A program made the translations under genes and the position numbers. This document shows positions 1-64,000 of a stretch of 64,000 nucleotides of DNA, in pieces. Source of the DNA: Hyphococcus luteus (GTDB lineage: Bacteria > Pseudomonadota > Alphaproteobacteria > Caulobacterales > Parvularculaceae); NCBI RefSeq assembly GCF_002943565.1, contig NZ_PJCH01000011.1, positions 1 to 64,000 on the forward strand, in the 5' to 3' direction. Within the stretch, counting starts at the first letter, position 1; the number at the start of each line of letters is the position of its first letter. The notes under the pieces were generated by a model. That model was not told where the DNA came from and searched no databases. It saw nothing but the letters and a program-made list of their open reading frames with translations.

Positions 1-79
1 CAAAGCATGAGTAATCGGGCTTGGCGCCCAGCGGTCAGGCTCCTGTGGCAAGGTCAGTTTTTGACCTGCAAGATGGGAG

Positions 80-1120
80 ATGAAGATGAAATACTACGTT
101 GGATTGGATGTTGCGCTGCGTTCACTGGCGCTTTGCGTCATTGACGCCGACGGCAAGATTGCTCTCGAACGAGCGTTGCCATGCGAAATTAAAGACGTCG
201 CTGATTGCATTCGTGATTTTGGCAAGCCCGTCGAAATGATTGGTTTTGAAGCCGGCACAATGAGCCAGCATCTATTCCACGGGCTGGTCGCTGAGGGTTT
301 TGAAGTTGTTTGCATGGAGGCGCGCCAGGTGAGCGCCGCTCTGTCCGCCATGCGTAACAAGACTGACAAAAATGATGCGCGCGGCATTGCGCAAGTCGTC
401 CGGTCCGGCTGGTACAATCCGGTTCACATGAAAAGCCGTTCCAGCCATTGTGAACGAGCGCTTCTCACCAGCAGAAAAACAATCCTTCGCAAATGCCTGG
501 ATCTGGAAAACGAAATCCGTGGTCTGTTCAAGGCCTTCGGCATTCGATTGCCGAAGGCGATAAAGCGGTACAACTTCGCCAAGCAGGTGCGGCCCATCAT
601 CGAAGCTGACGAAGGCTTGTCACATGCGTTGTTGCCGGTGCTTGATGCTCATGAAACATTGCTGGTCATCTTTGTGGAACTGGATCGACGAGTAAAGACG
701 TACGCACGAAAAGACCCCGTTTGCACCCGTCTCATGACGGCGCCGGGCGTTGGCGAAATTACGGCGCTGAGCTTTAAGGCGGCTATCGATGACCCGACGC
801 GGTTTAAATCCTCCCGCAATGTTGGCGCACACTTCGGGCTTACGCCAAGACGCTTTCAATCCGGCGAGATGGACAATCATGGCCGAATATCCCGCGCGGG
901 AGATGAAGGCGTTCGAGCTAATCTTTATTCGGCGGCAAACTCACTGCTGACACGGTCACGCAATCCATCGAGGCTCAAGTCATGGGCTATGAAATTGATG
1001 CGTAGCAAAGGTCGACGTAGAGCAACCGTCGCGCTTGCCCGCAAACTCGCGGTCATCCTGCATCGCATGTGGGTTGCCGGGACAGACTTCCGATGGAACG
1101 CTACGGAGGTAACTGCATGA
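80..1120 (+). CDS. IS110-family transposase (DEDD recombinase)
   Basis: A 346-residue protein with the IS110/IS116/IS902 layout. The N-terminal RuvC-like DEDD domain shows GLDVA with Asp10, GFEAG with Glu57 and the KTDKNDA motif with Asp96 and Asp99. The C-terminal transposase_20 part has APGVGEITAL and GRISRAGDEGVR. IS110 enzymes recombine circular DNA intermediates, and recent work shows they are guided by a bridge RNA encoded in the element. The annotated ATG at 80 lies directly behind GGGAG (75-79). The ATG at 86 has better spacing to that site and may be the true start. The element has invaded the comEC gene on its right side. Its left end is outside the window. Family certain; subgroup (IS110 or IS1111) not resolved. 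Confidence 0.93.
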   Translation: MKMKYYVGLDVALRSLALCVIDADGKIALERALPCEIKDVADCIRDFGKPVEMIGFEAGTMSQHLFHGLVAEGFEVVCMEARQVSAALSAMRNKTDKNDARGIAQVVRSGWYNPVHMKSRSSHCERALLTSRKTILRKCLDLENEIRGLFKAFGIRLPKAIKRYNFAKQVRPIIEADEGLSHALLPVLDAHETLLVIFVELDRRVKTYARKDPVCTRLMTAPGVGEITALSFKAAIDDPTRFKSSRNVGAHFGLTPRRFQSGEMDNHGRISRAGDEGVRANLYSAANSLLTRSRNPSRLKSWAMKLMRSKGRRRATVALARKLAVILHRMWVAGTDFRWNATEVTA

Positions 1121-1372
1121 TCTAAAACCTCACCCCGTTCCATCGGGATCGTCCTCACTTGGACGAGGTTGGTGGATGAAGCCGATTATGTCTGCTGCGC
1201 CTTATAATAAGCGCGACTCAAAGCGAGGCTCTCCACAAACCAATCCGGCACATGCATGCAGCCGCTTTTCATCTTACGAAGCGAACAGACTGCGGAGAGA
1301 AGCGTGACCCAAGTGAATACGAAACCGCGGAAAACTAAATTTGGAGCTTGACTGGACCCGCCGATTAGAGAA
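1121..1372. mobile_element. Right non-coding end of the IS110 element
   Basis: About 250 bases lie between the transposase stop and the point where comEC homology resumes (about 1373). No credible gene is seen here. A short hairpin (CGTCC at 1150-1154 with GGACG at 1161-1165) lies 30 bases after the stop. In IS1111-type members the long non-coding end after the transposase carries the bridge RNA; in IS110-type members it lies before the transposase. The interval is therefore a candidate bridge-RNA locus, but I could not find target or donor loops by eye. The exact right boundary is inferred only from the loss of ComEC similarity. Confidence 0.5.
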
Positions 1373-2320
1373 GCGGACAATGAAAAAGACAAGGCCCGTC
1401 GCGAGCCCCATATGAAGCCCTGAAATCGCCAACAGATGCGCAAGGCCCGCATCACGCAGCGCTGCTTCGCTGGTCTCGGAAATGAAGCCCCGCTTGCCGG
1501 TGACGATGGCGGCGAGAATGGCCCCGCCTTGCCCCTGCGCCGAGCCGACAATACGTTCGGCGAGCGAGAGCCGCATCGTCTCCACACGCGCCGCCAGCTT
1601 TTGGGAAAAGGATTTCCCCGCCGCCCTGTCGATCTCCGGCGCGGTGACGGCGAACCCTACGGCGCCGATGCGCTTGAAATAAAGCTGGCGCGCGAAGTCG
1701 AAGGCGCCGGGCGCGACCGGCGGCGGCGGCGGTGAGAGACCCGCCAGCACCGTGACGCGGTCGCCGGGCCGGGCGTCGAACCCTTCGCCGCGCCAGGTGA
1801 CGCGCGCCCGGGCCGGAAGCGCTTCCGGCGCAACGTCCTCTATCGCCTCCACCGCAAGCACATAACGGCGCTGGCGCGCGCTTTCCTCTACGGAGATGAT
1901 GCGCCCTGTAGTTTCGACAATGCCGAGATCCCGGGTCAGTTGAGGCGCATCCACGCGCGCCGTCCGCAAATCCGCCGCAACGAAACCGAGCGAAACGAAC
2001 ATCAGCGCCGCTGTCGCCTTTCGAAACGGTCCTGACTGCAGAAGGAAGAGACAGGCAAGCAGCGCGAATGCGCCCGCGCCCCAACCCCAATGCGGCTCCG
2101 CCTTGAGGCCGAAATAAAGCCCGGCGCCGAGCCCGATCGCCACAGGCGTCCATAAGGAAAGGCGCGCGAAATCCGCCGCCGCCCAGCGCCGAACGCTTTT
2201 TTCGGCAAGAAACAAAAGCCGCGCCAGGGACGGGGCTTTGGCGAAGCCCTCCTCCTTCAGGCCGGTTTTGACAAACTCGGCGACCATTCGTCCGCCCTTT
2301 GAACCTCTCCCGCCGGGCAT
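1373..2320 (-). pseudogene. comEC: ComEC/Rec2 competence protein, N-terminal fragment cut by IS110
   Basis: About 316 residues are recognisable as the N-terminal part of the ComEC DNA-uptake channel: hydrophobic segments near residues 55-110, then the DUF4131/OB-like region. The start of the competence domain is signalled by the motif HLLAISGLHMG. Similarity stops after FFIVR at about 1373. The frame then runs on into IS-derived sequence to a stop at 1274. A full ComEC is about 700 residues, so the conserved membrane channel and any C-terminal metallo-beta-lactamase domain are missing. The rest presumably lies left of position 1, beyond the IS. It is divergent from gltX, and its annotated start leaves a 76-base gap. 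The fragment is unlikely to support DNA uptake. Confidence 0.8.
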
Positions 2321-2396
2321 AGGCGCCAGCGGTCCTGCATGCTATCTCGCGGCTCGCCGGAATACGCACGCAACAAAGGAGCCGGTCTTTAGAATT

Positions 2397-3806
2397 ATGG
2401 CCGATAATCAGCAGCCTGTCGTCACCCGTTTCGCCCCCTCGCCTACGGGCTATTTGCATATTGGCGGGGCGCGCACGGCGCTATTTAACTGGCTTTACGC
2501 GCGCGGGCGCGGCGGCAAGTTTCTCCTGCGCATCGAAGACACGGACCGCGCCCGCCACAATGAAGCGGCGGTCGAGGCGATCCTGGACGGATTGAAATGG
2601 CTCGGCCTCGACTGGGACGGCGATCCGGTTTCTCAATATGCGCAGCAGACACGCCACAGAGAAATCGCCGAGCAATTGCTGGCTCAAGGCAAGGCCTATC
2701 GCTGTTATCTCGGCTCAGACGAGCTTGCCGCCGCGCGCGACAAGGCGAAGGCCGAAGGCGTGCGCTTTGAAAGCCCGTGGCGCGAGGCCGATTCGACGTC
2801 CGCGCCGGATGCGCCTTACGCCCTACGGTTCAAGGCGCCGCGCGATGGCGAAACCGTTGTTGACGATGCAGTTCAGGGCCGCGTCGCTTTTCCCAACGCC
2901 GCGCTGGACGATCTTATTATTCTGCGGTCTGATGGCGGACCGACTTATAATCTCGCCGTCGTCGTGGACGATCACGATATGGGCGTGACTCATGTCATTC
3001 GCGGCGATGACCATCTCAATAACGCGGCGCGCCAGAGCCAGATCTATCAGGCTCTTGGCTGGCCGGTTCCGGTCTTCGCTCATGTGCCGCTTATTCACGG
3101 CCAGGACGGCGCGAAGCTTTCGAAACGGCACGGCGCGCTCGGCGTCGAGGCCTATCGCGATCAGGGATATTTGCCGGAAGGGCTGTTCAACTATCTTCTC
3201 CGCCTCGGCTGGGCTCATGGCGACGAAGAAATCATTCCTTATGAGCGCGCCAAGGAGATTTTCGATCTCAATGGCCTCAACAAGGCGCCGGCGCGGCTCG
3301 ATCTCGACAAGCTCAACCATGTGAACGCCCATTATTTGGCGGCGTTAAGCGATGATGAGTTTATCCGCCGCGCAGCGCCTTTCATCGAGGCCGTCGGCGT
3401 TAATTTGAATACAGAGAATATGGCCCGCCTCGAACGGTCCGCCGCCTTCCTGAAAACACGCTGCGCAACGCTCGCCGATGCGACGGATGTGTCGGCCTAT
3501 CTGTTCCTAGCGCGTCCGTTAACCATTGAGGGCAAGCCCGCAAAGCCGCTCAAGAAAGACGGCGCGCGCGAGATCCTGCGTGACCTTATCGAGGCGCTCG
3601 AAGATGAGGCGGTCTGGGCCTCCGCCGCTCAACTCGACGACAAGCTGCAGGCCTTTGCGGCGGCGAAAAATGTGGGTTTCGGCGTTGTCGGCCCTCCGGC
3701 GCGGGCGGCGCTTACGGCAGGACGGCCTTCGCCGGGGTTGGGCGAGGTGCTCTATGGGCTTGGCCGCGAAGAGGCCTGCGCGCGGCTGGCCGATCAGGCC
3801 GCCTGA
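2397..3806 (+). CDS. gltX: Glutamate--tRNA ligase
   Basis: A 469-residue class I aminoacyl-tRNA synthetase that charges tRNA-Glu. The HIGH-type signature is in PSPTGYLHIGGARTALF near residue 10. The KMSKS-type loop is KLSKRHG, followed by a helical anticodon-binding C-terminal domain. The open frame extends upstream to 2238, but homology begins only at MADNQQP, and AAAGGAG lies 15-20 bases before the ATG at 2397. The upstream extension overlaps the divergent comEC start and is not coding. A tRNA-Glu gene is also present in the window at 33 kb. Length and motifs are normal for the family; many alphaproteobacteria carry two GltX paralogues, so a role on tRNA-Gln cannot be excluded. Confidence 0.95.
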   Translation: MADNQQPVVTRFAPSPTGYLHIGGARTALFNWLYARGRGGKFLLRIEDTDRARHNEAAVEAILDGLKWLGLDWDGDPVSQYAQQTRHREIAEQLLAQGKAYRCYLGSDELAAARDKAKAEGVRFESPWREADSTSAPDAPYALRFKAPRDGETVVDDAVQGRVAFPNAALDDLIILRSDGGPTYNLAVVVDDHDMGVTHVIRGDDHLNNAARQSQIYQALGWPVPVFAHVPLIHGQDGAKLSKRHGALGVEAYRDQGYLPEGLFNYLLRLGWAHGDEEIIPYERAKEIFDLNGLNKAPARLDLDKLNHVNAHYLAALSDDEFIRRAAPFIEAVGVNLNTENMARLERSAAFLKTRCATLADATDVSAYLFLARPLTIEGKPAKPLKKDGAREILRDLIEALEDEAVWASAAQLDDKLQAFAAAKNVGFGVVGPPARAALTAGRPSPGLGEVLYGLGREEACARLADQAA

Positions 3807-3891
3807 CTCAGGACTGGAAACCCCGACTTAAACTGGCTAGTGTGCGCCGCAACATGCGGGTGATGCGTCGCATAACATAAGGGTGCAATCC

Positions 3892-5195
3892 ATGAAAAGC
3901 GAATTAAAACAAGCGGATATCGCAAACTTCACGATTGGCGGAAAGACCGCTGAACTCCCCGTTTTCAAGGCGACTCATGGACCAGACGTAGTCGACATCC
4001 GGGCTCTCTATAAGCAGACCGGCTCTTTTACTTTCGATCCCGGCTACACCTCGACCGCAAGCTGCGAATCGAAAATCACCTTTATCGACGGCGATGAAGG
4101 GGTCTTGCTTTATCGCGGTTATCCGATCGACCAGCTTGCAGAGAGTTCCGACTTTCTTGAGGTCGCCTATCTCCTGCTGAACGGAGAACTCCCCAGCAAG
4201 GCCGAACGCGACCGGTTCGACACATCCATCACGCGCCATACGATGGTGCATGAACAGCTCAAGAATTTCTTCAGCGGTTTCCCCGCGATGCGCACCCAAT
4301 GGCGATCATGGTCGGCGTCGTCGGCGCGCTGTCGGCGTTTTATCACGACTCCACCGACATTAACGATCCTTACCAACGCCGCGTCGCGATCCATCGCATG
4401 ATCGCAAAAATGCCGACCATTGCGGCGATGGCCTACAAATACTCAATCGGGCAGCCTTTTGTGTTCCCGCGCAACGATCTCGATTTTACATCGAACTTCA
4501 TGCGCATGTGCTTTGCCGTGCCTGCAGAGGAATTTGAACTCAATCCGGTCCTGTGCGACGCGCTCGACAAGATCTTCATCCTGCACATGGACCATGAGCA
4601 GAACGCGTCGACTTCGACGGTGCGCTTGGCGGGTTCTTCAGGCGCCAATCCTTTCGCCTGCATCGCCGCCGGCATCGCCTCGCTCTGGGGCCCGGCGCAT
4701 GGCGGCGCCAACGAAGCGGCGCTCAACATGCTCGAAGAGATCGAGTCGGTTGAAAATATCCCCGAATATATCAAACGAGCCAAAGATAAGGATGATCCGT
4801 TCCGCCTGATGGGCTTTGGTCACCGCGTCTACAAGAACTATGATCCGCGCGCCAAAGTAATGCGCAAAGCCTGTCACGAAGTGCTCGACGCGCTTGGCGT
4901 CAAAGACGAGCCGCTCCTCAAAGTGGCGATGGAGCTGGAGCGCATTGCGCTTGAGGACGAATACTTTGTCGAGAAAAAGCTCTATCCGAATATCGACTTC
5001 TATTCTGGCATCACCCTGCGCGCGCTGGGCTTCCCGACGGATATGTTCACTGTGCTTTTCGCGCTTGCGAGAACCGTCGGATGGATCGCCCAATGGCGGG
5101 AAATGATCGAGGATCCAAATCAGAAAATCGGCCGTCCGCGCCAGATTTATACCGGCGCGCCGAAACGCGACTACGTTTCGATTGACCAGCGCTAG
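3892..5195 (+). pseudogene. gltA: Citrate synthase, interrupted by a one-base frameshift
   Basis: Type II citrate synthase, which condenses acetyl-CoA and oxaloacetate at the entry to the TCA cycle. The first ~130 residues (from MKSELKQ at 3892) read in one frame up to FFSGF. The rest, from about 4285, reads in the next frame with a complete catalytic core including [15 protein letters not shown]. The expected text after FFSGF is [10 protein letters not shown]. The observed TTCCCCGCGATG is what TTCCGCCGCGATG becomes after loss of one G around 4279-4284. Joined, the product is about 434 residues, the usual length. A C-run at the break makes a sequencing or assembly error plausible; otherwise the gene is dead as written. 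The neighbours gltX and purB are intact. Confidence 0.88.
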
Positions 5196-5220
5196 GCGAA
5201 CAGCGCAATAAAGGCCTCAG

Positions 5221-5406
5221 ATGCTTTGGCTTGCAGTGCATATGTGGGCGCTGCTCCTCGCTGCGTTCGGCGTGGGGCTGGGCGCGGGCTGGTGGATTTG
5301 GGGCCAGAGAAACCGCCCGCCGGCCCCGTCGGAAACCGGCGACGCGCCCCTTGGCACGCTTGACCTTGACGATGACGCAGGCGCCGGCGCGCCTGACAGG
5401 AGTTGA
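5221..5406 (+). CDS. Small single-span membrane protein
   Basis: A 61-residue predicted protein with one hydrophobic segment (residues about 2-27, rich in Leu, Ala, Gly and Trp) and a short acidic C-terminal tail. The tail is rich in Asp, Ala and Pro. It lies 25 bases after gltA, and its stop codon is 3 bases before the purB start. This spacing suggests co-transcription with purB. A second frame over the same bases (5231-5413) lacks membrane character and is less convincing. I recognise no family. Coding status rests on the hydrophobic pattern and the tight spacing only. Confidence 0.5.
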   Translation: MLWLAVHMWALLLAAFGVGLGAGWWIWGQRNRPPAPSETGDAPLGTLDLDDDAGAGAPDRS

Positions 5407-5409
5407 CGA

Positions 5410-6714
5410 ATGATCCCGCGCTATACCCGTCCGGAAATGGCGGCCATCTGGTCGGACGCTGCAAAATACCGGATCTGGTTCGAGATCGAAGCGCACGCCG
5501 CAGACCGCTTGGCGGAGCTCGGCGTCATTCCTGCTTCAGCGGCGAAAACCATCTGGGAAAAAGGCGGCGCGGCGGAGTTTGACGTCGGGCGCATCGATGA
5601 AATCGAACGCGAGGTCAAACACGACGTCATCGCTTTTCTCACCCATCTCGCCGAATTCGTCGGAGAGGATGCTCGTTTCGTTCACCAGGGCATGACCTCA
5701 TCGGACGTTCTTGACACCTGCCTTTCCGTGCAATTGACCCGCGCCGCTGATCTGTTGTTCGCCGACATGGACCGCGTGCTGTCTGCGCTTAAGAAACGCG
5801 CGCTGGAGCACAAGAACGACGTTTGCGTCGGGCGCAGTCACGGCATTCACGCCGAGCCGACGACCTTCGGCGTCAAACTCGCCGGCTTTTATGCGGAATT
5901 TGAGCGCGGCCGACAGCGGCTTGAGGCGGCGCGTGAAGAAATCGCCGTCTGCGCGATTTCCGGCGCCGTCGGCACTTTCGCCAATATCGATCCGTCGGTT
6001 GAAGAACATGTGGCGGTGAAAATGGGCCTTAAGGTCGAGCCGGTCTCCACACAGGTGATCGCCCGAGACCGTCACGCCGCCTATTTCACCGCCCTTGCCG
6101 TCATCGCCTCTTCCATCGAACGGCTGGCGACGGAAATCCGCCATCTTCAGCGCACCGAAGTCCTCGAGGCCGAAGAGTTCTTCTCCAAGGGCCAGAAGGG
6201 CTCGTCCGCCATGCCGCACAAGCGCAATCCGGTCCTGACGGAAAACCTTACCGGCCTTGCCCGGCTCGTGCGCATGTGTGCGACGCCGGCGCTGGAAAAT
6301 GTCGCGCTCTGGCACGAGCGCGACATCTCTCATTCTTCGGTCGAGCGCGGCATCGGACCGGACGCCACCGTGCATCTCGATTTCGCCCTCAACCGTCTCG
6401 CTGGGGTCGTCGAAAATCTCGTCGTCTATCCCGAGCGCATGCTGGACAACATGAACAGCTTGAACGGCCTGATTTTCTCCCAGCGCGTTCTGCTGGCGCT
6501 GACCCAGGCCGGGGCTTCGCGCGAAGAGGCCTATAGCCTCGTTCAGCGCAACGCCATGCCGGCCTGGCGCGGCGAAGGCCTGTTTCTGGACAATCTCAAG
6601 GCCGACAAGGACGTGGCGGCGCATCTTTCCGGCGCCGAGCTCGAAAGCCTTTTCGATCTTTCCTATCACACCAAAAATGTGGACGTAATTTTCAAGCGGG
6701 TCTTCGGAAATTGA
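5410..6714 (+). CDS. purB: Adenylosuccinate lyase
   Basis: A 434-residue member of the fumarase/aspartase superfamily. It cleaves SAICAR to AICAR and adenylosuccinate to AMP in purine synthesis. The superfamily signature SSAMPHKRNP is present (residues about 261-270), as is the His-containing segment HQGMTSSDVLDT near residue 90. The N-terminal sequence MIPRYTRPEMAAIW is typical of the bacterial/alpha type. The preceding AGGAG (5398-5402) is a good ribosome binding site. The partner purine gene purL is about 44 kb further on, so the pathway genes are scattered. Length and motifs are complete. Confidence 0.97.
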   Translation: MIPRYTRPEMAAIWSDAAKYRIWFEIEAHAADRLAELGVIPASAAKTIWEKGGAAEFDVGRIDEIEREVKHDVIAFLTHLAEFVGEDARFVHQGMTSSDVLDTCLSVQLTRAADLLFADMDRVLSALKKRALEHKNDVCVGRSHGIHAEPTTFGVKLAGFYAEFERGRQRLEAAREEIAVCAISGAVGTFANIDPSVEEHVAVKMGLKVEPVSTQVIARDRHAAYFTALAVIASSIERLATEIRHLQRTEVLEAEEFFSKGQKGSSAMPHKRNPVLTENLTGLARLVRMCATPALENVALWHERDISHSSVERGIGPDATVHLDFALNRLAGVVENLVVYPERMLDNMNSLNGLIFSQRVLLALTQAGASREEAYSLVQRNAMPAWRGEGLFLDNLKADKDVAAHLSGAELESLFDLSYHTKNVDVIFKRVFGN

Positions 6715-6766
6715 TCGTCCGCGCTGTTTGGGCGCGTTGCTTTTGAGCATTTCCGCCCCCAGATAG

Positions 6767-7195
6767 ATGCTTATGAGTGATTCAGTTCAAACCTTTGGCG
6801 CAGATATGGGCCGGCGTTCCTGGCTCCAGGCCATGACGCGCGGGATCGGCCATCGTTGCCCCCAATGCGGGCGCGGCCGGCTTTTCAAAAGTTACGTTAA
6901 AACCAACGAAACATGCCCGTCCTGCGGTCTCGAGCTCTCCGGCCATCGCGCCGACGACGCCCCGCCCTATCTCACTATTATCATTGTCGGGCACGTCATG
7001 ATCCCGCTGGCGCTCGCCGTTAAGCAAGTTTTCGACCCGCCATTGACGCTGCAATTCGCCATCTGGCTGCCCACCATGGTCCTGGCCGCCTGGATTCTCC
7101 TTCCGGCGTCAAAAGGCGCCATGGTCGGACTGCAATGGGCGAACCGCATGCACGGCTTTGCCGGGCTGGACGCCGATCCGGATGCAGATGTCTGA
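6767..7195 (+). CDS. DUF983 family membrane protein
   Basis: A 142-residue protein with an N-terminal zinc-ribbon-like pair (CPQCGRG and CPSCG, about 21 residues apart). These are followed by two hydrophobic helices (about residues 65-85 and 92-112). This is the DUF983 layout common in alphaproteobacteria; the function is unknown. A start at 6767 (MLMSD) or at the second Met (6773) is equally possible. It sits between purB and rpmG on the same strand with a 52-base gap after purB. The four cysteines suggest metal binding, but this is inferred from spacing only. Confidence 0.85.
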   Translation: MLMSDSVQTFGADMGRRSWLQAMTRGIGHRCPQCGRGRLFKSYVKTNETCPSCGLELSGHRADDAPPYLTIIIVGHVMIPLALAVKQVFDPPLTLQFAIWLPTMVLAAWILLPASKGAMVGLQWANRMHGFAGLDADPDADV

Positions 7196-7226
7196 CGTCA
7201 CGGGCATTTAATCCCCGCCGCATGGC

Positions 7227-7254
7227 TTGACACCTGACGGCGCGTGAGTATGTT
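7227..7254 (+). promoter_or_regulatory. Sigma-70-type promoter for rpmG
   Basis: TTGACA at 7227-7232 and TATGTT at 7249-7254 are separated by 16 bases and lie 43 bases before the rpmG start. The match to the housekeeping consensus is good. The activity is inferred. Confidence 0.55.
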
Positions 7255-7296
7255 CCGCGCTCATTTTGCGCGAATAAAGGTCCCGAGGAGCGACCC

Positions 7297-7464
7297 ATGG
7301 CCAAGCCAACCACCGTCAAAATCCGGCTCAATTCCACCGCCGGCACGGGCTATTTTTACGTGACGAAGAAGAACACCCGTACGATGACGGAAAAACTCGT
7401 CATGAAGAAATACGATCCCGTTGCGCGCAAGCATGTGGAATTCAAGGAAGGCAAGATTAAATAA
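7297..7464 (+). CDS. rpmG: 50S ribosomal protein L33
   Basis: A 55-residue protein starting [14 protein letters not shown] and containing [11 protein letters not shown] and KLVMKKYDP, diagnostic for bacterial L33. This is the cysteine-free form, without the zinc-binding CxxC pairs found in some paralogues. GAGGAG at 7285-7290 gives a strong ribosome binding site six bases from the ATG. It has its own promoter just upstream and a strong terminator just downstream. It is too short for most ORF cut-offs but is certain from the sequence. Confidence 0.97.
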
Positions 7465-7487
7465 GATCTAGCCGCTTCCGGCATGAG

Positions 7488-7514
7488 AAAGCCGCCCTTG
7501 AGGGCGGCTTTTTT
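7488..7514 (+). terminator. Rho-independent terminator after rpmG
   Basis: AAAGCCGCCC (7488-7497) pairs with GGGCGGCTTT (7502-7511) around a TTGA loop, and six T follow the GC stem. The A-run on the other side means it can also end the converging pleD transcript. Confidence 0.9.
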
Positions 7515-7539
7515 GTTGCGCTGATCGCGCCTGAAAATG

Positions 7540-8916
7540 TCAGGCGGCGCTTTGGATGACGCGATTTCGGCCGCCGGTCTTGGCCGTGTAAAGCGCCTCA
7601 TCGGCGCGCTTGATGAGCTTCTGGGCGCTGTCGTCCTCGGGGCCGTTCTCCGTCGAGGCAAGCCCGATGCTGACGGTCACGGTCAGTTCGTCCCGTCCCG
7701 CATTCAGATGAAACTTCTGGGAGGCGATTTCCTGGCGAAGGCGTTCGGCGACCACGGAAGCAAAACTCAAATCCGTATCCGGCATGGCGATCAGAAATTC
7801 TTCGCCGCCATATCGGCAGGCGAGATCGATGCCCCGGATCGAATTGGAAATGCGTTCGGCGAACTCTTTCAGAACGCGATCGCCTACGTCGTGACCATGA
7901 CTGTCATTCACTTCCTTGAAGTGATCGATATCGAGGATCATCACTGAAAGCGGCCGGCCTGTCCAATAGGCGCGGTCAAACATGGCGGAGAGATGACTCG
8001 CCAGATAGCGGCGGTTGTAAAGCCCGGTGAGCTGGTCGGTGACCGCCATTTCCAGACTGACCTGGAAGGATGAGCGCAATTGGTCCACATAGCGCTTGCG
8101 GCGCAACTGGGTCGTCACCCGGGCGGTGAGTTCGTTCTTGTCCACCGGCCGTGTCACATAATCGTTGACGCCGATATCGAGGGCGCGCACGAGCTTGCGG
8201 GTATCGCCATGGCGCACAATGGCCAGAATCGGCGTCAAACGTGTTTCTTCGAAAGACCGGATCGAGGAACAAAGGCGCAGAGGATCCATCGCCTCAATAG
8301 ACATATTGACGAGGATGAGGTCGAAATCCCCCTCGCGGGCGCGGTTGAGCGCCACTTCCGGATCGCTCTCGTGGGTCACATGATGAGCTTCGACGCCAAG
8401 GGTGCTGATCATGCGCGCAGCCTGCTCATCATTGTCGTCAATCAGAAAAATTCGCGCCTCGTCGGCGCCTGCGTCTGGATCGATATTGCCGACAATCCCG
8501 AGATCCTTGCCGGTGGCGTAACGCGCACGCAGCTCGTCGGTCATCATTTTAAGACGAGTCAGCGAGCGCACGCGGGCGAACAGCGCAAGATCTTCAACAG
8601 GCTTGGTCAGGAAATCGTCGGCGCCGGCTTCAAGACCGACAATCCGATCGGCCTGCTGGTCGAGCGCCGTGACCATCACCACCGGAATATGCATGGTCTC
8701 CGGATTGGCTTTGAGTTTCCGGCAGGTTTCAAAGCCGTCCATGCCCGGCATCATAACGTCGAGCAGGATGATGTCCGGCTTTTCTTGAGACGCGATATCC
8801 AAAGCCTCCTGGCCGGAATAAGCGCCGAGCACGTCAAAATACTCCGCTCTCAGCTTTGCTTCGAGCAGTTTGACGTTCGGTTCGAGATCGTCGACGACCA
8901 GTACGCGCGCCGTCAT
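7540..8916 (-). CDS. pleD: PleD-type diguanylate cyclase response regulator
   Basis: 458 residues with two receiver domains and a GGDEF domain. REC1 has the phospho-acceptor Asp53 in LLDVMMPG. REC2 (about 155-275) has Asn in the equivalent place (LILVNMS), as in the known PleD pseudo-receiver. The GGDEF domain carries RYGGEEF and, five residues before it, the inhibitory I-site RGID. It makes cyclic di-GMP and in Caulobacter drives the swarmer-to-stalked transition downstream of DivJ/PleC and DivK. The gene directly follows divK on the same strand with a 43-base gap, the classic alphaproteobacterial pair. All catalytic residues are present, so it should be active. Confidence 0.96.
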   Translation of the reverse strand: MTARVLVVDDLEPNVKLLEAKLRAEYFDVLGAYSGQEALDIASQEKPDIILLDVMMPGMDGFETCRKLKANPETMHIPVVMVTALDQQADRIVGLEAGADDFLTKPVEDLALFARVRSLTRLKMMTDELRARYATGKDLGIVGNIDPDAGADEARIFLIDDNDEQAARMISTLGVEAHHVTHESDPEVALNRAREGDFDLILVNMSIEAMDPLRLCSSIRSFEETRLTPILAIVRHGDTRKLVRALDIGVNDYVTRPVDKNELTARVTTQLRRKRYVDQLRSSFQVSLEMAVTDQLTGLYNRRYLASHLSAMFDRAYWTGRPLSVMILDIDHFKEVNDSHGHDVGDRVLKEFAERISNSIRGIDLACRYGGEEFLIAMPDTDLSFASVVAERLRQEIASQKFHLNAGRDELTVTVSIGLASTENGPEDDSAQKLIKRADEALYTAKTGGRNRVIQSAA

Positions 8917-8959
8917 GGAGCCCCCATGGCTATTAGGGTTTTGTTAAGTCCCTGAAAGC

Positions 8960-9358
8960 CTAGTCCAAATATCTTTTCACTTTCTCAAGAAACGTCGCGA
9001 CGGAGATAGGTTTTGCGATATAATCTTCGCACCCTCCCTGGCGAATGCGCTCCTCGTCCCCCTTCATGGCGAAGGCGGTCACGGCGATCACGGGGATATC
9101 GGCCAGTTCGGAATTGGCCTTGATCTCGCGGGTCACCTCAAGTCCGGAGACTTCCGGCAGCTGGATGTCCATGAGAATGAGGTCCGGTTTATGCTCTTTA
9201 AGCTGATCCAGCGCTTCGGGCCCGGTGCGGGCCTCCAGCGTCTCATAACCGTGAATCTGCAGGAGATCGCGGAACAGCTTCATGTTCAGCTCGTTGTCCT
9301 CAACGATCAGCACCGTCTTGGGCATGGTTGAATAATCGAGCTTTTCCATGGCCGACAT
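8960..9358 (-). CDS. divK: Single-domain response regulator DivK
   Basis: A 132-residue receiver-only protein with the near-invariant DivK core [14 protein letters not shown], phospho-acceptor Asp64 in LILMDIQLP, and the switch region VTAFAMKG. DivK is the polarity hub that controls DivL-CckA and so CtrA. The start MSAMEKL is preferred because AAAAAGG lies six bases upstream. An internal Met ([10 protein letters not shown], start 9325) would give the length of the Caulobacter protein but has a poorer site. It is followed by pleD. Upstream are a near-consensus (9436-9450) and a perfect (9492-9506) CtrA box, consistent with CtrA control of divK as known in Caulobacter. Confidence 0.95.
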
Positions 9359-9435
9359 AATACGCCTTTTTATCTTGTCACGCGCGGGGAACCGTCGAAT
9401 CGGTCCCGCCGATGGAAAGTTTTGCGCAAAAGGTC

Positions 9436-9450
9436 TTAATCGAATGTTTA
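9436..9450 (-). promoter_or_regulatory. Near-consensus CtrA box upstream of divK
   Basis: TTAATCGAATGTTTA matches TTAA-N7-TTAA with one mismatch and lies 78-92 bases upstream of the divK start. The binding role is inferred from the consensus. Confidence 0.4.
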
Positions 9451-9491
9451 TCTTGATGGCCGCGTCAGTGGTTTTGTCCGGTCACGCCATG

Positions 9492-9506
9492 TTAACTACT
9501 TGTTAA
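9492..9506. promoter_or_regulatory. Perfect CtrA box between divK and dinB
   Basis: TTAACTACTTGTTAA is an exact TTAA-N7-TTAA CtrA site. It ends immediately before the dinB ATG (9507) and lies 134 bases upstream of divK. Binding here could activate divK or block dinB expression. The motif is seen directly; the effect is inferred. Confidence 0.6.
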
Positions 9507-10805
9507 ATGGAAAATTTTTCCGGATATTCCGGTTTCTGCCGGGACTGCTTCGCCCCCTTTCGGGAGAGCGGCGACGAGGCCGTCCGGCGCTGCAAAGCCT
9601 GCGAATCGGTGCGAATCATCACCCATCCGGAGCTGTTTTCCCTCTCTATCGCTCATCTCGACTGCGACGCCTTTTACGCGGCCATCGAAAAACGCGACGA
9701 TCCGAGCCTCGAGGACAAGCCCGTGATTATCGGCGGGGGCGTGCGCGGGGTCGTTTCGACCGCCTGCTATGTGGCCAGGACTTACGGCGTGCGCTCGGCC
9801 ATGCCCATGTTCAAGGCGCGCGAGGCCTGCCCCGACGCGGTGATCATCAAGCCGAATATGGAGAAATATGCGAAAGTCGGCCGCGAGGTCAGGAAAATGA
9901 TGCTCGACCTCACCCCCATGGTGGAGCCCCTTTCGATCGACGAGGCCTTTATGGACCTTACCGGCACCGCCCGGATCCATGGCGGTCCGCCGGCCGTGAC
10001 CCTCGCCCGGCTTCAGGCGCGGGTCCAGGCGGCGCTCGGGGTCACCACCTCCATCGGCCTGTCGCATAACAAGTTTCTCGCCAAGATGGCCTCGGACCTC
10101 GACAAGCCGCGGGGGTTTTCCGTGATCGGGAAAGCCGAGACAAAAGAGTTTCTGGCGCGCCAGCCGGTGACCATGATCTGGGGCGTCGGCAGGGCGATGG
10201 CGGCGAAGCTCGAACAGGACGGCGTCAAAACCATCGCGCAGCTTCAAAAGGCGGACGCCGCGAGCCTCGCCAAGCGTTACGGCGAGATGGGCCTGCGCCT
10301 CGCCCGCCTTTCGCAAGGAGAAGACAGCCGCGCCGTCAAACCGGAACGCGAGACCAAGAGCGTGTCTTCGGAGACTACCTTCAACACCGACATCCGCGAC
10401 GCGAAATGGCTCGAAGATGTTCTCTGGGAGCTGTGCGAGAAAGTCTCGGCGCGGATGAAAGCGTCGGGCTTCGAGGGCCGCACCGTCACGCTGAAACTCA
10501 AAAGCGCGGACTTTAAAACCATCACCCGGCGCACGACGCTCGACCAGCCGGCCAATCTTGCGCGCGTCGCCTTTGCGGCGGCGAAACCGATGTTGCATGA
10601 CGCGGCGGGCGGCAAAGCCTATCGCCTGATCGGCGTCGGCTTTTCCGGCCTTTCTTTCGCCGGTGAAAATCAGGCGGCGCCGGACCTTTTCGGCGAAAGC
10701 AACGAAAAGATCGCCCGCACCGAAAAGGCGATCGACGCGATCCGCGAAAAGTTCGGCCGCGACGCCGTGAAGGCCGGCCGGACCTTGCGCGGGCCGCGGC
10801 GCTAA
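9507..10805 (+). CDS. dinB: DNA polymerase IV (Y-family translesion polymerase)
   Basis: 432 residues. A short N-terminal zinc ribbon (Cys11, Cys14, Cys29, Cys32), typical of one alphaproteobacterial DinB group, precedes the Y-family palm. The catalytic acidic residues are in LDCDAFYA (about 51-58) and SIDEAFMDL. A helix-hairpin-helix thumb and a C-terminal little-finger domain follow. It performs error-prone bypass synthesis, probably as part of damage responses. The ATG abuts a perfect CtrA box, so there is no room for a normal ribosome binding site. The transcript may be leaderless or the start may be misplaced, but conserved zinc-ribbon residues begin only ten codons later. No LexA box was identified by eye. 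Confidence 0.93.
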   Translation: MENFSGYSGFCRDCFAPFRESGDEAVRRCKACESVRIITHPELFSLSIAHLDCDAFYAAIEKRDDPSLEDKPVIIGGGVRGVVSTACYVARTYGVRSAMPMFKAREACPDAVIIKPNMEKYAKVGREVRKMMLDLTPMVEPLSIDEAFMDLTGTARIHGGPPAVTLARLQARVQAALGVTTSIGLSHNKFLAKMASDLDKPRGFSVIGKAETKEFLARQPVTMIWGVGRAMAAKLEQDGVKTIAQLQKADAASLAKRYGEMGLRLARLSQGEDSRAVKPERETKSVSSETTFNTDIRDAKWLEDVLWELCEKVSARMKASGFEGRTVTLKLKSADFKTITRRTTLDQPANLARVAFAAAKPMLHDAAGGKAYRLIGVGFSGLSFAGENQAAPDLFGESNEKIARTEKAIDAIREKFGRDAVKAGRTLRGPRR

Positions 10806-10952
10806 CAGGCTGATATTTTAACAGGAAATCAGCCCCCGGAGGACCGCCGCCGGCAAGGTGACGCGCCGCGTTTCGCGTGATAACGTAACGCCCGGGGGTA
10901 TCCTGGGGTTATCAATAAGCGCGCCAATAGGCGTGCGGTTCAGGGGCGTTTC

Positions 10953-11867
10953 ATGAAATTTCTGCTGAGGCTTTTGCGTCGGCTGTTGGTCATGTTGATC
11001 GTGCCGGCGATCTTTCTCGCCGCCGGCTGGTATGGCGGATCGAAATACGGCGCGCCGCCCGCCGTCGTCGGCGCCGTCGACAATGTGTTTGCCAAAGGCC
11101 GCGCGATCCTGACGCCGATCCTCGGCGAAGCCGCGCGCAAGGGCGGCGAGGCCGCGAAGACCGCCGCGCAGCAGGGAAGCGATTATGTGGTCGGCACCGT
11201 CGAACAGATGATCAAAGACTATAAAGAGCGGTCCGAAGAAGAACCGGGCGAAGCCCCCGAAACGCAAGAAGGCGAAACGCCGGACACGGACGAACCCGCG
11301 CCCGCCGAACCACCCGCAACCGAGCCCGAACCGCAACCCTCTGCCGCCCCGGTTCAAACCGGCGACGGCATCGTCCTTTGCAAAATGCGCATCTCGAACC
11401 AGCCGCGCCAGGGCGCGCCGGGATCGAGCATCGGCGCCGCTGACGAAACGACGACCTATAAAGGCGTCACCCTCCTCCTCATGCCGGCGACCAAAGCCTG
11501 CCTTTCCTCCGGCTACGGATACAGGAACGGCAAGCTGCACAAGGGCGTCGACTATTTCTCCGACCGGGGCGGCGACGTCCTCGCCGCGGGCGACGGAACC
11601 ATCGTCGAAGCGGTCTCGCGGTCCGACTATGGCAACATGGTCGTCATCGACCATGGAAACGGCGTTTACACGCGCTACGCCCATCTCGCGCGCTTTGCGT
11701 CCGGCGTGAAAAAGGGCGCGGCCGTGACAATGGGCCAGACCCTCGGCCCCATCGGCAAGTCCGGCGCCGCGCCGGTCGTGCACCTCCATTACGAGGTGCT
11801 GACCGGCGGTTACGGGACCCGGGCGAAATCCTTCGGCCTCGAGGCCGTGGACCCGTTCGGTCTTTAA
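10953..11867 (+). CDS. M23 family metallopeptidase, membrane-anchored
   Basis: 304 residues: an N-terminal signal-anchor helix (about 4-27) and a low-complexity Glu/Pro/Ala linker (about 85-130). A C-terminal LytM/M23 domain has GYGYRNGKLHKGVDYF, DHGNGVYTRYAHL and HLHYEV. The zinc ligands HxxxD and HxH are present, so it is a likely active peptidoglycan endopeptidase acting in the periplasm. The charged linker suggests reach through the cell wall. It is monocistronic; the next gene on this strand is 850 bases away. The exact cleavage specificity cannot be read from the sequence. Confidence 0.9.
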   Translation: MKFLLRLLRRLLVMLIVPAIFLAAGWYGGSKYGAPPAVVGAVDNVFAKGRAILTPILGEAARKGGEAAKTAAQQGSDYVVGTVEQMIKDYKERSEEEPGEAPETQEGETPDTDEPAPAEPPATEPEPQPSAAPVQTGDGIVLCKMRISNQPRQGAPGSSIGAADETTTYKGVTLLLMPATKACLSSGYGYRNGKLHKGVDYFSDRGGDVLAAGDGTIVEAVSRSDYGNMVVIDHGNGVYTRYAHLARFASGVKKGAAVTMGQTLGPIGKSGAAPVVHLHYEVLTGGYGTRAKSFGLEAVDPFGL

Positions 11868-11890
11868 AACCCCCGGAAAAACCGCCTTTC

Positions 11891-11906
11891 TGTGATCTGG
11901 ATCACA
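11891..11906 (+). promoter_or_regulatory. Perfect CRP/FNR-type palindrome
   Basis: TGTGATCTGGATCACA matches the CRP consensus TGTGA-N6-TCACA exactly and is a perfect 16-base inverted repeat. Its centre (11898.5) lies at -41.5 relative to a predicted start at 11940. The potential -10 element TAAGGT is at 11928-11933, exactly the class II activator geometry. There is no coding gene downstream; the only plausible target is the small RNA at 11940. Confidence 0.65.
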
Positions 11907-11939
11907 TCCGGCCCGGTCCGGCCGGGCTAAGGTCCGTTC

Positions 11940-12064
11940 ATCACGCCGGAGCGGCCCATCACCCAGGGCCGCAACGGCGCACCGGCCGGGCGCCGGCCCC
12001 TCCCCGCCCGGCCGCAAACTTGTCAAAGCCGCGTGAGGCGTAATTGCTCGCGCGGCTTTTTTTT
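11940..12064 (+). ncRNA. Candidate small regulatory RNA, about 125 nt
   Basis: The interval starts at the predicted +1 of a CRP-type class II promoter and ends in a strong terminator. It contains no reading frame of note. Three stem-loops can be drawn. SL1 is GCGGCCC (11951-11957) with GGGCCGC (11966-11972). SL2 is CGGCCGGGC (11983-11991) with GCCCGGCCG (12006-12014), presenting a 14-base loop rich in C (CCCCTCCCC). SL3 is the terminator hairpin. C-rich loops of this type are used by several alphaproteobacterial sRNAs to pair with Shine-Dalgarno sequences. I do not recognise it as 6S, SRP, RNase P or tmRNA. Structure and promoter are read from the sequence; function is inference. Confidence 0.6.
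12025..12064 (+). terminator. Rho-independent terminator of the candidate sRNA
   Basis: AAAGCCGCG (12025-12033) pairs with CGCGGCTTT (12051-12059). The stem can extend inward by four more pairs, including one T-G wobble, and is followed by an eight-T run (12057-12064). It is 160 bases beyond the M23 peptidase stop, so it could also end read-through from that gene. Confidence 0.9.
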
Positions 12065-12716
12065 CGTCTTGCCCGCCGGGCCCGCCGGCCGTGAAACAAT
12101 TTTGCGCAATCGCATCGCTATTTCTTTTTCTTTGGCTCATTTGCTGGCTTTCAGACGAATTTGGCGCCTTTTACATAAAAATGTTTCACGCGGCCCGTCC
12201 GACCTCTCCTTCTTCGACTCCCCACGCTTTGCTTGTCCCGGACCCGATCCGGGAAGCGTGGGGTCCATCCATGGCGCTGCAATCCGCTTTCTCTTAAGGC
12301 TGGACGCCACGGTTGAACCGTGGCGAGTCGCCAGGAGAAGGCTTCGCATCGTTCTCGCGAGCCTTGTGACGCGCGGATGCGCCACGCAAGGTCGGCCCGA
12401 CAGCACTATAAAGCCGCCGGAAAACCCGTGCGGACTTATCCACGGCTTTTGTTTCCGTGCTATCATGAACGGCGCCCGCCTATCCTTTGCTCGCATAAGC
12501 GCCGCGCGAAGGCGCACAAGCGCAAAAACTGCCTCCCCCTTGCGGGGAGGCCGAAATCTTCGATTTCGGGAGGGGGTAAGCCCCAATGCGCCTTTCTCTA
12601 TTTTCGGCGAGATCCTCCCCCCGCCCAAAAACGCGGTTCACCCGCGTTTTTGACCTCCCCTCAAGGGGGAGGTGAAGGGATTAGGCGCCCCGGCGCGAAC
12701 GCCCTATATTAGCCCT
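12065..12716. repeat. Non-coding stretch with palindromic intergenic repeats
   Basis: About 650 bases without a convincing gene. It holds several inverted repeats: a palindrome around 12217-12266 (CCCCACGCTT pairing with AAGCGTGGGG, enclosing CCCGGACCCGATCCGGG); GCCTCCCC/GGGGAGGC at 12531-12551; CCGAAATC/GATTTCGG at 12551-12569; and CCTCCCC/GGGGAGG at 12654-12672. Related units recur at 25481-25575, 26750-26775 and (partial, inverted) 29419-29436. Such REP/BIME-like units are common in alphaproteobacterial intergenic DNA. A single DnaA-box-like TTATCCACG at 12436-12444 is probably chance. Confidence 0.6.
12627..12651. terminator. Symmetric hairpin resembling a terminator
   Basis: AAAAACGCGG (12627-12636) pairs perfectly with CCGCGTTTTT (12642-12651) around TTCAC. 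The T and A runs on both sides allow termination in either direction. It lies within the repeat-rich stretch before the rlpA-like gene, with no obvious gene to terminate. Confidence 0.5.
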
Positions 12717-13109
12717 ATGTACCCCCGCGCCGCGATTCCCGCCGCCTTCGCCCTCTTTCTCCTGGGGGCCGGCTGCGGCCGCGAGCAGATGGCCGTGCCG
12801 ACGACGCCGAGCCTCAAGCCCCAATGCGGCGTCGCCTCCTATTACCACCCGACGCTCGAGGGGAACCTCACCGCCAATGGCGAGACCTACGACCCCGACC
12901 GTTACACCGCCGCCCATAAGAGGCTGCCCTTCGACACCGAGCTCGAAGTGCGCCGGCGCGATACGGGCGAAACCGTGGAGGTGCGCGTCAATGACCGCGG
13001 GCCGTTCATCAAGGGACGGATCATCGACCTCTCCCCGACCGCCGCCTCAGAGATCGGGCTGACGGAAGGAGACGGGGTTGCGGAGGTTTGCTTGGTGAGG
13101 ATTGGGTGA
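12717..13109 (+). CDS. rlpA: RlpA-like septal ring lipoprotein
   Basis: 130 residues: a lipoprotein signal with lipobox LGAGC (Cys about residue 18), then a double-psi beta-barrel domain. The barrel is marked by CGVASYYHP, GNLTANGETYD, the A-AHKRLPF segment and RVNDRGPF. RlpA proteins are outer-membrane lipoproteins; the Pseudomonas protein is a lytic transglycosylase acting on denuded glycans at the septum. No C-terminal SPOR domain is present, so this is a short form. The start at 12717 is chosen because an upstream extension adds 15 residues with no signal character. A TATATT box lies only 11 bases upstream, suggesting a very short leader. The AT-rich island begins right after its stop. 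Confidence 0.88.
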   Translation: MYPRAAIPAAFALFLLGAGCGREQMAVPTTPSLKPQCGVASYYHPTLEGNLTANGETYDPDRYTAAHKRLPFDTELEVRRRDTGETVEVRVNDRGPFIKGRIIDLSPTAASEIGLTEGDGVAEVCLVRIG

Positions 13110-13121
13110 TGGCAGCTAAGG

Positions 13122-13742
13122 TCATTTTTCACCTTCTGCTGCTTTTTTCAGAAACAATTCGTTGAAAATTTCGTCAGCTCCCCAAGCTTGGGCTGCCGTA
13201 AAAGCCAGTTTTCTCATTTCTCCCCCATCTAATTCGCCCAATTCTGGTTTATAGGCCAAATCATGCTCTGCTTCTGCCCAAGCGTGTTGAAATAACGTTT
13301 TTATTTGGAGCTCAAAAAATTCCGGCAAATTATCTCTATCAGAAGCCGAATAGATAATCTCGTTTGGCAAAGCCATGATAAAATGTTTGCCGAAATATCC
13401 AAATTCCCAATTTGATTCAGGCACTACCGCTTTTTCTTCAATTGGTTGAAAGTATGGCAGGATTTTTTCTTCTATTCGTTTTACATCACTCAGGTAATAA
13501 GTAATAATGCGTGCTCCGATTTGATCCTGAATTTGGTTAAGTGGGTCAGTATATTTTTTCTTCTTACCTTCGAGTTTGTTAGATTTTTTAATAAATCTGT
13601 CTACTGATTTGGCGCGAGCACTAACACGATCTACACGTACAAAAGGTTTAAGATAATTATTTATAACAGCCTCAAGCGCATTTGCAGCTGGCACCAAATT
13701 ATTAGCATAGCGGTCTTCATATTGCTCGCGTAAACTCATCAT
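13122..13742 (-). CDS. RelA/SpoT-fold nucleotidyltransferase in AT-rich island
   Basis: 206 residues with the RelA/SpoT synthetase domain and no hydrolase, TGS or ACT domains, so it is a small stand-alone form. Family landmarks are present: a basic segment RVSARAKSVDRFIKK (39-53), Asp73 in IQDQIGARII, the G-loop-like GYFGKHF (115-121), Glu144 in ELQIKT, and HAWAEAEHDLAYK (153-165). The catalytic Asp and Glu are kept, so activity is plausible. Members make (p)ppGpp or ppApp, or, as toxSAS toxins, pyrophosphorylate tRNA. Its ATG overlaps the upstream gene stop by four bases (ATGA), so the two are co-translated. Base composition is far more AT-rich than its neighbours, indicating transfer. The product cannot be told from sequence. 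Confidence 0.85.
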   Translation of the reverse strand: MMSLREQYEDRYANNLVPAANALEAVINNYLKPFVRVDRVSARAKSVDRFIKKSNKLEGKKKKYTDPLNQIQDQIGARIITYYLSDVKRIEEKILPYFQPIEEKAVVPESNWEFGYFGKHFIMALPNEIIYSASDRDNLPEFFELQIKTLFQHAWAEAEHDLAYKPELGELDGGEMRKLAFTAAQAWGADEIFNELFLKKAAEGEK

Positions 13743-14773
13743 CTGATTCTAGACTTCCCGACTTTTTCATCTTTTATCGACCCAGTAGCGGTTACTTTTA
13801 CCTTGCGCTTTTTCTTATCTAAAATTTCAGTTTTAAATACTTCATCAAAATCATCCGCATCGGCTGTTAGCAATGCTCCTGTATCTAATTCTAAACTTCT
13901 AAACGGGATTTGTGCGCGGAATTCGTTCAACTCAAATTTGAATCGATCATGCGCCAATTCGGGATAATCGATTTCACGTAAAATAGCTTTTATAGTTTTG
14001 TCTGATAAGCCAGATTGGCTTCCAAAATCTTCAATACTTATATTCTGACCGGCTAATTTGCCGGCTAATGTCACAGCGGCAGTTATTTCGGATTTAACAT
14101 CGAGGTCATCGGAGCTGCGCGCAGCCTTTCTAAGAGCTGCAGCAAGTCGTTTAGTTCCAGCTGCGGCAGTTGTTAGAAATGAAGAATCCAAAAATTCTTC
14201 TATCCAATATTCTGATATTCTAATGCCGTGACCATAAATCTGCTTATCAACGGCGCGCCCTTTCCAAAAACCACCTGACAATGAAGCGTGCTCATACAGC
14301 GCGGCCTTATATTTATGAGAATTCTTCATAAACACGCGCTCCAAAAATTCTATACTGAGCGCGTTTTTCTTATATTCTGCTAGAATACCTGTGTCTGCCG
14401 GAAAGCGTGAGACAACAACCCTGTGCCGCTGCCCGTTTTTGCCACAAATCAAAAAAAGCAAACCAAGACCTGATCTGCGCGTTGTGTAGCTTTCCAATCT
14501 AGTGGCAATTTTCCGTGCACGTGGTAAATTTGGTAGCTCAACGTAGTTTGTTATCAATTCACGGCACGGATTGTTTTGCGTTCCATCTGCGTCTTTATTG
14601 AAAATAATCTCTATGTCACATTCTCGATCAGAATCTATAAAGATGCCTTTCAGGAGGTCATATAATCTTTCGTCTTTTGGAGTGACTTCAGCTCCTTCGC
14701 GGTGCGCAATTGATTCTTCTTCACCTGCCCGCGGCGTCACCAAGAAGGCGTGAATCTTGTCGATTTCAACCAC
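13739..14773 (-). CDS. Unrecognised partner of the RelA/SpoT protein
   Basis: 344 residues, starting at a GTG with GGGAGG eight bases upstream. I do not recognise a family with certainty. It has a mixed alpha/beta N-terminal half (GLGLLFLICGKNGQRHRVVV reads like two beta strands) and a central GGFWKGRAVDK segment. A helix-rich region of about residues 195-250 follows, and the end is very basic (KKKRKVKVTATG). The general order of elements is weakly reminiscent of nucleoid-associated NdpA/YejK-like proteins, but I would not assign it. It is the first gene of the two-gene AT-rich operon, so it may be an antitoxin, a sensor or a DNA-binding partner of the nucleotidyltransferase. No signal peptide or membrane segment is seen. 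Confidence 0.7.
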   Translation of the reverse strand: MVEIDKIHAFLVTPRAGEEESIAHREGAEVTPKDERLYDLLKGIFIDSDRECDIEIIFNKDADGTQNNPCRELITNYVELPNLPRARKIATRLESYTTRRSGLGLLFLICGKNGQRHRVVVSRFPADTGILAEYKKNALSIEFLERVFMKNSHKYKAALYEHASLSGGFWKGRAVDKQIYGHGIRISEYWIEEFLDSSFLTTAAAGTKRLAAALRKAARSSDDLDVKSEITAAVTLAGKLAGQNISIEDFGSQSGLSDKTIKAILREIDYPELAHDRFKFELNEFRAQIPFRSLELDTGALLTADADDFDEVFKTEILDKKKRKVKVTATGSIKDEKVGKSRIR

Positions 14774-14817
14774 TATATACGCCTCCCAAAAAGAATCATC
14801 ACTAGTAAAACAATTAT

Positions 14818-14846
14818 TTTATAATAATTCCTTAGTAGAGATTCAA
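14818..14846 (-). promoter_or_regulatory. Promoter of the AT-rich island operon
   Basis: On the minus strand, TTGAAT (14846-14841) and TATAAA (14823-14818) are separated by 17 bases, a near-consensus sigma-70 promoter. It would give a leader of about 38 bases before the GTG start. This indicates the island carries its own constitutive-looking promoter. Confidence 0.6.
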
Positions 14847-14861
14847 ATTTTAACCTCCTTA

Positions 14862-14882
14862 GGAGTTCGCTAACGGAACTCC
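14862..14882. repeat. Inverted repeat at the lpd/island junction
   Basis: GGAGTTC (14862-14868) pairs with GAACTCC (14876-14882) around a seven-base loop, directly after the lpd stop. It overlaps a second palindrome, CTCCTTAGGAG (14855-14865). It has no T-run, so it is a weak terminator at best. It coincides with the sharp change in base composition at the island edge. Confidence 0.45.
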
Positions 14883-14883
14883 T

Positions 14884-16299
14884 TCAAACATGAATCACCC
14901 TTCCATACGCATCGAGCGTCGCTTCGTGCATTATCTCGGAAAGCGTCGGGTGCGGGAAGATGGCGTGCATCAGGTCTTCTTCGGTGCCCTCCATGGAGCG
15001 CGCGAGGCCTAGCCCCGAGATCAGTTCGGTGACTTCCGCCCCGATCATATGGGCGCCGAGGAGCTCGCCGGTCGCCTCATCGAAGATGGTCTTGACCATG
15101 CCCTCGGGCTCTCCCAGCGCGATGGCCTTGCCGTTGCCGACAAAGGGAAAGCGCCCGATCTTGACCTTGCGCCCCGCCTCTTTCGCTTGCGCCTCGGTCA
15201 TCCCGACGCTCGCGACCTGCGGGTTTGAATAGGTGCAGCCCGGAATGGTTGAGACATCCATGGGGTGGAGGCCTTTGACGCCGGCGATCTTCTCGACGCA
15301 CAGGACCCCTTCGTGGCTCGCCTTGTGCGCCAGCCAGGGCGGGCCCACGAGATCGCCGATGGCGTAGAGGCCTTTGACGCCCGTCTCCAGCCATTCATTG
15401 ACGGTGACATGGCCGCGCTCGACCTTGGCGCCGACCGCCTCGAGCCCGATATTCTCCGTGTTCCCCGTAATCCCGATGGCGAGGATGACGCGGTCGGCCT
15501 CTATCTGTTCGGTCTTGCTGTCTTTCAGTTTCACGGTCGCCTTCACGCTGTCGGCGCCCTTTTCGAGCTTGTCGACGCTGGCGGAAGTGAGGATATTCAT
15601 GCCCGCCTTCTTGAAGCGCTTCTCGGCGAATTTCGAGATCTCCGCGTCCTCGGCGGGCAGGATCCGGTCGACCATCTCCACCACCGTCGTCTCCGCCCCG
15701 AGCGCGTTATAGAAACTCGCGAACTCAATGCCGATGGCGCCCGAGCCGATGACGAGGAGCTTTTTCGGCATGACGTCGGGGACCATCGCCTCTTTCGCGG
15801 TCCAGATGAACTTGCCGTCGGGCTCGAGCCCGGCCTGGGGGATGGTGCGCGCCCGCGCGCCGGTGGCGAGGATGACGTGCTTGGCTTTGATCGTGTCCTC
15901 GCCGCTCTCGGTTTTCACCTTCACGAGCGGCGCAGCAGCGCCCTTCTCGAGGCGCGCGGTTCCCTTGATGACCTCGATCTTGTTTTTCTTCATCAGGCCG
16001 GTGACGCCCTTTTCCATGCGCGCCGAGACATTGCGCGAGCGCTTGACGACCGCCTCCAGGTTGAAGCCGATATTCTCGGCCTTGAGGCCGTATTCCTCGG
16101 CATGCTGCATGGTGGTGTAGACTTCCGCGGTCCTGAGGAGCGCCTTCGTGGGAATGCACCCCCAGTTGAGGCAGACCCCGCCCAGGGCGTCGCGCTCCAC
16201 AATGACGGTCTTCAGCCCCAGCTGGCTGGCGCGGATCGCCGCCACATAGCCCCCGGGTCCCGATCCGATCACGGCGAGATCGCAAGTGTGTTCCGTCAT
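14884..16299 (-). CDS. lpd: Dihydrolipoyl dehydrogenase (E3)
   Basis: 471 residues. It re-oxidises dihydrolipoamide for the pyruvate and 2-oxoglutarate dehydrogenase complexes using FAD and NAD. Visible are the N-terminal FAD GxGxxG (IGSGPGGYVAA), the redox disulfide GGVCLNWGC (Cys43, Cys48) and the NAD-binding GSGAIGIEFASF. The C-terminal dimer domain has the catalytic HPHPTLSE segment. The open frame continues 130 codons upstream, but homology starts at MTEHTCDLAVIG, and GAAGGGCAG precedes that ATG. No E1 or E2 gene lies in the window. It is divergent from the haloalkane dehalogenase with a 90-base gap. Confidence 0.96.
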   Translation of the reverse strand: MTEHTCDLAVIGSGPGGYVAAIRASQLGLKTVIVERDALGGVCLNWGCIPTKALLRTAEVYTTMQHAEEYGLKAENIGFNLEAVVKRSRNVSARMEKGVTGLMKKNKIEVIKGTARLEKGAAAPLVKVKTESGEDTIKAKHVILATGARARTIPQAGLEPDGKFIWTAKEAMVPDVMPKKLLVIGSGAIGIEFASFYNALGAETTVVEMVDRILPAEDAEISKFAEKRFKKAGMNILTSASVDKLEKGADSVKATVKLKDSKTEQIEADRVILAIGITGNTENIGLEAVGAKVERGHVTVNEWLETGVKGLYAIGDLVGPPWLAHKASHEGVLCVEKIAGVKGLHPMDVSTIPGCTYSNPQVASVGMTEAQAKEAGRKVKIGRFPFVGNGKAIALGEPEGMVKTIFDEATGELLGAHMIGAEVTELISGLGLARSMEGTEEDLMHAIFPHPTLSEIMHEATLDAYGRVIHV

Positions 16300-16389
16300 T
16301 GTTACTGCCCTTCGCGGTTTACGTGTCTTCTTTCGCGCGCGACTATAGCCGCGCCGGCGCGGAAGAAAACAACCGGAGGGAATAATTTC

Positions 16390-17313
16390 ATGACAATCAA
16401 CGCCTTGCGAACCCCCGACGAACGCTTCGAGGCCCTGCCGGACTGGCCCTATACGCCCCGCTATATCGACGATCTCCCCGGTTATGAGGGGCTCCGAATG
16501 CATTACGTCGATCACGGCCAGCGCGAGGGGCCGACATTTCTCTGCATCCACGGCGAGCCGAGCTGGGCCTATCTCTTCCGCAAGATGATCCCCGTCTTCG
16601 CCGCGGCGGGCCATCGCGCCGTCGCCGTCGACATGTTCGGTTTCGGACGCTCCGACAAGCCGGCGGACGATGAGACGTATACATATCATTTTCACCGCGA
16701 CGCCCTCCTCGCCTTTGTGGAGCGGATGGACCTCAAAGACGTCTGTCTCGTGGTGCAGGACTGGGGCGGGGTTCTCGGCCTGACGCTCCCCATGGCGGCG
16801 CCGCAGCGTTATACGCGCGCCATCGTCATGAACACGGGGCTCCCCGCCGGAGAGGAAGCGCCCGAAGGCTTCGCCATGTGGCGCGCCTTCAACCGCTCCC
16901 AGCCCGATCTCGACGTCGCCGCGCTGATGAAACGCGCAACGCCGATCCTCACCGACGAGGAGGCCGCCGCCTACGCCGCGCCCTTCCCTGATGCGAGCTA
17001 CAAGGGCGGCGTGCGGCGTTTTCCCGAACTCGTCATGCTGAAGGAACAGGGCAAGGAGCTGACTCCGGAGTCAGCCGAGGGCGTCGAAACCTCCCTCGCC
17101 GCGCGCAAATTCTGGTCGCAAGACTGGACGGGCGAGACGTTCATGGCCGTCGGCATGCAAGACCCGGTGCTCGGTCCGCCCGCCATGAAGGCGCTTCAGA
17201 AGATGATCAAGGGCTGCCCCGATCCGCTGGAAATCGCCAACGCCGGCCACTTCGTCCAGGAATGGGGCGAGCCGATTGCGAAAGCGGCGCTGGAGAAATT
17301 CGGGTTGGCGTGA
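16390..17313 (+). CDS. Haloalkane dehalogenase
   Basis: 307-residue alpha/beta hydrolase that cleaves carbon-halogen bonds with water. The signature VVQDWGG carries the nucleophile Asp124 and halide-binding Trp125. The oxyanion motif HGEPSW is at 54-59, and the catalytic His is in NAGHFVQEWG near residue 289. An acid residue is available in MQDPVLGP. The N-terminal region TPDERFEALPDWPY is characteristic of the DhlA-like HLD-I group. The open frame runs upstream antisense to lpd, but GGAGGGAA precedes the ATG at 16390 and homology starts there. Natural substrates are unknown; marine bacteria commonly carry such genes. Confidence 0.92.
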   Translation: MTINALRTPDERFEALPDWPYTPRYIDDLPGYEGLRMHYVDHGQREGPTFLCIHGEPSWAYLFRKMIPVFAAAGHRAVAVDMFGFGRSDKPADDETYTYHFHRDALLAFVERMDLKDVCLVVQDWGGVLGLTLPMAAPQRYTRAIVMNTGLPAGEEAPEGFAMWRAFNRSQPDLDVAALMKRATPILTDEEAAAYAAPFPDASYKGGVRRFPELVMLKEQGKELTPESAEGVETSLAARKFWSQDWTGETFMAVGMQDPVLGPPAMKALQKMIKGCPDPLEIANAGHFVQEWGEPIAKAALEKFGLA

Positions 17314-17315
17314 GC

Positions 17316-17843
17316 TTACGGCGCCGAACCGGCGCCGACATGCTTTCGCAAGGACCGCAGAAACATATTTGTCCGCGCTGTCATCTCTTCGATCGGCGCG
17401 CGGGCCAGCGCCTCCTCGCTCCAGCCCTCCGGCGGATTTAAGTCGGCCTGCAAATCCGCCATCCTCTGACGCTCCTCCTCGTCAAGCGGCAGCGCTTCCG
17501 CCGCCGCCAGCATCGCCAGAAGCTCGTGGATCTTGCGCATGGCCAAAAAAGCGCGCGTCATCCGATCTTTCAGAGCGGGCTCTTCGAGCCAGCTGCGCCC
17601 TTCAAACACCTCCTGCGTCACCCGCTGCCCGGCGCCGAGACACTCATAGACAATGCAGCCGCTAAAGCCGAGCTCCTCTCGCTTTTCGTGAATCGTGCAG
17701 GCGCCGGAGGATGAAAGCTTCGGACAGGGCGTGCTCGCCGGTTTGTCGATGGCGAAGGACTCGGATTTGTCGAAAGCGGGCGCCATGCAGCAAAGGGCGG
17801 CGCATCGCGTGCAGTCGGCGCGCAACTCGGCGGTGTTGCTCAT
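17316..17843 (-). CDS. Cysteine-cluster protein, unknown function
   Basis: 175 residues with an N-terminal cysteine cluster (DCTRCAALCC, then PCPKL, ACTIH, GCIVYEC and GAGQRV) resembling YkgJ-like zinc/iron clusters. It also resembles the N-terminal domain of certain actinobacterial pentapeptide-repeat proteins. No pentapeptide repeats follow; the C-terminal half is helical and acidic. Its start lies two bases after the stop of the upstream acylase gene, so the pair is likely co-transcribed and perhaps translationally coupled. At least eight cysteines in the first 80 residues imply metal binding. The function is not known. Confidence 0.8.
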   Translation of the reverse strand: MSNTAELRADCTRCAALCCMAPAFDKSESFAIDKPASTPCPKLSSSGACTIHEKREELGFSGCIVYECLGAGQRVTQEVFEGRSWLEEPALKDRMTRAFLAMRKIHELLAMLAAAEALPLDEEERQRMADLQADLNPPEGWSEEALARAPIEEMTARTNMFLRSLRKHVGAGSAP

Positions 17844-17845
17844 GG

Positions 17846-19990
17846 TTATTCGCCGCCCACCCTATAATCTCGCGTCGCTTCTTCGAACAGCGCCTCCAGC
17901 TCCATAGGCGGCTCCTTCCATTCTTCCGCAGCGAAGATCGGCGCCTGGTCGGCGTAATGGGGCGATGTCTCGTCGAGCGTCGCCGAGCCGAACTGGTGGA
18001 TCGTCTTGATTTCAACATCCCGCGCGCCGGACCAATCCGCATAGAGAATATATGTGTCGCCGCCGACAGCTTTTAACGGTCCCTCGCCGTCGCGCTCGGG
18101 ATAGACCGCGCGCAGCGTGTCCGGCCCGCCATTCAAAGGCAGCGAAAGATCGCCCCGCTTCAGGCGCACGGCCTCGCCCCATGTGGGGTCGATGCGTCCG
18201 AATTTCTCTTTCAGCTCCGCCGAAATGTCCCGCAGCGCCGTCTCGTAATCCGGCGTCTCGACGTCCTCGTCATTAAGGAGCGTCCCCCGCGCCCGCTGCG
18301 CCGTCAAAACCGCCAGCGCTGCAGACCGGCTGTCTTTCGTCACCGCGCCGTCCCAGGCGGCGAGCACGGCCCGCTCTTCTTCGAGATCCGCCGCATCGCC
18401 GGCGGCGAGGTCGCGCACCAGCTCCATGACGCGGGAGTTTTCGGCGTAAACATGATCTATCTTGTAGGCGACGAAGTCTTCCGATGTGATGGATGGATCG
18501 CCGCCGTAAAGCGCCTGTTCGCGAAGGCCGCGATTGGTGGTGCGCCGATCGACGCCATAATGAGGCGGAAAATCCGCCGGATCGGGATTGTCTTCCGGTC
18601 CCGACGATTGAAACGGCGTGTGATTGGCGTTCACCACATAGCCCGATAGCGGCATCACCACCTGCGGCACGTCATTAAGGGTGCGCTTGCCCGCCCAGAC
18701 AAGCGCCGGATCGGACCCGTCCTGCGCTTTCGACCAGTCGGGCCCCGCCGCGCGTTTCGGGATCGCCGCATTGTAATAATAGGCGATGACGCCGTCGCCG
18801 TCGGCGTAAACTGCGTTGAGGCTGGGGAGCGCCAGCATCTCCATCGCTGCGCGCCATTCGGCATAATCGCTTGCGCGGTTCATGCGGTAATATTGTTCGA
18901 GGGCGCGGATCTCTCCCCTGCCCGCATAAGAAACCGCAAACCACCCCTTGTCGGTTTCAAAAACCGGTCCGTGAACGGAAGTTAAAGCCCGGCGCGTCAC
19001 GGGCAGGCTGAACGGCCCCCATAACTTCACCCGGAACTTGATCTCCTTCACATCGAACTCGCGCCAGCCGCCGTCGAAACGGTACATGGACGGCTTTTTC
19101 GGATCGTCGACCTCCAGCTTATAGGCGTCGACGAGATCGGGCTTGTTGACGGTGAAGGCCCAGCCAAGATCGGGGCCGGCGCCGTGCAGGATGACCGGCG
19201 AGCCCGGAAAAATTCCGCCGATCATGTCCCAGCCTTCTTCGGACTTCACCCGCGCCTCGTACCAGGCGACAGGGCCCGTATAGGGCTGGTGCGAATTCAC
19301 CATCAGCCGCGTATGGCCGTCGGCGCTGCGCACCGGCGCGACGGCGATGGCGTTGGAGCCGGTCTCAAACCCCGCCGGGACTTTCAGAAAGGCTTCGCGC
19401 GCCGTCGCTGCGCGCTCTTCAATATCGACCTCGCCGTCGAAAAGCTTTTTGAGGTGGTTGTCGAGGCCGTAGAAAAAGGGCTGACGCGCCGCGAACCCGG
19501 CGACCACATCCTCGCCTTTGACGGGTAACGCATCGCGGGTGCAGCGCGCACGGTCTTCGGCGCAATAGAAATTAATCCCCGCCGCATAGGCTTCAGCGAG
19601 CGCGCGCGTTCGCGCCACAAGATCGGTTTCATAGCGTTCGGCGATGTCGTCGCCCGCCCCCATGGCGCGGATCAGGTAGTCGGTGACCGCCGCGTCTTCG
19701 CCGTCGCGCCGGGCGAGATCGCCGCGGGAAAAGAGGATTACGGTCTCGATGGTCTTCCAGTCGTCTTCGGCATGGGCGTAAGCGAGACCGAAGGCGACAT
19801 CGGCGTCGCGCGCGCCATAGATGTGGGGCACGCCAAAGGCGTCGCGGATGATGCGGGCGTCGAAAGCCTTCGCCGCCTCGCGCGCGGCGGCGGCGTCGAA
19901 GGGCGCGGGGGCCGGGGTTTTGAGGTAAAGCGCCGCGCCCGCCAGAATGACAAGCAGGGCCAGACCGCCAAACTTCAATATTTTCAACAT
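17846..19990 (-). CDS. Penicillin acylase-family (S45) amidohydrolase
   Basis: A 714-residue Ntn-hydrolase precursor. An N-terminal membrane/signal segment (about 5-22) is followed by the alpha chain and a spacer. The autocatalytic cleavage site is G211-S212 in ETGSNAIAVAP, where Ser212 becomes the N-terminal nucleophile of the beta chain. HGPVFETDKGWF and NANHTPFQS are further typical beta-chain segments. Members hydrolyse penicillins or N-acyl homoserine lactones (PvdQ, QuiP types); substrate choice cannot be read here. It would act in the periplasm. It is divergent from gamma-glutamyltransferase (118-base gap) and followed at once by the cysteine-cluster protein. Confidence 0.92.
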   Translation of the reverse strand: MLKILKFGGLALLVILAGAALYLKTPAPAPFDAAAAREAAKAFDARIIRDAFGVPHIYGARDADVAFGLAYAHAEDDWKTIETVILFSRGDLARRDGEDAAVTDYLIRAMGAGDDIAERYETDLVARTRALAEAYAAGINFYCAEDRARCTRDALPVKGEDVVAGFAARQPFFYGLDNHLKKLFDGEVDIEERAATAREAFLKVPAGFETGSNAIAVAPVRSADGHTRLMVNSHQPYTGPVAWYEARVKSEEGWDMIGGIFPGSPVILHGAGPDLGWAFTVNKPDLVDAYKLEVDDPKKPSMYRFDGGWREFDVKEIKFRVKLWGPFSLPVTRRALTSVHGPVFETDKGWFAVSYAGRGEIRALEQYYRMNRASDYAEWRAAMEMLALPSLNAVYADGDGVIAYYYNAAIPKRAAGPDWSKAQDGSDPALVWAGKRTLNDVPQVVMPLSGYVVNANHTPFQSSGPEDNPDPADFPPHYGVDRRTTNRGLREQALYGGDPSITSEDFVAYKIDHVYAENSRVMELVRDLAAGDAADLEEERAVLAAWDGAVTKDSRSAALAVLTAQRARGTLLNDEDVETPDYETALRDISAELKEKFGRIDPTWGEAVRLKRGDLSLPLNGGPDTLRAVYPERDGEGPLKAVGGDTYILYADWSGARDVEIKTIHQFGSATLDETSPHYADQAPIFAAEEWKEPPMELEALFEEATRDYRVGGE

Positions 19991-20108
19991 GCTCCGCCCC
20001 GACCCTCAATTCCGGTCTAATGCCGATTGGCGCGATACTGCCATGGTTTTTGGCGGCGGAACCAGCCTATAAAACAGGGGAAAGCCCGCCACGCCCGGAA
20101 AGGACTGC

Positions 20109-21848
20109 ATGCTTCACCGACTTTGCGCCCTGATCGCCGCCCTCGCCGTCAGTCTTTCCGCCAGCTTTGCGTTCGCTTTTGCTCAAGAGGTTCCGCCCCT
20201 CCCCAATGCGGTCCACAGCCCAAATGCGGGGCGCGAAGGCATGGTCGTCGCCGAAGAGCAGCGCGCGACGGAAATCGGCGCCGACATCCTGGCGCAGGGC
20301 GGCAACGCTGTCGACGCGGCTGTTGCAACCGCTTTCGCCCTTGCCGTCACCTATCCGGCCGCGGGCAATCTCGGCGGCGGCGGCTTCATGATGGTTTATC
20401 TCGCCGATGAAGACCGCGTTGTCGCCGTCGATTATCGCGAAATGGCGCCGGGCGCGGCGGATCGCGACATGTATCTCGACAAAGAGGGCGAGGTCGTTCG
20501 CGCGGACATCATGAAAACGCTCAAGGGCGCAGGCGTGCCAGGGACAGTGGCCGGCCTGCTTTATGCGCAGGAGAAATACGGCAGGCTTTCGCGAAAAGAC
20601 GTGATGGCGCCGGCGATCCGGCTGGCGGAGAAAGGCTATCCCCTGCGCTATTACGATACGGCGCGGGTCGAAGCCTACCGTTCGCGGCTGACGCGCAACG
20701 AGGCGGCGCTCGCCGAGTTCTTCAAACCGGACGGCGCGGCTTACCTTCCCGGCGAAACTTTCAAGCGCAAGGACCTTGCGAAGACGCTGAAGGCAATTTC
20801 AAAGAAAGGCCGCGACGGCTTTTACAAGGGCTGGGTCGCGGATGCGATTGTCGCGGACATGCCCAATCATGGCGGGCTGATCAGCCATGACGATCTTGAA
20901 AACTACGAAGTGACGGAGCGCGACCCCGTGCGCGGGACGTATCGCGGCTATGACATCGTCTCCATGCCGCCGCCGAGCTCCGGCGGCGTTCATTTGATCG
21001 AGATGCTCAACATGCTGGAAACGCGCGCGCCCAGAAGCGGCCAGAGCGACGATGCGGAGACCCTGCACTTCCTCGCCGAGGTCATGCGCCGGGCCTATGC
21101 GGATCGCGCCGAGCATCTCGGCGATCCGGATTATGTCGACGTCCCGGTCGAGGGGCTGACCTCGAAGACTTACGCCCACGATCTCGCCGCGGCCATCGAT
21201 CCGGACAGCGCGACGCCGTCCTCCAAGATCGGCGCCGGCGATCCTTATCCTTACGAGAGCGCCGATACGACGCATCTTTCCGTCATCGACGCTGAGGGGA
21301 ACATGGTCGCCAATACTTATACGCTGAACGCCAGCTTCGGCTCGGGCATCGTCATCCCGGGAACGGGCGTTCTGATGAACAACGAGATGGACGATTTTTC
21401 CGCCGCGCCGGGCGTTCCCAATTATTACGGTCTCGTCGGCGACGAGAAAAACGCCATCGCCGCGGGCAAGCGCCCCCTCTCCTCCATGACGCCGACGCTC
21501 GTCTTCAAGGACGGCGAGCCCTATCTCGCAACCGGCGCGCAAGGCGGTTCGCGCATCATCACCGCCGTCCTGCAGGTGATCGTCAATGTCATCGATCGCG
21601 GCATGAATGTCGCCGACGCCACGGACCATCCGCGCATCCACCACCAATGGCTGCCCGACGAAATCCTCTATGAGCCGGGGCTCAGCGCCGATACGATCCG
21701 TCTTTTGGAGGCGAAGGGGCACACGCTGGAGCCGTTCGACTGGCACGCCACGCCGCAGACGCTTCTCTGGCGAGACGGCTGGGCCTATGGCTATGCCGAC
21801 GAGCGAACGCCGGGCAGCGCCGCCTGTTCGCCGGACGGCGGCTGTTAG
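20109..21848 (+). CDS. ggt: Gamma-glutamyltransferase
   Basis: 579 residues with a signal peptide (about 1-26). An Ntn-hydrolase precursor is cleaved before Thr387 (DTTHLSVID), giving large and small subunits. The small subunit contains NASFGSG, NNEMDDFS and GGSRI, all standard. It hydrolyses glutathione and other gamma-glutamyl compounds in the periplasm and may supply cysteine and glutamate. The C-terminal tail ends with two cysteines (ACSPDGGC), an uncommon feature. It lies between the acylase and alkaline phosphatase, all predicted exported enzymes, suggesting a cluster for scavenging. Confidence 0.95.
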   Translation: MLHRLCALIAALAVSLSASFAFAFAQEVPPLPNAVHSPNAGREGMVVAEEQRATEIGADILAQGGNAVDAAVATAFALAVTYPAAGNLGGGGFMMVYLADEDRVVAVDYREMAPGAADRDMYLDKEGEVVRADIMKTLKGAGVPGTVAGLLYAQEKYGRLSRKDVMAPAIRLAEKGYPLRYYDTARVEAYRSRLTRNEAALAEFFKPDGAAYLPGETFKRKDLAKTLKAISKKGRDGFYKGWVADAIVADMPNHGGLISHDDLENYEVTERDPVRGTYRGYDIVSMPPPSSGGVHLIEMLNMLETRAPRSGQSDDAETLHFLAEVMRRAYADRAEHLGDPDYVDVPVEGLTSKTYAHDLAAAIDPDSATPSSKIGAGDPYPYESADTTHLSVIDAEGNMVANTYTLNASFGSGIVIPGTGVLMNNEMDDFSAAPGVPNYYGLVGDEKNAIAAGKRPLSSMTPTLVFKDGEPYLATGAQGGSRIITAVLQVIVNVIDRGMNVADATDHPRIHHQWLPDEILYEPGLSADTIRLLEAKGHTLEPFDWHATPQTLLWRDGWAYGYADERTPGSAACSPDGGC

Positions 21849-21919
21849 ACGCCTACATAATTCTGTCGCATGAGCGCGGCAGATAGAATGCGAGTGAAAT
21901 CATGACGGGAATGAAATCC

Positions 21920-23458
21920 ATGAAAATTTATGCAGCGCTGCTGATGGGCGCGGGGCTCGCCGCCTGTACAAGCGCGCCGATGACAGAAACGGCGCCGAAG
22001 GCCGCCGCCACCGGCGACGCCTGGTTCGACGGCGCACAGGCGACTCTCGCCCAAAGGAAGACCGTCAAACCGGTCAAGACCAGAGCGAAAAACGTCATCC
22101 TCTTCATCGCCGACGGCATGGACCCGACCACCGTCGCCGCCGCGCGCATCTATGACGGCCAGTCCCGGGGCGAGGAAGGCGAGGAAAATCTCCTCTCCTT
22201 CGAGCGTTTTCCGAACCTCGCCATGTCGAAAACCTACAACACCGACATGCAAGTGCCGGATTCCGCCGGAACCATGAGCGCCATGGCGACAGGCTACAAA
22301 ACCCGTATCGGACATATCTCGGTCAAAAAAGAAGTCCCGCGCAGCGATTGCGCAGCGAGCCTTTCCGCACACGCGCCGACCTTTGTGGAGATCGCGGAAC
22401 AGGCGGGGCTTTCGACGGGCGTGATTTCGACCGCCCGCCTCACCCATGCGACGCCGGCGGCGACTTACGCCCATGTTCCCGACCGCGATTGGGAGCGCGA
22501 CACGGATTTGCCCGAAGGCGCGTTCGAGGCAGGCTGCCGCGACATTGCGAGCCAGCTTATCGACTTTCCTTATGGCGACGGCGTCGATTTCGCCATGGGC
22601 GGCGGGCGCGCCAACTTCCTGCCCGAGGACGCCAAAGACCCGGAAGACGCGGATCGCACGGGCGGACGCAAGGACGGGCGCAACCTCGCCGCCGAATGGG
22701 TCTCGAAATCCGACCATCACGCCTTTGTCTGGAACAAGGAGCAATTCGACGCTGTCGATCCGGAAAGCGATCCGCGCGTGCTCGGCCTCTTTGAAATATC
22801 GCATATGAACTATGAAGCCGACCGCGAAAGCGACAAGGCGGGCGAGCCCTCGCTCGAAGACATGACCCGCAAAGCGATCCAAATTCTCTCGCGCGACGAT
22901 GACGGCTTCGTCCTGATGGTCGAAGCAGGACGCGTCGATCATGCGCACCACATGGGCAACGCCGCGCGCGCGCTCATCGATGCGCAGGAATATAGCCAGG
23001 CCGTCGCAGCAGCCCGCGAGATGACAAGCCCCGAAGACACGCTGATCATCGCCACGGCCGATCATGGCCATACGCTCACCTTTGCGGGCTATCCGGCGAA
23101 GGGCAACGATATTCTCGGCCTGGTGCGTTATGTCAGCGACGGGGGCGAAAGCAAACTCATGCTCGCCGCAGATGGAAAACCCTATACAACGCTCGGCTAC
23201 GCCAACGGACCGGGCTCGGTCTATCACAAGGGCGTCGATCATCGCGAACGGCCTATCGGCGATGAGGAAGAGGTCGAGGATCTCGAATATCTTCAGCCAT
23301 CATTGGTGCCGACAGGCTCCGAAACCCATGGCGGCCAGGACGTCACCATCTACGCCTCAGGCCCGGACGCCTGGCTCTTCTCGGGCGTCGTCGAGCAGAA
23401 TTACATCTTCCACGTGATGATGGATGCGCTGCGGCTTGATCCGCAGGTTGAAGAATAA
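21920..23458 (+). CDS. Alkaline phosphatase, lipoprotein
   Basis: About 512 residues from the third Met (MKIYAAL), giving a compact lipoprotein signal with lipobox LAAC; earlier Met codons at 21902 and 21911 are possible. PhoA-superfamily metal and nucleophile motifs are visible: NVILFIADGMD, the catalytic Ser in DSAGTMSAMATG, VEAGRVDHAHH, and TADHGHT with the late metal-binding histidines. It releases phosphate from monoesters in the periplasm or at the cell surface. Ggt lies 53-70 bases upstream on the same strand, and a terminator follows directly. No Pho box was identified by eye. Confidence 0.93.
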   Translation: MKIYAALLMGAGLAACTSAPMTETAPKAAATGDAWFDGAQATLAQRKTVKPVKTRAKNVILFIADGMDPTTVAAARIYDGQSRGEEGEENLLSFERFPNLAMSKTYNTDMQVPDSAGTMSAMATGYKTRIGHISVKKEVPRSDCAASLSAHAPTFVEIAEQAGLSTGVISTARLTHATPAATYAHVPDRDWERDTDLPEGAFEAGCRDIASQLIDFPYGDGVDFAMGGGRANFLPEDAKDPEDADRTGGRKDGRNLAAEWVSKSDHHAFVWNKEQFDAVDPESDPRVLGLFEISHMNYEADRESDKAGEPSLEDMTRKAIQILSRDDDGFVLMVEAGRVDHAHHMGNAARALIDAQEYSQAVAAAREMTSPEDTLIIATADHGHTLTFAGYPAKGNDILGLVRYVSDGGESKLMLAADGKPYTTLGYANGPGSVYHKGVDHRERPIGDEEEVEDLEYLQPSLVPTGSETHGGQDVTIYASGPDAWLFSGVVEQNYIFHVMMDALRLDPQVEE

Positions 23459-23460
23459 AA

Positions 23461-23495
23461 AAGGCGGACGCGATTAACCGCATCCGCCGTTTTTC
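23461..23495 (+). terminator. Rho-independent terminator after alkaline phosphatase
   Basis: GGCGGA (23463-23468) pairs with TCCGCC (23483-23488), with a further inner stem and one mismatch, then GTTTTTCTT. It lies between two converging genes. Confidence 0.8.
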
Positions 23496-23531
23496 TTATC
23501 TGAAATAGAGCGTGAAGTTTCTCCGCCGGCC

Positions 23532-24458
23532 TTACGCCACCGGGTCGAGCCAGCCCCATTCGTCTTCGGTTTCGCCGGAGAAGATGCCGAAGAACATATC
23601 CTGGATCTGCGACGTGGCCGGACGATTGCCTTTGCCAACCGGCAGCCGGTCGATGGAGCGCACCGGGGTGATTTCCGCCGCCGTGCCCGTCAGGAACACC
23701 TCGTCCGCCGCGTACAGCATCTCGCGGGGGATCGACTGCTCCACGACTTCGTAACCGGCTTTCTTCGCCAGCGTGATCACCGTGTCGCGGGTGATGCCGG
23801 CGAGGATCGAGGACGCCGCCGTCGGCGTGTAGATTTTGCCGTTCATCACGATGAAGATGTTTTCGCCGGCGCCTTCCGACACCGTGCCGTCATGGGCGAG
23901 CCCCAGCCCTTCCGCAAAACCGGAAAGCTTGGCTTCCTGCGAGACGAGCCGGCTCGAGAGATAATTGCCGCCGGCCTTGACGCCCGCCGGGGTCGTGCCC
24001 GGCGCATTGCGCCGCCAGCTGGAGAACGCCACGTCGATGCCGTTCTTCAGGCCTTCCTCGCCAAGATAGGCGCCCCAGGGGAACGCTGCGATCGCGAAAT
24101 CGGTCGGCGCGTCGAAAGCAGCCGGGCCCATCTCGCCATAGCCGAGAAAGGCGACGGGACGGATATAGGCGCTTTCAAGATCGTTCTTGGCGACCACGTC
24201 CTTGCAGACCTGCATGATCTCCTCGACGGAGTATTTCGACAGATCGATGCGGTAAACGCTGGCGGAGAAGAACAGGCGCTCGATATGTTCGCGGTTCCGG
24301 AATACGCATACGCCCTTATGCTTTGTGTTGTAGGCGCGCATCCCTTCGAACACCGAGGTCCCGTAATGGAGACCATGGGTCATTACGTGGGTTGTCGCCT
24401 CGGCCCAGGGGATCATTTCACCGTTGCGCCAGATATATTTGGCTTCCTGGATAGGCAT
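23532..24458 (-). CDS. ilvE: Branched-chain amino acid aminotransferase
   Basis: A 308-residue fold-type IV PLP enzyme that interconverts leucine, isoleucine and valine with their 2-oxo acids. The PLP lysine is Lys161 in PAGVKAGGNYLSS. HYGTSVFEGMRAY, the late SEGAGENIF and FLTGTAAEITPV are family hallmarks. The frame is open 21 codons upstream, but homology starts at MPIQEAKYIW. It converges on the alkaline phosphatase terminator and is divergent from mazG. Specificity as IlvE rather than a D-amino acid transaminase is supported by overall length and these motifs. Confidence 0.95.
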   Translation of the reverse strand: MPIQEAKYIWRNGEMIPWAEATTHVMTHGLHYGTSVFEGMRAYNTKHKGVCVFRNREHIERLFFSASVYRIDLSKYSVEEIMQVCKDVVAKNDLESAYIRPVAFLGYGEMGPAAFDAPTDFAIAAFPWGAYLGEEGLKNGIDVAFSSWRRNAPGTTPAGVKAGGNYLSSRLVSQEAKLSGFAEGLGLAHDGTVSEGAGENIFIVMNGKIYTPTAASSILAGITRDTVITLAKKAGYEVVEQSIPREMLYAADEVFLTGTAAEITPVRSIDRLPVGKGNRPATSQIQDMFFGIFSGETEDEWGWLDPVA

Positions 24459-24634
24459 GAGGGTCGTTCCTTCTACTGTTTTGAAGGCCGTCTGAATGGC
24501 TGAGCCACGCCGCAATTGCAAGCGTTGTCCGACATTCGGACCGGTCCATGGTGGCGTTTGGCGGGAATGTTCTCTAATCCGGGCGGAAGGAGCAGATTTC
24601 GCCCTGTCCGTAGTCAGACCGGAAAGCCGCGCCC

Positions 24635-25471
24635 ATGACCGATGAAGTTTCCTCTCAAAACCCTTCCGAGGACGCCCGCAAGATCGACGCCCTTTTGGAG
24701 GTGATGGCCCGATTGAGGTCGCCAGAAGGCGGCTGTCCCTGGGATCTGGAGCAGAATTTCCGGACCATCGCGCCCTATACGGTCGAGGAGGCCTATGAGG
24801 TCGCGGACGCCATCGAGCGGGGCGATATGGCGGGGCTGAAGGAAGAGCTCGGCGATCTCCTCTTCCAGTCGGTCTTCCACGCCCAGATGGCGAAGGAGGA
24901 AGGTCTCTTTACGTTCGGCGATGTCGCCGAGGCTATCGCCGAGAAAATGATCCGCCGTCACCCCCATGTCTTCGGCGAGGACGATATGCGGTCATCCGAG
25001 GAGCAGACCGCGGCCTGGGAAGTGCAGAAAGCGGAAGAGCGGAAAGCCAAGGGCAAGGACGGCCTGCTTGACGATGTGCCCGCGGGCCTGCCCGGCCTCA
25101 CCCGCGCCGTGAAGCTGCAAAAGCGCGCAGGACGCGTCGGTTTCGACTGGTCGGATGCGCGTTCCGTGCTCGACAAGATCGCCGAGGAAACAGAAGAGCT
25201 CACCGAGGCGATGGCGAACGCCGACAAGGATCATATCGAGGAAGAGTTCGGCGATCTTCTCTTCGTGCTCGCCAATCTCTCACGCCATCTCGACATCGAT
25301 CCCGAAAGCGCGCTGCGCCGCGCCAACGAGAAATTCATCCGCCGCTTTAAACATATTGAGAAGACGTTTTCCGCGCGCGGCGAAAGCCTCGCCGATGCGT
25401 CGCTCGATGATATGGAAGCGGTCTGGAATGAGGCGAAGGCGCTGGATAAGACGGCGAAGGATCGCGCGTAA
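24635..25471 (+). CDS. mazG: Nucleoside triphosphate pyrophosphohydrolase MazG
   Basis: 278 residues with two MazG repeats. The N-terminal repeat carries CPWDLEQ and EEAYEVADAI with EELGDLLFQ; the C-terminal repeat carries EETEELTEA with EEFGDLLFVLANL. The paired ExxE...ExxD metal-binding motifs are intact in both halves. The enzyme hydrolyses NTPs to NMP and pyrophosphate, house-cleaning damaged nucleotides. In E. coli it also lowers ppGpp, which is of note given the RelA/SpoT island 11 kb away, although no link is shown. It is divergent from ilvE and followed by palindromic repeats. Confidence 0.95.
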   Translation: MTDEVSSQNPSEDARKIDALLEVMARLRSPEGGCPWDLEQNFRTIAPYTVEEAYEVADAIERGDMAGLKEELGDLLFQSVFHAQMAKEEGLFTFGDVAEAIAEKMIRRHPHVFGEDDMRSSEEQTAAWEVQKAEERKAKGKDGLLDDVPAGLPGLTRAVKLQKRAGRVGFDWSDARSVLDKIAEETEELTEAMANADKDHIEEEFGDLLFVLANLSRHLDIDPESALRRANEKFIRRFKHIEKTFSARGESLADASLDDMEAVWNEAKALDKTAKDRA

Positions 25472-25480
25472 TTCTCCCTC

Positions 25481-25575
25481 TTCCCCCGCTTGCGGGGAAG
25501 TCCCGGCGAAGCCGGGGATGGGGCTCACCCCCTCCGTCTCGCTGCGCTCGACACCTCCCCCGCATGCGGGGGAGG
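25481..25575. repeat. Cluster of palindromic intergenic repeats
   Basis: Three inverted repeats in 95 bases: CCCCGCTTGCGGGG around 25483-25497, CCCGGC-GAA-GCCGGG at 25502-25516, and a perfect 22-base palindrome at 25554-25575 (CCTCCCCCGCA pairing with TGCGGGGGAGG). They resemble the units at 12531-12672 and lie between mazG and cysK, probably REP-like elements. Confidence 0.65.
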
Positions 25576-25719
25576 AAAAGCGGTGCGGTTAATGAGCATC
25601 TCCTCCCCACAATATCTCATCACGCTTGTTAGAAATTATGCCTTCAATCTCCCGCGAGGACGGGGCAAGTTGCGCCCAAATTGATCTATAAAAGACCGCC
25701 TTTCGGAGTACCGATTTCC

Positions 25720-26721
25720 ATGACCGCCTATCAAGAGATGCTCGACCTCATCGGCAACACGCCGCTCATCAAGCTGAAACGCGCCTCGGAGGAGACAGGC
25801 TGCACCATTCTCGGCAAGGCGGAGTTTTTGAACCCCGGCCAGTCGGTGAAGGACCGGGCGGCGCTCGGCATCATCCGCGATGCGGAAAAGCGGGGCGTTC
25901 TGAAGCCCGGCGGCGTCATCGTCGAAGGCACGGCCGGCAATACCGGCATCGGCCTCGCCATGGTCGGCGCGGCGCTCGGCTACAAGACCAAGATCGTCAT
26001 CCCGCGCACCCAGAGCGAAGAGAAGAAGATCGCCCTCAGGCTTCACGGCGCCGAGCTCATCGAAGTCGATGCGGTGCCTTACGCCAATCCCAATAACTAT
26101 GTTCACTATTCGCGCCGCCTCGCCGAGGAACTCGCGGAAACCGAAGAGAACGGGGCGATCTGGGCGAACCAGTTCGACAATGTCGCGAACCGCGATTTTC
26201 ATATCGCCACCACCGGCCCCGAAATCTGGAAGCAGACCGACGGCAAGGTCGACGGCTTCACCTGCGCCGTCGGCACCGGCGGCACGCTCGCCGGCGTTTC
26301 CATGGCGCTGAAAGAGCGCAACAAGGAGATCAAGACCGCCGTCAGCGATCCTGGCGGTTCGAAAATCTACTCCCTGATCAAATTCGGCAAGGACGAGACC
26401 GAAGGCGGATCGATCACAGAAGGCATCGGCCAGGGCCGCATCACCGCCAATCTCGAAGGCGCGCCCATCGATGACGGCTTCCGCATCGACGACGCGGACA
26501 TGCTCGATGTTCTGTTCAAGCTCGTCATGGAGGAAGGCCTGTGCCTCGGCGGTTCCTCAGGCATCAATATCTGCGGCGCGATCCGTCTCGCCAAGGAGCT
26601 CGGCCCCGGCCACACCGTCGTCACCGTCCTCTGCGATTACGGCCACCGTTACGCTTCGAAGCTCTACAATCCCGAATTTCTCCGGGAAAAGAGCCTCCCG
26701 ACGCCGGCTTGGCTGAGCTGA
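25720..26721 (+). CDS. cysK: Cysteine synthase A
   Basis: A 333-residue PLP enzyme (O-acetylserine sulfhydrylase). The PLP lysine is Lys44 in NPGQSVKDRAA; EGTAGNTGIG binds substrate and the phosphate loop is VGTGGTLAG. It makes cysteine from O-acetylserine and sulfide. The start at 25720 is chosen by homology; CGGAG lies 12 bases upstream. An upstream TTG would add 13 residues without support. It opens a same-strand run of sulfur and amino-acid genes (sulfurtransferase, GNAT, metC), consistent with joint cysteine-methionine metabolism. Confidence 0.95.
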   Translation: MTAYQEMLDLIGNTPLIKLKRASEETGCTILGKAEFLNPGQSVKDRAALGIIRDAEKRGVLKPGGVIVEGTAGNTGIGLAMVGAALGYKTKIVIPRTQSEEKKIALRLHGAELIEVDAVPYANPNNYVHYSRRLAEELAETEENGAIWANQFDNVANRDFHIATTGPEIWKQTDGKVDGFTCAVGTGGTLAGVSMALKERNKEIKTAVSDPGGSKIYSLIKFGKDETEGGSITEGIGQGRITANLEGAPIDDGFRIDDADMLDVLFKLVMEEGLCLGGSSGINICGAIRLAKELGPGHTVVTVLCDYGHRYASKLYNPEFLREKSLPTPAWLS

Positions 26722-26749
26722 TATCCTGATAAGGGCCAAAGGCGCGCTT

Positions 26750-26775
26750 TTTGACCTCTCCTCAAGGAGAAGATA
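26750..26775. repeat. Palindromic repeat related to the 12.65 kb unit
   Basis: TTTTTGACCTCTCCTCAAGG at 26750-26769 shares its text with the unit at 12647-12666 apart from one base in the stem. It is a further copy of the intergenic repeat family, located between cysK and the sulfurtransferase gene. Confidence 0.5.
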
Positions 26776-26809
26776 AATCGTGATGTGAAATCACGCGAAA
26801 GCGGCGCAC

Positions 26810-27661
26810 ATGACCTTCGGCCCCCTCGTCTCCACCGACTGGCTCGCTGAGAATCTCGGCGAGAAAGACCTTAAAATCATCGACGGGTCCTGGCGCATGC
26901 CGGGCGAGCCGCCTGCGATTGAAAATTACAAGGCGCAACATATTCCGGGCGCCGTCTTTTTCGACATCGACGCCGTCGCCGACGCATCCACCGATCTTCC
27001 CCACATGCTGCCCGAACCGGAGCAATTCGAAGCGGCGGTCAGCGACATGGGGATCAGCGAGAACGACCGCATCGTCGTCTATGACGAAAAAGGGCTCTTT
27101 TCCGCGGCCCGCGTGTGGTGGACTTTCCGCGTCATGGGCCATGAGAATGTCGCCGTGCTCGACGGCGGCCTGCCGAAATGGCTGCAGGAAGGAAAGCCGG
27201 TCACGGCCGACGAAACCGTCCTGACACGGACGACATACAAGACCGAGCCGAAACCGCATTATTTCGCCGACGCTGAAGATGTGCGCGCCGCCCTCGCCGA
27301 GGGCGCGGTCGTGCTCGATGCGCGGTCTGAGGAACGCTTTTCCGGCAGGGCCGGCGAGCCCCGGGCGGGCCTTCGCGCCGGCCATATGCCGGGCGCGTCC
27401 TGCCTGCCCTTCGCCCTCGTTCTTGACGATTCAGGGCGGTTGCGCCCCCGGGAGGAGCTCGAACTCCTGTTCGCCAACGCCGGGGCGGAGCCCGGGGCCC
27501 GCGTCATTACGAGCTGTGGATCGGGCGTCACGGCTGCTATATTGTTCTTCGCGCTGGAGACCATCGGCGCGCGCCACGCCGCGGTTTATGACGGCTCCTG
27601 GAGCGAATGGGGAGACGAAAGACATGACGACGAGTTATTCCCCGTTGTCGCTGACGCCTGA
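26810..27661 (+). CDS. sseA: 3-mercaptopyruvate sulfurtransferase
   Basis: 283 residues with two rhodanese domains. The active-site loop CGSGVTA (Cys236) is the mercaptopyruvate type, not the CRKGV loop of thiosulfate sulfurtransferases. The inactive N-terminal domain carries the usual HIPGAVFFDID, and the C-terminal one GHMPGASCLPF. It moves sulfur from 3-mercaptopyruvate to thiols or cyanide. Its last 38 bases overlap the next gene, so the two are probably translated together. Linkage to cysK and metC fits cysteine catabolism. Confidence 0.93.
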   Translation: MTFGPLVSTDWLAENLGEKDLKIIDGSWRMPGEPPAIENYKAQHIPGAVFFDIDAVADASTDLPHMLPEPEQFEAAVSDMGISENDRIVVYDEKGLFSAARVWWTFRVMGHENVAVLDGGLPKWLQEGKPVTADETVLTRTTYKTEPKPHYFADAEDVRAALAEGAVVLDARSEERFSGRAGEPRAGLRAGHMPGASCLPFALVLDDSGRLRPREELELLFANAGAEPGARVITSCGSGVTAAILFFALETIGARHAAVYDGSWSEWGDERHDDELFPVVADA

Positions 27662-28205
27662 GAGGCAAGACCGGATTGCGGTGACCATCACCTATCTGGA
27701 GCTGACTGCGCGCACGCCTCTTCCGCCGCTGTCCCCGCCCGGCCAAAAGATGAAGCTCGCGCTCATGCGCGCGGAAAATCCGCCGGTGCATTTCTACCGC
27801 TATCTCTACGATCTCGTAGGCGCGCCTTATAACTGGGTGAGCCGGCGCAAGATCGGCGACGAAGAGCTCGCCGCCATCATTCAGGACGAAGACGTCTATC
27901 TATACGTGCTTTACGCCGGCGGGGTTCCGGCCGGCATGGCGGAGATCGACGCGCGCGACCGGCGCGTACACGAGCTCAAATTCTTCGGCCTGACGCCGGA
28001 CTTTACCGGCCGCGGTCTCGGGCGCTATTTCCTTGCCAATGTGATCGACCTCGCCTGGTCGCACGGGCCGGAAACGCTGCGGCTCGAGACCTGCACGCTC
28101 GATCACCCGGCGGCCCTGCCGCTTTATCAAAGGCTGGGCTTTTCGGTGATAGACCGGCGCTCCGGCTATGTGGAGCGCTACAATCCCGAGAATTCGCCGG
28201 GATAA
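27624..28205 (+). CDS. GNAT family N-acetyltransferase
   Basis: 193 residues. The acetyl-CoA-binding motif is LTPDFTGRGLGRYFL, followed by LETCTLDHPAALPLYQRLGF, the typical GNAT end. The start at 27624 overlaps the sulfurtransferase reading frame by 38 bases and is preceded by GGAGACGAAAGAC. The open frame extends further upstream inside the sulfurtransferase gene, but that part is a shadow. The substrate is unknown. The position inside a cysteine/methionine cluster suggests a small-molecule amine as acceptor, which is inference only. Confidence 0.88.
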   Translation: MTTSYSPLSLTPERQDRIAVTITYLELTARTPLPPLSPPGQKMKLALMRAENPPVHFYRYLYDLVGAPYNWVSRRKIGDEELAAIIQDEDVYLYVLYAGGVPAGMAEIDARDRRVHELKFFGLTPDFTGRGLGRYFLANVIDLAWSHGPETLRLETCTLDHPAALPLYQRLGFSVIDRRSGYVERYNPENSPG

Positions 28206-28254
28206 GCGATTAAGACGCCTTCATGCGGCGTCCGACTTCAGCTAGAAAAATTCC

Positions 28255-29418
28255 ATGAAAGACAAGACAAAACTGACGGTTGCGGGACGCCCGCATCACC
28301 GCCCCGCCCATCCCGTGAACACGCCCGTGGAGCGCGCCTCCACCTATCTCTTCCCGACCTATGACGACTATGTGGAGGGCGCGAAGTCGATCACCTATGG
28401 CCGGCTCGGCACGCCGACCCATCGCGCTTTCGAGGAAGCGGTGACGGCGCTCGAAGGCGGCTTCGAAACCCGCCTCGCGCCCTCGGGGCTCGCGGCCTGC
28501 ACCGCGTCGCTTCTCGCTTTTGTGGAGGCGGGCGATCATGTCCTGATGACCGACGCCGCCTACGATCCGACGCGCAAATTCTGCGAGCGGTTTTTGAAGC
28601 GCTTCGGCGTCGAGACGACGTTTTACGATCCGGTTGCGGGCGAAGCGGAAATCGCCGCGCTGATGCGGCCCAATACGAAAGTGATTTTCGCAGAGTCGCC
28701 GGGCTCACTCACTTTCGAGGTTCAGGATCTGCCTGCGCTCGCCCGCGCCGCGCACGCCAAAGGCGCCAAACTCATCGTCGACAACACCTGGTCCGGCGGA
28801 TATTTCTGCAAACCCATCGCGCTCGGCGCCGATGTCTCGTTACAGGCGGCGACGAAATATCTGGTGGGTCATGCGGACTGCCTTGTCGGAACCCTCACCT
28901 CCGCCGACGAGCAGACGGCGCAAAAGATCTATTACGCCCTCCTCCAGCTCGGCTCGAACGTTTCGGCCGATGACGCCTATCTTGCCCTACGCGGCATGCG
29001 CACGCTTTCCGCGCGCCTTGAGCGCCATCAGGAAAACGCCGGCGAGATCGTCAAATGGCTGAAAAAGCGCGACGAGGTCGAGCGCATCCTGCATCCGGCG
29101 CAGCGGACCTGCCCCGGCCACAATGTCTGGAAGCGCGATTTCACCGGCGCCTCGGGGCTGTTCGGCGTGGTCCTGAAGCCTGCGCCTCTCCATGCGGTGA
29201 AGGCGTTCTTCAACGCCTTCAAGCTGTTCGGCATCGGTTTTTCCTGGGGCGGCTATGAAAGCCTCGCAATTCCCGTAAAGCCCGAAAACTACCGCACGGC
29301 AACCGACTGGAAGGAAGAGGGCCCGGTCCTGCGCTTTCACGCCGGGCTTGAGGACATCGAGGATTTGAAAATCGACCTCGAACGTGCCTTTATAGCCATG
29401 GCGGGGGCCCGGAAATAA
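28255..29418 (+). CDS. metC: Cystathionine beta-lyase
   Basis: 387-residue Cys/Met-metabolism PLP enzyme. The PLP lysine is Lys201 in LQAATKYLVGHAD. Other family marks are TYGRLGTPTHRAFE near the N-terminus and the late FSWGGYESLA. The SWGGYESL end and overall type match MetC, which cleaves cystathionine to homocysteine, rather than MetB/MetY. It follows the GNAT gene by 49 bases and precedes a small lipoprotein by 19 bases. Together with cysK this gives the trans-sulfuration route to methionine. Confidence 0.94.
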   Translation: MKDKTKLTVAGRPHHRPAHPVNTPVERASTYLFPTYDDYVEGAKSITYGRLGTPTHRAFEEAVTALEGGFETRLAPSGLAACTASLLAFVEAGDHVLMTDAAYDPTRKFCERFLKRFGVETTFYDPVAGEAEIAALMRPNTKVIFAESPGSLTFEVQDLPALARAAHAKGAKLIVDNTWSGGYFCKPIALGADVSLQAATKYLVGHADCLVGTLTSADEQTAQKIYYALLQLGSNVSADDAYLALRGMRTLSARLERHQENAGEIVKWLKKRDEVERILHPAQRTCPGHNVWKRDFTGASGLFGVVLKPAPLHAVKAFFNAFKLFGIGFSWGGYESLAIPVKPENYRTATDWKEEGPVLRFHAGLEDIEDLKIDLERAFIAMAGARK

Positions 29419-29437
29419 TCCCTTGAGGGGAGGCTGT

Positions 29438-29764
29438 ATGCGGATTTTGGCGGTTCTGGCGCTTGTTCCGGCCTTGTTGGCGACGAGCGGCTGCATGACG
29501 CTTGGCGGCATTGGCGACGGCGCAAGGCAGGTGACCGTCAACACCGAGCCCGCCGGCGCGCTTCTCGCGATCGACGGGGCCGGCGAATGCGAAACCCCTT
29601 GCAAGGTCAAGCTTGACGGACCGCGCCGGGCGCGCCTCGCCAAGGCGGGCTTTGTGACGCGGATCATCACCCTCACCCCGGACCGGCGCTCGCTTACCGT
29701 CCCGATGGAGCTCGCCGCGGCCACCGACGATGTGGACGCTGTCGCCCTTCCGTCGCTGGACTGA
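29438..29764 (+). CDS. Small PEGA-like lipoprotein
   Basis: 108 residues. A lipoprotein signal with lipobox ATSGC (Cys about residue 19) precedes a beta-rich region. There, VNTEPAGALLAIDG...CETPCKVKLDG resembles PEGA-type surface repeats, with two cysteines that could pair. A GAGGGGAGG site lies about 6-8 bases before the ATG at 29438. It follows metC closely and is followed by tRNA-Pro. The function is unknown; a role at the outer membrane is inferred from the signal. Confidence 0.75.
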   Translation: MRILAVLALVPALLATSGCMTLGGIGDGARQVTVNTEPAGALLAIDGAGECETPCKVKLDGPRRARLAKAGFVTRIITLTPDRRSLTVPMELAAATDDVDAVALPSLD

Positions 29765-29825
29765 CCTCTAAGCCCTTTACATCCGCCGCGAGATGACCGA
29801 TCAGAGCGGCTTTGAAGGCCATCGG

Positions 29826-29902
<77 letters not shown>

Positions 29903-29931
29903 TCGGTCAGAGAAAAGGGAACACGGGAGTC

Positions 29932-30240
29932 ATGTTCGCACGCATCTACAAGCCGCCGAAAAACGCCATGCAGTCCGGCAAGGCCAACACCGCCCGCTGG
30001 GTCCTGGAATTCGAGCCCGACATGGCGCGCCGGGTTGATCCGCTGATGGGCTGGACCAGCGGCGACGAGACGACCTCCGGCCAGGTGCGGATGAAATTCG
30101 ACAGCAAAGACGAGGCGGTCGCTTATGCGGAGCGCCATGGCCTTCCCTTCACCCTCGAGGCCGAGCATGAAGCCGCGCCCCAGCCAAAGGCCTATTCGGA
30201 CAATTTCTCTTTCAAACGCCGCAAGCCCTGGACGCATTAG
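29932..30240 (+). CDS. ETC complex I subunit (NDUFS4-like 18 kDa accessory subunit)
   Basis: 102 residues with the conserved segments ARIYKPPKNAMQSG, WVLEFEP, PLMGWTSGDET and MKFDSKDEAVAYAERHG. The end is KRRKPWTH. This is the bacterial counterpart of the mitochondrial complex I accessory subunit NDUFS4, a feature of alphaproteobacteria and not of most other bacteria. It should bind the peripheral arm of NADH:quinone oxidoreductase. The ATG is only 30 bases beyond tRNA-Pro, so the two may be co-transcribed. The main nuo operon is not in this window, which is usual. Confidence 0.93.
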   Translation: MFARIYKPPKNAMQSGKANTARWVLEFEPDMARRVDPLMGWTSGDETTSGQVRMKFDSKDEAVAYAERHGLPFTLEAEHEAAPQPKAYSDNFSFKRRKPWTH

Positions 30241-30311
30241 GCGGTGTTAGGCGTCTGAAACGATTCCGGCCTAGACTGTTTCAGCCCAGACTGGCCGGCG
30301 CACGATGGTCC

Positions 30312-30388
30312 GGCCCCGTAGCTCAGCTGGATAGAGCACCGGCCTTCTAAGCCGATGGTCGCAGGTTCGAATCCTGCCGGGGTCGCCA
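30312..30388 (+). tRNA. tRNA-Arg (TCT)
   Basis: 77 bases including CCA. The acceptor GGCCCCG pairs with CGGGGTC (one G-T); the loop CTTCTAA has anticodon TCT (codon AGA); the T-loop is TTCGAAT. The outermost anticodon-stem pair (27-43) is a C-A mismatch, a small oddity. Confidence 0.96.
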
Positions 30389-30507
30389 TTTTTATATCTC
30401 ACGGCAGCTCGCTATGCTCGCGCCTCCGATAGGCGACCTGACCGGTCGGCGGCCGGTCGGCCGCTTGGATATCCGCGCAGAACCGTCTCCGTTTTACTTG
30501 TCCCGGC

Positions 30508-31545
30508 CTATTCGCCGTTGTCGTTCGTCTCGTCCCGGCGCAGCGGCCAGGCGGCGCTTTCTCCTTGCGGCGCAGTCGTATCCGGCCCCGCCTCGAAAGA
30601 CGTCGCAATCTCCTGCTCACGATAATCGACCGCCAGACGCAACACATCGGGGCGCGCATAATGGCCCGCAGAGTCGGACACATATTTGAAGTTGACGATG
30701 TCGGCGAGATCGAGATCGGCGATGAGCATTTTTTCGTCGTCGCGATGCGGGCCTTCCATAATGTTTCCAAACGGGCCGATGATCGCGCTCCAGCCGCCGC
30801 CTTCGCGCATCATCTCCGGCCGGTCGGCAAAGCCGAGGCGCTCCAGCGTCGCCTTGTCGATGCGCGATTGCACATTGATGACGAAACACTGCCCTGCCGC
30901 AGCATGATGGCGCGCCGCCGCTTCGGAAAGGTCATCGAATACGCCGGAGCTCGGGTCGTGGCTCAGGGCGGAGCCCGCCGGCCAGGTCGCGATGTGAATT
31001 TGTTCGCCCTGGCTGGTCAGCGCATAGCGCGCGAGATCCATCGAATGCTCCCAGCAGATCAGCCCGCCCAGCTTTCCGAAAGGCGTGTCGATGACCCGCA
31101 GGCCGGAGCCGTCGCCGCGCCCCCAGACGGTGCGCTCGACACAGGTCGGCTGCAATTTGCGATGACGCGCGACAATGTCGCCATTGTCGTCGAAAGTCAG
31201 CAGCGTGTTGTACAGCGTGCCGCCGTCGCGCTCGGAAACCCCGACCACCACATAAGCGCCGGCTTTGCGCGCCGCTTCACCGATGGCGCGCGTCGCATCG
31301 CTGTCGACTTCAACGCTGTTGGCGAAAAGTTCGAAAAAGAAAGGTCCGCCCGTCGCAGGCGTGTGCGTCCATATCCAGAATGGATAGCCGGGAATGAACG
31401 TTTCCGGAAAGACGATCAGTTTTGCGCCTTCCGCTGCGGCGTCGGCGATCAGCTTGCAGCACTTCTCGACGCAGGCGTCGCGATCGAGAAAAGGCGATGC
31501 GACATGAAACGCGGCGACACGGACTTTCGGAAAAACATCTCCCAC
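30508..31545 (-). CDS. Nitrilase-family carbon-nitrogen hydrolase
   Basis: 345 residues with the catalytic triad Glu48 (VFPETFIPGYPFW), Lys130 (RHRKLQPT) and Cys164 (GGLICWEH). GLICWEH with the ERTVWGRGDG segment points to true nitrilases (nitrile to acid plus ammonia) rather than amidases or carbamoyl hydrolases. It is cytoplasmic; no signal peptide is seen. It stands alone between tRNA-Arg and the cold-shock gene, with no nitrile hydratase or regulator nearby. The C-terminal tail after about residue 320 is low-complexity and acidic. Confidence 0.92.
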   Translation of the reverse strand: MGDVFPKVRVAAFHVASPFLDRDACVEKCCKLIADAAAEGAKLIVFPETFIPGYPFWIWTHTPATGGPFFFELFANSVEVDSDATRAIGEAARKAGAYVVVGVSERDGGTLYNTLLTFDDNGDIVARHRKLQPTCVERTVWGRGDGSGLRVIDTPFGKLGGLICWEHSMDLARYALTSQGEQIHIATWPAGSALSHDPSSGVFDDLSEAAARHHAAAGQCFVINVQSRIDKATLERLGFADRPEMMREGGGWSAIIGPFGNIMEGPHRDDEKMLIADLDLADIVNFKYVSDSAGHYARPDVLRLAVDYREQEIATSFEAGPDTTAPQGESAAWPLRRDETNDNGE

Positions 31546-31662
31546 GGAACTCGGCCTTTCTAATTACTGACGAAAGCCGAATGTATACGGAAAACAAGAA
31601 AATGGCAGTGCTGTCGGCGAATTGGCTTTGGCGCGGCATGGGCGCCTGCAACGGGCCCGCGC

Positions 31663-32208
31663 TTAATTTTCAGGATCGGCTTTCACGTCAATAGCGAGAA
31701 GACCCTTGGCGCCTTTGCCGTAAGACACCTGCACGCGCGCGCCCTGCTGCAGCTCGCCAAGCCCTGAACGCCGCAGGGTCTCCATATGAACGAAGATGTC
31801 CTCGGTGCCGTCGCCGCGCGTCAGAAAGCCGTAGCCCTTGGCGCGGTTGAACCATTTCACCGTGGCGCGCTCGAATTCGCCCGCCGGCGTCTGATTGAGC
31901 ACCGGCGCCGCCGGCGTCAACGGGGCGGCCGTCGTTTCGTCGATATGAAGAAGCCGCGCCGCCTGCAGGCCTTTTTCCCGGCGCACCACTTCGCACTCGA
32001 CCGTGGCGCCTTCGCGCGCCGTCGTCATGCCCGCGGCCTTCAAACAGGTTGAATGAATGAGAATGTCGCCGTCGGCTTCGTCGGTGATGATGAACCCGTA
32101 GCCTTTCGCCGGATCAAACCACTTCACAACGCCCTTAATGGTGAACCGTTCTTCTTCGGCGCCGGTTGTATCATCCTCCCCGCGCGATGGATCAAACCGC
32201 TCGTCCAT
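31663..32208 (-). CDS. Double cold-shock-domain protein
   Basis: 181 residues with two cold-shock domains. The first has [14 protein letters not shown] and DILIHSTCL (about residues 24-90); the second has [14 protein letters not shown] and DIFVHMETL (about 113-178). Both RNP1-like KGYGF motifs are complete; RNP2 is changed to ILIHS in domain 1. Two-domain cold-shock proteins of this length are typical of alphaproteobacteria (CspC/CspD of Caulobacter). It should bind single-stranded nucleic acid as an RNA chaperone. A leader of about 200 bases lies between it and ybjN; such leaders often carry regulatory structure, but I see no definite element. Confidence 0.93.
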
Positions 32209-32410
32209 GATGCTCTTGGTACCCCTGTCGCGCCCTAAACTGATATTCTTTTTCGTTAACTATAATCCGCCCGCCCGCGAACACTAATCCTTTCGTGCAA
32301 AAAATGCACTATTTTAGTTTGCGATTTGGATTTTTTCGCGGTGCAGTTGTGCGCGTTGGTTATTAGATAACATTACGGCGCCGTGACGCGCGCGGATCAA
32401 AATCGTCCGC

Positions 32411-32860
32411 TTACGCCACAACCTGCGATTCAAGATGATCCATGAATGAACTGATCAGCATCAGGAAAACGTCGAAATCGGATTCGATGTTCTCGATCGA
32501 CGCGCCGCCCGCGCCGTTGCGGTCCATCTGCAAGGTCAGATCGCCGTCATCGTCAACATAAACGCGACCGAATTTCACATCGTTGTTGAACTGGTTCAGG
32601 ACATCGTAGCTGACGCTGCTTGCATCCACCTCAAAGAGCCAGGTGCGGTAGGAAATGTCGCCGTCGGGCCCGATGATGTCGATGCGGATGTCGTAGTCGG
32701 CGACGCGCACGAAAAGCGTGTGCGGGCCGACATCCTGAACCGAATAGCCCTGCGAGGTAAGCGTCTCCGCAATTTCGGATTTCGAAAGATTTCCCGCCAT
32801 GGCCGAGACCGGCGCACAGATAACGAGAAATGCGGCTGCGATTGCGAGAATTCCCCTCAT
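32411..32860 (-). CDS. YbjN domain-containing exported protein
   Basis: 149 residues with a signal peptide (about 1-22, ending SAMAG). The YbjN/DUF1790 fold is marked by LTSQGYSVQDVG, YRTWLFEVDASSVSYDVLNQFNNDVKFGRVYVDDDGDL and a C-terminal helix. The function of the family is unknown; E. coli YbjN affects motility and stress, and type III chaperones share the fold. The fold with a signal peptide implies a periplasmic location. It is separate from its neighbours, with about 150 bases on either side. Confidence 0.85.
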   Translation of the reverse strand: MRGILAIAAAFLVICAPVSAMAGNLSKSEIAETLTSQGYSVQDVGPHTLFVRVADYDIRIDIIGPDGDISYRTWLFEVDASSVSYDVLNQFNNDVKFGRVYVDDDGDLTLQMDRNGAGGASIENIESDFDVFLMLISSFMDHLESQVVA

Positions 32861-33012
32861 GGACCTGACCCCTCCGTCCGAACGCGGTTAACAACCCTTA
32901 ATAGACGGCAAAACAGGTTTGGAATCAATGACGATATGGGGTTTTCACCCCTCTTGCCGCGCGCGCACAGCGAGCGCGATGCAAGCAACACGGGAATGTT
33001 TCGGATGGAAAA

Positions 33013-33087
33013 TGGCAGGCCCTAGGGGAATCGAACCCCTCTTTCCAGGTTGAAAACCTGGCGTCCTAACCGATAGACGAAGGGCCC
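33013..33087 (-). tRNA. tRNA-Glu (TTC)
   Basis: 75 bases with encoded CCA. On the minus strand the acceptor GGGCCCT pairs with AGGGCCT (one G-T); the anticodon stem CCAGG/CCTGG encloses TTTTCAA, anticodon TTC (codon GAA); the T-loop is TTCGATT. Confidence 0.97.
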
Positions 33088-33261
33088 GCACGAGGAAGCG
33101 CTGTATAGGCGCCTGCCCGCACCCATGCAAGCCCCTTTTCGCGCGCTGCGCCAAGTTTTCCGCCGGTCGCAGAGCCGGGCCGCACGGGGCCGGATTTGCG
33201 GGAATTCGAGGGCCGCCTATCCGCCGCCCCGGAAACGGCGCCAGGCGCGCACCGCCTCACT

Positions 33262-35070
33262 TTAAAGCGCCGGCGCGGCGTCGGTGATCTGCAGTTGACC
33301 GGCGTCGCCGCCGCGCCAGTCATCGGCCCGGATTTTCCCGGCGACATGAAACCGCCCGCCGGACCGCAGGATTTCGCCCAAGGGCCCGCCCTCGGCCCGG
33401 AAGGCGATGGCGCGCGCCGCCTCGCCCGTCTGGCTGGTCAGCGTCAGAGAGAGATGGCCCTTGCCCACGGTCTTCAGATAGGCGGCGCGGCAGTCGGTGA
33501 GCGCAAATTGCGGCTCCGGATTGCCGGGGCCGTAGGGCCCAGCAGCGGCGACCAGATCGGCGAAGCTTTTCGTGACGGCGCTTGGGGAAACCACGGCGTC
33601 AATCTCGAGGCTGCGATTGGCGCGGGCCATCACCACGGCGCGGGCGAGCCGTTCATTCAAAAGCCGGCGGAAATCGCCGATGCGGGCGGGGTCAATGGTG
33701 AGGCCCGCCGCCATGGCGTGCCCGCCCCCGGCGACGAGGACGCCCTCTTCGCGCGCCGCCGACACCGCCGCGCCGAGATCGACGCCGGTGATCGAACGGC
33801 CGGAGCCTTTGCCGGTTCCTTCGTCGACGCCGATGACCACGACCGGCCGGTCGTAAAGTTCCTTCAGGCGCCCGGCGACGATGCCGATGACGCCCGGATG
33901 CCAGCCCTCGCCCGCCGTGACGATGACGTCGTCCGCATGGCGCTGGTTGCTCTCGATGTCGCGCAGGGCCGCCGCCTGCACCTCCGCCTCGATTTCCTGG
34001 CGCTCGGCGTTGAGGACATGCAGGCGCTCAACGAGGTCCTTGCGCTTTTCCGGGTCCTGCGTCGTCATCAGTTTGAAAGCGAGCCGGGCGTGGCCGATGC
34101 GCCCCGCCGCATTGATGCGCGGCCCGATAAGAAAGCCGAGATGATAGGCCGAGGGCGCGCCCTTCATGCCGGCGCGCGCGCCCAAGGCCTTGAGGCCCTG
34201 ATTGCCCTCGCCCCCGAGCACTTTGAGCCCTTGCGCCACCATCACGCGGGTGAGGCCGGTGATCGGCATGACGTCGCAGACAAGCCCGAGCGCCGCGAGA
34301 TCGAGCAGTCCCAGAAGGCTGGGCTCCGGGCGATCCTTGAAAAATCCGTCCTCACGCAAGGCGCGGTTCAACGCCACCAGCCCCATGAAGACGACGCCGG
34401 CCGCGGAAAGCCCGCCGAGCCCCGATGCGTCGTCCGGGCGGTTCGGGTTGACGACAGCGGCCGCGCCTTCCGGCGGCGGGCCGCTCATCTGGTGATGGTC
34501 GAAGACGACAATGTCGACGCCGTCCTTCGCGGCTTCTTCAACCGGCTCATGCGCCGCCGCGCCGCAATCGACGGTGACGATCAGATGCGCGCCGTCCCGA
34601 TGGAGCTGTTTGAACGCCGCGGCGCTCGGTCCGTATCCTTCCATGATGCGGTCCGGCAGATAGATGAGCGATTTGACGCCGATGGCGTCGAAATAAAGCT
34701 TCAGCATCGCCGCGGCGGTTGTTCCGTCCACGTCGTAATCGCCGAAAACGCCGATGGTCTCGCCGTCGCGGATGGCCCTGGCGAGCCGCGCCGCCGCGCG
34801 CTCCATATCTTTGAGAACGAAGGGATCGGGCATCGCGTCGCGCAGCGAAGGATTGAGATAGCTTTGCGTCTCCTCCGCGTCGACGCCCCTTGCAGCAAGA
34901 ATGCGCGCCAATACCGGGTCGAGGCCGGCGGCCCCGGCGATCGCCGCCGCGGCGTCCGCATCGGCTTCGCGCAGCCGCCAGCGCCGCCCCGAGGCGCTCT
35001 CGCCCATGGCGGGCAGGTCGATGAGCGGCATGGCGGCGTCGAAACTTGAAAGGGCGGGATCAGCATTCAT
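33262..35070 (-). CDS. recJ: Single-stranded-DNA-specific exonuclease RecJ
   Basis: About 602 residues from MNADPAL (an upstream Met at 35163 is possible, as is MPLIDLP at 35031; none has a clear ribosome binding site). The DHH phosphoesterase motifs are present: GVFGDYDVDGTTAA, TVDCGAAAHEP, VFDHHQMSG, and later GGHAMAAGLT of the DHHA1 domain. The C-terminal OB-fold is present. It degrades ssDNA 5' to 3' in recombination and mismatch repair. The neighbourhood (tRNA-Glu after it, a PAS protein divergent) gives no operon. A 617-residue antisense frame over this gene is a codon-bias shadow. Confidence 0.95.
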   Translation of the reverse strand: MNADPALSSFDAAMPLIDLPAMGESASGRRWRLREADADAAAAIAGAAGLDPVLARILAARGVDAEETQSYLNPSLRDAMPDPFVLKDMERAAARLARAIRDGETIGVFGDYDVDGTTAAAMLKLYFDAIGVKSLIYLPDRIMEGYGPSAAAFKQLHRDGAHLIVTVDCGAAAHEPVEEAAKDGVDIVVFDHHQMSGPPPEGAAAVVNPNRPDDASGLGGLSAAGVVFMGLVALNRALREDGFFKDRPEPSLLGLLDLAALGLVCDVMPITGLTRVMVAQGLKVLGGEGNQGLKALGARAGMKGAPSAYHLGFLIGPRINAAGRIGHARLAFKLMTTQDPEKRKDLVERLHVLNAERQEIEAEVQAAALRDIESNQRHADDVIVTAGEGWHPGVIGIVAGRLKELYDRPVVVIGVDEGTGKGSGRSITGVDLGAAVSAAREEGVLVAGGGHAMAAGLTIDPARIGDFRRLLNERLARAVVMARANRSLEIDAVVSPSAVTKSFADLVAAAGPYGPGNPEPQFALTDCRAAYLKTVGKGHLSLTLTSQTGEAARAIAFRAEGGPLGEILRSGGRFHVAGKIRADDWRGGDAGQLQITDAAPAL

Positions 35071-35249
35071 GAGCGCAATGGGGGGTGATTCGGGCGCCGC
35101 CGGGGCGGTTAACTTTCCCAAACCCGCCGTCGGCATGGCCTTGTAAGCAATTGGTAACCTCACTCCCGAAAAACTTAAGATAATTATCAGCTTGTGCGCT
35201 TTTACTCATCTTGCGCCTGTTCTGCGGGCCGGTGTGAAGGAACACTATC

Positions 35250-35312
35250 ATGCTGTTTTTCATAGCGTTTGACCTGTGCTGCTGCAGCGCTCGCGTGGCC
35301 GCCCATGTCTGA
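35250..35312 (+). CDS. Short upstream ORF with a Cys-Cys-Cys run
   Basis: A 20-codon frame (MLFFIAFDLCCCSARVAAHV) with AAGGA eight bases before its ATG. It ends inside the start region of the following PAS gene, so its stop (35310-35312) overlaps the PAS ATG at 35305. The PAS start itself has no ribosome binding site, which favours translational coupling. Three consecutive Cys codons are reminiscent of cysteine-sensing leader peptides. The coding status is uncertain; the pattern is seen directly, the role is speculation. Confidence 0.3.
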   Translation: MLFFIAFDLCCCSARVAAHV

Positions 35313-35763
35313 GGAGATTTCCTACGCCGCCGGTTTTGCCGGCTATGACGCCTTTCTGAAAGGCCTGATGGCCGCCGCGCCGGACATGATGGTCGCCTGC
35401 GACGGGGATTTCCGCATTTTGAGCGGCAATGAGGCGGCCCGGGCCTGTCTCGGACGCCGGGAAAGCGCTTTTCTGGGCCGCGCCATCGACGACTTCCTGC
35501 CCAGTCTCAGCGCGGATTTGAGAAGGCTGGGCCGCGGGCCGTTTCTGATCACAGGCCGTCGGGCCTGCCGCCATAATGGCGACAGCTTTCCCGTCGAAAT
35601 CCGCGGCTATGCGGGCGCGGCGGACGGCGAAACCCGCTACCTCCTGTTCATCTGCGATCTTTCCAAACAGGCAAGCGCGGACGAGCAGCGCGGCCGGGTG
35701 CAACAGCTCGTGGAAGAAGGCCGCACGCACAACGACATCGTGTTCGAAAGAGTTCAGCCCTAA
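35305..35763 (+). CDS. Stand-alone PAS domain protein
   Basis: 152 residues from MSEEISY. A single PAS domain (about residues 20-125) is marked by APDMMVACDGDFRILSGNEAARACLGRRESAFLG and by CRHNGDSFPVEIRGYAG with YLLFICDLS. No kinase, GGDEF or other output domain follows; the C-terminus is a short charged helix. It may sense a ligand or redox state and act through a partner. It is divergent from recJ (234 bases apart) and converges with the Ada-oxygenase gene. A 13-residue longer form from a TTG at 35269 is possible. Confidence 0.8.
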   Translation: MSEEISYAAGFAGYDAFLKGLMAAAPDMMVACDGDFRILSGNEAARACLGRRESAFLGRAIDDFLPSLSADLRRLGRGPFLITGRRACRHNGDSFPVEIRGYAGAADGETRYLLFICDLSKQASADEQRGRVQQLVEEGRTHNDIVFERVQP

Positions 35764-35774
35764 ACAGCCGGTCT

Positions 35775-36734
35775 CTACGCCGCATCGTGAAAGATGACGC
35801 CTAGGCAGTAGCGCGCCCCGCTCCTGACTTCCGAAACGCCGTGGCGCATTTTCACGCGATAGGTTCCGCGCGCGCCTTCCAGGGGCCGCTCATTGACGGC
35901 GAAAGCGATGGCGCTTCCCTTTTCAAGCGGCGCGACCATAGCGCGGGACTGACGCCGCGGCGTCTGCTCGGTCATTACGAATTCGCCGCCCTCGAAATCG
36001 CGCCCGGGCTGTGACAACAAAATCGCAATCTGGATCGGAAACACTTCGCCGCCATAAAGATCCTGGTGCAGACGATTATAATCGCCGGGCCCGTATTTGA
36101 GGATCAGCGGCGTCGGGCGCTTCTGACCGGCTTTTGCGCAGCGCCTGCGATAGGCCGCATGATCGTGCGGATAGGTCCGATCCTGTTTCAGCGCTTTCGC
36201 CCATTCGTTCGCCAGCGGCGCCAGCTTCTCATAAAGGCCGGTCCTTAAGTCGGAAACCAATTGCGGCGCGGGATCGGCGAAATAGCGGTATTCCCCTTCG
36301 CCGAAGCCGTGACGGCGCATCACCACGCGCGAGCGGTAAAGCGCATCCTCTTCATACGCGTTGATCAGCCCCGCGCAGTCTTCATCGCTCAAAAGACGGC
36401 CCAGCGCCGCCCAACCATTTGTGTTGAGCGCGTCATGGGCGCGGCCCCAGTCGAGCTCATCAATGCGGTCCTTTACGCCGCCGATGAGAAAGCGGTCCGG
36501 GCGGCAGCGTTTGCAGGGGCGAAAACCCGCCGCCTCCGCTTCGGCCCGGGTCTCGGTGAAAAAGACATTCTCGCGTTTGGGGCGGCCGGAGCAGGACGGC
36601 AGGCAGTAAACGCCTGTGGTTTTGACACAGGTCCAGAACGTCCCGTCAGCCGACGCATCACGCCGCAAAACGGCGTCCCAGCGTTCGCTGTCGAGGTCTT
36701 CGGGCGGGTGAACGAGACGCAAAGATGCGGACAT
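35775..36734 (-). CDS. Ada zinc domain fused to a 2OG-Fe(II) oxygenase
   Basis: 319 residues. The N-terminal Ada metal-binding domain has Cys44 (acceptor position, TTGVYCLPSC), Cys48, Cys74 and Cys77 (CKRC). The C-terminal part is a 2-oxoglutarate/Fe(II) oxygenase: His223-x-Asp225 in YNRLHQDLYGG, His298 in KMRHGVSE and Arg308 as the 2OG-binding candidate. It resembles the nucleic-acid-modifying Oxygenase-NA (DUF2086) group. In Ada, the domain takes methyl groups from DNA phosphotriesters and activates transcription; the oxygenase would remove alkyl damage oxidatively like AlkB. The fusion suggests a damage-targeted repair enzyme. There is no AraC helix-turn-helix and no O6-methyltransferase part. 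It lies downstream of DUF3297 and glpX on the same strand. Confidence 0.85.
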   Translation of the reverse strand: MSASLRLVHPPEDLDSERWDAVLRRDASADGTFWTCVKTTGVYCLPSCSGRPKRENVFFTETRAEAEAAGFRPCKRCRPDRFLIGGVKDRIDELDWGRAHDALNTNGWAALGRLLSDEDCAGLINAYEEDALYRSRVVMRRHGFGEGEYRYFADPAPQLVSDLRTGLYEKLAPLANEWAKALKQDRTYPHDHAAYRRRCAKAGQKRPTPLILKYGPGDYNRLHQDLYGGEVFPIQIAILLSQPGRDFEGGEFVMTEQTPRRQSRAMVAPLEKGSAIAFAVNERPLEGARGTYRVKMRHGVSEVRSGARYCLGVIFHDAA

Positions 36735-36806
36735 GGGCGGCCTCCTTTATTCAAGGCCGCCAGCCTAACAGGCGGAGGCGGTGGCCGCCGCCCGGTTCTT
36801 GCGGGG

Positions 36807-37058
36807 CTATTTGCGCTCTTTGATGTAGGGCTCGACCTTGCCTTTGAGCGTAATGGTCAGGGGATTGCCCTTGCGGTCGAGGCTCTTGCCCGCGGCGACC
36901 TTAATCCAGCCTTCGGAAATGCAATATTCCTCGACATTGGTCTTTTCCGCGCCGTTGAAGAGGATGCCCACCTCATGTTCGAGGATCGCCGCATTGTAAT
37001 GCGGGCTCTTCGGATTGACGGACAAACGGTCGGGAAGCTCAGGAAGCTCTTCTGACAT
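36807..37058 (-). CDS. DUF3297 family protein
   Basis: 83 residues with the conserved text DRLSVNPKSPHYN, GILFNGAEKTNVEEYCISEGWI and GNPLTITLKGKVEPY, diagnostic for DUF3297. The function is unknown. The small, soluble, possibly beta-rich protein is ten bases after glpX, so it is co-transcribed with it. A ribosome binding site (TAGGAGGAG) lies right before its start, overlapping the glpX end. Confidence 0.9.
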   Translation of the reverse strand: MSEELPELPDRLSVNPKSPHYNAAILEHEVGILFNGAEKTNVEEYCISEGWIKVAAGKSLDRKGNPLTITLKGKVEPYIKERK

Positions 37059-37067
37059 GGGCTCCTC

Positions 37068-38027
37068 CTAGCGTTCCGAGCGCGCCCGGATATAGCGGAT
37101 CGTGCGGGTTTTCGAGCGCATCACCACCGTATGGGTGTGGACATAGCCCGGCTCCCAGCGGACGCCGTTGAGCATGGTGCCGTCGGTGACGCCCGTCGCC
37201 GCGAAGAAAACGTCGCCGGAGGCGAGATCCATGAGGCTGTATTTCTTATTGAGATCGGTGATGCCGAGGCGCTCGGCGCGCCCGCGCTCATCGTCATTAC
37301 GGAAATGCAGGCGGCCCTGCATCTGCCCGCCGACACAGCGAAGCGCCGCCGCGGCCAAGACGCCTTCGGGCGCGCCGCCCCGACCCACATAAAGGTCGAT
37401 GCCGGTCGTTTTTTCCGTCGTGTGAAAAACGCCGGCGACGTCTCCATCGGGAATGAGGAAGACCCGCGAGCCCATCTTGCGGGCGCCGTCGATCAGCGGC
37501 TTGTGGCGCTCGCGGTCGAGAATGCACAGCGTGATGTCGTCGGTTCCGACATTCTTTTCCTTGGCGAGCGCCTCGATATTGTCTTCCACCGGCGCGTCGA
37601 GATCGATGATCCCGTCCGGAAAACCGGGCCCGCAGGCGACCTTGTCCATGTAAACGTCCGGCGCATGAAGCATGGTGCCGCCCTGCGCCATGGCGACGAC
37701 GGCGAGCGCATTCGACATGGCCTTGGCGGTCAGCGTCGTGCCTTCCAGCGGATCGAGGGCGATGTCGACCTTGGGACCGTCGCCGAGCCCAACCTTCTCG
37801 CCGATATAAAGCATCGGCGCTTCGTCGCGCTCGCCTTCGCCGATCACGACCTTGCCGTCGATATGGAGCTTGTTCAGCGCATCGCGCAAGGCTGTGACGG
37901 CTGCATCGTCGGCGCCTTCCTTGTCGCCCCGCCCGATCATCTTCGAGGCGGCGATGGCGGCGGCCTCGGTGCAGCGGCCGACCTCCATGGTCAATACGCG
38001 GTCTAGAAACTTCTCATCTGCGGACAT
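37068..38027 (-). CDS. glpX: Class II fructose-1,6-bisphosphatase
   Basis: 319 residues with GlpX motifs: EAAAIAASKMIGRGDKEGAD near the N-terminus, GEGERDEAPMLYIGE with the metal-binding acidic residues, ALDPLEGTTLTAK, and GRGGAPEGVLAAAALR. It removes a phosphate from fructose-1,6-bisphosphate in gluconeogenesis and may serve as sedoheptulose-bisphosphatase. In many alphaproteobacteria it lies next to homoserine dehydrogenase; here it follows a small lipoprotein gene (54-base gap) and precedes DUF3297. All key residues appear intact. Confidence 0.96.
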   Translation of the reverse strand: MSADEKFLDRVLTMEVGRCTEAAAIAASKMIGRGDKEGADDAAVTALRDALNKLHIDGKVVIGEGERDEAPMLYIGEKVGLGDGPKVDIALDPLEGTTLTAKAMSNALAVVAMAQGGTMLHAPDVYMDKVACGPGFPDGIIDLDAPVEDNIEALAKEKNVGTDDITLCILDRERHKPLIDGARKMGSRVFLIPDGDVAGVFHTTEKTTGIDLYVGRGGAPEGVLAAAALRCVGGQMQGRLHFRNDDERGRAERLGITDLNKKYSLMDLASGDVFFAATGVTDGTMLNGVRWEPGYVHTHTVVMRSKTRTIRYIRARSER

Positions 38028-38081
38028 CTTGCTCTTTCCATATTCCAGTCAGGCCGGGCGCCCGTCGCCCGGCGAAAAATC

Positions 38082-38558
38082 TCATTGCGCCTCGGACGGC
38101 GGCTCCAGCTTGTCGCGGCGCTCCTGCGCGGCCGCTGCGCTGTCGCGCGCCACCCGTTCTTTCAGGGCGTCGCCTTCCGCGTGCAAATCGTCGGCCAGTT
38201 CAGCTTCAGAGGCGGCCCGGTCGGCGGCGACCTCCTCATCCAGGCGCTCGCGCAGGCCGGTCAGCTCTTCCATTTGCTCCTCGACCGTCTTGGGCGAGGG
38301 CTTTTCCGGCCGGTCCTCTTTGCCCGGGGTTTTGGAGAGATCGGGAAACTCGCCGCCGCCCTGCTCGGCCCGGCGCTCGGCGATTCGCGCCGCCACATCC
38401 GGGTTTTGCGGTTTGTCGCCGGCGATCTCTTCATACTTAACGATGCCCGGCGGAGCGAACCGGGAAAGGTCGGCATTCGCGCATCCCCCGGCCGCCAGCA
38501 ATCCGGCCGCCGCAAAGACGTAGGAAATAAGCGAAAGAGACAGTTTTACAGCGGACAC
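38082..38558 (-). CDS. Hypothetical acidic lipoprotein with coiled-coil character
   Basis: 158 residues: a lipoprotein signal ending in AAGGC (Cys about residue 26), a conserved-looking block FAPPGIVKYEEIAGDKP, then highly charged Glu/Arg/Ala-rich sequence. The last 70 residues, about 88-150, have heptad-like spacing. I recognise no family. It is the first gene of the minus-strand run leading to glpX, and is divergent from phaC with a 62-base gap. The KYEEIAGDKPQNP block recurs in proteins of unknown function in related bacteria as far as I recall, but that is not firm. Confidence 0.7.
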   Translation of the reverse strand: MSAVKLSLSLISYVFAAAGLLAAGGCANADLSRFAPPGIVKYEEIAGDKPQNPDVAARIAERRAEQGGGEFPDLSKTPGKEDRPEKPSPKTVEEQMEELTGLRERLDEEVAADRAASEAELADDLHAEGDALKERVARDSAAAAQERRDKLEPPSEAQ

Positions 38559-38620
38559 GCGGCCATCCTATAAGGGCCCAAGGACGATACAAACAGGACC
38601 TTTAACCCTTAACCGGGCGT

Positions 38621-40588
38621 GTGGCGCAAGTGAAAGACGAAACCGGCAAAAAATCCCCTTCCAAGAAGCGGAAAAAGGCGAAAAAAAAGGCCGCTGGAAC
38701 GGGCTCCGCCGCTCAAAAGCCAGACAAAACGAAGGCCGAGGACAATCCAAAATCCGCCTCGTCTTCGTCCGGCAAGGCGTCGCAAGAAGGCCCGCGCTCC
38801 CTTTACGGGGATTTCGACGCCCTTTCCGAATATCTCACCGAGGTCAGCGGCAGGAGCCAGGAAGTCCTGCGCGAGTTCGCCCTGCGCAATCAGGACATGC
38901 GCCGGCTCACCGGCCAGATCCCCGCCGACCCCATGAATATCGGCGAAGCCTTTCAGGAAATGATGAAGGGCCTTTCCATTGATCCGGGCCTCGTCATGCA
39001 GCGCCAGTTCATGCTGTGGGGCGAGTACGCCCGGCTGATGGCCAATATGTCCCTAAAGATCGCCGGCGAGGAAACGAAACCCGCCATCGAGCCCGAAAAG
39101 ACGGACAAGCGCTTCGCCCATCCGGCGTGGAACGACAATCCCATGCTGGATTTCGTCAAGCAGTTCTATCTCATCTTTGCGCGCTGGCTCGAAAAGACCA
39201 TCGCCGAAATCGACTTCGAGGACGAGCACGATAAGAAAAAAGCGGAGTTTTTCACCCGCCAGTTTATCGACGCTTTCGCGCCGTCGAACTTCGCCATGTT
39301 CAATCCGGAAGTGATCGAGGCGACGCTCGACTCGAAAGGCGAAAACCTTCTGAAGGGTTTGAAGAACTTTCTCGAAGATATCGACCGCGGCCATGGCGAA
39401 CTGGCGATCCGGCAGGCCGACCTCAACTATTTCAAGCTCGGCGAGAACATTGCGACGACGCCGGGCAAGGTGGTTTTCCAGAACGAGATCTTCCAGCTCA
39501 TTCAATATACGCCGACTACGGAAAAAGTCGCGAAGACGCCGATGCTGATCGTCCCGCCCTGGATCAACAAGTTCTACATCCTCGATCTGCAGCCGCAGAA
39601 CTCCTTCATTCACTGGTTGGTGGATCAGGGCCGCACGGTGTTCGTCATGTCATGGGTCAATCCGGGCCCGGAGCTCAAAGACAAGACGTTCGAAGATTAT
39701 ATCAAGCAGGGTTTTTTCGAGGCGCTGGACGCCGTGAAGAAAGCGACCGGCGAGGAGAAAGCCGATGTGATCGGCTACTGCATCGGCGGGACGATGCTCT
39801 CGACGGCGCTCGCCCTGATGGCGAAAAAGGGCGACAAACGCGTCAATTCAGCCACCTTTTTCACGGCGCAGGCGGATTTTAAGGAATCCGGCGATCTTCT
39901 TCTCTTTGTCGACGACGAACAGCTCGACGCCATCGAGAAACAGATGGATGCGGCGGGCGGCGTTCTCGAAGGACGCGCCATGGCGACGACCTTCAACATG
40001 CTGCGCTCCAACGACCTCATCTGGTCCTTCGTCATCAATAACTACCTGAAAGGCCAGGATCCGGCGCGATTCGATCTCCTCTACTGGAACTCGGATGCGA
40101 CGCGCATGCCGAAAAAAGTCCATCTGTTTTACCTGCGCGAATTCTACCAGCATAACCGCCTCGCCAAGGGCGACATGGTGATGGACAACCACAAGCTCGA
40201 TCTCGGCGACGTGACGCTTCCTATCTTCATGCAGGCGGGCGAGACCGACCATATCGCGCCTCATAATTCCGTCTACAGAACGGCGCGTTTGTTCGCCTCC
40301 GGCGAAAACAGCAAAGTGGAATACATGCTCGCCGGCTCCGGGCATATTGCGGGCGTCGTCAACCATCCCGACAAGCACAAATACCATCACTCGATCAACA
40401 AGAAGCTGCCGAAGACGCTCGAAGAATGGAAGGCCGGCGCCGAACGCCATCCGGGCTCCTGGTGGCCTTACTGGATCGAGTGGCTGAACGGCGTCAGCCC
40501 GGGCGAAACGCAAGCGCGCCAGCCCGGCGATGGCGGTCTCGAGGTCATCGAGGATGCGCCGGGGAGCTATGTCAAAGTGAAGGCCTGA
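38621..40588 (+). CDS. phaC: Class I polyhydroxyalkanoate synthase
   Basis: 655 residues from GTG at 38621 (another in-frame GTG at 38630). The lipase-like box GYCIGGT holds the nucleophile Cys387; the triad is completed by Asp in AGETDHIAP and His in GSGHIAGVVN. PWINKFYILDL and FVMSWVNPG are typical. The first ~60 residues are an unusual Lys/Ser/Ala-rich low-complexity extension (KKRKKAKKK). It may be disordered and bind DNA or granule proteins. The enzyme polymerises hydroxyacyl-CoA into storage granules. There is no phaA, phaB or phaR nearby. The N-acetyltransferase follows 53 bases later, probably in one transcript. Confidence 0.95.
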   Translation: MAQVKDETGKKSPSKKRKKAKKKAAGTGSAAQKPDKTKAEDNPKSASSSSGKASQEGPRSLYGDFDALSEYLTEVSGRSQEVLREFALRNQDMRRLTGQIPADPMNIGEAFQEMMKGLSIDPGLVMQRQFMLWGEYARLMANMSLKIAGEETKPAIEPEKTDKRFAHPAWNDNPMLDFVKQFYLIFARWLEKTIAEIDFEDEHDKKKAEFFTRQFIDAFAPSNFAMFNPEVIEATLDSKGENLLKGLKNFLEDIDRGHGELAIRQADLNYFKLGENIATTPGKVVFQNEIFQLIQYTPTTEKVAKTPMLIVPPWINKFYILDLQPQNSFIHWLVDQGRTVFVMSWVNPGPELKDKTFEDYIKQGFFEALDAVKKATGEEKADVIGYCIGGTMLSTALALMAKKGDKRVNSATFFTAQADFKESGDLLLFVDDEQLDAIEKQMDAAGGVLEGRAMATTFNMLRSNDLIWSFVINNYLKGQDPARFDLLYWNSDATRMPKKVHLFYLREFYQHNRLAKGDMVMDNHKLDLGDVTLPIFMQAGETDHIAPHNSVYRTARLFASGENSKVEYMLAGSGHIAGVVNHPDKHKYHHSINKKLPKTLEEWKAGAERHPGSWWPYWIEWLNGVSPGETQARQPGDGGLEVIEDAPGSYVKVKA

Positions 40589-40641
40589 GCCCCTTGCGCG
40601 GCCATGCTGGAAGCGCGGCCAAAACCGCAAGAGAAACATTC

Positions 40642-41454
40642 ATGGACATTTCCGCCTATTTCGACCGCATCGGCTATCGCGGCGCGCCCCGGGTAGACCT
40701 CGCAACGCTGAAAGCCGTTCACCGCGCCCATGTGCTGGCGATCCCGTTTGAAAACCTAGACGTGCAGTTCGGCGTTCCGGTGAGCCGGTCGGCCGGCGCC
40801 GTGTTCGACAAGCTCGTGACGCGCAGGCGCGGCGGCTGGTGTTATGAAATGAACGGCCTTCTCGGTTGGGCGCTGGAGGAAATCGGCTTCAAGGTCGCGC
40901 GCCTCGCCGCCGCCGTCGACCGTGAAAACCGCGGCGACAGCGCCGTGGGCAATCACCTGGCGCTTATGGTCACGCTCGACGAGCCGTGGCTCGCCGACGC
41001 CGGTTTCGGCAAGGGCCTCATCGAACCGGTTCCGCTCAAGCAAGGCCCTTTCGACAACGGCTTCCTGCCCTGCCGGCTTGACCGGATCGAGGGCGGTTGG
41101 TGGCGTTATCGCAGCGACCCGCAAAGTGAGGCGTCGAGTTTCGATTTGCATCCCGACATGCGCGAGGACGCATTGCTTGAAAATCGCTGCGCCTGGCTGC
41201 AGAGCAATGAGGCGTCGCCTTTCGTGCAGAACGCCGTCGTCCAGCGCTGGCGTGAGGGCGAGCATCTGTGCCTGCGCGGACGCGTATTGCTGCGTCATGC
41301 GCCGGCGCAAACGACGACCGAAATGCTCGAAAGCGAAGACGCTTTCATGCGGCTGTTAAAAGACAAGTTCGATCTCGACCTGCCGGAGGCTGCGGCGCTC
41401 TGGCCGAAAATCTGCGCGCGCCACGACGCGCTTTTCAGCGCATGTGCAAATTAA
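40642..41454 (+). CDS. nat: Arylamine N-acetyltransferase
   Basis: 270 residues with the NAT triad Cys67 (RGGWCYEMNG), His105 (GNHLALMV) and Asp119 (ADAGFGK). IPFENLD near residue 34 is family-specific. It transfers acetyl from CoA to arylamines or hydrazines. In several actinobacteria and proteobacteria NATs act in catabolism or secondary metabolism; the role here is unknown. The frame is open upstream into phaC, but GAGAAAC precedes the ATG at 40642 and homology begins there. A perfect CtrA box sits at its stop codon and belongs to the next gene. Confidence 0.93.
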   Translation: MDISAYFDRIGYRGAPRVDLATLKAVHRAHVLAIPFENLDVQFGVPVSRSAGAVFDKLVTRRRGGWCYEMNGLLGWALEEIGFKVARLAAAVDRENRGDSAVGNHLALMVTLDEPWLADAGFGKGLIEPVPLKQGPFDNGFLPCRLDRIEGGWWRYRSDPQSEASSFDLHPDMREDALLENRCAWLQSNEASPFVQNAVVQRWREGEHLCLRGRVLLRHAPAQTTTEMLESEDAFMRLLKDKFDLDLPEAAALWPKICARHDALFSACAN

Positions 41455-41465
41455 CTTTTCGTTAA
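41451..41465 (+). promoter_or_regulatory. Perfect CtrA box upstream of a small gene
   Basis: TTAACTTTTCGTTAA is an exact TTAA-N7-TTAA site. It overlaps the nat stop and lies 52 bases before the ATG at 41517. The same strand holds a further TTAA half-site at about 41497-41500. Confidence 0.6.
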
Positions 41466-41516
41466 TCATATCGAATCACTTTCGACATCTCTGACTTAAC
41501 AGCCGGGGGGCGATGC

Positions 41517-41723
41517 ATGAGCCGGATGGACGTCACAACGCAGGAGCTGTTCCTGCGACTGGGAACGACTTCGCTATCGCGCAGCGCGCGGGCCGATGCA
41601 CTGTTCCGGAGATTGCGTTCGGCTGAACAGGACCAACTCGCCGGCGATCTGATGCGTGCGCCCAAGCGCGTCAAAACGCCGGATGCGCAAAACATCCAGC
41701 GCGAGCCTAAATTTTCGAAATAA
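41517..41723 (+). CDS. Small basic hypothetical protein, possible CtrA target
   Basis: 68 residues, basic and Arg/Leu-rich with no membrane segment (MSRMDVTTQELFLRLG...). GGGGGG lies about seven bases before the ATG, and a perfect CtrA box lies 52 bases upstream. Together these support a real gene in spite of its size and lack of recognised family. It ends 24 bases before the converging grxD. An antisense frame at 41462-41695 has no ribosome binding site and is less likely. A role in cell cycle or motility is suggested only by the box. Confidence 0.5.
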   Translation: MSRMDVTTQELFLRLGTTSLSRSARADALFRRLRSAEQDQLAGDLMRAPKRVKTPDAQNIQREPKFSK

Positions 41724-41747
41724 CCGGAATGGCGTTCAGACCGCGGG

Positions 41748-42077
41748 TTAAGCCGCGACGGGCACGCCTTTTTCTTCCAGAAAGCCGCGCAGCTCGCCCT
41801 GCTCGAACATCTCGCGGATGATGTCGCAGCCGCCGACGAACTCGCCCTTCACATAAAGCTGGGGAATGGTCGGCCAGTCGGAGAACGTCTTCACGCCCTG
41901 ACGCAGATCGTCGGACTCCAGCACATTGGCGGCATGATAATCAACGCCGAGATGATCGAGGATCTGCACCACGACCGACGAAAAACCGCATTGTGGGAAT
42001 TGCGGCGTGCCCTTCATGAAAACCATGACGGGATTGGCGTCGATCTGGGCTTTAATGGCGTCGTGAATATCGGTCAT
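41748..42077 (-). CDS. grxD: Monothiol glutaredoxin Grx4
   Basis: 109 residues with the monothiol active site CGFS (Cys30) in [33 protein letters not shown] carries the glutathione-binding cis-Pro and GG. Such glutaredoxins bind and deliver [2Fe-2S] clusters, partnered by BolA proteins. In many alphaproteobacteria grxD sits beside bolA and purL; here the BolA module is 8 kb away, in frame with purL. Confidence 0.96.
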
Positions 42078-42128
42078 TGAAACACTCCTGCACCGGTCCC
42101 GCCTAGCTAGGCGCCCGGGTCCGGGCCG

Positions 42129-42986
42129 TCAAGGGCGCGCCATTTCGGCGGCGAGCGTTTTTAGCCCCTCCTGCAAAGGCGTATCGCCAAGAATGGCCGG
42201 GTCTTGCGGGATTTTATCCATGCCGGCGCGGGCGAGCTGAGCGGCGCTCACGGGAAGGTTAAGACCGGTCTTTTCCAGGGCGCCCACAATGGCTGCAAAA
42301 AGTTCCGTGGGAAAAGGCAGCATCAGGGGACTGGCCGCCGCCGCAATTCCGGTCTCGCGGTAAAGCGCGCGCAAGGCGACGGGCTCGGGCCCCGCGACGG
42401 CGCGCGTCCGGCCTTGCATCCCGGCATCGAACAGCGCGCCGGCGGCGATCTTCGCAAGGTCTTTGACATAAATCGGCTGCTGCAACGCGCCGGACGCCGC
42501 CGGGATCGGGATAAGCGGACGCGCGCGCATCGCCGCCATGAGCCGGGAAAGATTGCCGTCGCCCGGATAGCCGTAAATCATCGTCGGACGCAGGATGACG
42601 GCCTGCGGCGCGGCGGCCCGCGTCTGGTCTTCCTTTTCGCGCAGCGCCGCGTAAACCGCCGCCTGCGGATCGACGGCGACATTGTTCGAGGAGAAAAACA
42701 CGGCCGGTTGGTCGGCGCGCAACAGTGTCGCCGCAGGGGCCGAAACCGTGAGGATCGGCGTAAAGATCGCCGCATCCGCCGCCGCAAGCGCATCGCGCAA
42801 CGCGGCTCCGTCCTCAAGGTCGAGCCGCAGAGGCGTTGCGCCGGCCGCCTCGATCGCCTCGCGCGCGCCCCCGCGCTCCGTGCGGTAGGCGCCAGTCACA
42901 ATACGCCCTCGCCCGCGCAAGACCCGCACGATCTCCAGCCCAAGAACGCCGCCCGCGCCAGCCACAAGCACTGTTTTGTCATTCAT
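42129..42986 (-). CDS. NmrA-like NAD(P)-binding oxidoreductase
   Basis: 285 residues. An N-terminal Rossmann motif VAGAGGVLGLEIV is followed by atypical SDR features: ILRPTMIYGYPGDGNLSRL and the late QQPIYVKDLAKIAAG. This matches the NAD-dependent epimerase/NmrA-like group, related to complex I assembly subunit NDUFA9-like proteins. No classic YxxxK is evident, so catalysis is uncertain. The start at 42986 (MNDKTVLVAG) is chosen because the 12-residue extension lacks support. It is divergent from the PON-like gene. Confidence 0.82.
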   Translation of the reverse strand: MNDKTVLVAGAGGVLGLEIVRVLRGRGRIVTGAYRTERGGAREAIEAAGATPLRLDLEDGAALRDALAAADAAIFTPILTVSAPAATLLRADQPAVFFSSNNVAVDPQAAVYAALREKEDQTRAAAPQAVILRPTMIYGYPGDGNLSRLMAAMRARPLIPIPAASGALQQPIYVKDLAKIAAGALFDAGMQGRTRAVAGPEPVALRALYRETGIAAAASPLMLPFPTELFAAIVGALEKTGLNLPVSAAQLARAGMDKIPQDPAILGDTPLQEGLKTLAAEMARP

Positions 42987-43186
42987 GGAAGATGAGTAGC
43001 GCCCTTCGCCGTTCCTGACCAAGCCGCGCGTCCCATGATTCGCGCCGCGCCTTGCGCAAGGCTACACCCTTCCCGAAGGAACGCCCGGAAAGCCAAGGGA
43101 AATTCCACTCCGCTGGCGCGGCCGCGCAGGCTGCGGTAGATTTTCGGCCGGAACGGCGCTGTCATGAAAAACTGGAGCAAGGCTGA

Positions 43187-44281
43187 ATGCGATATCTCTG
43201 GACAGGTCTGGCGGCCCTGATTGTGTTTGTCGCCGGCTGGTTTTTATACCACATCATTCCCGCCTCGGGCGCGTTCGCCGATCTAGACCCTAAGCTCGTC
43301 AATGACTGCCGTCATGTGGAAGTGGCGCCGGGCACGGAAGACGTCGCCATCGATCCCGAGCTGAACCTCGCCTTCGTTTCCGCCGCCGACCGGCGCGCCT
43401 GGTACAACGATACGGGCGCTGAAGGCGTCAATCCGCGCAACGGGATCTACGCGCTGTCCCTCGACGGCTCGGATGCGGTGCGGCGCGTCTCCCCCGCCAT
43501 GGAAAACTTCCTGCCCCACGGGATCAGCCTGTGGCGCGGCGAAGACGGTGAAAAACGGTTGTTCGCAGTCAATCACCCGCCGGACGGCGAAGAGCTGGTG
43601 GAGATCTTCGCGGTCGGCGAGGCTGGCCTATTGACGCATCTCGAAACCGTCTCCTTCGCCGCCATGCGCGCGCCCAACGACATTGTCGCCGTCGGCCCGC
43701 GCCAGTTCTACGCCACTAATGACCGGCGTTTCAAAACCGGCCTCATGTCAACGCTCGAAGCCTATTTCGCTTTGCCCATCACGGATGTGGTCTATTTCGA
43801 CGGCGAGACCGGATGGCCGGTCGTCAAGGGCATGACCTACGCCAACGGGATCAATAAATCCGCAGACGGATCGACCATTTACATCGCCGAGCTTTTAAAG
43901 CGGCGCATCGACGTCTTTTCGCGCGATGCGGAAACCGGCGCGCTGAAGCGCGTCAAAAAACTCCCCGTCAACACCGCGCCGGACAATATCGACGTCGCCG
44001 ACGACGGCGCGCTCTGGGTTGCGGGGCATTCGAAGATTTTCGAATTCGTCGAACACGCAAAGAACCCGGATGCGATCGCGCCGTCTCACGTCATCCGTGT
44101 CGACCCGCGCACGGGCCGCAAATCCGACGTTTTCATCGATGTCGACGGCAAGATCAACGCCTCATCGGTCGGCGCGGCCTGGGACAACACGCTGATCGTC
44201 GGCGCGGTCTTCGACAGCCATGTCATGGTCTGCCCGATGCTGGAAATCCTCCTGCGCGGGCCGGCAACGGACGCGCACTGA
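43187..44281 (+). CDS. Paraoxonase/arylesterase-like beta-propeller protein
   Basis: 364 residues with an N-terminal signal anchor (about 5-22). A six-bladed propeller is marked by GTEDVAIDPELNLAFVS, FLPHGISLW, VNHP, APNDIVAVGPRQFYATND, YANGINKSADG and PDNIDVADDGALWVAGH. The order and the Asn/Asp/His positions match PON/SMP-30 enzymes, which are calcium-dependent lactonases and esterases. The substrate is unknown; lactones such as acyl homoserine lactones are one option. It converges on the M1 peptidase gene with one base between stops. Confidence 0.85.
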   Translation: MRYLWTGLAALIVFVAGWFLYHIIPASGAFADLDPKLVNDCRHVEVAPGTEDVAIDPELNLAFVSAADRRAWYNDTGAEGVNPRNGIYALSLDGSDAVRRVSPAMENFLPHGISLWRGEDGEKRLFAVNHPPDGEELVEIFAVGEAGLLTHLETVSFAAMRAPNDIVAVGPRQFYATNDRRFKTGLMSTLEAYFALPITDVVYFDGETGWPVVKGMTYANGINKSADGSTIYIAELLKRRIDVFSRDAETGALKRVKKLPVNTAPDNIDVADDGALWVAGHSKIFEFVEHAKNPDAIAPSHVIRVDPRTGRKSDVFIDVDGKINASSVGAAWDNTLIVGAVFDSHVMVCPMLEILLRGPATDAH

Positions 44282-44282
44282 G

Positions 44283-46229
44283 CTATTCCGAGAAAATTTC
44301 GTCGATGCGCCGCTGCGCAATCGGATGATAGCCGGGGCGCGCGCTCGCATAGACGGCTTCGGCCCACTCGCGATGTCCGTTGTCCACAAGGCTCTGATAA
44401 AGCGGATAGATGAACTTGCCGCGCCCAACGCTCGTCAGGAAAACATCGAGCGGCTCGAAGACCGGCTCGTAGCCCGCTTGAATGGCCTTCAGATACCAGG
44501 CGCAGGCGATCTCCGCATTGTGAGAGCCTGAAAGTTCAAACCGGTCGTCGAGCGCCGCCAGTTGCTCGGTGGTGACGGAATTCGGCAACGCGCGCAGGAA
44601 ATACAGCCATTCATGGGTCGTCCAGGCGCTGGTTTCGAGCCCGCCGGCGTCGCCGCCGCCGAGCCATGCGTCGAGTTGCGCCTGCACCTTTTCGAACGCG
44701 TCGGACTTCGGATCTTCGATCGAATCCGGAAAGCCCGGCTCATAAACCCAGGCGTCGATCTCTTCTTTCGTCACTGCGTCAGGGTGATCCTCCCACAGAT
44801 TATCTTCGAAATAGGAAAGGAAATCCTCCGTCGTCACCGACTGGAAAGCGTAATGGTCGAAATAGGATTTCAGGAATTCATCGAAAGTCTCGCGGCCGAA
44901 ACGCGTTTCGAGAAACTTCAGGAAGAACATTCCGCCCACATAAGAAACGTCGCCGAAAGCGTCGTCGGGATGGTTCATATCAGCCGGCATTTTCAGCGCT
45001 GTCAGCGCCGGGTCCGGCGCGATGTCGACTTCGTTCATCAGGGACTTCTTATCGAGCGCGCGCTCCATCACCGCCCGCTCCGGCCCGTAGAGCGCCTCCA
45101 TGGTGCGGTTTTCGACATAGCTCGTGAAGCCTTCATTCAGCCAGGCGTCGCGCCATGTCGCATTGGTGACGAGATTGCCCGACCATGAATGGGCGAGCTC
45201 GTGGGCGACCACATTTGTAAGGCTCTTGTCCCCGGCGATGAGCGTCGGCGTCATGAAGGACAGCCGCGGGTTCTCCATGCCCCCGAAAGGAAAGCTCGGC
45301 GGCAGGACGAGAAGATCGTAGCGTCCCCAGCGGTAAGGCCCGTACATCGCCTCGATGGCGTCCATCATTTTCGGCGTGTCTTCGAACTCGGCCGCGGCGT
45401 CATCGACGATATAATCTTCCGAATAAACGCCGACGTCCTCGCTGATGGCGCGGAATTCGATATCGCCGACCGCGAGCGCCAGCAGATAGGACGGGATCGG
45501 CTGCGACATTTTAAAGGAATAATCGCCGTCGCGCGGACCTTCATCCTGGCGCGCGCTCATCACCGCGATCAGCTCCGGCGGCGTCGTTACATGCGCGTCA
45601 TAGGTGAATCGGACCGCGGGCGTGTCCTGCAAGGGGGCCATGGTGCGCGCGTAAAGCGGTTGGAACTGGGTGAAGAGATAGGGAAACTCCCCGCCCTTGG
45701 TCTGTTCCGGGGAAAGCCATTGAATGCCTTCCGCTTGCGGGCTCGTCACATAATCGATGCGCACCCTGTCGGCGCCCGCGGGCAGCGCGATTTCAAATTT
45801 CGAGCCCATGATATCATCGTCCGGGCCCATCTCGTAATCGGTTTCGACCCAGTCGCCGTCCACATCCGCCTCGACGGTGTTGATGGTCAGGTCATTGGCG
45901 TCCAGCACCAGCTCGTCTGCGTCGCTCTTGCGGGTGAAATCGAGGATCGCCTTGCCGGCGATGGTCTTCGCCTCGAAATCCACATCGAGATCGAGATCCA
46001 CATGGGTGACGGCGACATCCTCGTAATTGGCGTAGGTGAACCTATCGCGCGCCTCGTTCTGGCTGAGCGTTTCCCAGCTTGCTTCCTTTTCCGTTCCGGG
46101 CGTCTGGTCGCTGGCGTCGTCTTCGATATAGGAGATTTCCTCCTCCGGCGCGGCGCCGTCTCGCGAACAGGCGCCCAGCGCCAGGATCAAAGCCAGAACA
46201 CTTGTCCCGGCGGCCATACGAACTGACAT
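44283..46229 (-). CDS. M1 family metallopeptidase (LTA4H-like aminopeptidase)
   Basis: 648 residues. The lipoprotein signal ends in LGAC. The exopeptidase motif FGGMENPRL and the zinc site HELAHSWSGN...NEGFTSYVE (HExxH-x18-E) are intact. The C-terminal part has the helical Leuk-A4-hydro_C character, so it resembles leukotriene A4 hydrolase-type aminopeptidases found in marine proteobacteria. It should cleave N-terminal residues from peptides in the periplasm or at the surface. It is divergent from the SNF transporter gene. Confidence 0.94.
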   Translation of the reverse strand: MSVRMAAGTSVLALILALGACSRDGAAPEEEISYIEDDASDQTPGTEKEASWETLSQNEARDRFTYANYEDVAVTHVDLDLDVDFEAKTIAGKAILDFTRKSDADELVLDANDLTINTVEADVDGDWVETDYEMGPDDDIMGSKFEIALPAGADRVRIDYVTSPQAEGIQWLSPEQTKGGEFPYLFTQFQPLYARTMAPLQDTPAVRFTYDAHVTTPPELIAVMSARQDEGPRDGDYSFKMSQPIPSYLLALAVGDIEFRAISEDVGVYSEDYIVDDAAAEFEDTPKMMDAIEAMYGPYRWGRYDLLVLPPSFPFGGMENPRLSFMTPTLIAGDKSLTNVVAHELAHSWSGNLVTNATWRDAWLNEGFTSYVENRTMEALYGPERAVMERALDKKSLMNEVDIAPDPALTALKMPADMNHPDDAFGDVSYVGGMFFLKFLETRFGRETFDEFLKSYFDHYAFQSVTTEDFLSYFEDNLWEDHPDAVTKEEIDAWVYEPGFPDSIEDPKSDAFEKVQAQLDAWLGGGDAGGLETSAWTTHEWLYFLRALPNSVTTEQLAALDDRFELSGSHNAEIACAWYLKAIQAGYEPVFEPLDVFLTSVGRGKFIYPLYQSLVDNGHREWAEAVYASARPGYHPIAQRRIDEIFSE

Positions 46230-46451
46230 GCAACCTCCTGAAATCAGCTGGCCGGAACCTATCCCCCGGCCCCGCAGACGGCAAGCGCGGCTTTCGGGGC
46301 GAAGCGACGCGCGCTAATATGGCCGGCCTGACCATTCGCCCGCCTGTTTTCTAACCAAAGTGAGTGGCCAAAACTCGAGGCCCAGCGCCAAACCGCGCGG
46401 CCCAAGGAAGAATACAACAAGCCAACACGGGATTAAGGGAGAATACACCAC

Positions 46452-47828
46452 ATGGTCAGCGCACCTTCAGGCGGCGCCGCAACGCCGCAATGGTCCTCGC
46501 GCTTTGCGTTTTTGATGGCGTCCATCGGCTCGGCGGTCGGGCTCGGCAATCTCTGGCGGTTTCCGTTTCAGACCGGCCAGAACGGCGGCTCCGCCTTCGT
46601 TTTCATTTATCTGATCTGCGTCGTCTTCGTCGCCTATCCGATCCTCATGAGTGAGCTTGCAGTGGGCCGGCACAAAGGCCTTTCCGCCGTGGGTTCCGCC
46701 GTCCAGCTCGCCCGCGACGCCGGCCAGTCGTCTTCCTGGGGGCTCGTCGGCTGGGTCGGCGTCATCGCAGGCTTTCTGGTCGTCACCACCTATAGCGTCG
46801 TCGCCGGACAGGTCGCGGCCTACTCGCTGATGTCGTTCTTCGGCGTATTCGCCGGCGCCGATCCGCTGACGGCGGGGCAATCGACGCCGCTTTATGACGG
46901 CCCGTGGATGGCGTTTGGCTGGCACGCCATGTTCATGACAATGACGGTTTTCATTGTTGCACAGAATATTCAGTCCGGCATCGAACGCGTTTGCACGGTT
47001 TTGATGCCAATGTTCTTTGTGATGCTGGCCGGGCTTTGCGTCTATGCGCTCGCCACTGGCGCCGCCGACAAGGCCATCGAATATCTCTTTACGCCGCGTT
47101 TTTCCGAAGTCGGGCCGGCCGTCTTTCTTGCTGCGCTGGGCCAGGCCTTTTTCTCCATCGGCGTCGGCGCGGGAATCCTGCTCACTTACGGATCTTTTTT
47201 GCCGAAAGACGTCAATATCGGCAACAATGCAGGCGTCATCGCCGGCGCCGACACGCTGGTGGCGGTTGTTGCCGGCCTTATGATCTTCCCCATCGTTTTC
47301 GCCAACGGGCTCGACCCGGCGGCAGGCGCGGGGCTCATTTTCGGCGCCCTGCCCGCGGTCTTTTCAGGCATGCCCGGGGGCTCTTTTATTGGCGGGGTCT
47401 TCTTCCTGCTTGCTTTTGTCGCCGCCATCACCTCTTCGATTTCGCTGCTGATGGGCGTTACGATGGTCGGCGTCGAACAGTTGAAGCTGTCGCGGGCGCA
47501 GTCGGCCATGGTTTTCGGCGCCGGGGGGTTCTTGATCGGCGCCGTTTCCATTTTCGCGCCGGCCAGCGCGCCATGGATCGATTTTATTTCCGGCAGCGTG
47601 ATGCTTCCCCTCGGCGGTCTCCTGATTTCGATCTTCGCCGGCTGGATCGCGCCGCGCAAAAACATGCGCGAAGAGCTTCACAACACCAGCGAGGGCCTCT
47701 TCAAGTTCTGGCGCTTTTTCACGCGCTACGCCGCGCCGATCGCTGTTTTCGTTATCCTGGTGCTCGGCGTTGACGCCAAATTTAATTTCGGCCTTAACGC
47801 CCTGATTTCAGGGATGACCGGCGGCTAA
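46452..47828 (+). CDS. Sodium-dependent SNF-family transporter
   Basis: 458 residues, about 11-12 hydrophobic helices. TM1 carries the sodium- and substrate-binding signature SAVGLGNLWRFPF with NGGSAFV, and TM6 to TM8 are recognisable. LeuT-like symporters take up amino acids using sodium. The prokaryotic length is normal. Its last four bases overlap the converging serine hydrolase gene. Neighbouring peptidase and hydrolase genes suggest uptake of peptide-derived amino acids, which is inference. Confidence 0.94.
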   Translation: MVSAPSGGAATPQWSSRFAFLMASIGSAVGLGNLWRFPFQTGQNGGSAFVFIYLICVVFVAYPILMSELAVGRHKGLSAVGSAVQLARDAGQSSSWGLVGWVGVIAGFLVVTTYSVVAGQVAAYSLMSFFGVFAGADPLTAGQSTPLYDGPWMAFGWHAMFMTMTVFIVAQNIQSGIERVCTVLMPMFFVMLAGLCVYALATGAADKAIEYLFTPRFSEVGPAVFLAALGQAFFSIGVGAGILLTYGSFLPKDVNIGNNAGVIAGADTLVAVVAGLMIFPIVFANGLDPAAGAGLIFGALPAVFSGMPGGSFIGGVFFLLAFVAAITSSISLLMGVTMVGVEQLKLSRAQSAMVFGAGGFLIGAVSIFAPASAPWIDFISGSVMLPLGGLLISIFAGWIAPRKNMREELHNTSEGLFKFWRFFTRYAAPIAVFVILVLGVDAKFNFGLNALISGMTGG

Positions 47829-48901
47829 TCAACGCGCCCATAGTCGAGCCAGTCGGCTATGGGCGTCACGTCGCCCACGACCGGCTCGGCGATGGGCTCG
47901 ATCAGTTTAAGGCCGTTATAGGCGTTGGCGAAATAAACGACGCCGTCGCGGGTTGCGGGATTGAACGCCGCAAAGGCCTTGAACTGCTTGTTGTCGCCCC
48001 AGTGAAAATAGACGACGCCATCGTCTCTTGACTGCACGCCCCAGCCGAGCGCCCAGACGATCTCCGGATCGTCGGTGGGCGATTGCGGGCGCAACATGTC
48101 GCCGCGCGCTCCGATGTCCATGCCGGCGCCGTTGCAGACATAAGCGAGAAACTGCGCGTAATCCTGCGCATTGGTGAGCGCGGAATAAGCCGCTCCGGCG
48201 CGCGGCGCCGGCTTCATCGCCCGGCCCGCTTCCTTGCCGCCGTTTTCGTCATGCCCAAAGGCGGGCGTCATGCCGGGCTTTATCGGCGCCGACAGCATGC
48301 TGTGCGCCATGACATCGCCGAGGCGGTCTTCGAAAAGCCGGTCGAGACTTTCGCCGGTCCTGGATTCCACATAGGCTTGCAGCAGCATATAGGCCTCGCC
48401 GGAATACCCGAATTTCGTATCCGGCGGATTTTTGAACTCGATCGAGCCCCACGTTTCCTTATCCAGCGGGTCGCTCGCCCAGTTGGGAAAGCCGGACCGA
48501 TGTTCGAGGATAATGCGCGGGGTGAGTTTTGCGTAAGCGTCCTTGTCCGTAACGCGCGGATAGTCGAAGTCATCCGCCAGTGGTTTATCGAGATCGATGA
48601 CGCCTTCGTCGGCAAGTTGATTGACGATCACCGTAAAAAGCGTCTTGGTCAGCGAAGCGGCTTCGAAAATCGTGTCGGGACCGACCGGCTCGCCCGTTTC
48701 GACATCAGCAACGCCGTAATAGGAAACGTCTTTAAGGGCGCAATCGGTGATGGTCGCGACGGCGAGGCCGGGAATGTTTGCCGCGTCCATAAGCCCTGCA
48801 ATATCCGGCGCAGGATTTTCCTTTGCATTTTCGGTCTGACTGCAGCCGGCGGCCGCCATCAGTGAAAGCGCCAATAGGGCGCGAAAAACCGGTGCGATCA
48901 T
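47825..48901 (-). CDS. Serine hydrolase, beta-lactamase class C family, lipoprotein
   Basis: 358 residues with a lipoprotein signal ending in AAAGC. The S-x-x-K motif is SLTK (in FEAASLTKTLF); the Y-x-N motif appears as YSG; the late HWGDN replaces the KTG box. These are typical of class C-like esterases and D-aminopeptidases rather than true beta-lactamases. The mature protein would be outer-membrane anchored. Its stop overlaps the transporter stop by four bases on the other strand. The substrate is unknown. Confidence 0.87.
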   Translation of the reverse strand: MIAPVFRALLALSLMAAAGCSQTENAKENPAPDIAGLMDAANIPGLAVATITDCALKDVSYYGVADVETGEPVGPDTIFEAASLTKTLFTVIVNQLADEGVIDLDKPLADDFDYPRVTDKDAYAKLTPRIILEHRSGFPNWASDPLDKETWGSIEFKNPPDTKFGYSGEAYMLLQAYVESRTGESLDRLFEDRLGDVMAHSMLSAPIKPGMTPAFGHDENGGKEAGRAMKPAPRAGAAYSALTNAQDYAQFLAYVCNGAGMDIGARGDMLRPQSPTDDPEIVWALGWGVQSRDDGVVYFHWGDNKQFKAFAAFNPATRDGVVYFANAYNGLKLIEPIAEPVVGDVTPIADWLDYGRVD

Positions 48902-49081
48902 AGGCCCCTCCCTTGAGCGCCTTGATTTCTAAAACAGATCGCCCTCCGGAAAAACCCGGGCCGCCGCAAGCAAAGAACGGCCCGGCGCGCGCATGTCGCC
49001 AAACCGTCAGCCCACGTTGCGCCTTGTGGAAAACGCCTTCGGGGCGTATAAAAAGAGCGCTTTATAGCAAAGGGGGAGATT

Positions 49082-49795
49082 ATGAAGCATCTAGTCAGCA
49101 TTGTTGCGTTTTGTTTCGCCGCCAGCGTTCCGGCGGCGCACGCCGCCTATGTCGGCGGAACCAGTTATCAGGACTTCGCCACCGACAGCCCGTTCGCCGG
49201 GGCCGATTTTTCCGGCGGATATTTTTACCTCGAAAATTTCGAAGACGCCGCGCTCGACACGCCGGGCGTGTCAGCATCGGCCGGAAACGTCGCCTCGCTC
49301 TCCGGCTTTTCTGGCGCCATCATCGACTCCGTCGATGAAGACGACGGATCGGTCGACGGCCAGTGCGTCGGATGTGATTCATGGTTTTACAGTTCCGGCC
49401 CCACCGGGATCACTTTCACCTTTAACGAAGCTGTCCTCGGCGCGCTGCCGACCCATGCCGGCATCGTCTGGACCGACGGCGCCAATGACATACAGTTCGA
49501 GGCCTTTGATGCGGACGGCGACTCGCTCGGCGTCTTCGGACCTTTCATGAACGCCGGCCCCGGCGTCGCCGACCAGGATGTCGTTGAAGACACCTTCCTC
49601 GGCGTCATTGCGGCGACGGGCGTCAGCGCCTTTCATGTGTTCAGCGGATCGGCCGGCATCGAGGTCGATCACCTGCAATACGGCCTCGCGAATCTCGACG
49701 GCGTGTCGGACGTGCCGGTCCCGGCGGCGCTGCCGCTATTCCTCGCCGGCCTTGCGGGGCTCGGCGCCGCGCGCCGGCGCAAGAAACGCGTTTAG
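49082..49795 (+). CDS. VPLPA-CTERM sorting-domain exported protein
   Basis: 237 residues: a signal peptide (about 1-20), a middle domain rich in Asp, Gly and Ala with a cysteine pair (CVGCD), and the C-terminal sorting signal DVPVPAALPLFLAGLAGLGAARRRKK. That tripartite end (VPxPA, hydrophobic helix, Arg cluster) is the VPLPA-CTERM type processed by an exosortase. Such proteins go to the cell surface or exopolysaccharide matrix. No exosortase gene is in the window. A GGGGGAG site precedes the ATG and a terminator follows, so it is monocistronic. Confidence 0.88.
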   Translation: MKHLVSIVAFCFAASVPAAHAAYVGGTSYQDFATDSPFAGADFSGGYFYLENFEDAALDTPGVSASAGNVASLSGFSGAIIDSVDEDDGSVDGQCVGCDSWFYSSGPTGITFTFNEAVLGALPTHAGIVWTDGANDIQFEAFDADGDSLGVFGPFMNAGPGVADQDVVEDTFLGVIAATGVSAFHVFSGSAGIEVDHLQYGLANLDGVSDVPVPAALPLFLAGLAGLGAARRRKKRV

Positions 49796-49803
49796 CGGAT
49801 AGC

Positions 49804-49835
49804 AAAACAGGCGCTCTCTTGAGCGCCTGTTTTTT
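49804..49835 (+). terminator. Rho-independent terminator after the CTERM gene
   Basis: AAAACAGGCGCTC (49804-49816) pairs with GAGCGCCTGTTTT (49821-49833) around TCTT, ending in six T. It is symmetric, so it also serves the converging purL-bolA transcript. Confidence 0.92.
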
Positions 49836-49856
49836 GAAGCCGCAACAATAGAAGCG

Positions 49857-50090
49857 CTATTCCTTCGCTTCGGTCTCCAGCGCCAGGGCGTGAAGCTCGC
49901 CGCCCATGCGGCCCTTCAAGGCGCGATAGACGAGCTGGTGCTGCTGCACCCGGGATTTGCCGTTGAAGGCCGAGGAAACGATGCGCGCACGCCAGTGGTC
50001 GTTGTCGCCGGCGAGGTCTTCGAGTTCGATTTCCGCGTCGGGCAGCGCTTCGAGAATGAGTTTCTTGATGTCTTCGCCAGCCATGGCCAT
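49857..50090 (-). CDS. BolA-family protein, in frame with purL
   Basis: 77 residues if started at the internal ATG ([12 protein letters not shown]). The BolA fold is marked by [41 protein letters not shown] and GGELHALAL, with the conserved histidine used to bridge a [2Fe-2S] cluster with monothiol glutaredoxin. AAAGGAG (50100-50106) lies nine bases upstream. The same frame continues upstream into purL without a stop, so it can also be the C-terminal part of a 913-residue fusion. GrxD, its usual partner, is encoded at 41.7 kb. Confidence 0.85.
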
Positions 50091-52598
50091 GGAATTGGTC
50101 TCCTTTGCGCCGCTCTTCATGTAATCCGGCAGCGCAGATTCAAAAATGTCAGATAAATCAAGCAGGGACAACGCATCCCTGTCGTCCAGCAAGAGGTCCG
50201 GCCCGCCGAAACGGCCAATTTTCGAGGCCTGAACGCCCGCCATCGCCGCCTTGAGGAGAAGCGTGTCGGCGGCGGCCGGCGCGGCGGCCAGAAGATAGCG
50301 GCCCTGATCCTCGCCGAACCAGAAGGCCGCCTTGCGCGCCTTCACCGGCGTCGTGAGATTAAGGCCGCGCCCGGCCGAGAGCGCCATTTCCGCCGCCGCG
50401 ACGAGAAGCCCGCCATCGGCGACGTCGTGACAGGCCGTCACGATCCCTTCATCGATCAGCTTACGGATTAAGTCGCCGGTCTTGCGCTCAAGCTCAAGAT
50501 CGACGGGCGGCGGCGCGCCCTCCTCCAGGCCGAAAAGCTCGCGCAGATAAAGCGACTGACCGAGCCAGCCCCGGGTGACGCCGACGGCGATCAGTTCCTC
50601 GCCCGCTTCCGCGCCGCCGACGCGGACGGCCTTGGTCACGTCTTCGATAACGCCGACGCCGCCAATCGCCGGGGTCGGCGGGATCGCCGCGCCGTTGGTT
50701 TCGTTATAGAGCGAGACATTGCCCGAAACGACCGGATAATTGAGCGCTTCGCAGGCCTCGGCGACGCCTTCGACAGCGCCGACGAACTGCGCCATGACCT
50801 CGGGGCGCTCAGGATTGCCGAAATTGAGACAATTGGTGATCGCAAGCGGCGCGGCGCCGGTCGCGCAGATATTGCGATAGGTTTCGGCGACCGCCTGCTT
50901 GCCGCCCTCATGGGGATCGGCCTTCACATAGCGCGGCGTGACGTCCGTCGTCACGGCCAGGCCCCGATTGGCGCCATGCACGCGGATGAGCGCCGCGTCC
51001 CCGCCCGGCGCGATGACCGTGTCGCCCATGACCGTGTGATCGTATTGCTCCCAGATCCAGCGGCGCGAGCACAGATCCGGCGCCGCCATCAGTTTCGCGA
51101 GCGCCGTCAGCATGGTGTCGCCGCCCGGCGCTTCGGCGAGCGAGAGTTGTTCTTCGCGCTGTTCCACTTCTGCGGTTTCGACGACGCCGCTCGAGGCGAG
51201 ATTGCGCGCGGCTTCCTCGAAGCCGTCGAATTTAACCCCGTCCGGTTTCGACCGGGCGTAGATTTTCGCCTCGCCCGGCGTCAAGGTCATGCCAACCGCC
51301 TCCACAAGTTCCGCGTCCGACAGCCGGTCGGCGATCAGCGTTTCGGCGATGGTGCGCATTTCCTCTTCGGATTTGCCGGGACTTTTGAGCACCGCCTGCG
51401 CCTCGCGATAAGTCAGCGCCGGATCGGGCAGCGGCGCCGGTTTCGGCTGCGGCTCATAAGGCCGGTCGTAATTGGGCGCGTCGTCGGCGAGCGGCGGCAC
51501 CGGCATGTCGGCGACGGTCTCGCCCTGATGCTTGATGACCAGCCGGCCCGTGTCGGTGGTGACGCCAATCACCGCGAAATCGACGCCCCATTTCTCGAAA
51601 ATCGCGCGCGCCGCGTCTTCCCGCCCCGGCTTCAGGACCATGAGCATGCGCTCCTGGCTTTCCGAGAGCATCATTTCATAAGCGGTCATGTTTTCTTCGC
51701 GCTGTGGCACGTGATCGAGATCGAGCTCGAAGCCGCCGCCGCCCTTGGCCGCCATTTCAACAGACGACGAGGTTAGGCCCGCCGCACCCATATCCTGAAT
51801 GGCGACAATGGCGTCGGAGGCCATCAGTTCAAGACAGGCTTCGAGCAGCAATTTTTCCGTGAACGGATCGCCGACCTGCACCGTGGGGCGCTTTTCCTCC
51901 GACGCGTCGTCGAACTCCGCCGAGGCCATGGTGGCGCCGTGAATGCCGTCGCGGCCCGTCTTCGAGCCCACATAAACGACTGGATTGCCGGCGCCGCGGG
52001 CGGCGGAATAAAAGATCCTGGCCTTCTCGGCGATCCCCACGGTCATGGCGTTGACGAGAATATTGCCGTTATAGCCGGGGTGGAAATTCGTCTCGCCGCC
52101 GACCGTCGGCACGCCCATGCAATTGCCATAGCCGCCGATGCCGGCGACGACGCCGCCGACAAGATGGCGGGTTTTCGGGTGGGACCAGTCGCCAAAACGG
52201 AGCGCGTTCAGGTTGGCCACCGGCCGCGCGCCCATGGTGAAGACGTCGCGCATGATGCCGCCGACGCCGGTCGCCGCGCCCTGATAAGGCTCGATGAAGC
52301 TCGGGTGGTTGTGGCTTTCCATTTTGAAGACGGCGACCAGGGGAACGCCGTCATTGTCATTGCCGATGTCGATGACCCCGGCGTTCTCGCCCGGCCCCTG
52401 CACCACCCAGGGCGCCGATGTGGGGAGTTTCTTCAGATGCCGCCGCGAGGATTTATACGAGCAGTGCTCGGACCACATGACCGAAAACACCCCGAGCTCC
52501 ACGAGATTGGGCTCGCGGCCCATATGCGCCTTGATGCGCTCATATTCGTCCGCGTTAAGGCCGTGTTCGGCGACGATTTCAGGGGTGATGGCGGTCAT
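49857..52598 (-). CDS. purL: Phosphoribosylformylglycinamidine synthase PurL, continuous with BolA
   Basis: One open frame of 913 residues. Residues 1-836 are the PurL subunit of the PurLQS complex, which turns FGAR into [33 protein letters not shown] (93-100), [37 protein letters not shown] and [12 protein letters not shown] are all present. A typical small PurL is about 740 residues; the excess is an insert of about 95 residues (396-490) between the two halves. The last 77 residues are a BolA domain with its own start and ribosome binding site still visible, so the purL stop seems to have been lost. Confidence 0.93.
50100..50106 (-). promoter_or_regulatory. Internal ribosome binding site for BolA
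   Basis: AAAGGAG on the minus strand, nine bases before the ATG at 50090, lies inside the open purL frame. It argues that BolA can be made separately from the PurL-BolA fusion. Confidence 0.6.
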
Positions 52599-52660
52599 GA
52601 TCGGTCCAGCTGGCTAAACGCCGCTTCCATAGGCCGGTTGGGCGTTTCGCGCAAATGCCC

Positions 52661-53254
52661 TCATGACCGGTCGAGGCTGGCCATACACTCGTTTTCCGGC
52701 GCGCCGGGCGGACACAGGATCATCTCCCGCTCAATCGTCCTTGGCGGGGTCAAAAGCCCGAAGGCGACGATAATTGCGATCATCAGCCCGACGCCGCAAG
52801 CGAGCCCTTTATAGAATTCTTTCCGGGCGCCGAAATGCGCCGTCACAGCGTCCATAAGAGACGGCCGCGCGATCTTGGACGCAGCCATTTGCGCTGGCGC
52901 CGCCTCAAGTTGATACCCGAATTTCGGAATTGTCCGAATGACGCGATAGGGCCGCTGCTCGTCACCCAATATCCGCCTCAGTTTCGAAACCGCCTGGGTC
53001 AGCGCCTCGTCGGACCCTTCGTCTCCCCAGACATCATCGAGCAGCACCCCGCGGGCGACGGGACCGTCCGCCTCGGCCAGCCGCATGAGCAAATCGCCAA
53101 GACGCGGCTCCAAAACCTGCGTCGCCCCGCCGGCCTCTAAGCGGCGAGCCCCCGGATAATAGATTGCGCCCTCAATACGCATTGCGTTTTCATTGAAGGA
53201 CGGCGTCGCTTCTTTGGCGGCTTCCGGGGCGGTCGACAGATCGGCGACAGACAT
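52661..53254 (-). CDS. Membrane-anchored winged-helix regulator (CadC/ToxR type)
   Basis: 197 residues from MSVADLS (the longer frame overlaps the divergent gene and is not needed). An OmpR-type winged helix occupies residues about 25-120 (LEPRLGDLLMRLAEADG, DDVWGDEGSDEALTQAVSKLRRILGD, VIRTIPKFGYQLE). One membrane helix follows (about 157-176) and a very short periplasmic end holds two cysteines (CPPGAPENEC). ToxR-like proteins of this type bind DNA from the membrane. It is divergent from the serine hydrolase at 53338 (84 bases), its likely target, and lies downstream of purL. Confidence 0.85.
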   Translation of the reverse strand: MSVADLSTAPEAAKEATPSFNENAMRIEGAIYYPGARRLEAGGATQVLEPRLGDLLMRLAEADGPVARGVLLDDVWGDEGSDEALTQAVSKLRRILGDEQRPYRVIRTIPKFGYQLEAAPAQMAASKIARPSLMDAVTAHFGARKEFYKGLACGVGLMIAIIVAFGLLTPPRTIEREMILCPPGAPENECMASLDRS

Positions 53255-53337
53255 CAATATCTCGAAATGTTTCCTCAGGACTTCCGGGCGCGGTTCCGGC
53301 GAGGATGCGACGGAATCACCCCGGAAAGGATAAGCCA

Positions 53338-54453
53338 ATGAAAACAACAAACCAACCCGCCGGTTGGCGGCGTATCGTGCGAGCAGGCCGCCTCGCCGCG
53401 CTGTGCCTCGCCCTGGCCCCGGCCGCCGCCTGGGCTTTTGAGAATGCAGCCCCGGCTGCGGCGGCGGACGACAAAGCAGAGCGCATCGAGGCTGCAATAA
53501 GGAGAGTGGAGAAGATGGGCTTCAAAGGCGTCATCGCCATCGCCTATGACGGCGCAGCGCCAATATATGCTGGTTTCGGCAATGGCGCGGCTGCCGGAAA
53601 ACCCGACGAGAACACCCTCCTCGATTGCGGCTCCATCACAAAGACATTCACGGCCGCGGCCGCCCTGAAACTGGTCGATGCGGGCAAGCTGCAGACATCA
53701 GACCGGCTGGAGAAATTCTTTCCGGACGTCCCGGCGGACAAGGCCCAGATTACCGTCCATCAACTGCTCACCCATTCCGCAGGCTTCCCAGGCGCGGTCA
53801 GCGGCGATCTTGAATATCTGCCAAAAGACGAATTTCTGAAACGGGCTATGGCGGCGCCCCTGCTTTTCGAACCGGGCTCGGCCTATGAATATTCAAATGT
53901 GGGCTATTCGCTGGTTGCGGCCATTATCGAAAAGCTGAGCGGCAAAAACTACGAGACTCATCTTCGCGAAGATCTGCTTGGCGGGATCGATGCGCCCGGC
54001 ATCGGTTACGAGGCCGCTTTCGACCCGGCGCGCTCCATGCTGACGGCCGACGGTGAAACCATCGACAAAGCCAGTTGGGGCGGCCGCTCTCATTGGGCGT
54101 TGATTGGCAATGGCGGGTTGCTCGTCACAGCGAAGGACATGATTGCATTCCGCCGCGCCTTCGCCGCGGGAAAGCTCGTTTCCAACGCCGCCGTCAATCT
54201 GGCCCAGACGCCCATGGTGCGCGAAGGCGAAGGCGCGCCGAGTCACTACGGTTACGGCATGGTGATCGAAAACCGTCCGCAGCTCGGCCGTGTCTATTGG
54301 CACAATGGCGGCAATCCGCATTTCATATCGAACTGGTCGGATTTCGTAGACCACGGCGTGACCATTTTCGCCTCTTCCAATGGGACGGAGGTGGATGGAG
54401 ACATGGCGGTTGACGCCATCGCCGCGGAGTTGATCCTGCCTGTCCAAGAGTAG
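53338..54453 (+). CDS. Serine hydrolase, beta-lactamase class C family
   Basis: 371 residues from MKTTNQP (GGAAAGGATAA just upstream), with a signal peptide ending near residue 33 (AWAFE). The S-x-x-K motif is SITK (LDCGSITKTF), the Y-x-N motif is YSN (YEYSNVGYS), and HNGG replaces KTG. HQLLTHSAGFPG is typical of class C esterase-like proteins. It should be periplasmic. It is divergent from the membrane-bound winged-helix regulator. A GC hairpin (54451-54470) includes its stop codon but has no T-run. Confidence 0.9.
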   Translation: MKTTNQPAGWRRIVRAGRLAALCLALAPAAAWAFENAAPAAAADDKAERIEAAIRRVEKMGFKGVIAIAYDGAAPIYAGFGNGAAAGKPDENTLLDCGSITKTFTAAAALKLVDAGKLQTSDRLEKFFPDVPADKAQITVHQLLTHSAGFPGAVSGDLEYLPKDEFLKRAMAAPLLFEPGSAYEYSNVGYSLVAAIIEKLSGKNYETHLREDLLGGIDAPGIGYEAAFDPARSMLTADGETIDKASWGGRSHWALIGNGGLLVTAKDMIAFRRAFAAGKLVSNAAVNLAQTPMVREGEGAPSHYGYGMVIENRPQLGRVYWHNGGNPHFISNWSDFVDHGVTIFASSNGTEVDGDMAVDAIAAELILPVQE

Positions 54454-54488
54454 GCGGCTATCGCCGCCTACTGCAGCAAGCCGGCGCC

Positions 54489-57158
54489 TCAGGCGGCGCC
54501 GCGCGCCGCGTCGTCTTTTATATGCTGGGAGATTTTCTTGCTGAGAATTTTCGGCGTCACCGGCTTCGACATGTAATCGTCCATGCCGGATTCCATGCAC
54601 TGGTCCATATCGCCTTTCACAGCGTGAGCGGTGACGCCGATGATTGGCGTGCGCTGGCTGCTTTCGGTTTCGAGCGCGCGGATCGCCGCCGTCGCCTCAT
54701 AACCGTTCATTTCCGGCATGGAGACATCCATGAGGATGACTTTGGGCTTGAAGCGCTGGAAACCCTCAACCGCCTCCCGGCCATTCGCCGCCATTTCAAA
54801 ACTGAAGCCTTCGGACTTGAGGATGTGTGAGATGACAAGCCGGTTGACCTCATTGTCTTCAGCGACAAGGACGTCGATCTCGTCTGCCGGCGCCGGCGGC
54901 GCGGCGCAGTCCGTTTCTTCCGGCGGCGCCGGCGAAACAGGCTCGTCTCCAGCAGCTGTCGGTTTTGCGGGCGTGTACGGCGCTTTATGCACGACTTCGG
55001 CGATGGTTCTGAGGAGCGCGCCGGAACGGGCGGGTTTCGTCAGATGCGCATCGATTCCAAGCGCGGCGAAGCGTTCGCCGGCGTCCGCCTGATCGACGGA
55101 GGTCAAAAGGATGACCGGGGTGGCGGCGATTGCGGTTTCCGCACGGATGCGCTGCACAGTCTGGGCGCCGTTCATGCCGGGCATGTGATAATCCATGATG
55201 ACGACGTCATAAGGATCGCCGGCGGCCCCGGCCTGGGCGAGCAATCTCAGCGCGGCGGCGCCGCTGTCGCAGGCGACGCAGGGAAATCCCCAGGCCGCAG
55301 CCTGTTCTTCGAGAATGCGCCGGTTCACTTCATTATCGTCGACGATCAGGATCTTGGCGTCCACGGCCTCCGGCGCGCTGTCGCCGTCTTCAAGAGGCTG
55401 TTCGTTTACCGGCAAGGCCACTGTAAACCAGAAAACGGAGCCGAGGCCGGGCGTCGAGTCGACGCCGATATCGCCGCCCATCAGCTCTACAAGCGCCTTG
55501 GCGATGGCGAGCCCCAGCCCCGTGCCCTCATAGGTGCGTGTCGACGAAACGTCCGCCTGGTTGAACTTCTCGAAAATCTCCGTGCGTTTGTTTTCCGGAA
55601 TGCCGATGCCGGTGTCCTTGACGCTGAATTTCAACGCGACTCTTTCTTCGCAGGGCTCGGAAACCGGCGAAACATCCACCAGCACATAGCCCTTATCCGT
55701 GAATTTCACCGCATTGCCGGCGAGATTGATCAGGATCTGGCGCAAACGCCCAGCGTCGCCGCGAAAAGCCGGCGGCAGGCTCGGATCGATGCGCACGGCG
55801 ATTTCAACATCCTTTTCCTGCGCGCGGGCCGCGATCAGGGTTGAAACGTCCTCAACGATGTCGGCGAGACGGAAAGGCGCCGAATGGAGCGAGGCCATCC
55901 CGGCGTCAAGCTTGGAGAAGTCGAGAATGTCGTTGATGATGGTGAGGAGCGCGTCGCTTGACTTCACGATGACGTCGACAAACGTCTTCTGTGTTTCGGT
56001 AAGCTTGGTGTTGTTCAATAGATCGGCCATGCCCATGACGCCGTTCATCGGCGTGCGGATTTCATGGCTCATATTAGCGAGAAATTGTGTTTTGGCGCGT
56101 TCGGCGGCTTCCGCGGCGTTCAACGCAGAAGCAAGCTCGCTTGTGTGTTTTTCAACGCGGCCAATGAGATTCGTAAAGCTGTTGTAGAGAATGCCGATCT
56201 CGTCCTGGCGGGCCGCGAGATCGTCATCGCGTTCGGATGTCTCGGCGCTCGCCGAGGAGATGATCTGCGTCAGGCGCTGCACGGGCCTCACCGCAATGCG
56301 CGTCAGAACCGCGCTTACAATGCCGATGAACAAGAGAACCATCGCCGCCAGCCATGCGAAGGCGGAAAGCAGGGTGCGCTCACCGATGGCCGTGATTTCC
56401 CGGGGCGTCTTGGCTGTCAGCATGGCGACGGGCGCGCCGTCGGCGCCGATGATCGGTTCGGCGATGGTGATGAAGCCGTCAGTTCGCGTTACGGATTTTT
56501 CAGCGTGCGCCGCCGCCGGGTTTGCGTCGTCCAAGGACGCGATGTCGATCGTCACCCGGGTCTGACGGCTCAATGCATCGAGAAAAGCCGCATCGAGGAT
56601 GCGGCCAGTCAGAAGGTGCCCAACATAAGCGCCGCCGCCGTCGGTTCGGGTGACGGGCGCATAGGCGACGAGCATCGGACCTGCCGATGTTTGGAGGATC
56701 GTCTGATTGACGGCATCCGGAGAAAGTTCAGCGCGCAAGCCTTTCCAGCCGCCGAAGCGGGAGGGCGCATAAGCGTCAATGCCGACTTCCGTCTCCATGC
56801 CTTCGTCGATGGCGACGCCGTCGATCAGCGATCCATCGGCGCTCATATATAGATAAATGTTAAGGCTCAGTTCTTCGAGCAGCGACAGCGGCAGCTCATC
56901 CTCAATAAAGTCCGGATTGGCGCCGCGAACATAGTCATAGGCGTCGTCCCAGACGCCGTAATCCCTGCGATAGGCTTCAAGCTGCTGCAATTCGCGAGTG
57001 ATGACGTTCTGCGCGCGCTCGAAATTGTCGGAGGCTTTTTCGAATTCGAACGCAGCAAATTTCGGCGCGACCGACGCATGCAACGCCGCCCATAGAAGCG
57101 CGCAGAGGGCGATAAACGCCGCTCCCAGCGCAAGCGAAACCTTTTGCGTTATCCGCAT
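54489..57158 (-). CDS. CHASE4 hybrid histidine kinase with two receivers
   Basis: 889 residues from MRITQKV (GGGGGAGAGG just upstream). Order: TM1 (about 8-28), a periplasmic CHASE4-like sensor (about 40-250, with YGVWDDAYDYV), TM2 (about 265-287), HAMP, and HisKA with the phospho-His at about 365 in FLANMSHEIRTPMNG. HATPase_c follows (about 475-590, DTGIGIPENK, GTGLGLAI), then two receiver domains with Asp in VIMDYHMPG and VILMDVSMPE. There is no Hpt domain, so the phosphorelay needs a separate one. It is a likely sensor of an external signal. The gene is followed by the converging serine hydrolase; no cognate regulator is adjacent. Confidence 0.94.
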   Translation of the reverse strand: MRITQKVSLALGAAFIALCALLWAALHASVAPKFAAFEFEKASDNFERAQNVITRELQQLEAYRRDYGVWDDAYDYVRGANPDFIEDELPLSLLEELSLNIYLYMSADGSLIDGVAIDEGMETEVGIDAYAPSRFGGWKGLRAELSPDAVNQTILQTSAGPMLVAYAPVTRTDGGGAYVGHLLTGRILDAAFLDALSRQTRVTIDIASLDDANPAAAHAEKSVTRTDGFITIAEPIIGADGAPVAMLTAKTPREITAIGERTLLSAFAWLAAMVLLFIGIVSAVLTRIAVRPVQRLTQIISSASAETSERDDDLAARQDEIGILYNSFTNLIGRVEKHTSELASALNAAEAAERAKTQFLANMSHEIRTPMNGVMGMADLLNNTKLTETQKTFVDVIVKSSDALLTIINDILDFSKLDAGMASLHSAPFRLADIVEDVSTLIAARAQEKDVEIAVRIDPSLPPAFRGDAGRLRQILINLAGNAVKFTDKGYVLVDVSPVSEPCEERVALKFSVKDTGIGIPENKRTEIFEKFNQADVSSTRTYEGTGLGLAIAKALVELMGGDIGVDSTPGLGSVFWFTVALPVNEQPLEDGDSAPEAVDAKILIVDDNEVNRRILEEQAAAWGFPCVACDSGAAALRLLAQAGAAGDPYDVVIMDYHMPGMNGAQTVQRIRAETAIAATPVILLTSVDQADAGERFAALGIDAHLTKPARSGALLRTIAEVVHKAPYTPAKPTAAGDEPVSPAPPEETDCAAPPAPADEIDVLVAEDNEVNRLVISHILKSEGFSFEMAANGREAVEGFQRFKPKVILMDVSMPEMNGYEATAAIRALETESSQRTPIIGVTAHAVKGDMDQCMESGMDDYMSKPVTPKILSKKISQHIKDDAARGAA

Positions 57159-57331
57159 CCTCTCCCCCGAGTTCGGGATGCATAAATCTAGGCGGTAAAA
57201 ATTAACCGGGCCTGAAGACTTAAATTCCAGGTCCGGCCGCCAGGCTTCATGCATCTCTGTCGCTAAAAAGCATGAAGAATCTTTTCAAATTGCAGACAAT
57301 AATGCTGCAATTTTAACGATTGCGGGCGGAA

Positions 57332-58267
57332 TCAGAGCGTTTCGCGGCGGCGATAGAGATAGCCCTCGGAAAGGCCGAGACGCCGGCAACTGACCGCCGC
57401 CGGCCCGGACCGGAGGATAAGCCTGTCAGCGCGCCGGCCCATACGCCTGACGATCCGCCCTTCAAAGGGCCTGAGGCCGTAAGCGGGCCCGAGTCCTAAA
57501 ACCTCGCGCGCCGGCGCCGGCGTGATATCGACCGCGGCGCGCACCAGAGAGTGCTGGGCGAGTTGCGCCGGCTGCGGGAAAGCCTCCGCCCGCTTCATGA
57601 TTTTCAGGAATTCGAAAACGATGTCGGACGCCTCAAGCTGCGGCGTCATGCGCGCAAACAGCGCCTTCTGTTCGGCGAGCGAGCGCGGCGCGCCCGCCGC
57701 CCCGTAAAGCGCCGCCGCAGCCTGGCCCTCGGCGTAATACCGGTCGCGCTCCGCGTCGCTCAAAGGCGCAGCGTAAGCGCTGTAAGCCTCGAGAAATCCG
57801 TAAGCCGCCGTCGCTTGCACCCAAGTGAGAAGCTCGGGATCGTCCGCCCGGAAAGGTACGCCCGCCGGCGTCGTCCCGGCGATCCGCGCATGCATGGCGT
57901 TAACGCGCGCGATCATCTGCGCCGCCGCGCTGCGCGCGCCATAGACCGTCACCATGGCGGCGAGGCCGGTGCGCTTCAGCCGCCCCACAGGATCGGCGCA
58001 AAAGCTCGTATTCTCCCACACGCCGGTGCGCACCCGCGGCTCGGCGAGCTCCAGAATGACCGCCGCCACGCCGCCGATGAACAGCGTCACGGGATTTTTG
58101 AAGATCCGCCAGGAGACCGAATCCGGGCCCGACAGCGCGGGCTCGCCCGGCGGGCCGGCGAAGTCTATGCGCGCCAGCGCCTTGTCCCCGAGATAGCTTT
58201 GCGCCGCCCGGTCCAGATGGTCCTCAACGCTTCGGCGCAGGGTCGACTTCAACGCTGTGACTGACAT
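57332..58267 (-). CDS. MpaB/rubber-oxygenase-like protein (DUF2236)
   Basis: 311 residues. Family landmarks include DSVSWRIFKNPVTLFIGG, an ILELAEPRV segment, VYGARSAAAQMIARVNAMHARI and DDPELLTWVQATAAYGFLEAY. DUF2236 proteins include latex-clearing (Lcp) heme oxygenases and fungal MpaB; the His/Arg positions seen here fit the family, but heme binding is not proven. It is cytoplasmic with no signal peptide. It stands alone between the hybrid kinase and arsM. The substrate is unknown. Confidence 0.87.
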   Translation of the reverse strand: MSVTALKSTLRRSVEDHLDRAAQSYLGDKALARIDFAGPPGEPALSGPDSVSWRIFKNPVTLFIGGVAAVILELAEPRVRTGVWENTSFCADPVGRLKRTGLAAMVTVYGARSAAAQMIARVNAMHARIAGTTPAGVPFRADDPELLTWVQATAAYGFLEAYSAYAAPLSDAERDRYYAEGQAAAALYGAAGAPRSLAEQKALFARMTPQLEASDIVFEFLKIMKRAEAFPQPAQLAQHSLVRAAVDITPAPAREVLGLGPAYGLRPFEGRIVRRMGRRADRLILRSGPAAVSCRRLGLSEGYLYRRRETL

Positions 58268-58440
58268 AGGCGTCCTAGCTTAGCTCCGTCCCCTATCTTA
58301 CCCGGAAACATAGCAGGAATAAGACGCTTCACGGGCGTGACTGCGGCGGTTCACATTTGCGCGGGGACCGCGCTTTCCCGCTTGGCGCCGCGCCCGATTT
58401 GCGCAAGCTCTGGGTCCTGGCGGCGCAGGAAGGCGGGCAG

Positions 58441-59490
58441 ATGACTATTCAGGATAATGTGAAAGACTATTACGGCAAGGTCCTGGCGGGCTCCGAAGAC
58501 CTTCAAACCGACGCCTGCTGCACGATCGCCGACACGCCCGGCTATCTCAAAGACGCTCTCGCCAACATCCATCCGGAAGTAAAGGCCCGGTATTACGGCT
58601 GCGGCCTGATCGCCCCCCTCGCCTTGCGCGGCGCGCGCATTCTCGACCTCGGCTCGGGGTCGGGCCAAGACGCCTACGCCCTCGCCCAGCTTGCAGGGCC
58701 AAAGGGCGAGGTCATCGGCGTCGATATGACGCCGGAACAGCTCGCCGTCGCCCGGGCGCATGAAGACTGGCACGCGGAGACATTCGGTTACCGCAATGTG
58801 CGGTTTCTCGAAGGCGACATTGAGCGCCTCAATGCGCTCGAGCTCGACCCCGGATCTTTCGACGTCATTGTGTCGAACTGCGTCATCAATCTCGTTGAAG
58901 ACAAGTCAGCCGTCTTCCGCGCCGCTTACGATCTCTTGAAACCCGGCGGCGAGTTCTATTTCTCCGACGTTTATGCGGACCGGCGCCTTGACGAAGACTT
59001 GCGCCATGACCCGGCGGCTCAGGGCGAGTGTCTCGGCGGGGCTTTATACTGGAATGATTTCCTCACGCTCGCGAAGCGCGCCGGTTTTGCCGATCCGCGC
59101 CTTGTGACGGACCGGCCGCTCGCCATCAACAATGCCGCCTTGAAAGCCAAGCTCGAGCCGGCGCAGTTCCATTCCGCCACATACCGCCTGTTCAAGATCG
59201 ACGGGCTTGAGCCCGCGTGCGAGGATTACGGCCAGGCGGTAGTTTATCGCGGCGGCGCGCCGCACAGCGAGACGCAATTCGTTCTCGACAATCACCATGT
59301 CATCGACAAAGGCCGCGCTTTTCCCGTCTGCGGCAACACATTCCGTATGCTGAGTGAATCGCGTTTTGCGCCTTATTTCGAGTTCATCGGCGACTGGTCG
59401 ACCCATTACGGAATTTTCCCGGGATGCGGGACGTCCTCGCCTTTCGGGCAAACGGAGCCGGAAATCGCGACCAGCGGCGGATGCTGCTAG
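58441..59490 (+). CDS. arsM: Arsenite S-adenosylmethionine methyltransferase
   Basis: 349 residues from MTIQDNV. The SAM-binding motif is ILDLGSGSGQDAY. Four cysteines (Cys26 or 27, Cys54, Cys147, Cys197) have spacings of about 28, 93 and 50, close to the four conserved cysteines of known ArsM enzymes. The end GGCC could also bind As(III). It methylates arsenite to volatile methylarsines. The usual ars genes (arsR, arsB, arsC) are not adjacent, so regulation is unclear. GGAAGGCGG precedes the ATG. Its stop overlaps the converging LysM gene by four bases. Confidence 0.9.
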   Translation: MTIQDNVKDYYGKVLAGSEDLQTDACCTIADTPGYLKDALANIHPEVKARYYGCGLIAPLALRGARILDLGSGSGQDAYALAQLAGPKGEVIGVDMTPEQLAVARAHEDWHAETFGYRNVRFLEGDIERLNALELDPGSFDVIVSNCVINLVEDKSAVFRAAYDLLKPGGEFYFSDVYADRRLDEDLRHDPAAQGECLGGALYWNDFLTLAKRAGFADPRLVTDRPLAINNAALKAKLEPAQFHSATYRLFKIDGLEPACEDYGQAVVYRGGAPHSETQFVLDNHHVIDKGRAFPVCGNTFRMLSESRFAPYFEFIGDWSTHYGIFPGCGTSSPFGQTEPEIATSGGCC

Positions 59491-60512
59491 CGCACCGGCT
59501 CCACATAGACGGCGCGCGACATGACGAGGCCTCCGCAGCGGCCGGCGTCGGCGTCCTCCGCCCAGAGCGTCACATATTTGCCAAGCAGGTCCACCGGCGC
59601 GAGATCGACGGCCACCCGCCGCGTCGCGCCGTCATTGGCCATCACCGTGATGCAGTCGGCGTCCGCCGCGCTGACATAGCCTTCGAGCACGGTCATATCT
59701 TCAAGCGCCGGCAGCGCCTCTATCCCTGCGCGCGTGAAAAGGACCGCGCCATCCGCCTTCAAAGACGCGCTCTCGACCACGGCGCAATGGGCCGGGGCTT
59801 CGCGCCCCTCAGGCAGCGGCTTGAATTCGCGCACCTGTCTGATCTTGCCGTCGGGCTGGCGGCGCAACACCGAACATTCCATCACCGGCGACAGGGGGTC
59901 GCCATAAAGTTGATGCGGCGGCTCGCCCATTGAGGAGATCGTGACAGCGCCGGGCGACGCCGGCCGCGCCGGCGCCATCATCGCGGGCGTCGTCATGGCG
60001 ACCGCATGCCGGATGCGCGCTGCGGAACGCTGCTGATAACTCAAATTTCTATCTTCGAAAAACGGTTGCGGCGCGCCCGTGCTGGCGCGCACGAAATAAG
60101 GCGATGCGTTGGCGGCGTAGCCGGCCGCGGCGACATTCGCCGCTTTCGGATTCGGACTCGGCGCCGCCGCCGGCTCGTTATACTCCACATACCGATAAAT
60201 TGGCGTTTCGTTGTAATCGCCGCCGGCCGCTTCGACATTAGCGTAACCGGGCGGAATGTCCGTGGCGGCGTCGATTTCGTCCGGAACGGCGAGATGACGG
60301 CCCGGACGCACGGAGGCCGGATTGACGCCGGGATTGGCTTCTTTGAGCGCCGCCAGCGACACATTGCAGGCCCGCGCCACTTCAACAAGGCTCACCGGCA
60401 CGTCCACGGGATAGGAATGGCCGCAACGCCCGGCCATGGCCGGTCCCGCCGACAGCGTCAATATTACCGCGCCCGCCACAAGGCCGGTTCTCAAGGTCAG
60501 CGTCGAAGCCAT
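59487..60512 (-). CDS. LysM-domain exported protein
   Basis: 341 residues: a signal peptide (about 1-27, ending AMAG), a LysM module (about 34-78, VPVSLVEVARACNVSLAALKEANPGVNPASVRPGRHLAVP), a low-complexity linker, and a beta-rich C-terminal half without a recognised catalytic domain. Cys29 and Cys49 in the LysM region could pair. LysM binds peptidoglycan. Family of the C-terminal half unknown to me. It is monocistronic. Confidence 0.8.
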   Translation of the reverse strand: MASTLTLRTGLVAGAVILTLSAGPAMAGRCGHSYPVDVPVSLVEVARACNVSLAALKEANPGVNPASVRPGRHLAVPDEIDAATDIPPGYANVEAAGGDYNETPIYRYVEYNEPAAAPSPNPKAANVAAAGYAANASPYFVRASTGAPQPFFEDRNLSYQQRSAARIRHAVAMTTPAMMAPARPASPGAVTISSMGEPPHQLYGDPLSPVMECSVLRRQPDGKIRQVREFKPLPEGREAPAHCAVVESASLKADGAVLFTRAGIEALPALEDMTVLEGYVSAADADCITVMANDGATRRVAVDLAPVDLLGKYVTLWAEDADAGRCGGLVMSRAVYVEPVR

Positions 60513-60716
60513 AATCCCCCTCCGTTCACAGCAGTATGCATGGTTAATAACACGGATTCAGGGGGCTTGTTCAGTCCCGGGCCGTAAAACACGCTCTGGA
60601 AAAAACGGCGGCAAATGCTGCCTCCGGCCCTTCATATGAGGCGGCAACCCCTTGATTTTTCATCATATCCGGCTTTCAGGCGCTCGCCTGAAAAGACAAA
60701 TTCCAAGAGTTTGCCG

Positions 60717-61994
60717 CTATTCGTTCTTGTAGACCACGCCGTCCTTCATCACGAAACCGACCGTTTCGAGGACCGAAATGTCGGTCAGCGGATCGCCGGA
60801 AACCGCGATCAGATCGGCGCTGCATCCGGCCGCAACGCAGCCGAGCGTCCCGTCTTTGCCCAGCGCTTCGGCGGCAAGCGAGGTGGCCGCCCTGATCGCC
60901 TGCATCTCGTCCATGCCGAACCGGACCATGCGCGAGAACTGCCTGGCGTTGTCGCCATGGGGGTAAATCGCCGCGTCGGTGCCGAACACCACTTTCGCCC
61001 CGGCCTTCACGGCCTTGCGGAAGCTTTCACGCTGCACCCCGCCGACCTGACGCTCCTTGTCGAGAGATTCCTGCATCACGCCGTTTTTCTCGCCTTCTGA
61101 GAGCGTGTATTCGGTGTTGTAAATGTCCATGGCCAGATAAACGCCGGCGCGTTTCGCCATTTTGATCGCTTCATCGTCGAGATAGCTTGCATGTTCGACC
61201 GTATCGACGCCGGCCTTTATGGCGTTCTTAATGCCGATGGTCCCATGGGCGTGGGACGCCACTTTCATGCCGCGCATATGGGCTTCATCGACAATCGCTT
61301 CGAGTTCCTCAAGCGTGCCTTGCGGGGCGCCGAGCAGCGTGCCTTTTGAAAAGACGCCGCCGGTCGAACAGGTTTTGATGAAATCGACGCCATATTTGAT
61401 GTTCTGACGAACCTTTTCGCGCATGCCCCAAGGCCCTGTGGCGACGCCCGCCCCTGTGGCTTCATATTCCGGCGGCAGATAATTGTTGTCCGAACAGTGC
61501 CCGCCGACGATTCCCACGGGCGGACCAGCGACAAAGATGCGCGGGCCGGGGATCTCGCCGTCATTGACCGCGTCGCGGATCGCCAGCATTTCATAGCCGT
61601 CAGAGCCCGTATTGCGCACGGTTGTAAACCCGGCCATCAGCGTGCGCTCGGCGTTGTTCACCGCCCAGATCACCGACCTTTCCTTCTGATAGGCCAGGGC
61701 CGAATAGCCGCCCCCCTTGGTCGGGTCCCCGGTCAGATGCACATGCATGTCGATCAGGCCCGGCAACAGCGTTCTGTCAGCAAGGTCGATCGTCAGAGCG
61801 CCCTCGGGCGCGGCGAGCGACGCCGCCGTTCCGGCGGCCTTGATGAGGCCGTCCTCGATAACGAGCGCCGGACTTTCAATCACCCGCCCGGCCGCCGGAT
61901 CGACCATGCGCGCCGCCGTGACATAGACCGTTTCCGCAGCCGCCGCCCCCGATATCAACGACAGCGCGCCGCAAAGACCCAGTATCTTTTTCAT
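60717..61994 (-). CDS. Metal-dependent amidohydrolase, exported
   Basis: 425 residues from MKKILGL with GAAGAGGGG upstream; the 18-residue longer frame lacks support. A signal peptide ends at AAAAE. Metal ligands are seen in GLIDMHVHL, in the later VASHAHG and VEHASYL, and in the Asp of GTDAAIYPHG; a Lys in DFIKTCSTGG is probably carbamylated. This matches the imidazolonepropionase-like / Xaa-Pro dipeptidase (Sgx9260) group. It would cleave dipeptides or related amides in the periplasm. It is isolated, with a 325-base gap to the Tad-like gene. Confidence 0.9.
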   Translation of the reverse strand: MKKILGLCGALSLISGAAAAETVYVTAARMVDPAAGRVIESPALVIEDGLIKAAGTAASLAAPEGALTIDLADRTLLPGLIDMHVHLTGDPTKGGGYSALAYQKERSVIWAVNNAERTLMAGFTTVRNTGSDGYEMLAIRDAVNDGEIPGPRIFVAGPPVGIVGGHCSDNNYLPPEYEATGAGVATGPWGMREKVRQNIKYGVDFIKTCSTGGVFSKGTLLGAPQGTLEELEAIVDEAHMRGMKVASHAHGTIGIKNAIKAGVDTVEHASYLDDEAIKMAKRAGVYLAMDIYNTEYTLSEGEKNGVMQESLDKERQVGGVQRESFRKAVKAGAKVVFGTDAAIYPHGDNARQFSRMVRFGMDEMQAIRAATSLAAEALGKDGTLGCVAAGCSADLIAVSGDPLTDISVLETVGFVMKDGVVYKNE

Positions 61995-62319
61995 AAGCCC
62001 CTCTTCAAAAATCCCGCGCATAGTCGCGTTAACCATGATCCCCGTCAATCAAAAGGTCCGATTAGTGAATCGCGCTGGTTTCAAAAACCTTCCAATTCAG
62101 GCTGATTTTTTTCGCCGATATGAAAATTTTTACGGAGCTGTTAACATAGCTTTTCATCTTTAAACGGATGGCGGGCCAATAGAATGGCGAAACTCCGCCT
62201 CGCCGCCGCAAGCTACATTTTTATCTTTTCGTTCGTCCTTAACCACGTTTCCTTACGGGCCTTTAACGGCGTTGGCCGCACTGTGCCATCCGCAAGAGTA
62301 GTATTGCGGGGAGTTTCCT
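61995..62319. other. Intergenic region before the Tad-like gene
   Basis: 325 bases without a credible gene. It is less GC-rich than the surroundings and contains several TTAA half-sites (for example at about 62142 and 62159) but no TTAA-N7-TTAA box. It probably holds the divergent promoters of the amidohydrolase and the TadE/G-VWA gene. No terminator or riboswitch was recognised. Confidence 0.4.
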
Positions 62320-64000
62320 ATGCTGGTCAACAATGCCGGTATAGTCGGTAAAGGCAAAGCGAATGCGCGCCAACGCGCGTCGCGCGGCCTGAAACCGACC
62401 ATCAAGAGCTTCGCAAGGAACAGGGACGGCAACATCGTCTTCCTGTTCGCGTTCATGACCACCGTGCTGTTTCTTTTCGCCGGCGGCGCTGTGGACTATT
62501 CCCGATGGAACGCCGTGCGCGCCGACATGATCGAGTCGATGGACGCTGCATCGCTGGCGCTGGCGCAGCTCGCCGCCTCCGATCCGACCCTCACCGAATC
62601 CGAACTCAAAGACTACGGCCGCAAGTTTTTCGAAGCGAACTTCAATTACGAAAACAATCTGGAGCCGGGCTGGAACATTGTTTTTGCGCTTGGCGACGCG
62701 GCGGTCGTTTCAACCTGCATCACCGGCAAACTCGACACCTATCTTCTGGGCGTTGCTGGCATCAAAAGCCTCTCCATCGACAAATGCGTCGAAATCACCA
62801 AAAAAGGGTCCGGCCGCGTCGAACTGGCGCTTGTCCTCGACGTCACGGGCTCCATGGACTGGTCGATTGACGGCGAAAAGAAAATCAAGAGCCTGAAAGA
62901 CGCCGTCGACACCATGCTGGACGTCATGTACGGCACGGACGAGACCAGCCAGAACATCAAAATCGGCGTTGTGCCCTTCAACGCCAACGTCAATCCCGGC
63001 GGATCATCGGGCTGGTCCAGCAACTGGGCCGATACGACGGCGAGCGCTTATTATCACGGCAAACGCTTTTTCCATGTCGACAAAGACGGCAATGTCGACA
63101 TGAACACCAAGGTCAATCATTTCACGCTTTATGACTCGACCCCCGGCGCGACCTGGCAGGGCTGCGTCGAAGCGCGGCCGTATCCGCTCGACGAACTCGA
63201 TATCCCGCCGGGCGGCTCCGTCTCGTCGGCCGATATCAATGCCTATATGGATATCCCGACGGATTATGACGGAAGCACGAATCCTCAAGACGAGGAAATG
63301 TACGATGCCTTCAACGAGGCGCCGGCCTATTCCGTTGATACAAGCGTCTTGACCAATTCCGCCAACTTCAACTGGGTGCCGGTGTTTCTGCCGGATGAAG
63401 TCGATTGCAACAATGCGGAAGACTGCGAAACGGACAGCAGCTATTACAGCCAGAGCGGCACGACAAGCTACGGCACGCCCTGGAACGGTTATTATTTCGA
63501 CGATCCGGACAGTGACAACGCGCACTCTTCCGGACGCAACATCAACGAAACGTCGTATAACAACTACTACTTCGTGAACGACAACAACTACACGCATGCC
63601 GGCAATGCGCAGTTCGACAAATACGCCAAGATCGTCCACTATTTCCGCGATGTCCTGCAAGGCATTGTGACGGATGCTGATTTTGTCGACTTTCTCGACG
63701 ATATTTCGGTGACGACCTCGCCTTTGTCGAGCTCCAACTACGGCTATGGCAAGCAGGAATATCTGTTGCGGATGGCCTATGTCGGCTGGTGGGATCCCGT
63801 CACTTCGACCTATAAAGGCAAGTACGACACGCCGAATTCGAGCTATATCGGGGCGGAGATAGACTGCCCGCCGCCGATCCTGCCCCTCACTAATGTGCGC
63901 GCGGATATCGAAGACCATGTTCATGCTCTTTATCCGAACGGCAATACCGACATCGCCCACGGCGCGGCCTGGGGTTGGCGTATCCTTTCAAAGGAAGCGC
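62320..64000 (+). CDS. TadE/TadG-like pilus protein with VWA domain (partial)
   Basis: 560 residues to the window end, open at the 3' side. An N-terminal TadE/G-like membrane segment (about 40-65, DGNIVFLFAFMTTVLF, GGAVDYSRWNA) is followed by a von Willebrand factor A domain. Its MIDAS motif is LDVTGSMDW (about residues 180-188). A long Asn/Asp/Ser/Tyr-rich insertion, about 330-440, interrupts the A domain. Such proteins are secreted with Flp/Tad pili and aid surface adhesion. The first codons (MLVNNAGIVG) precede a basic stretch. It has no stop in the window, and the rest of the tad locus is not seen. Confidence 0.85.
   Translation, partial: MLVNNAGIVGKGKANARQRASRGLKPTIKSFARNRDGNIVFLFAFMTTVLFLFAGGAVDYSRWNAVRADMIESMDAASLALAQLAASDPTLTESELKDYGRKFFEANFNYENNLEPGWNIVFALGDAAVVSTCITGKLDTYLLGVAGIKSLSIDKCVEITKKGSGRVELALVLDVTGSMDWSIDGEKKIKSLKDAVDTMLDVMYGTDETSQNIKIGVVPFNANVNPGGSSGWSSNWADTTASAYYHGKRFFHVDKDGNVDMNTKVNHFTLYDSTPGATWQGCVEARPYPLDELDIPPGGSVSSADINAYMDIPTDYDGSTNPQDEEMYDAFNEAPAYSVDTSVLTNSANFNWVPVFLPDEVDCNNAEDCETDSSYYSQSGTTSYGTPWNGYYFDDPDSDNAHSSGRNINETSYNNYYFVNDNNYTHAGNAQFDKYAKIVHYFRDVLQGIVTDADFVDFLDDISVTTSPLSSSNYGYGKQEYLLRMAYVGWWDPVTSTYKGKYDTPNSSYIGAEIDCPPPILPLTNVRADIEDHVHALYPNGNTDIAHGAAWGWRILSKEA

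Follow-up and report, generated by a model that had tools for sequence, protein, structure and literature searches.

Between an M23 peptidase gene and an RlpA-like gene, a 64,000-nt stretch of the Hyphococcus luteus genome (Parvularculaceae; G000:C3:1-64000, here called the window) raises the question of whether the intervening DNA carries a small RNA gene of its own, which regulator would switch it on and what such an RNA would act on. Read from the peptidase gene, the order is an operator, 21 bases, a -10 element, a 125-base stretch with three hairpins and a terminator (Table 1). As comparison sequence for the sRNA locus we used a relative genome (MAG Co_bin.76, G025), in which the M23 protein is 83% identical and the element and the RlpA-like gene follow in matching order. 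An initial annotation had proposed a small RNA under a CRP-type site, and this holds up: site, spacing, -10 element, three hairpins, loop and terminator are conserved in the relative and the rest is not, a comparison that lends good support to the prediction. The proposal as a whole, a CRP-activated, trans-acting anti-Shine-Dalgarno (anti-SD) sRNA of ar14-like build, we regard as moderately probable.

Table 1 Features of the predicted sRNA locus and its neighbours (window positions; G025, relative genome).
Feature	Position	Strand	Basis and remarks
M23 peptidase gene (PF01551)	10953..11867	+	upstream neighbour; syntenic in G025
CRP-type operator TGTGATCTGGATCACA	11891..11906	+	sequence; 16/16 identical in G025
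-10 element TAAGGT (TAGGGT in G025)	11928..11933	+	-12 to -7; 21 bases from operator in both genomes
Predicted sRNA, 125 nt, three hairpins	11940..12064	+	fold; G025 ortholog; covariance model R1; ar14 alignment
Hairpin 1, loop AUCACCCA	11944..11979	+	fold; stem similar to ar14 consensus stem 1
Hairpin 2, 9-10 GC pairs	11983..12014	+	fold; two G-C to G-U changes in G025, stem kept
Anti-SD motif CCCCUCCCC, hairpin 2 loop	11997..12005	+	GGYCCCUCCC conserved in G000 and G025
Intrinsic terminator, 13+2 pair hairpin and eight T	12025..12064	+	fold; conserved in G025
RlpA-like double-psi beta-barrel gene (PF03330)	12717..13109	+	downstream neighbour; locus order kept in G025

The operator, previously described as a perfect 16-base palindrome, has arms of only 7 bp (TGTGATC and GATCACA) around a non-palindromic TG centre whose two bases mismatch, and it is absent from our script's list of exact palindromes in the window; both five-base CRP half-sites, TGTGA and TCACA, are nevertheless perfect. 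Even when one mismatch is allowed it is the sole match in the window, and it is one of six TGTGA-N6-TCACA sites in the 4.92 Mb of the genome. Its computed centre, 11898.5, lies exactly 41.5 bases before 11940, corresponding to the class II position (-41.5), and TAAGGT occupies the -10 place, both as originally noted. A simple promoter and terminator scanner called neither element at the sRNA locus: it looks for a -35 hexamer, which promoters with a class II activator may do without, and for terminators that fit one built-in pattern.

With +1 set at 11940 from the promoter spacing, the predicted transcript has a minimum free energy (MFE) of -75.4 kcal/mol and a z-score of -5.7 against dinucleotide shuffles; the copy in the relative reaches a z-score of -5.4 against such shuffles. 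In the MFE fold, hairpin 2 shows a 12-nt loop closed by 10 pairs instead of the 14-base loop first reported, with CCCCTCCCC at 11997-12005 and its last C paired. The terminator hairpin (12025-12059) continues into eight T at 12057-12064, in agreement with the earlier description of a 13-pair hairpin with an eight-T run, to which the fold adds two pairs. The resulting 8-U tail is compatible with Hfq binding. No ORF with a start codon runs across the RNA body in the ORF check of the window, as had been claimed for the interval between promoter and terminator, and the sRNAs of the two genomes have no reading frame in common, as indels of 4 and 1 nt disrupt any frame. The locus is non-coding. That it encodes a small protein or leader peptide instead of an RNA is scarcely credible: a start-proximal ATG does open a 24-codon frame in the relative, but the window has no start codon at this place, the two indels shift the frame between the species, and the substitutions track RNA pairing.

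Indeed, the pattern of substitutions between the two genomes follows the predicted structure. Paired positions of the sRNA differ at 4 of 64, all pair-preserving, compared with 27 of 56 unpaired positions (Fisher P 1.5e-7, a value from one aligned sequence pair with a structure picked to fit both and therefore biased toward structure). The four changes (C-G to U-G, G-C to G-U twice, and G-U to A-U) are all one-sided, with zero double compensatory changes; hairpin 1 lacks its two innermost pairs in the relative, and these were excluded from the pair count. The three hairpins, the terminator and the CCCUCCC loop are kept there, and the similarity ends a few bases past the T-run. Upstream, the fully conserved operator is followed at the same distance by a -10 element with 5/6 identical bases, and 11 of the 21 spacer bases are identical. 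At about 52% identity of unconstrained positions, we calculate a chance probability of about 3e-5 for 16 identical operator bases. The view that this arrangement is unlikely by chance is thus backed by its conservation across two species.

The conserved promoter also bears on where the RNA would come from. The block begins 23 bases past the M23 stop codon, in the same orientation, and 3'-UTR-derived sRNAs are common; it might therefore represent the 3' end of the peptidase mRNA, i.e., a structured 3' UTR with a processed RNA and terminator. We consider this origin quite improbable, since the M23 stop codon and the RNA are separated by the conserved operator and -10 element, which keep the exact class II distance, and since M23 orthologs of other genomes (at most 66% identical) lack such a downstream block.

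Several CRP/FNR proteins encoded in the H. luteus genome come into question as the regulator. One candidate CRP (G000:C3:218540-219241, minus strand), which has an ortholog in the relative, combines PF00027 (cNMP) and PF13545 (HTH_Crp_2) domains, and the solved structures closest to it are CRP-family regulators. Its recognition helix, MRENVNR in both copies, keeps the R-E---R pattern; in E. coli CRP, residues R180, E181 and R185 contact the DNA (TGTGA). In H. luteus, a class III cyclase ORF (PF00211, adenylate/guanylate cyclase domain) lies near the CRP gene on the same strand. Because the genome codes for a cAMP-binding CRP whose helix has the R-E---R pattern and the half-sites read TGTGA/TCACA, a cAMP-type CRP is favoured over FNR as the putative regulator, which narrows the earlier assignment to CRP/FNR-family control to its CRP side, the FNR side being the less fitting one. 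Control by an FNR/FixK-type oxygen regulator, which would make the sRNA an oxygen-limitation RNA like FnrS, appears improbable. The operator does have the core TGAT-N4-ATCA in common with FNR boxes (TTGAT-N4-ATCAA), and each genome has a gene for an FNR-type protein that carries a Cys cluster and the helix E-T-L-S-R. However, the outer operator bases are G/C (GTGAT..ATCAC) and not T/A, the half-sites TGTGA/TCACA are those of CRP, both genomes code for a CRP with the R-E---R residues, and two TGTGA-N6-TCACA sites adjoin the CRP's own gene in H. luteus.

These latter two sites, out of the genome's six, lie 324 bases apart between the CRP gene and the cyclase ORF (L135, G000:C3:218000-220700, on the window's contig but beyond the window), each inside a similar small ORF in what looks like a tandem duplication. 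Autoregulation of CRP through them is possible.

When the window transcript alone was compared with Rfam, the best family was ar14 (RF02344; 32.3 bits, E 6.8e-5), with model positions 1-123 of 123 aligned to 11941-12063, and the transcript of the relative also matched over the full length (26.4 bits, E 0.0014). Neither reaches the gathering score of 58.8, and GC-rich hairpins plus a terminator can lift such scores for many families; Atu_C7 and anti-hemB, other RNAs with a CCUCCCU loop, likewise match the copy in the relative. At both ends, the ar14 model stops no more than one base from the transcript boundaries deduced from promoter spacing and T-run. Rfam searches of longer window stretches gave no ar14 match, because search filters are stricter there. 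RNAs of the ar14 family (NfeR1, 'cuckoo') form three hairpins whose stems are hypervariable and whose loops each carry the anti-SD motif CCUCCUCCC, and they silence mRNAs by covering the SD (PMC7143759, PMC10746234, PMC3927594); they are known from Rhizobiaceae, Brucellaceae and Phyllobacteriaceae (PMC7143759). The predicted sRNA shows the same layout, a transcript of about 120 nt (125 versus 123 nt) with three hairpins, the last being an intrinsic terminator, and an anti-SD-type C/U loop motif, and its stem 1 has CGGAGCGGCCCA...CCCAGGGCCGC in common with the ar14 consensus. In contrast to ar14 RNAs, the C-rich anti-SD motif occurs in the hairpin 2 loop only, as CCCCUCCCC/UCCCUCCCU instead of CCUCCUCCC; loop 1 reads AUCACCCA and the terminator loop lacks the motif. 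Moreover, NfeR1 is under LsrB and NtrC (PMC10746234), whereas the RNA described here would be under a CRP-type site and belongs to another lineage.

Is this RNA, although diverged past the Rfam threshold, still a strict ar14/cuckoo member? The full-length top match in both genomes and the matching stem 1 would agree with membership, which we nevertheless hold to be somewhat unlikely given the 32.3 bits, far short of the gathering score (58.8), the altered motif in a single loop, and the known families of origin (PMC7143759), even if ar14-like stems are hypervariable. We therefore do not file it as a member, because it stays below the gathering score and has one C-rich anti-SD loop only; it would work in the manner of the ar14 RNAs, of which it may be a diverged relative. 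The annotation of an undescribed small RNA is accordingly correct for the gene itself, but not for its architecture, which is close to a known family: the CRP-type switch and the sRNA sequence are new, and the layout resembles ar14/'cuckoo'. This also suggests that the Rfam ar14 threshold misses divergent relatives outside Rhizobiales.

Other anti-SD RNAs provide further points of comparison. Like aR8/MmgR/SisA-D, the sRNA is an alphaproteobacterial RNA with a CCUCCC-type anti-SD core 5' of the terminator; their unpaired UUUCCUCCCU core, however, is flanked by a weak hairpin and the terminator and not placed in a GC hairpin loop (PMC12559287). An aR8/MmgR/SisA (RF00519) identity was rejected (14.3 and 13.1 bits against a gathering score of 41; UUUCCUCCCU core absent), and both genomes contain a separate canonical aR8 gene. 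The AbcR1/2 RNAs of alphaproteobacteria likewise measure about 115-120 nt and have three stem-loops with unpaired CU-rich anti-SD motifs (PMC7143759); the sRNA differs from them in having no tandem copies and not adjoining lsrB, and its cmscan matches include no AbcR family. The enterobacterial CyaR is activated by CRP and pairs through its seed with the SD of outer-membrane protein mRNAs (PMC11795201). The sRNA has a CRP site and an SD-pairing loop in common with it, with a conserved TGTGA-N6-TCACA at -41.5 of its own promoter and a cAMP-type CRP with CRP-like recognition residues encoded in both genomes. This likeness is an analogy of wiring only, as lineage, sequence and structure differ and no CyaR model matches the sRNA in cmscan.

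A conserved aR8-like element was also found in both genomes (L311, G000:C12:1027950-1028019, minus strand; L315, G025:C4:10080-10150, minus strand). It scores 27-30 bits, below the threshold, and carries AGCCCCUCCC, [AG]ACUU[GC]AAG and a strong terminator; it probably encodes a second small RNA of the anti-SD kind.

According to the model that we favour, the cAMP-CRP homologue would bind 11891-11906 and activate the class II promoter, and RNA polymerase would start at about 11940 and stop at the terminator at 12064, yielding a three-hairpin RNA of about 125 nt, as suggested by sequence and conservation. Through its GGYCCCUCCC loop, hairpin 2 would then pair with GGGAGGG-type SDs of mRNAs and block translation, with Hfq as a probable partner, so that at high cAMP a set of mRNAs carrying SDs of this type would be translated less. 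Based on the loop motif and the precedents of ar14, AbcR, SisA and CyaR, we infer anti-SD repression and, by analogy, a translational repressor.

GGGAGGG is a common SD variant in both genomes: it occurs 3-10 nt before ATG 78 times in H. luteus and 45 times in the relative, compared with 10 and 6 times for the reversed control. Among the genes with this SD are two receptors with GGGAGGGGCC (L187, L225), PhaR (L217) and a cytochrome c (L176). TonB-dependent receptor genes would be the best-represented candidate target class in H. luteus, where 18 of 91 have a GGGAGGG SD versus about 1.6 expected (P 5e-15, assuming 4500 genes, with the 91 being Plug domains in the genome and overlaps hand-counted from coordinates). 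Yet only 1 of 48 receptors has this SD in G025, which has the sRNA, while 9 of 42 do in G014, which is without it; the SD bias therefore belongs to the receptor genes and not to the sRNA, and its reading as an sRNA regulon or as co-evolution was discarded. Receptor genes with GGGAGGG would be easy prey for any CCCUCCC loop, aR8 included, with nothing specific to this sRNA; SisA of Caulobacter represses TonB-dependent receptors by SD-type pairing (PMC12559287). Nine orthologous genes keep GGGAGGG in both genomes, including those for a PhaR-family PHB-accumulation regulator, a LysR regulator and a c-type cytochrome; they are our leading candidates as targets, although duplex energies at these nine conserved sites mirror the chosen seed and prove nothing. 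The search for targets near starts, suggested with the initial annotation, thus yielded 78 sites and nine conserved genes, but a receptor enrichment that is not linked to the sRNA.

Beyond the two founders, a covariance model built from both sRNAs (R1) found no comparable element: over 62 family genomes and 299 sampled order genomes only the founders score, with 120-129 bits. Weaker hits of 25-35 bits had no CRP-type site within 120 bases upstream, and we judge them to be chance matches to ordinary or unrelated terminators or coding sequence. A DNA search in 60 relatives found the element in G025 alone, as did a search of 62 family genomes for the CRP site plus -10 pattern, in which other matches precede other sequence types; a searched plasmid collection gave no sRNA match. 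Conservation of stems and palindrome in related genomes, the check that had been put forward, was thus seen in G025 but not elsewhere (2/62 family genomes). With a CRP site attached, the predicted sRNA occurs in just 2 of 62 family genomes and nowhere else among the 299 order genomes; by these searches it is a lineage-restricted gene. Such restriction is usual for many bacterial sRNAs.

Among the papers searched, none dealt with sRNAs of Parvularcula. CRP-controlled anti-SD RNAs are known in Enterobacteria (CyaR), and the alphaproteobacterial ones described answer to LsrB, NtrC or unknown regulators. In an order that has been little studied, the locus would show CyaR-type wiring that has arisen on an RNA of ar14-like build, and it supplies a concrete promoter, transcript and seed. 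A further-reaching version, in which a lineage-specific anti-SD RNA of Parvularculaceae would place a TonB-receptor and envelope regulon under cAMP-CRP, as a CyaR counterpart on an ar14-like scaffold beside an aR8 aimed at the same SD type, is speculative and rather doubtful.

A CRP-type site, TGTGATTTRCATCACA, was also observed 5' of a long structured leader in a different genus of the family (L103, G070:C16:21901-21943; L104, G071:C8:18389-18431). The leader is apparently untranslated and has a CUCUCUCCCC stretch before GGAGACTGATAATG; CRP-controlled regulation through this 5' leader is possible.

Downstream of the sRNA, two non-coding blocks of the window (12127-12197 and 12403-12490) are about 80% identical to the relative, the second containing ACTTATCCACGG and CCGTGCTATCATGAACGGCGCCCG. 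Further 3', at 12529-12577 and about 12612-12675, lie Whalefall-1-like hairpin repeats (RF01762; 28.8 and 23.8 bits versus a gathering score of 37). Their arms, GGGGAGG/GGGAGGGGG, are complementary to the CCCCUCCCC loop, and the repeats might conceivably act as a sponge for the sRNA.
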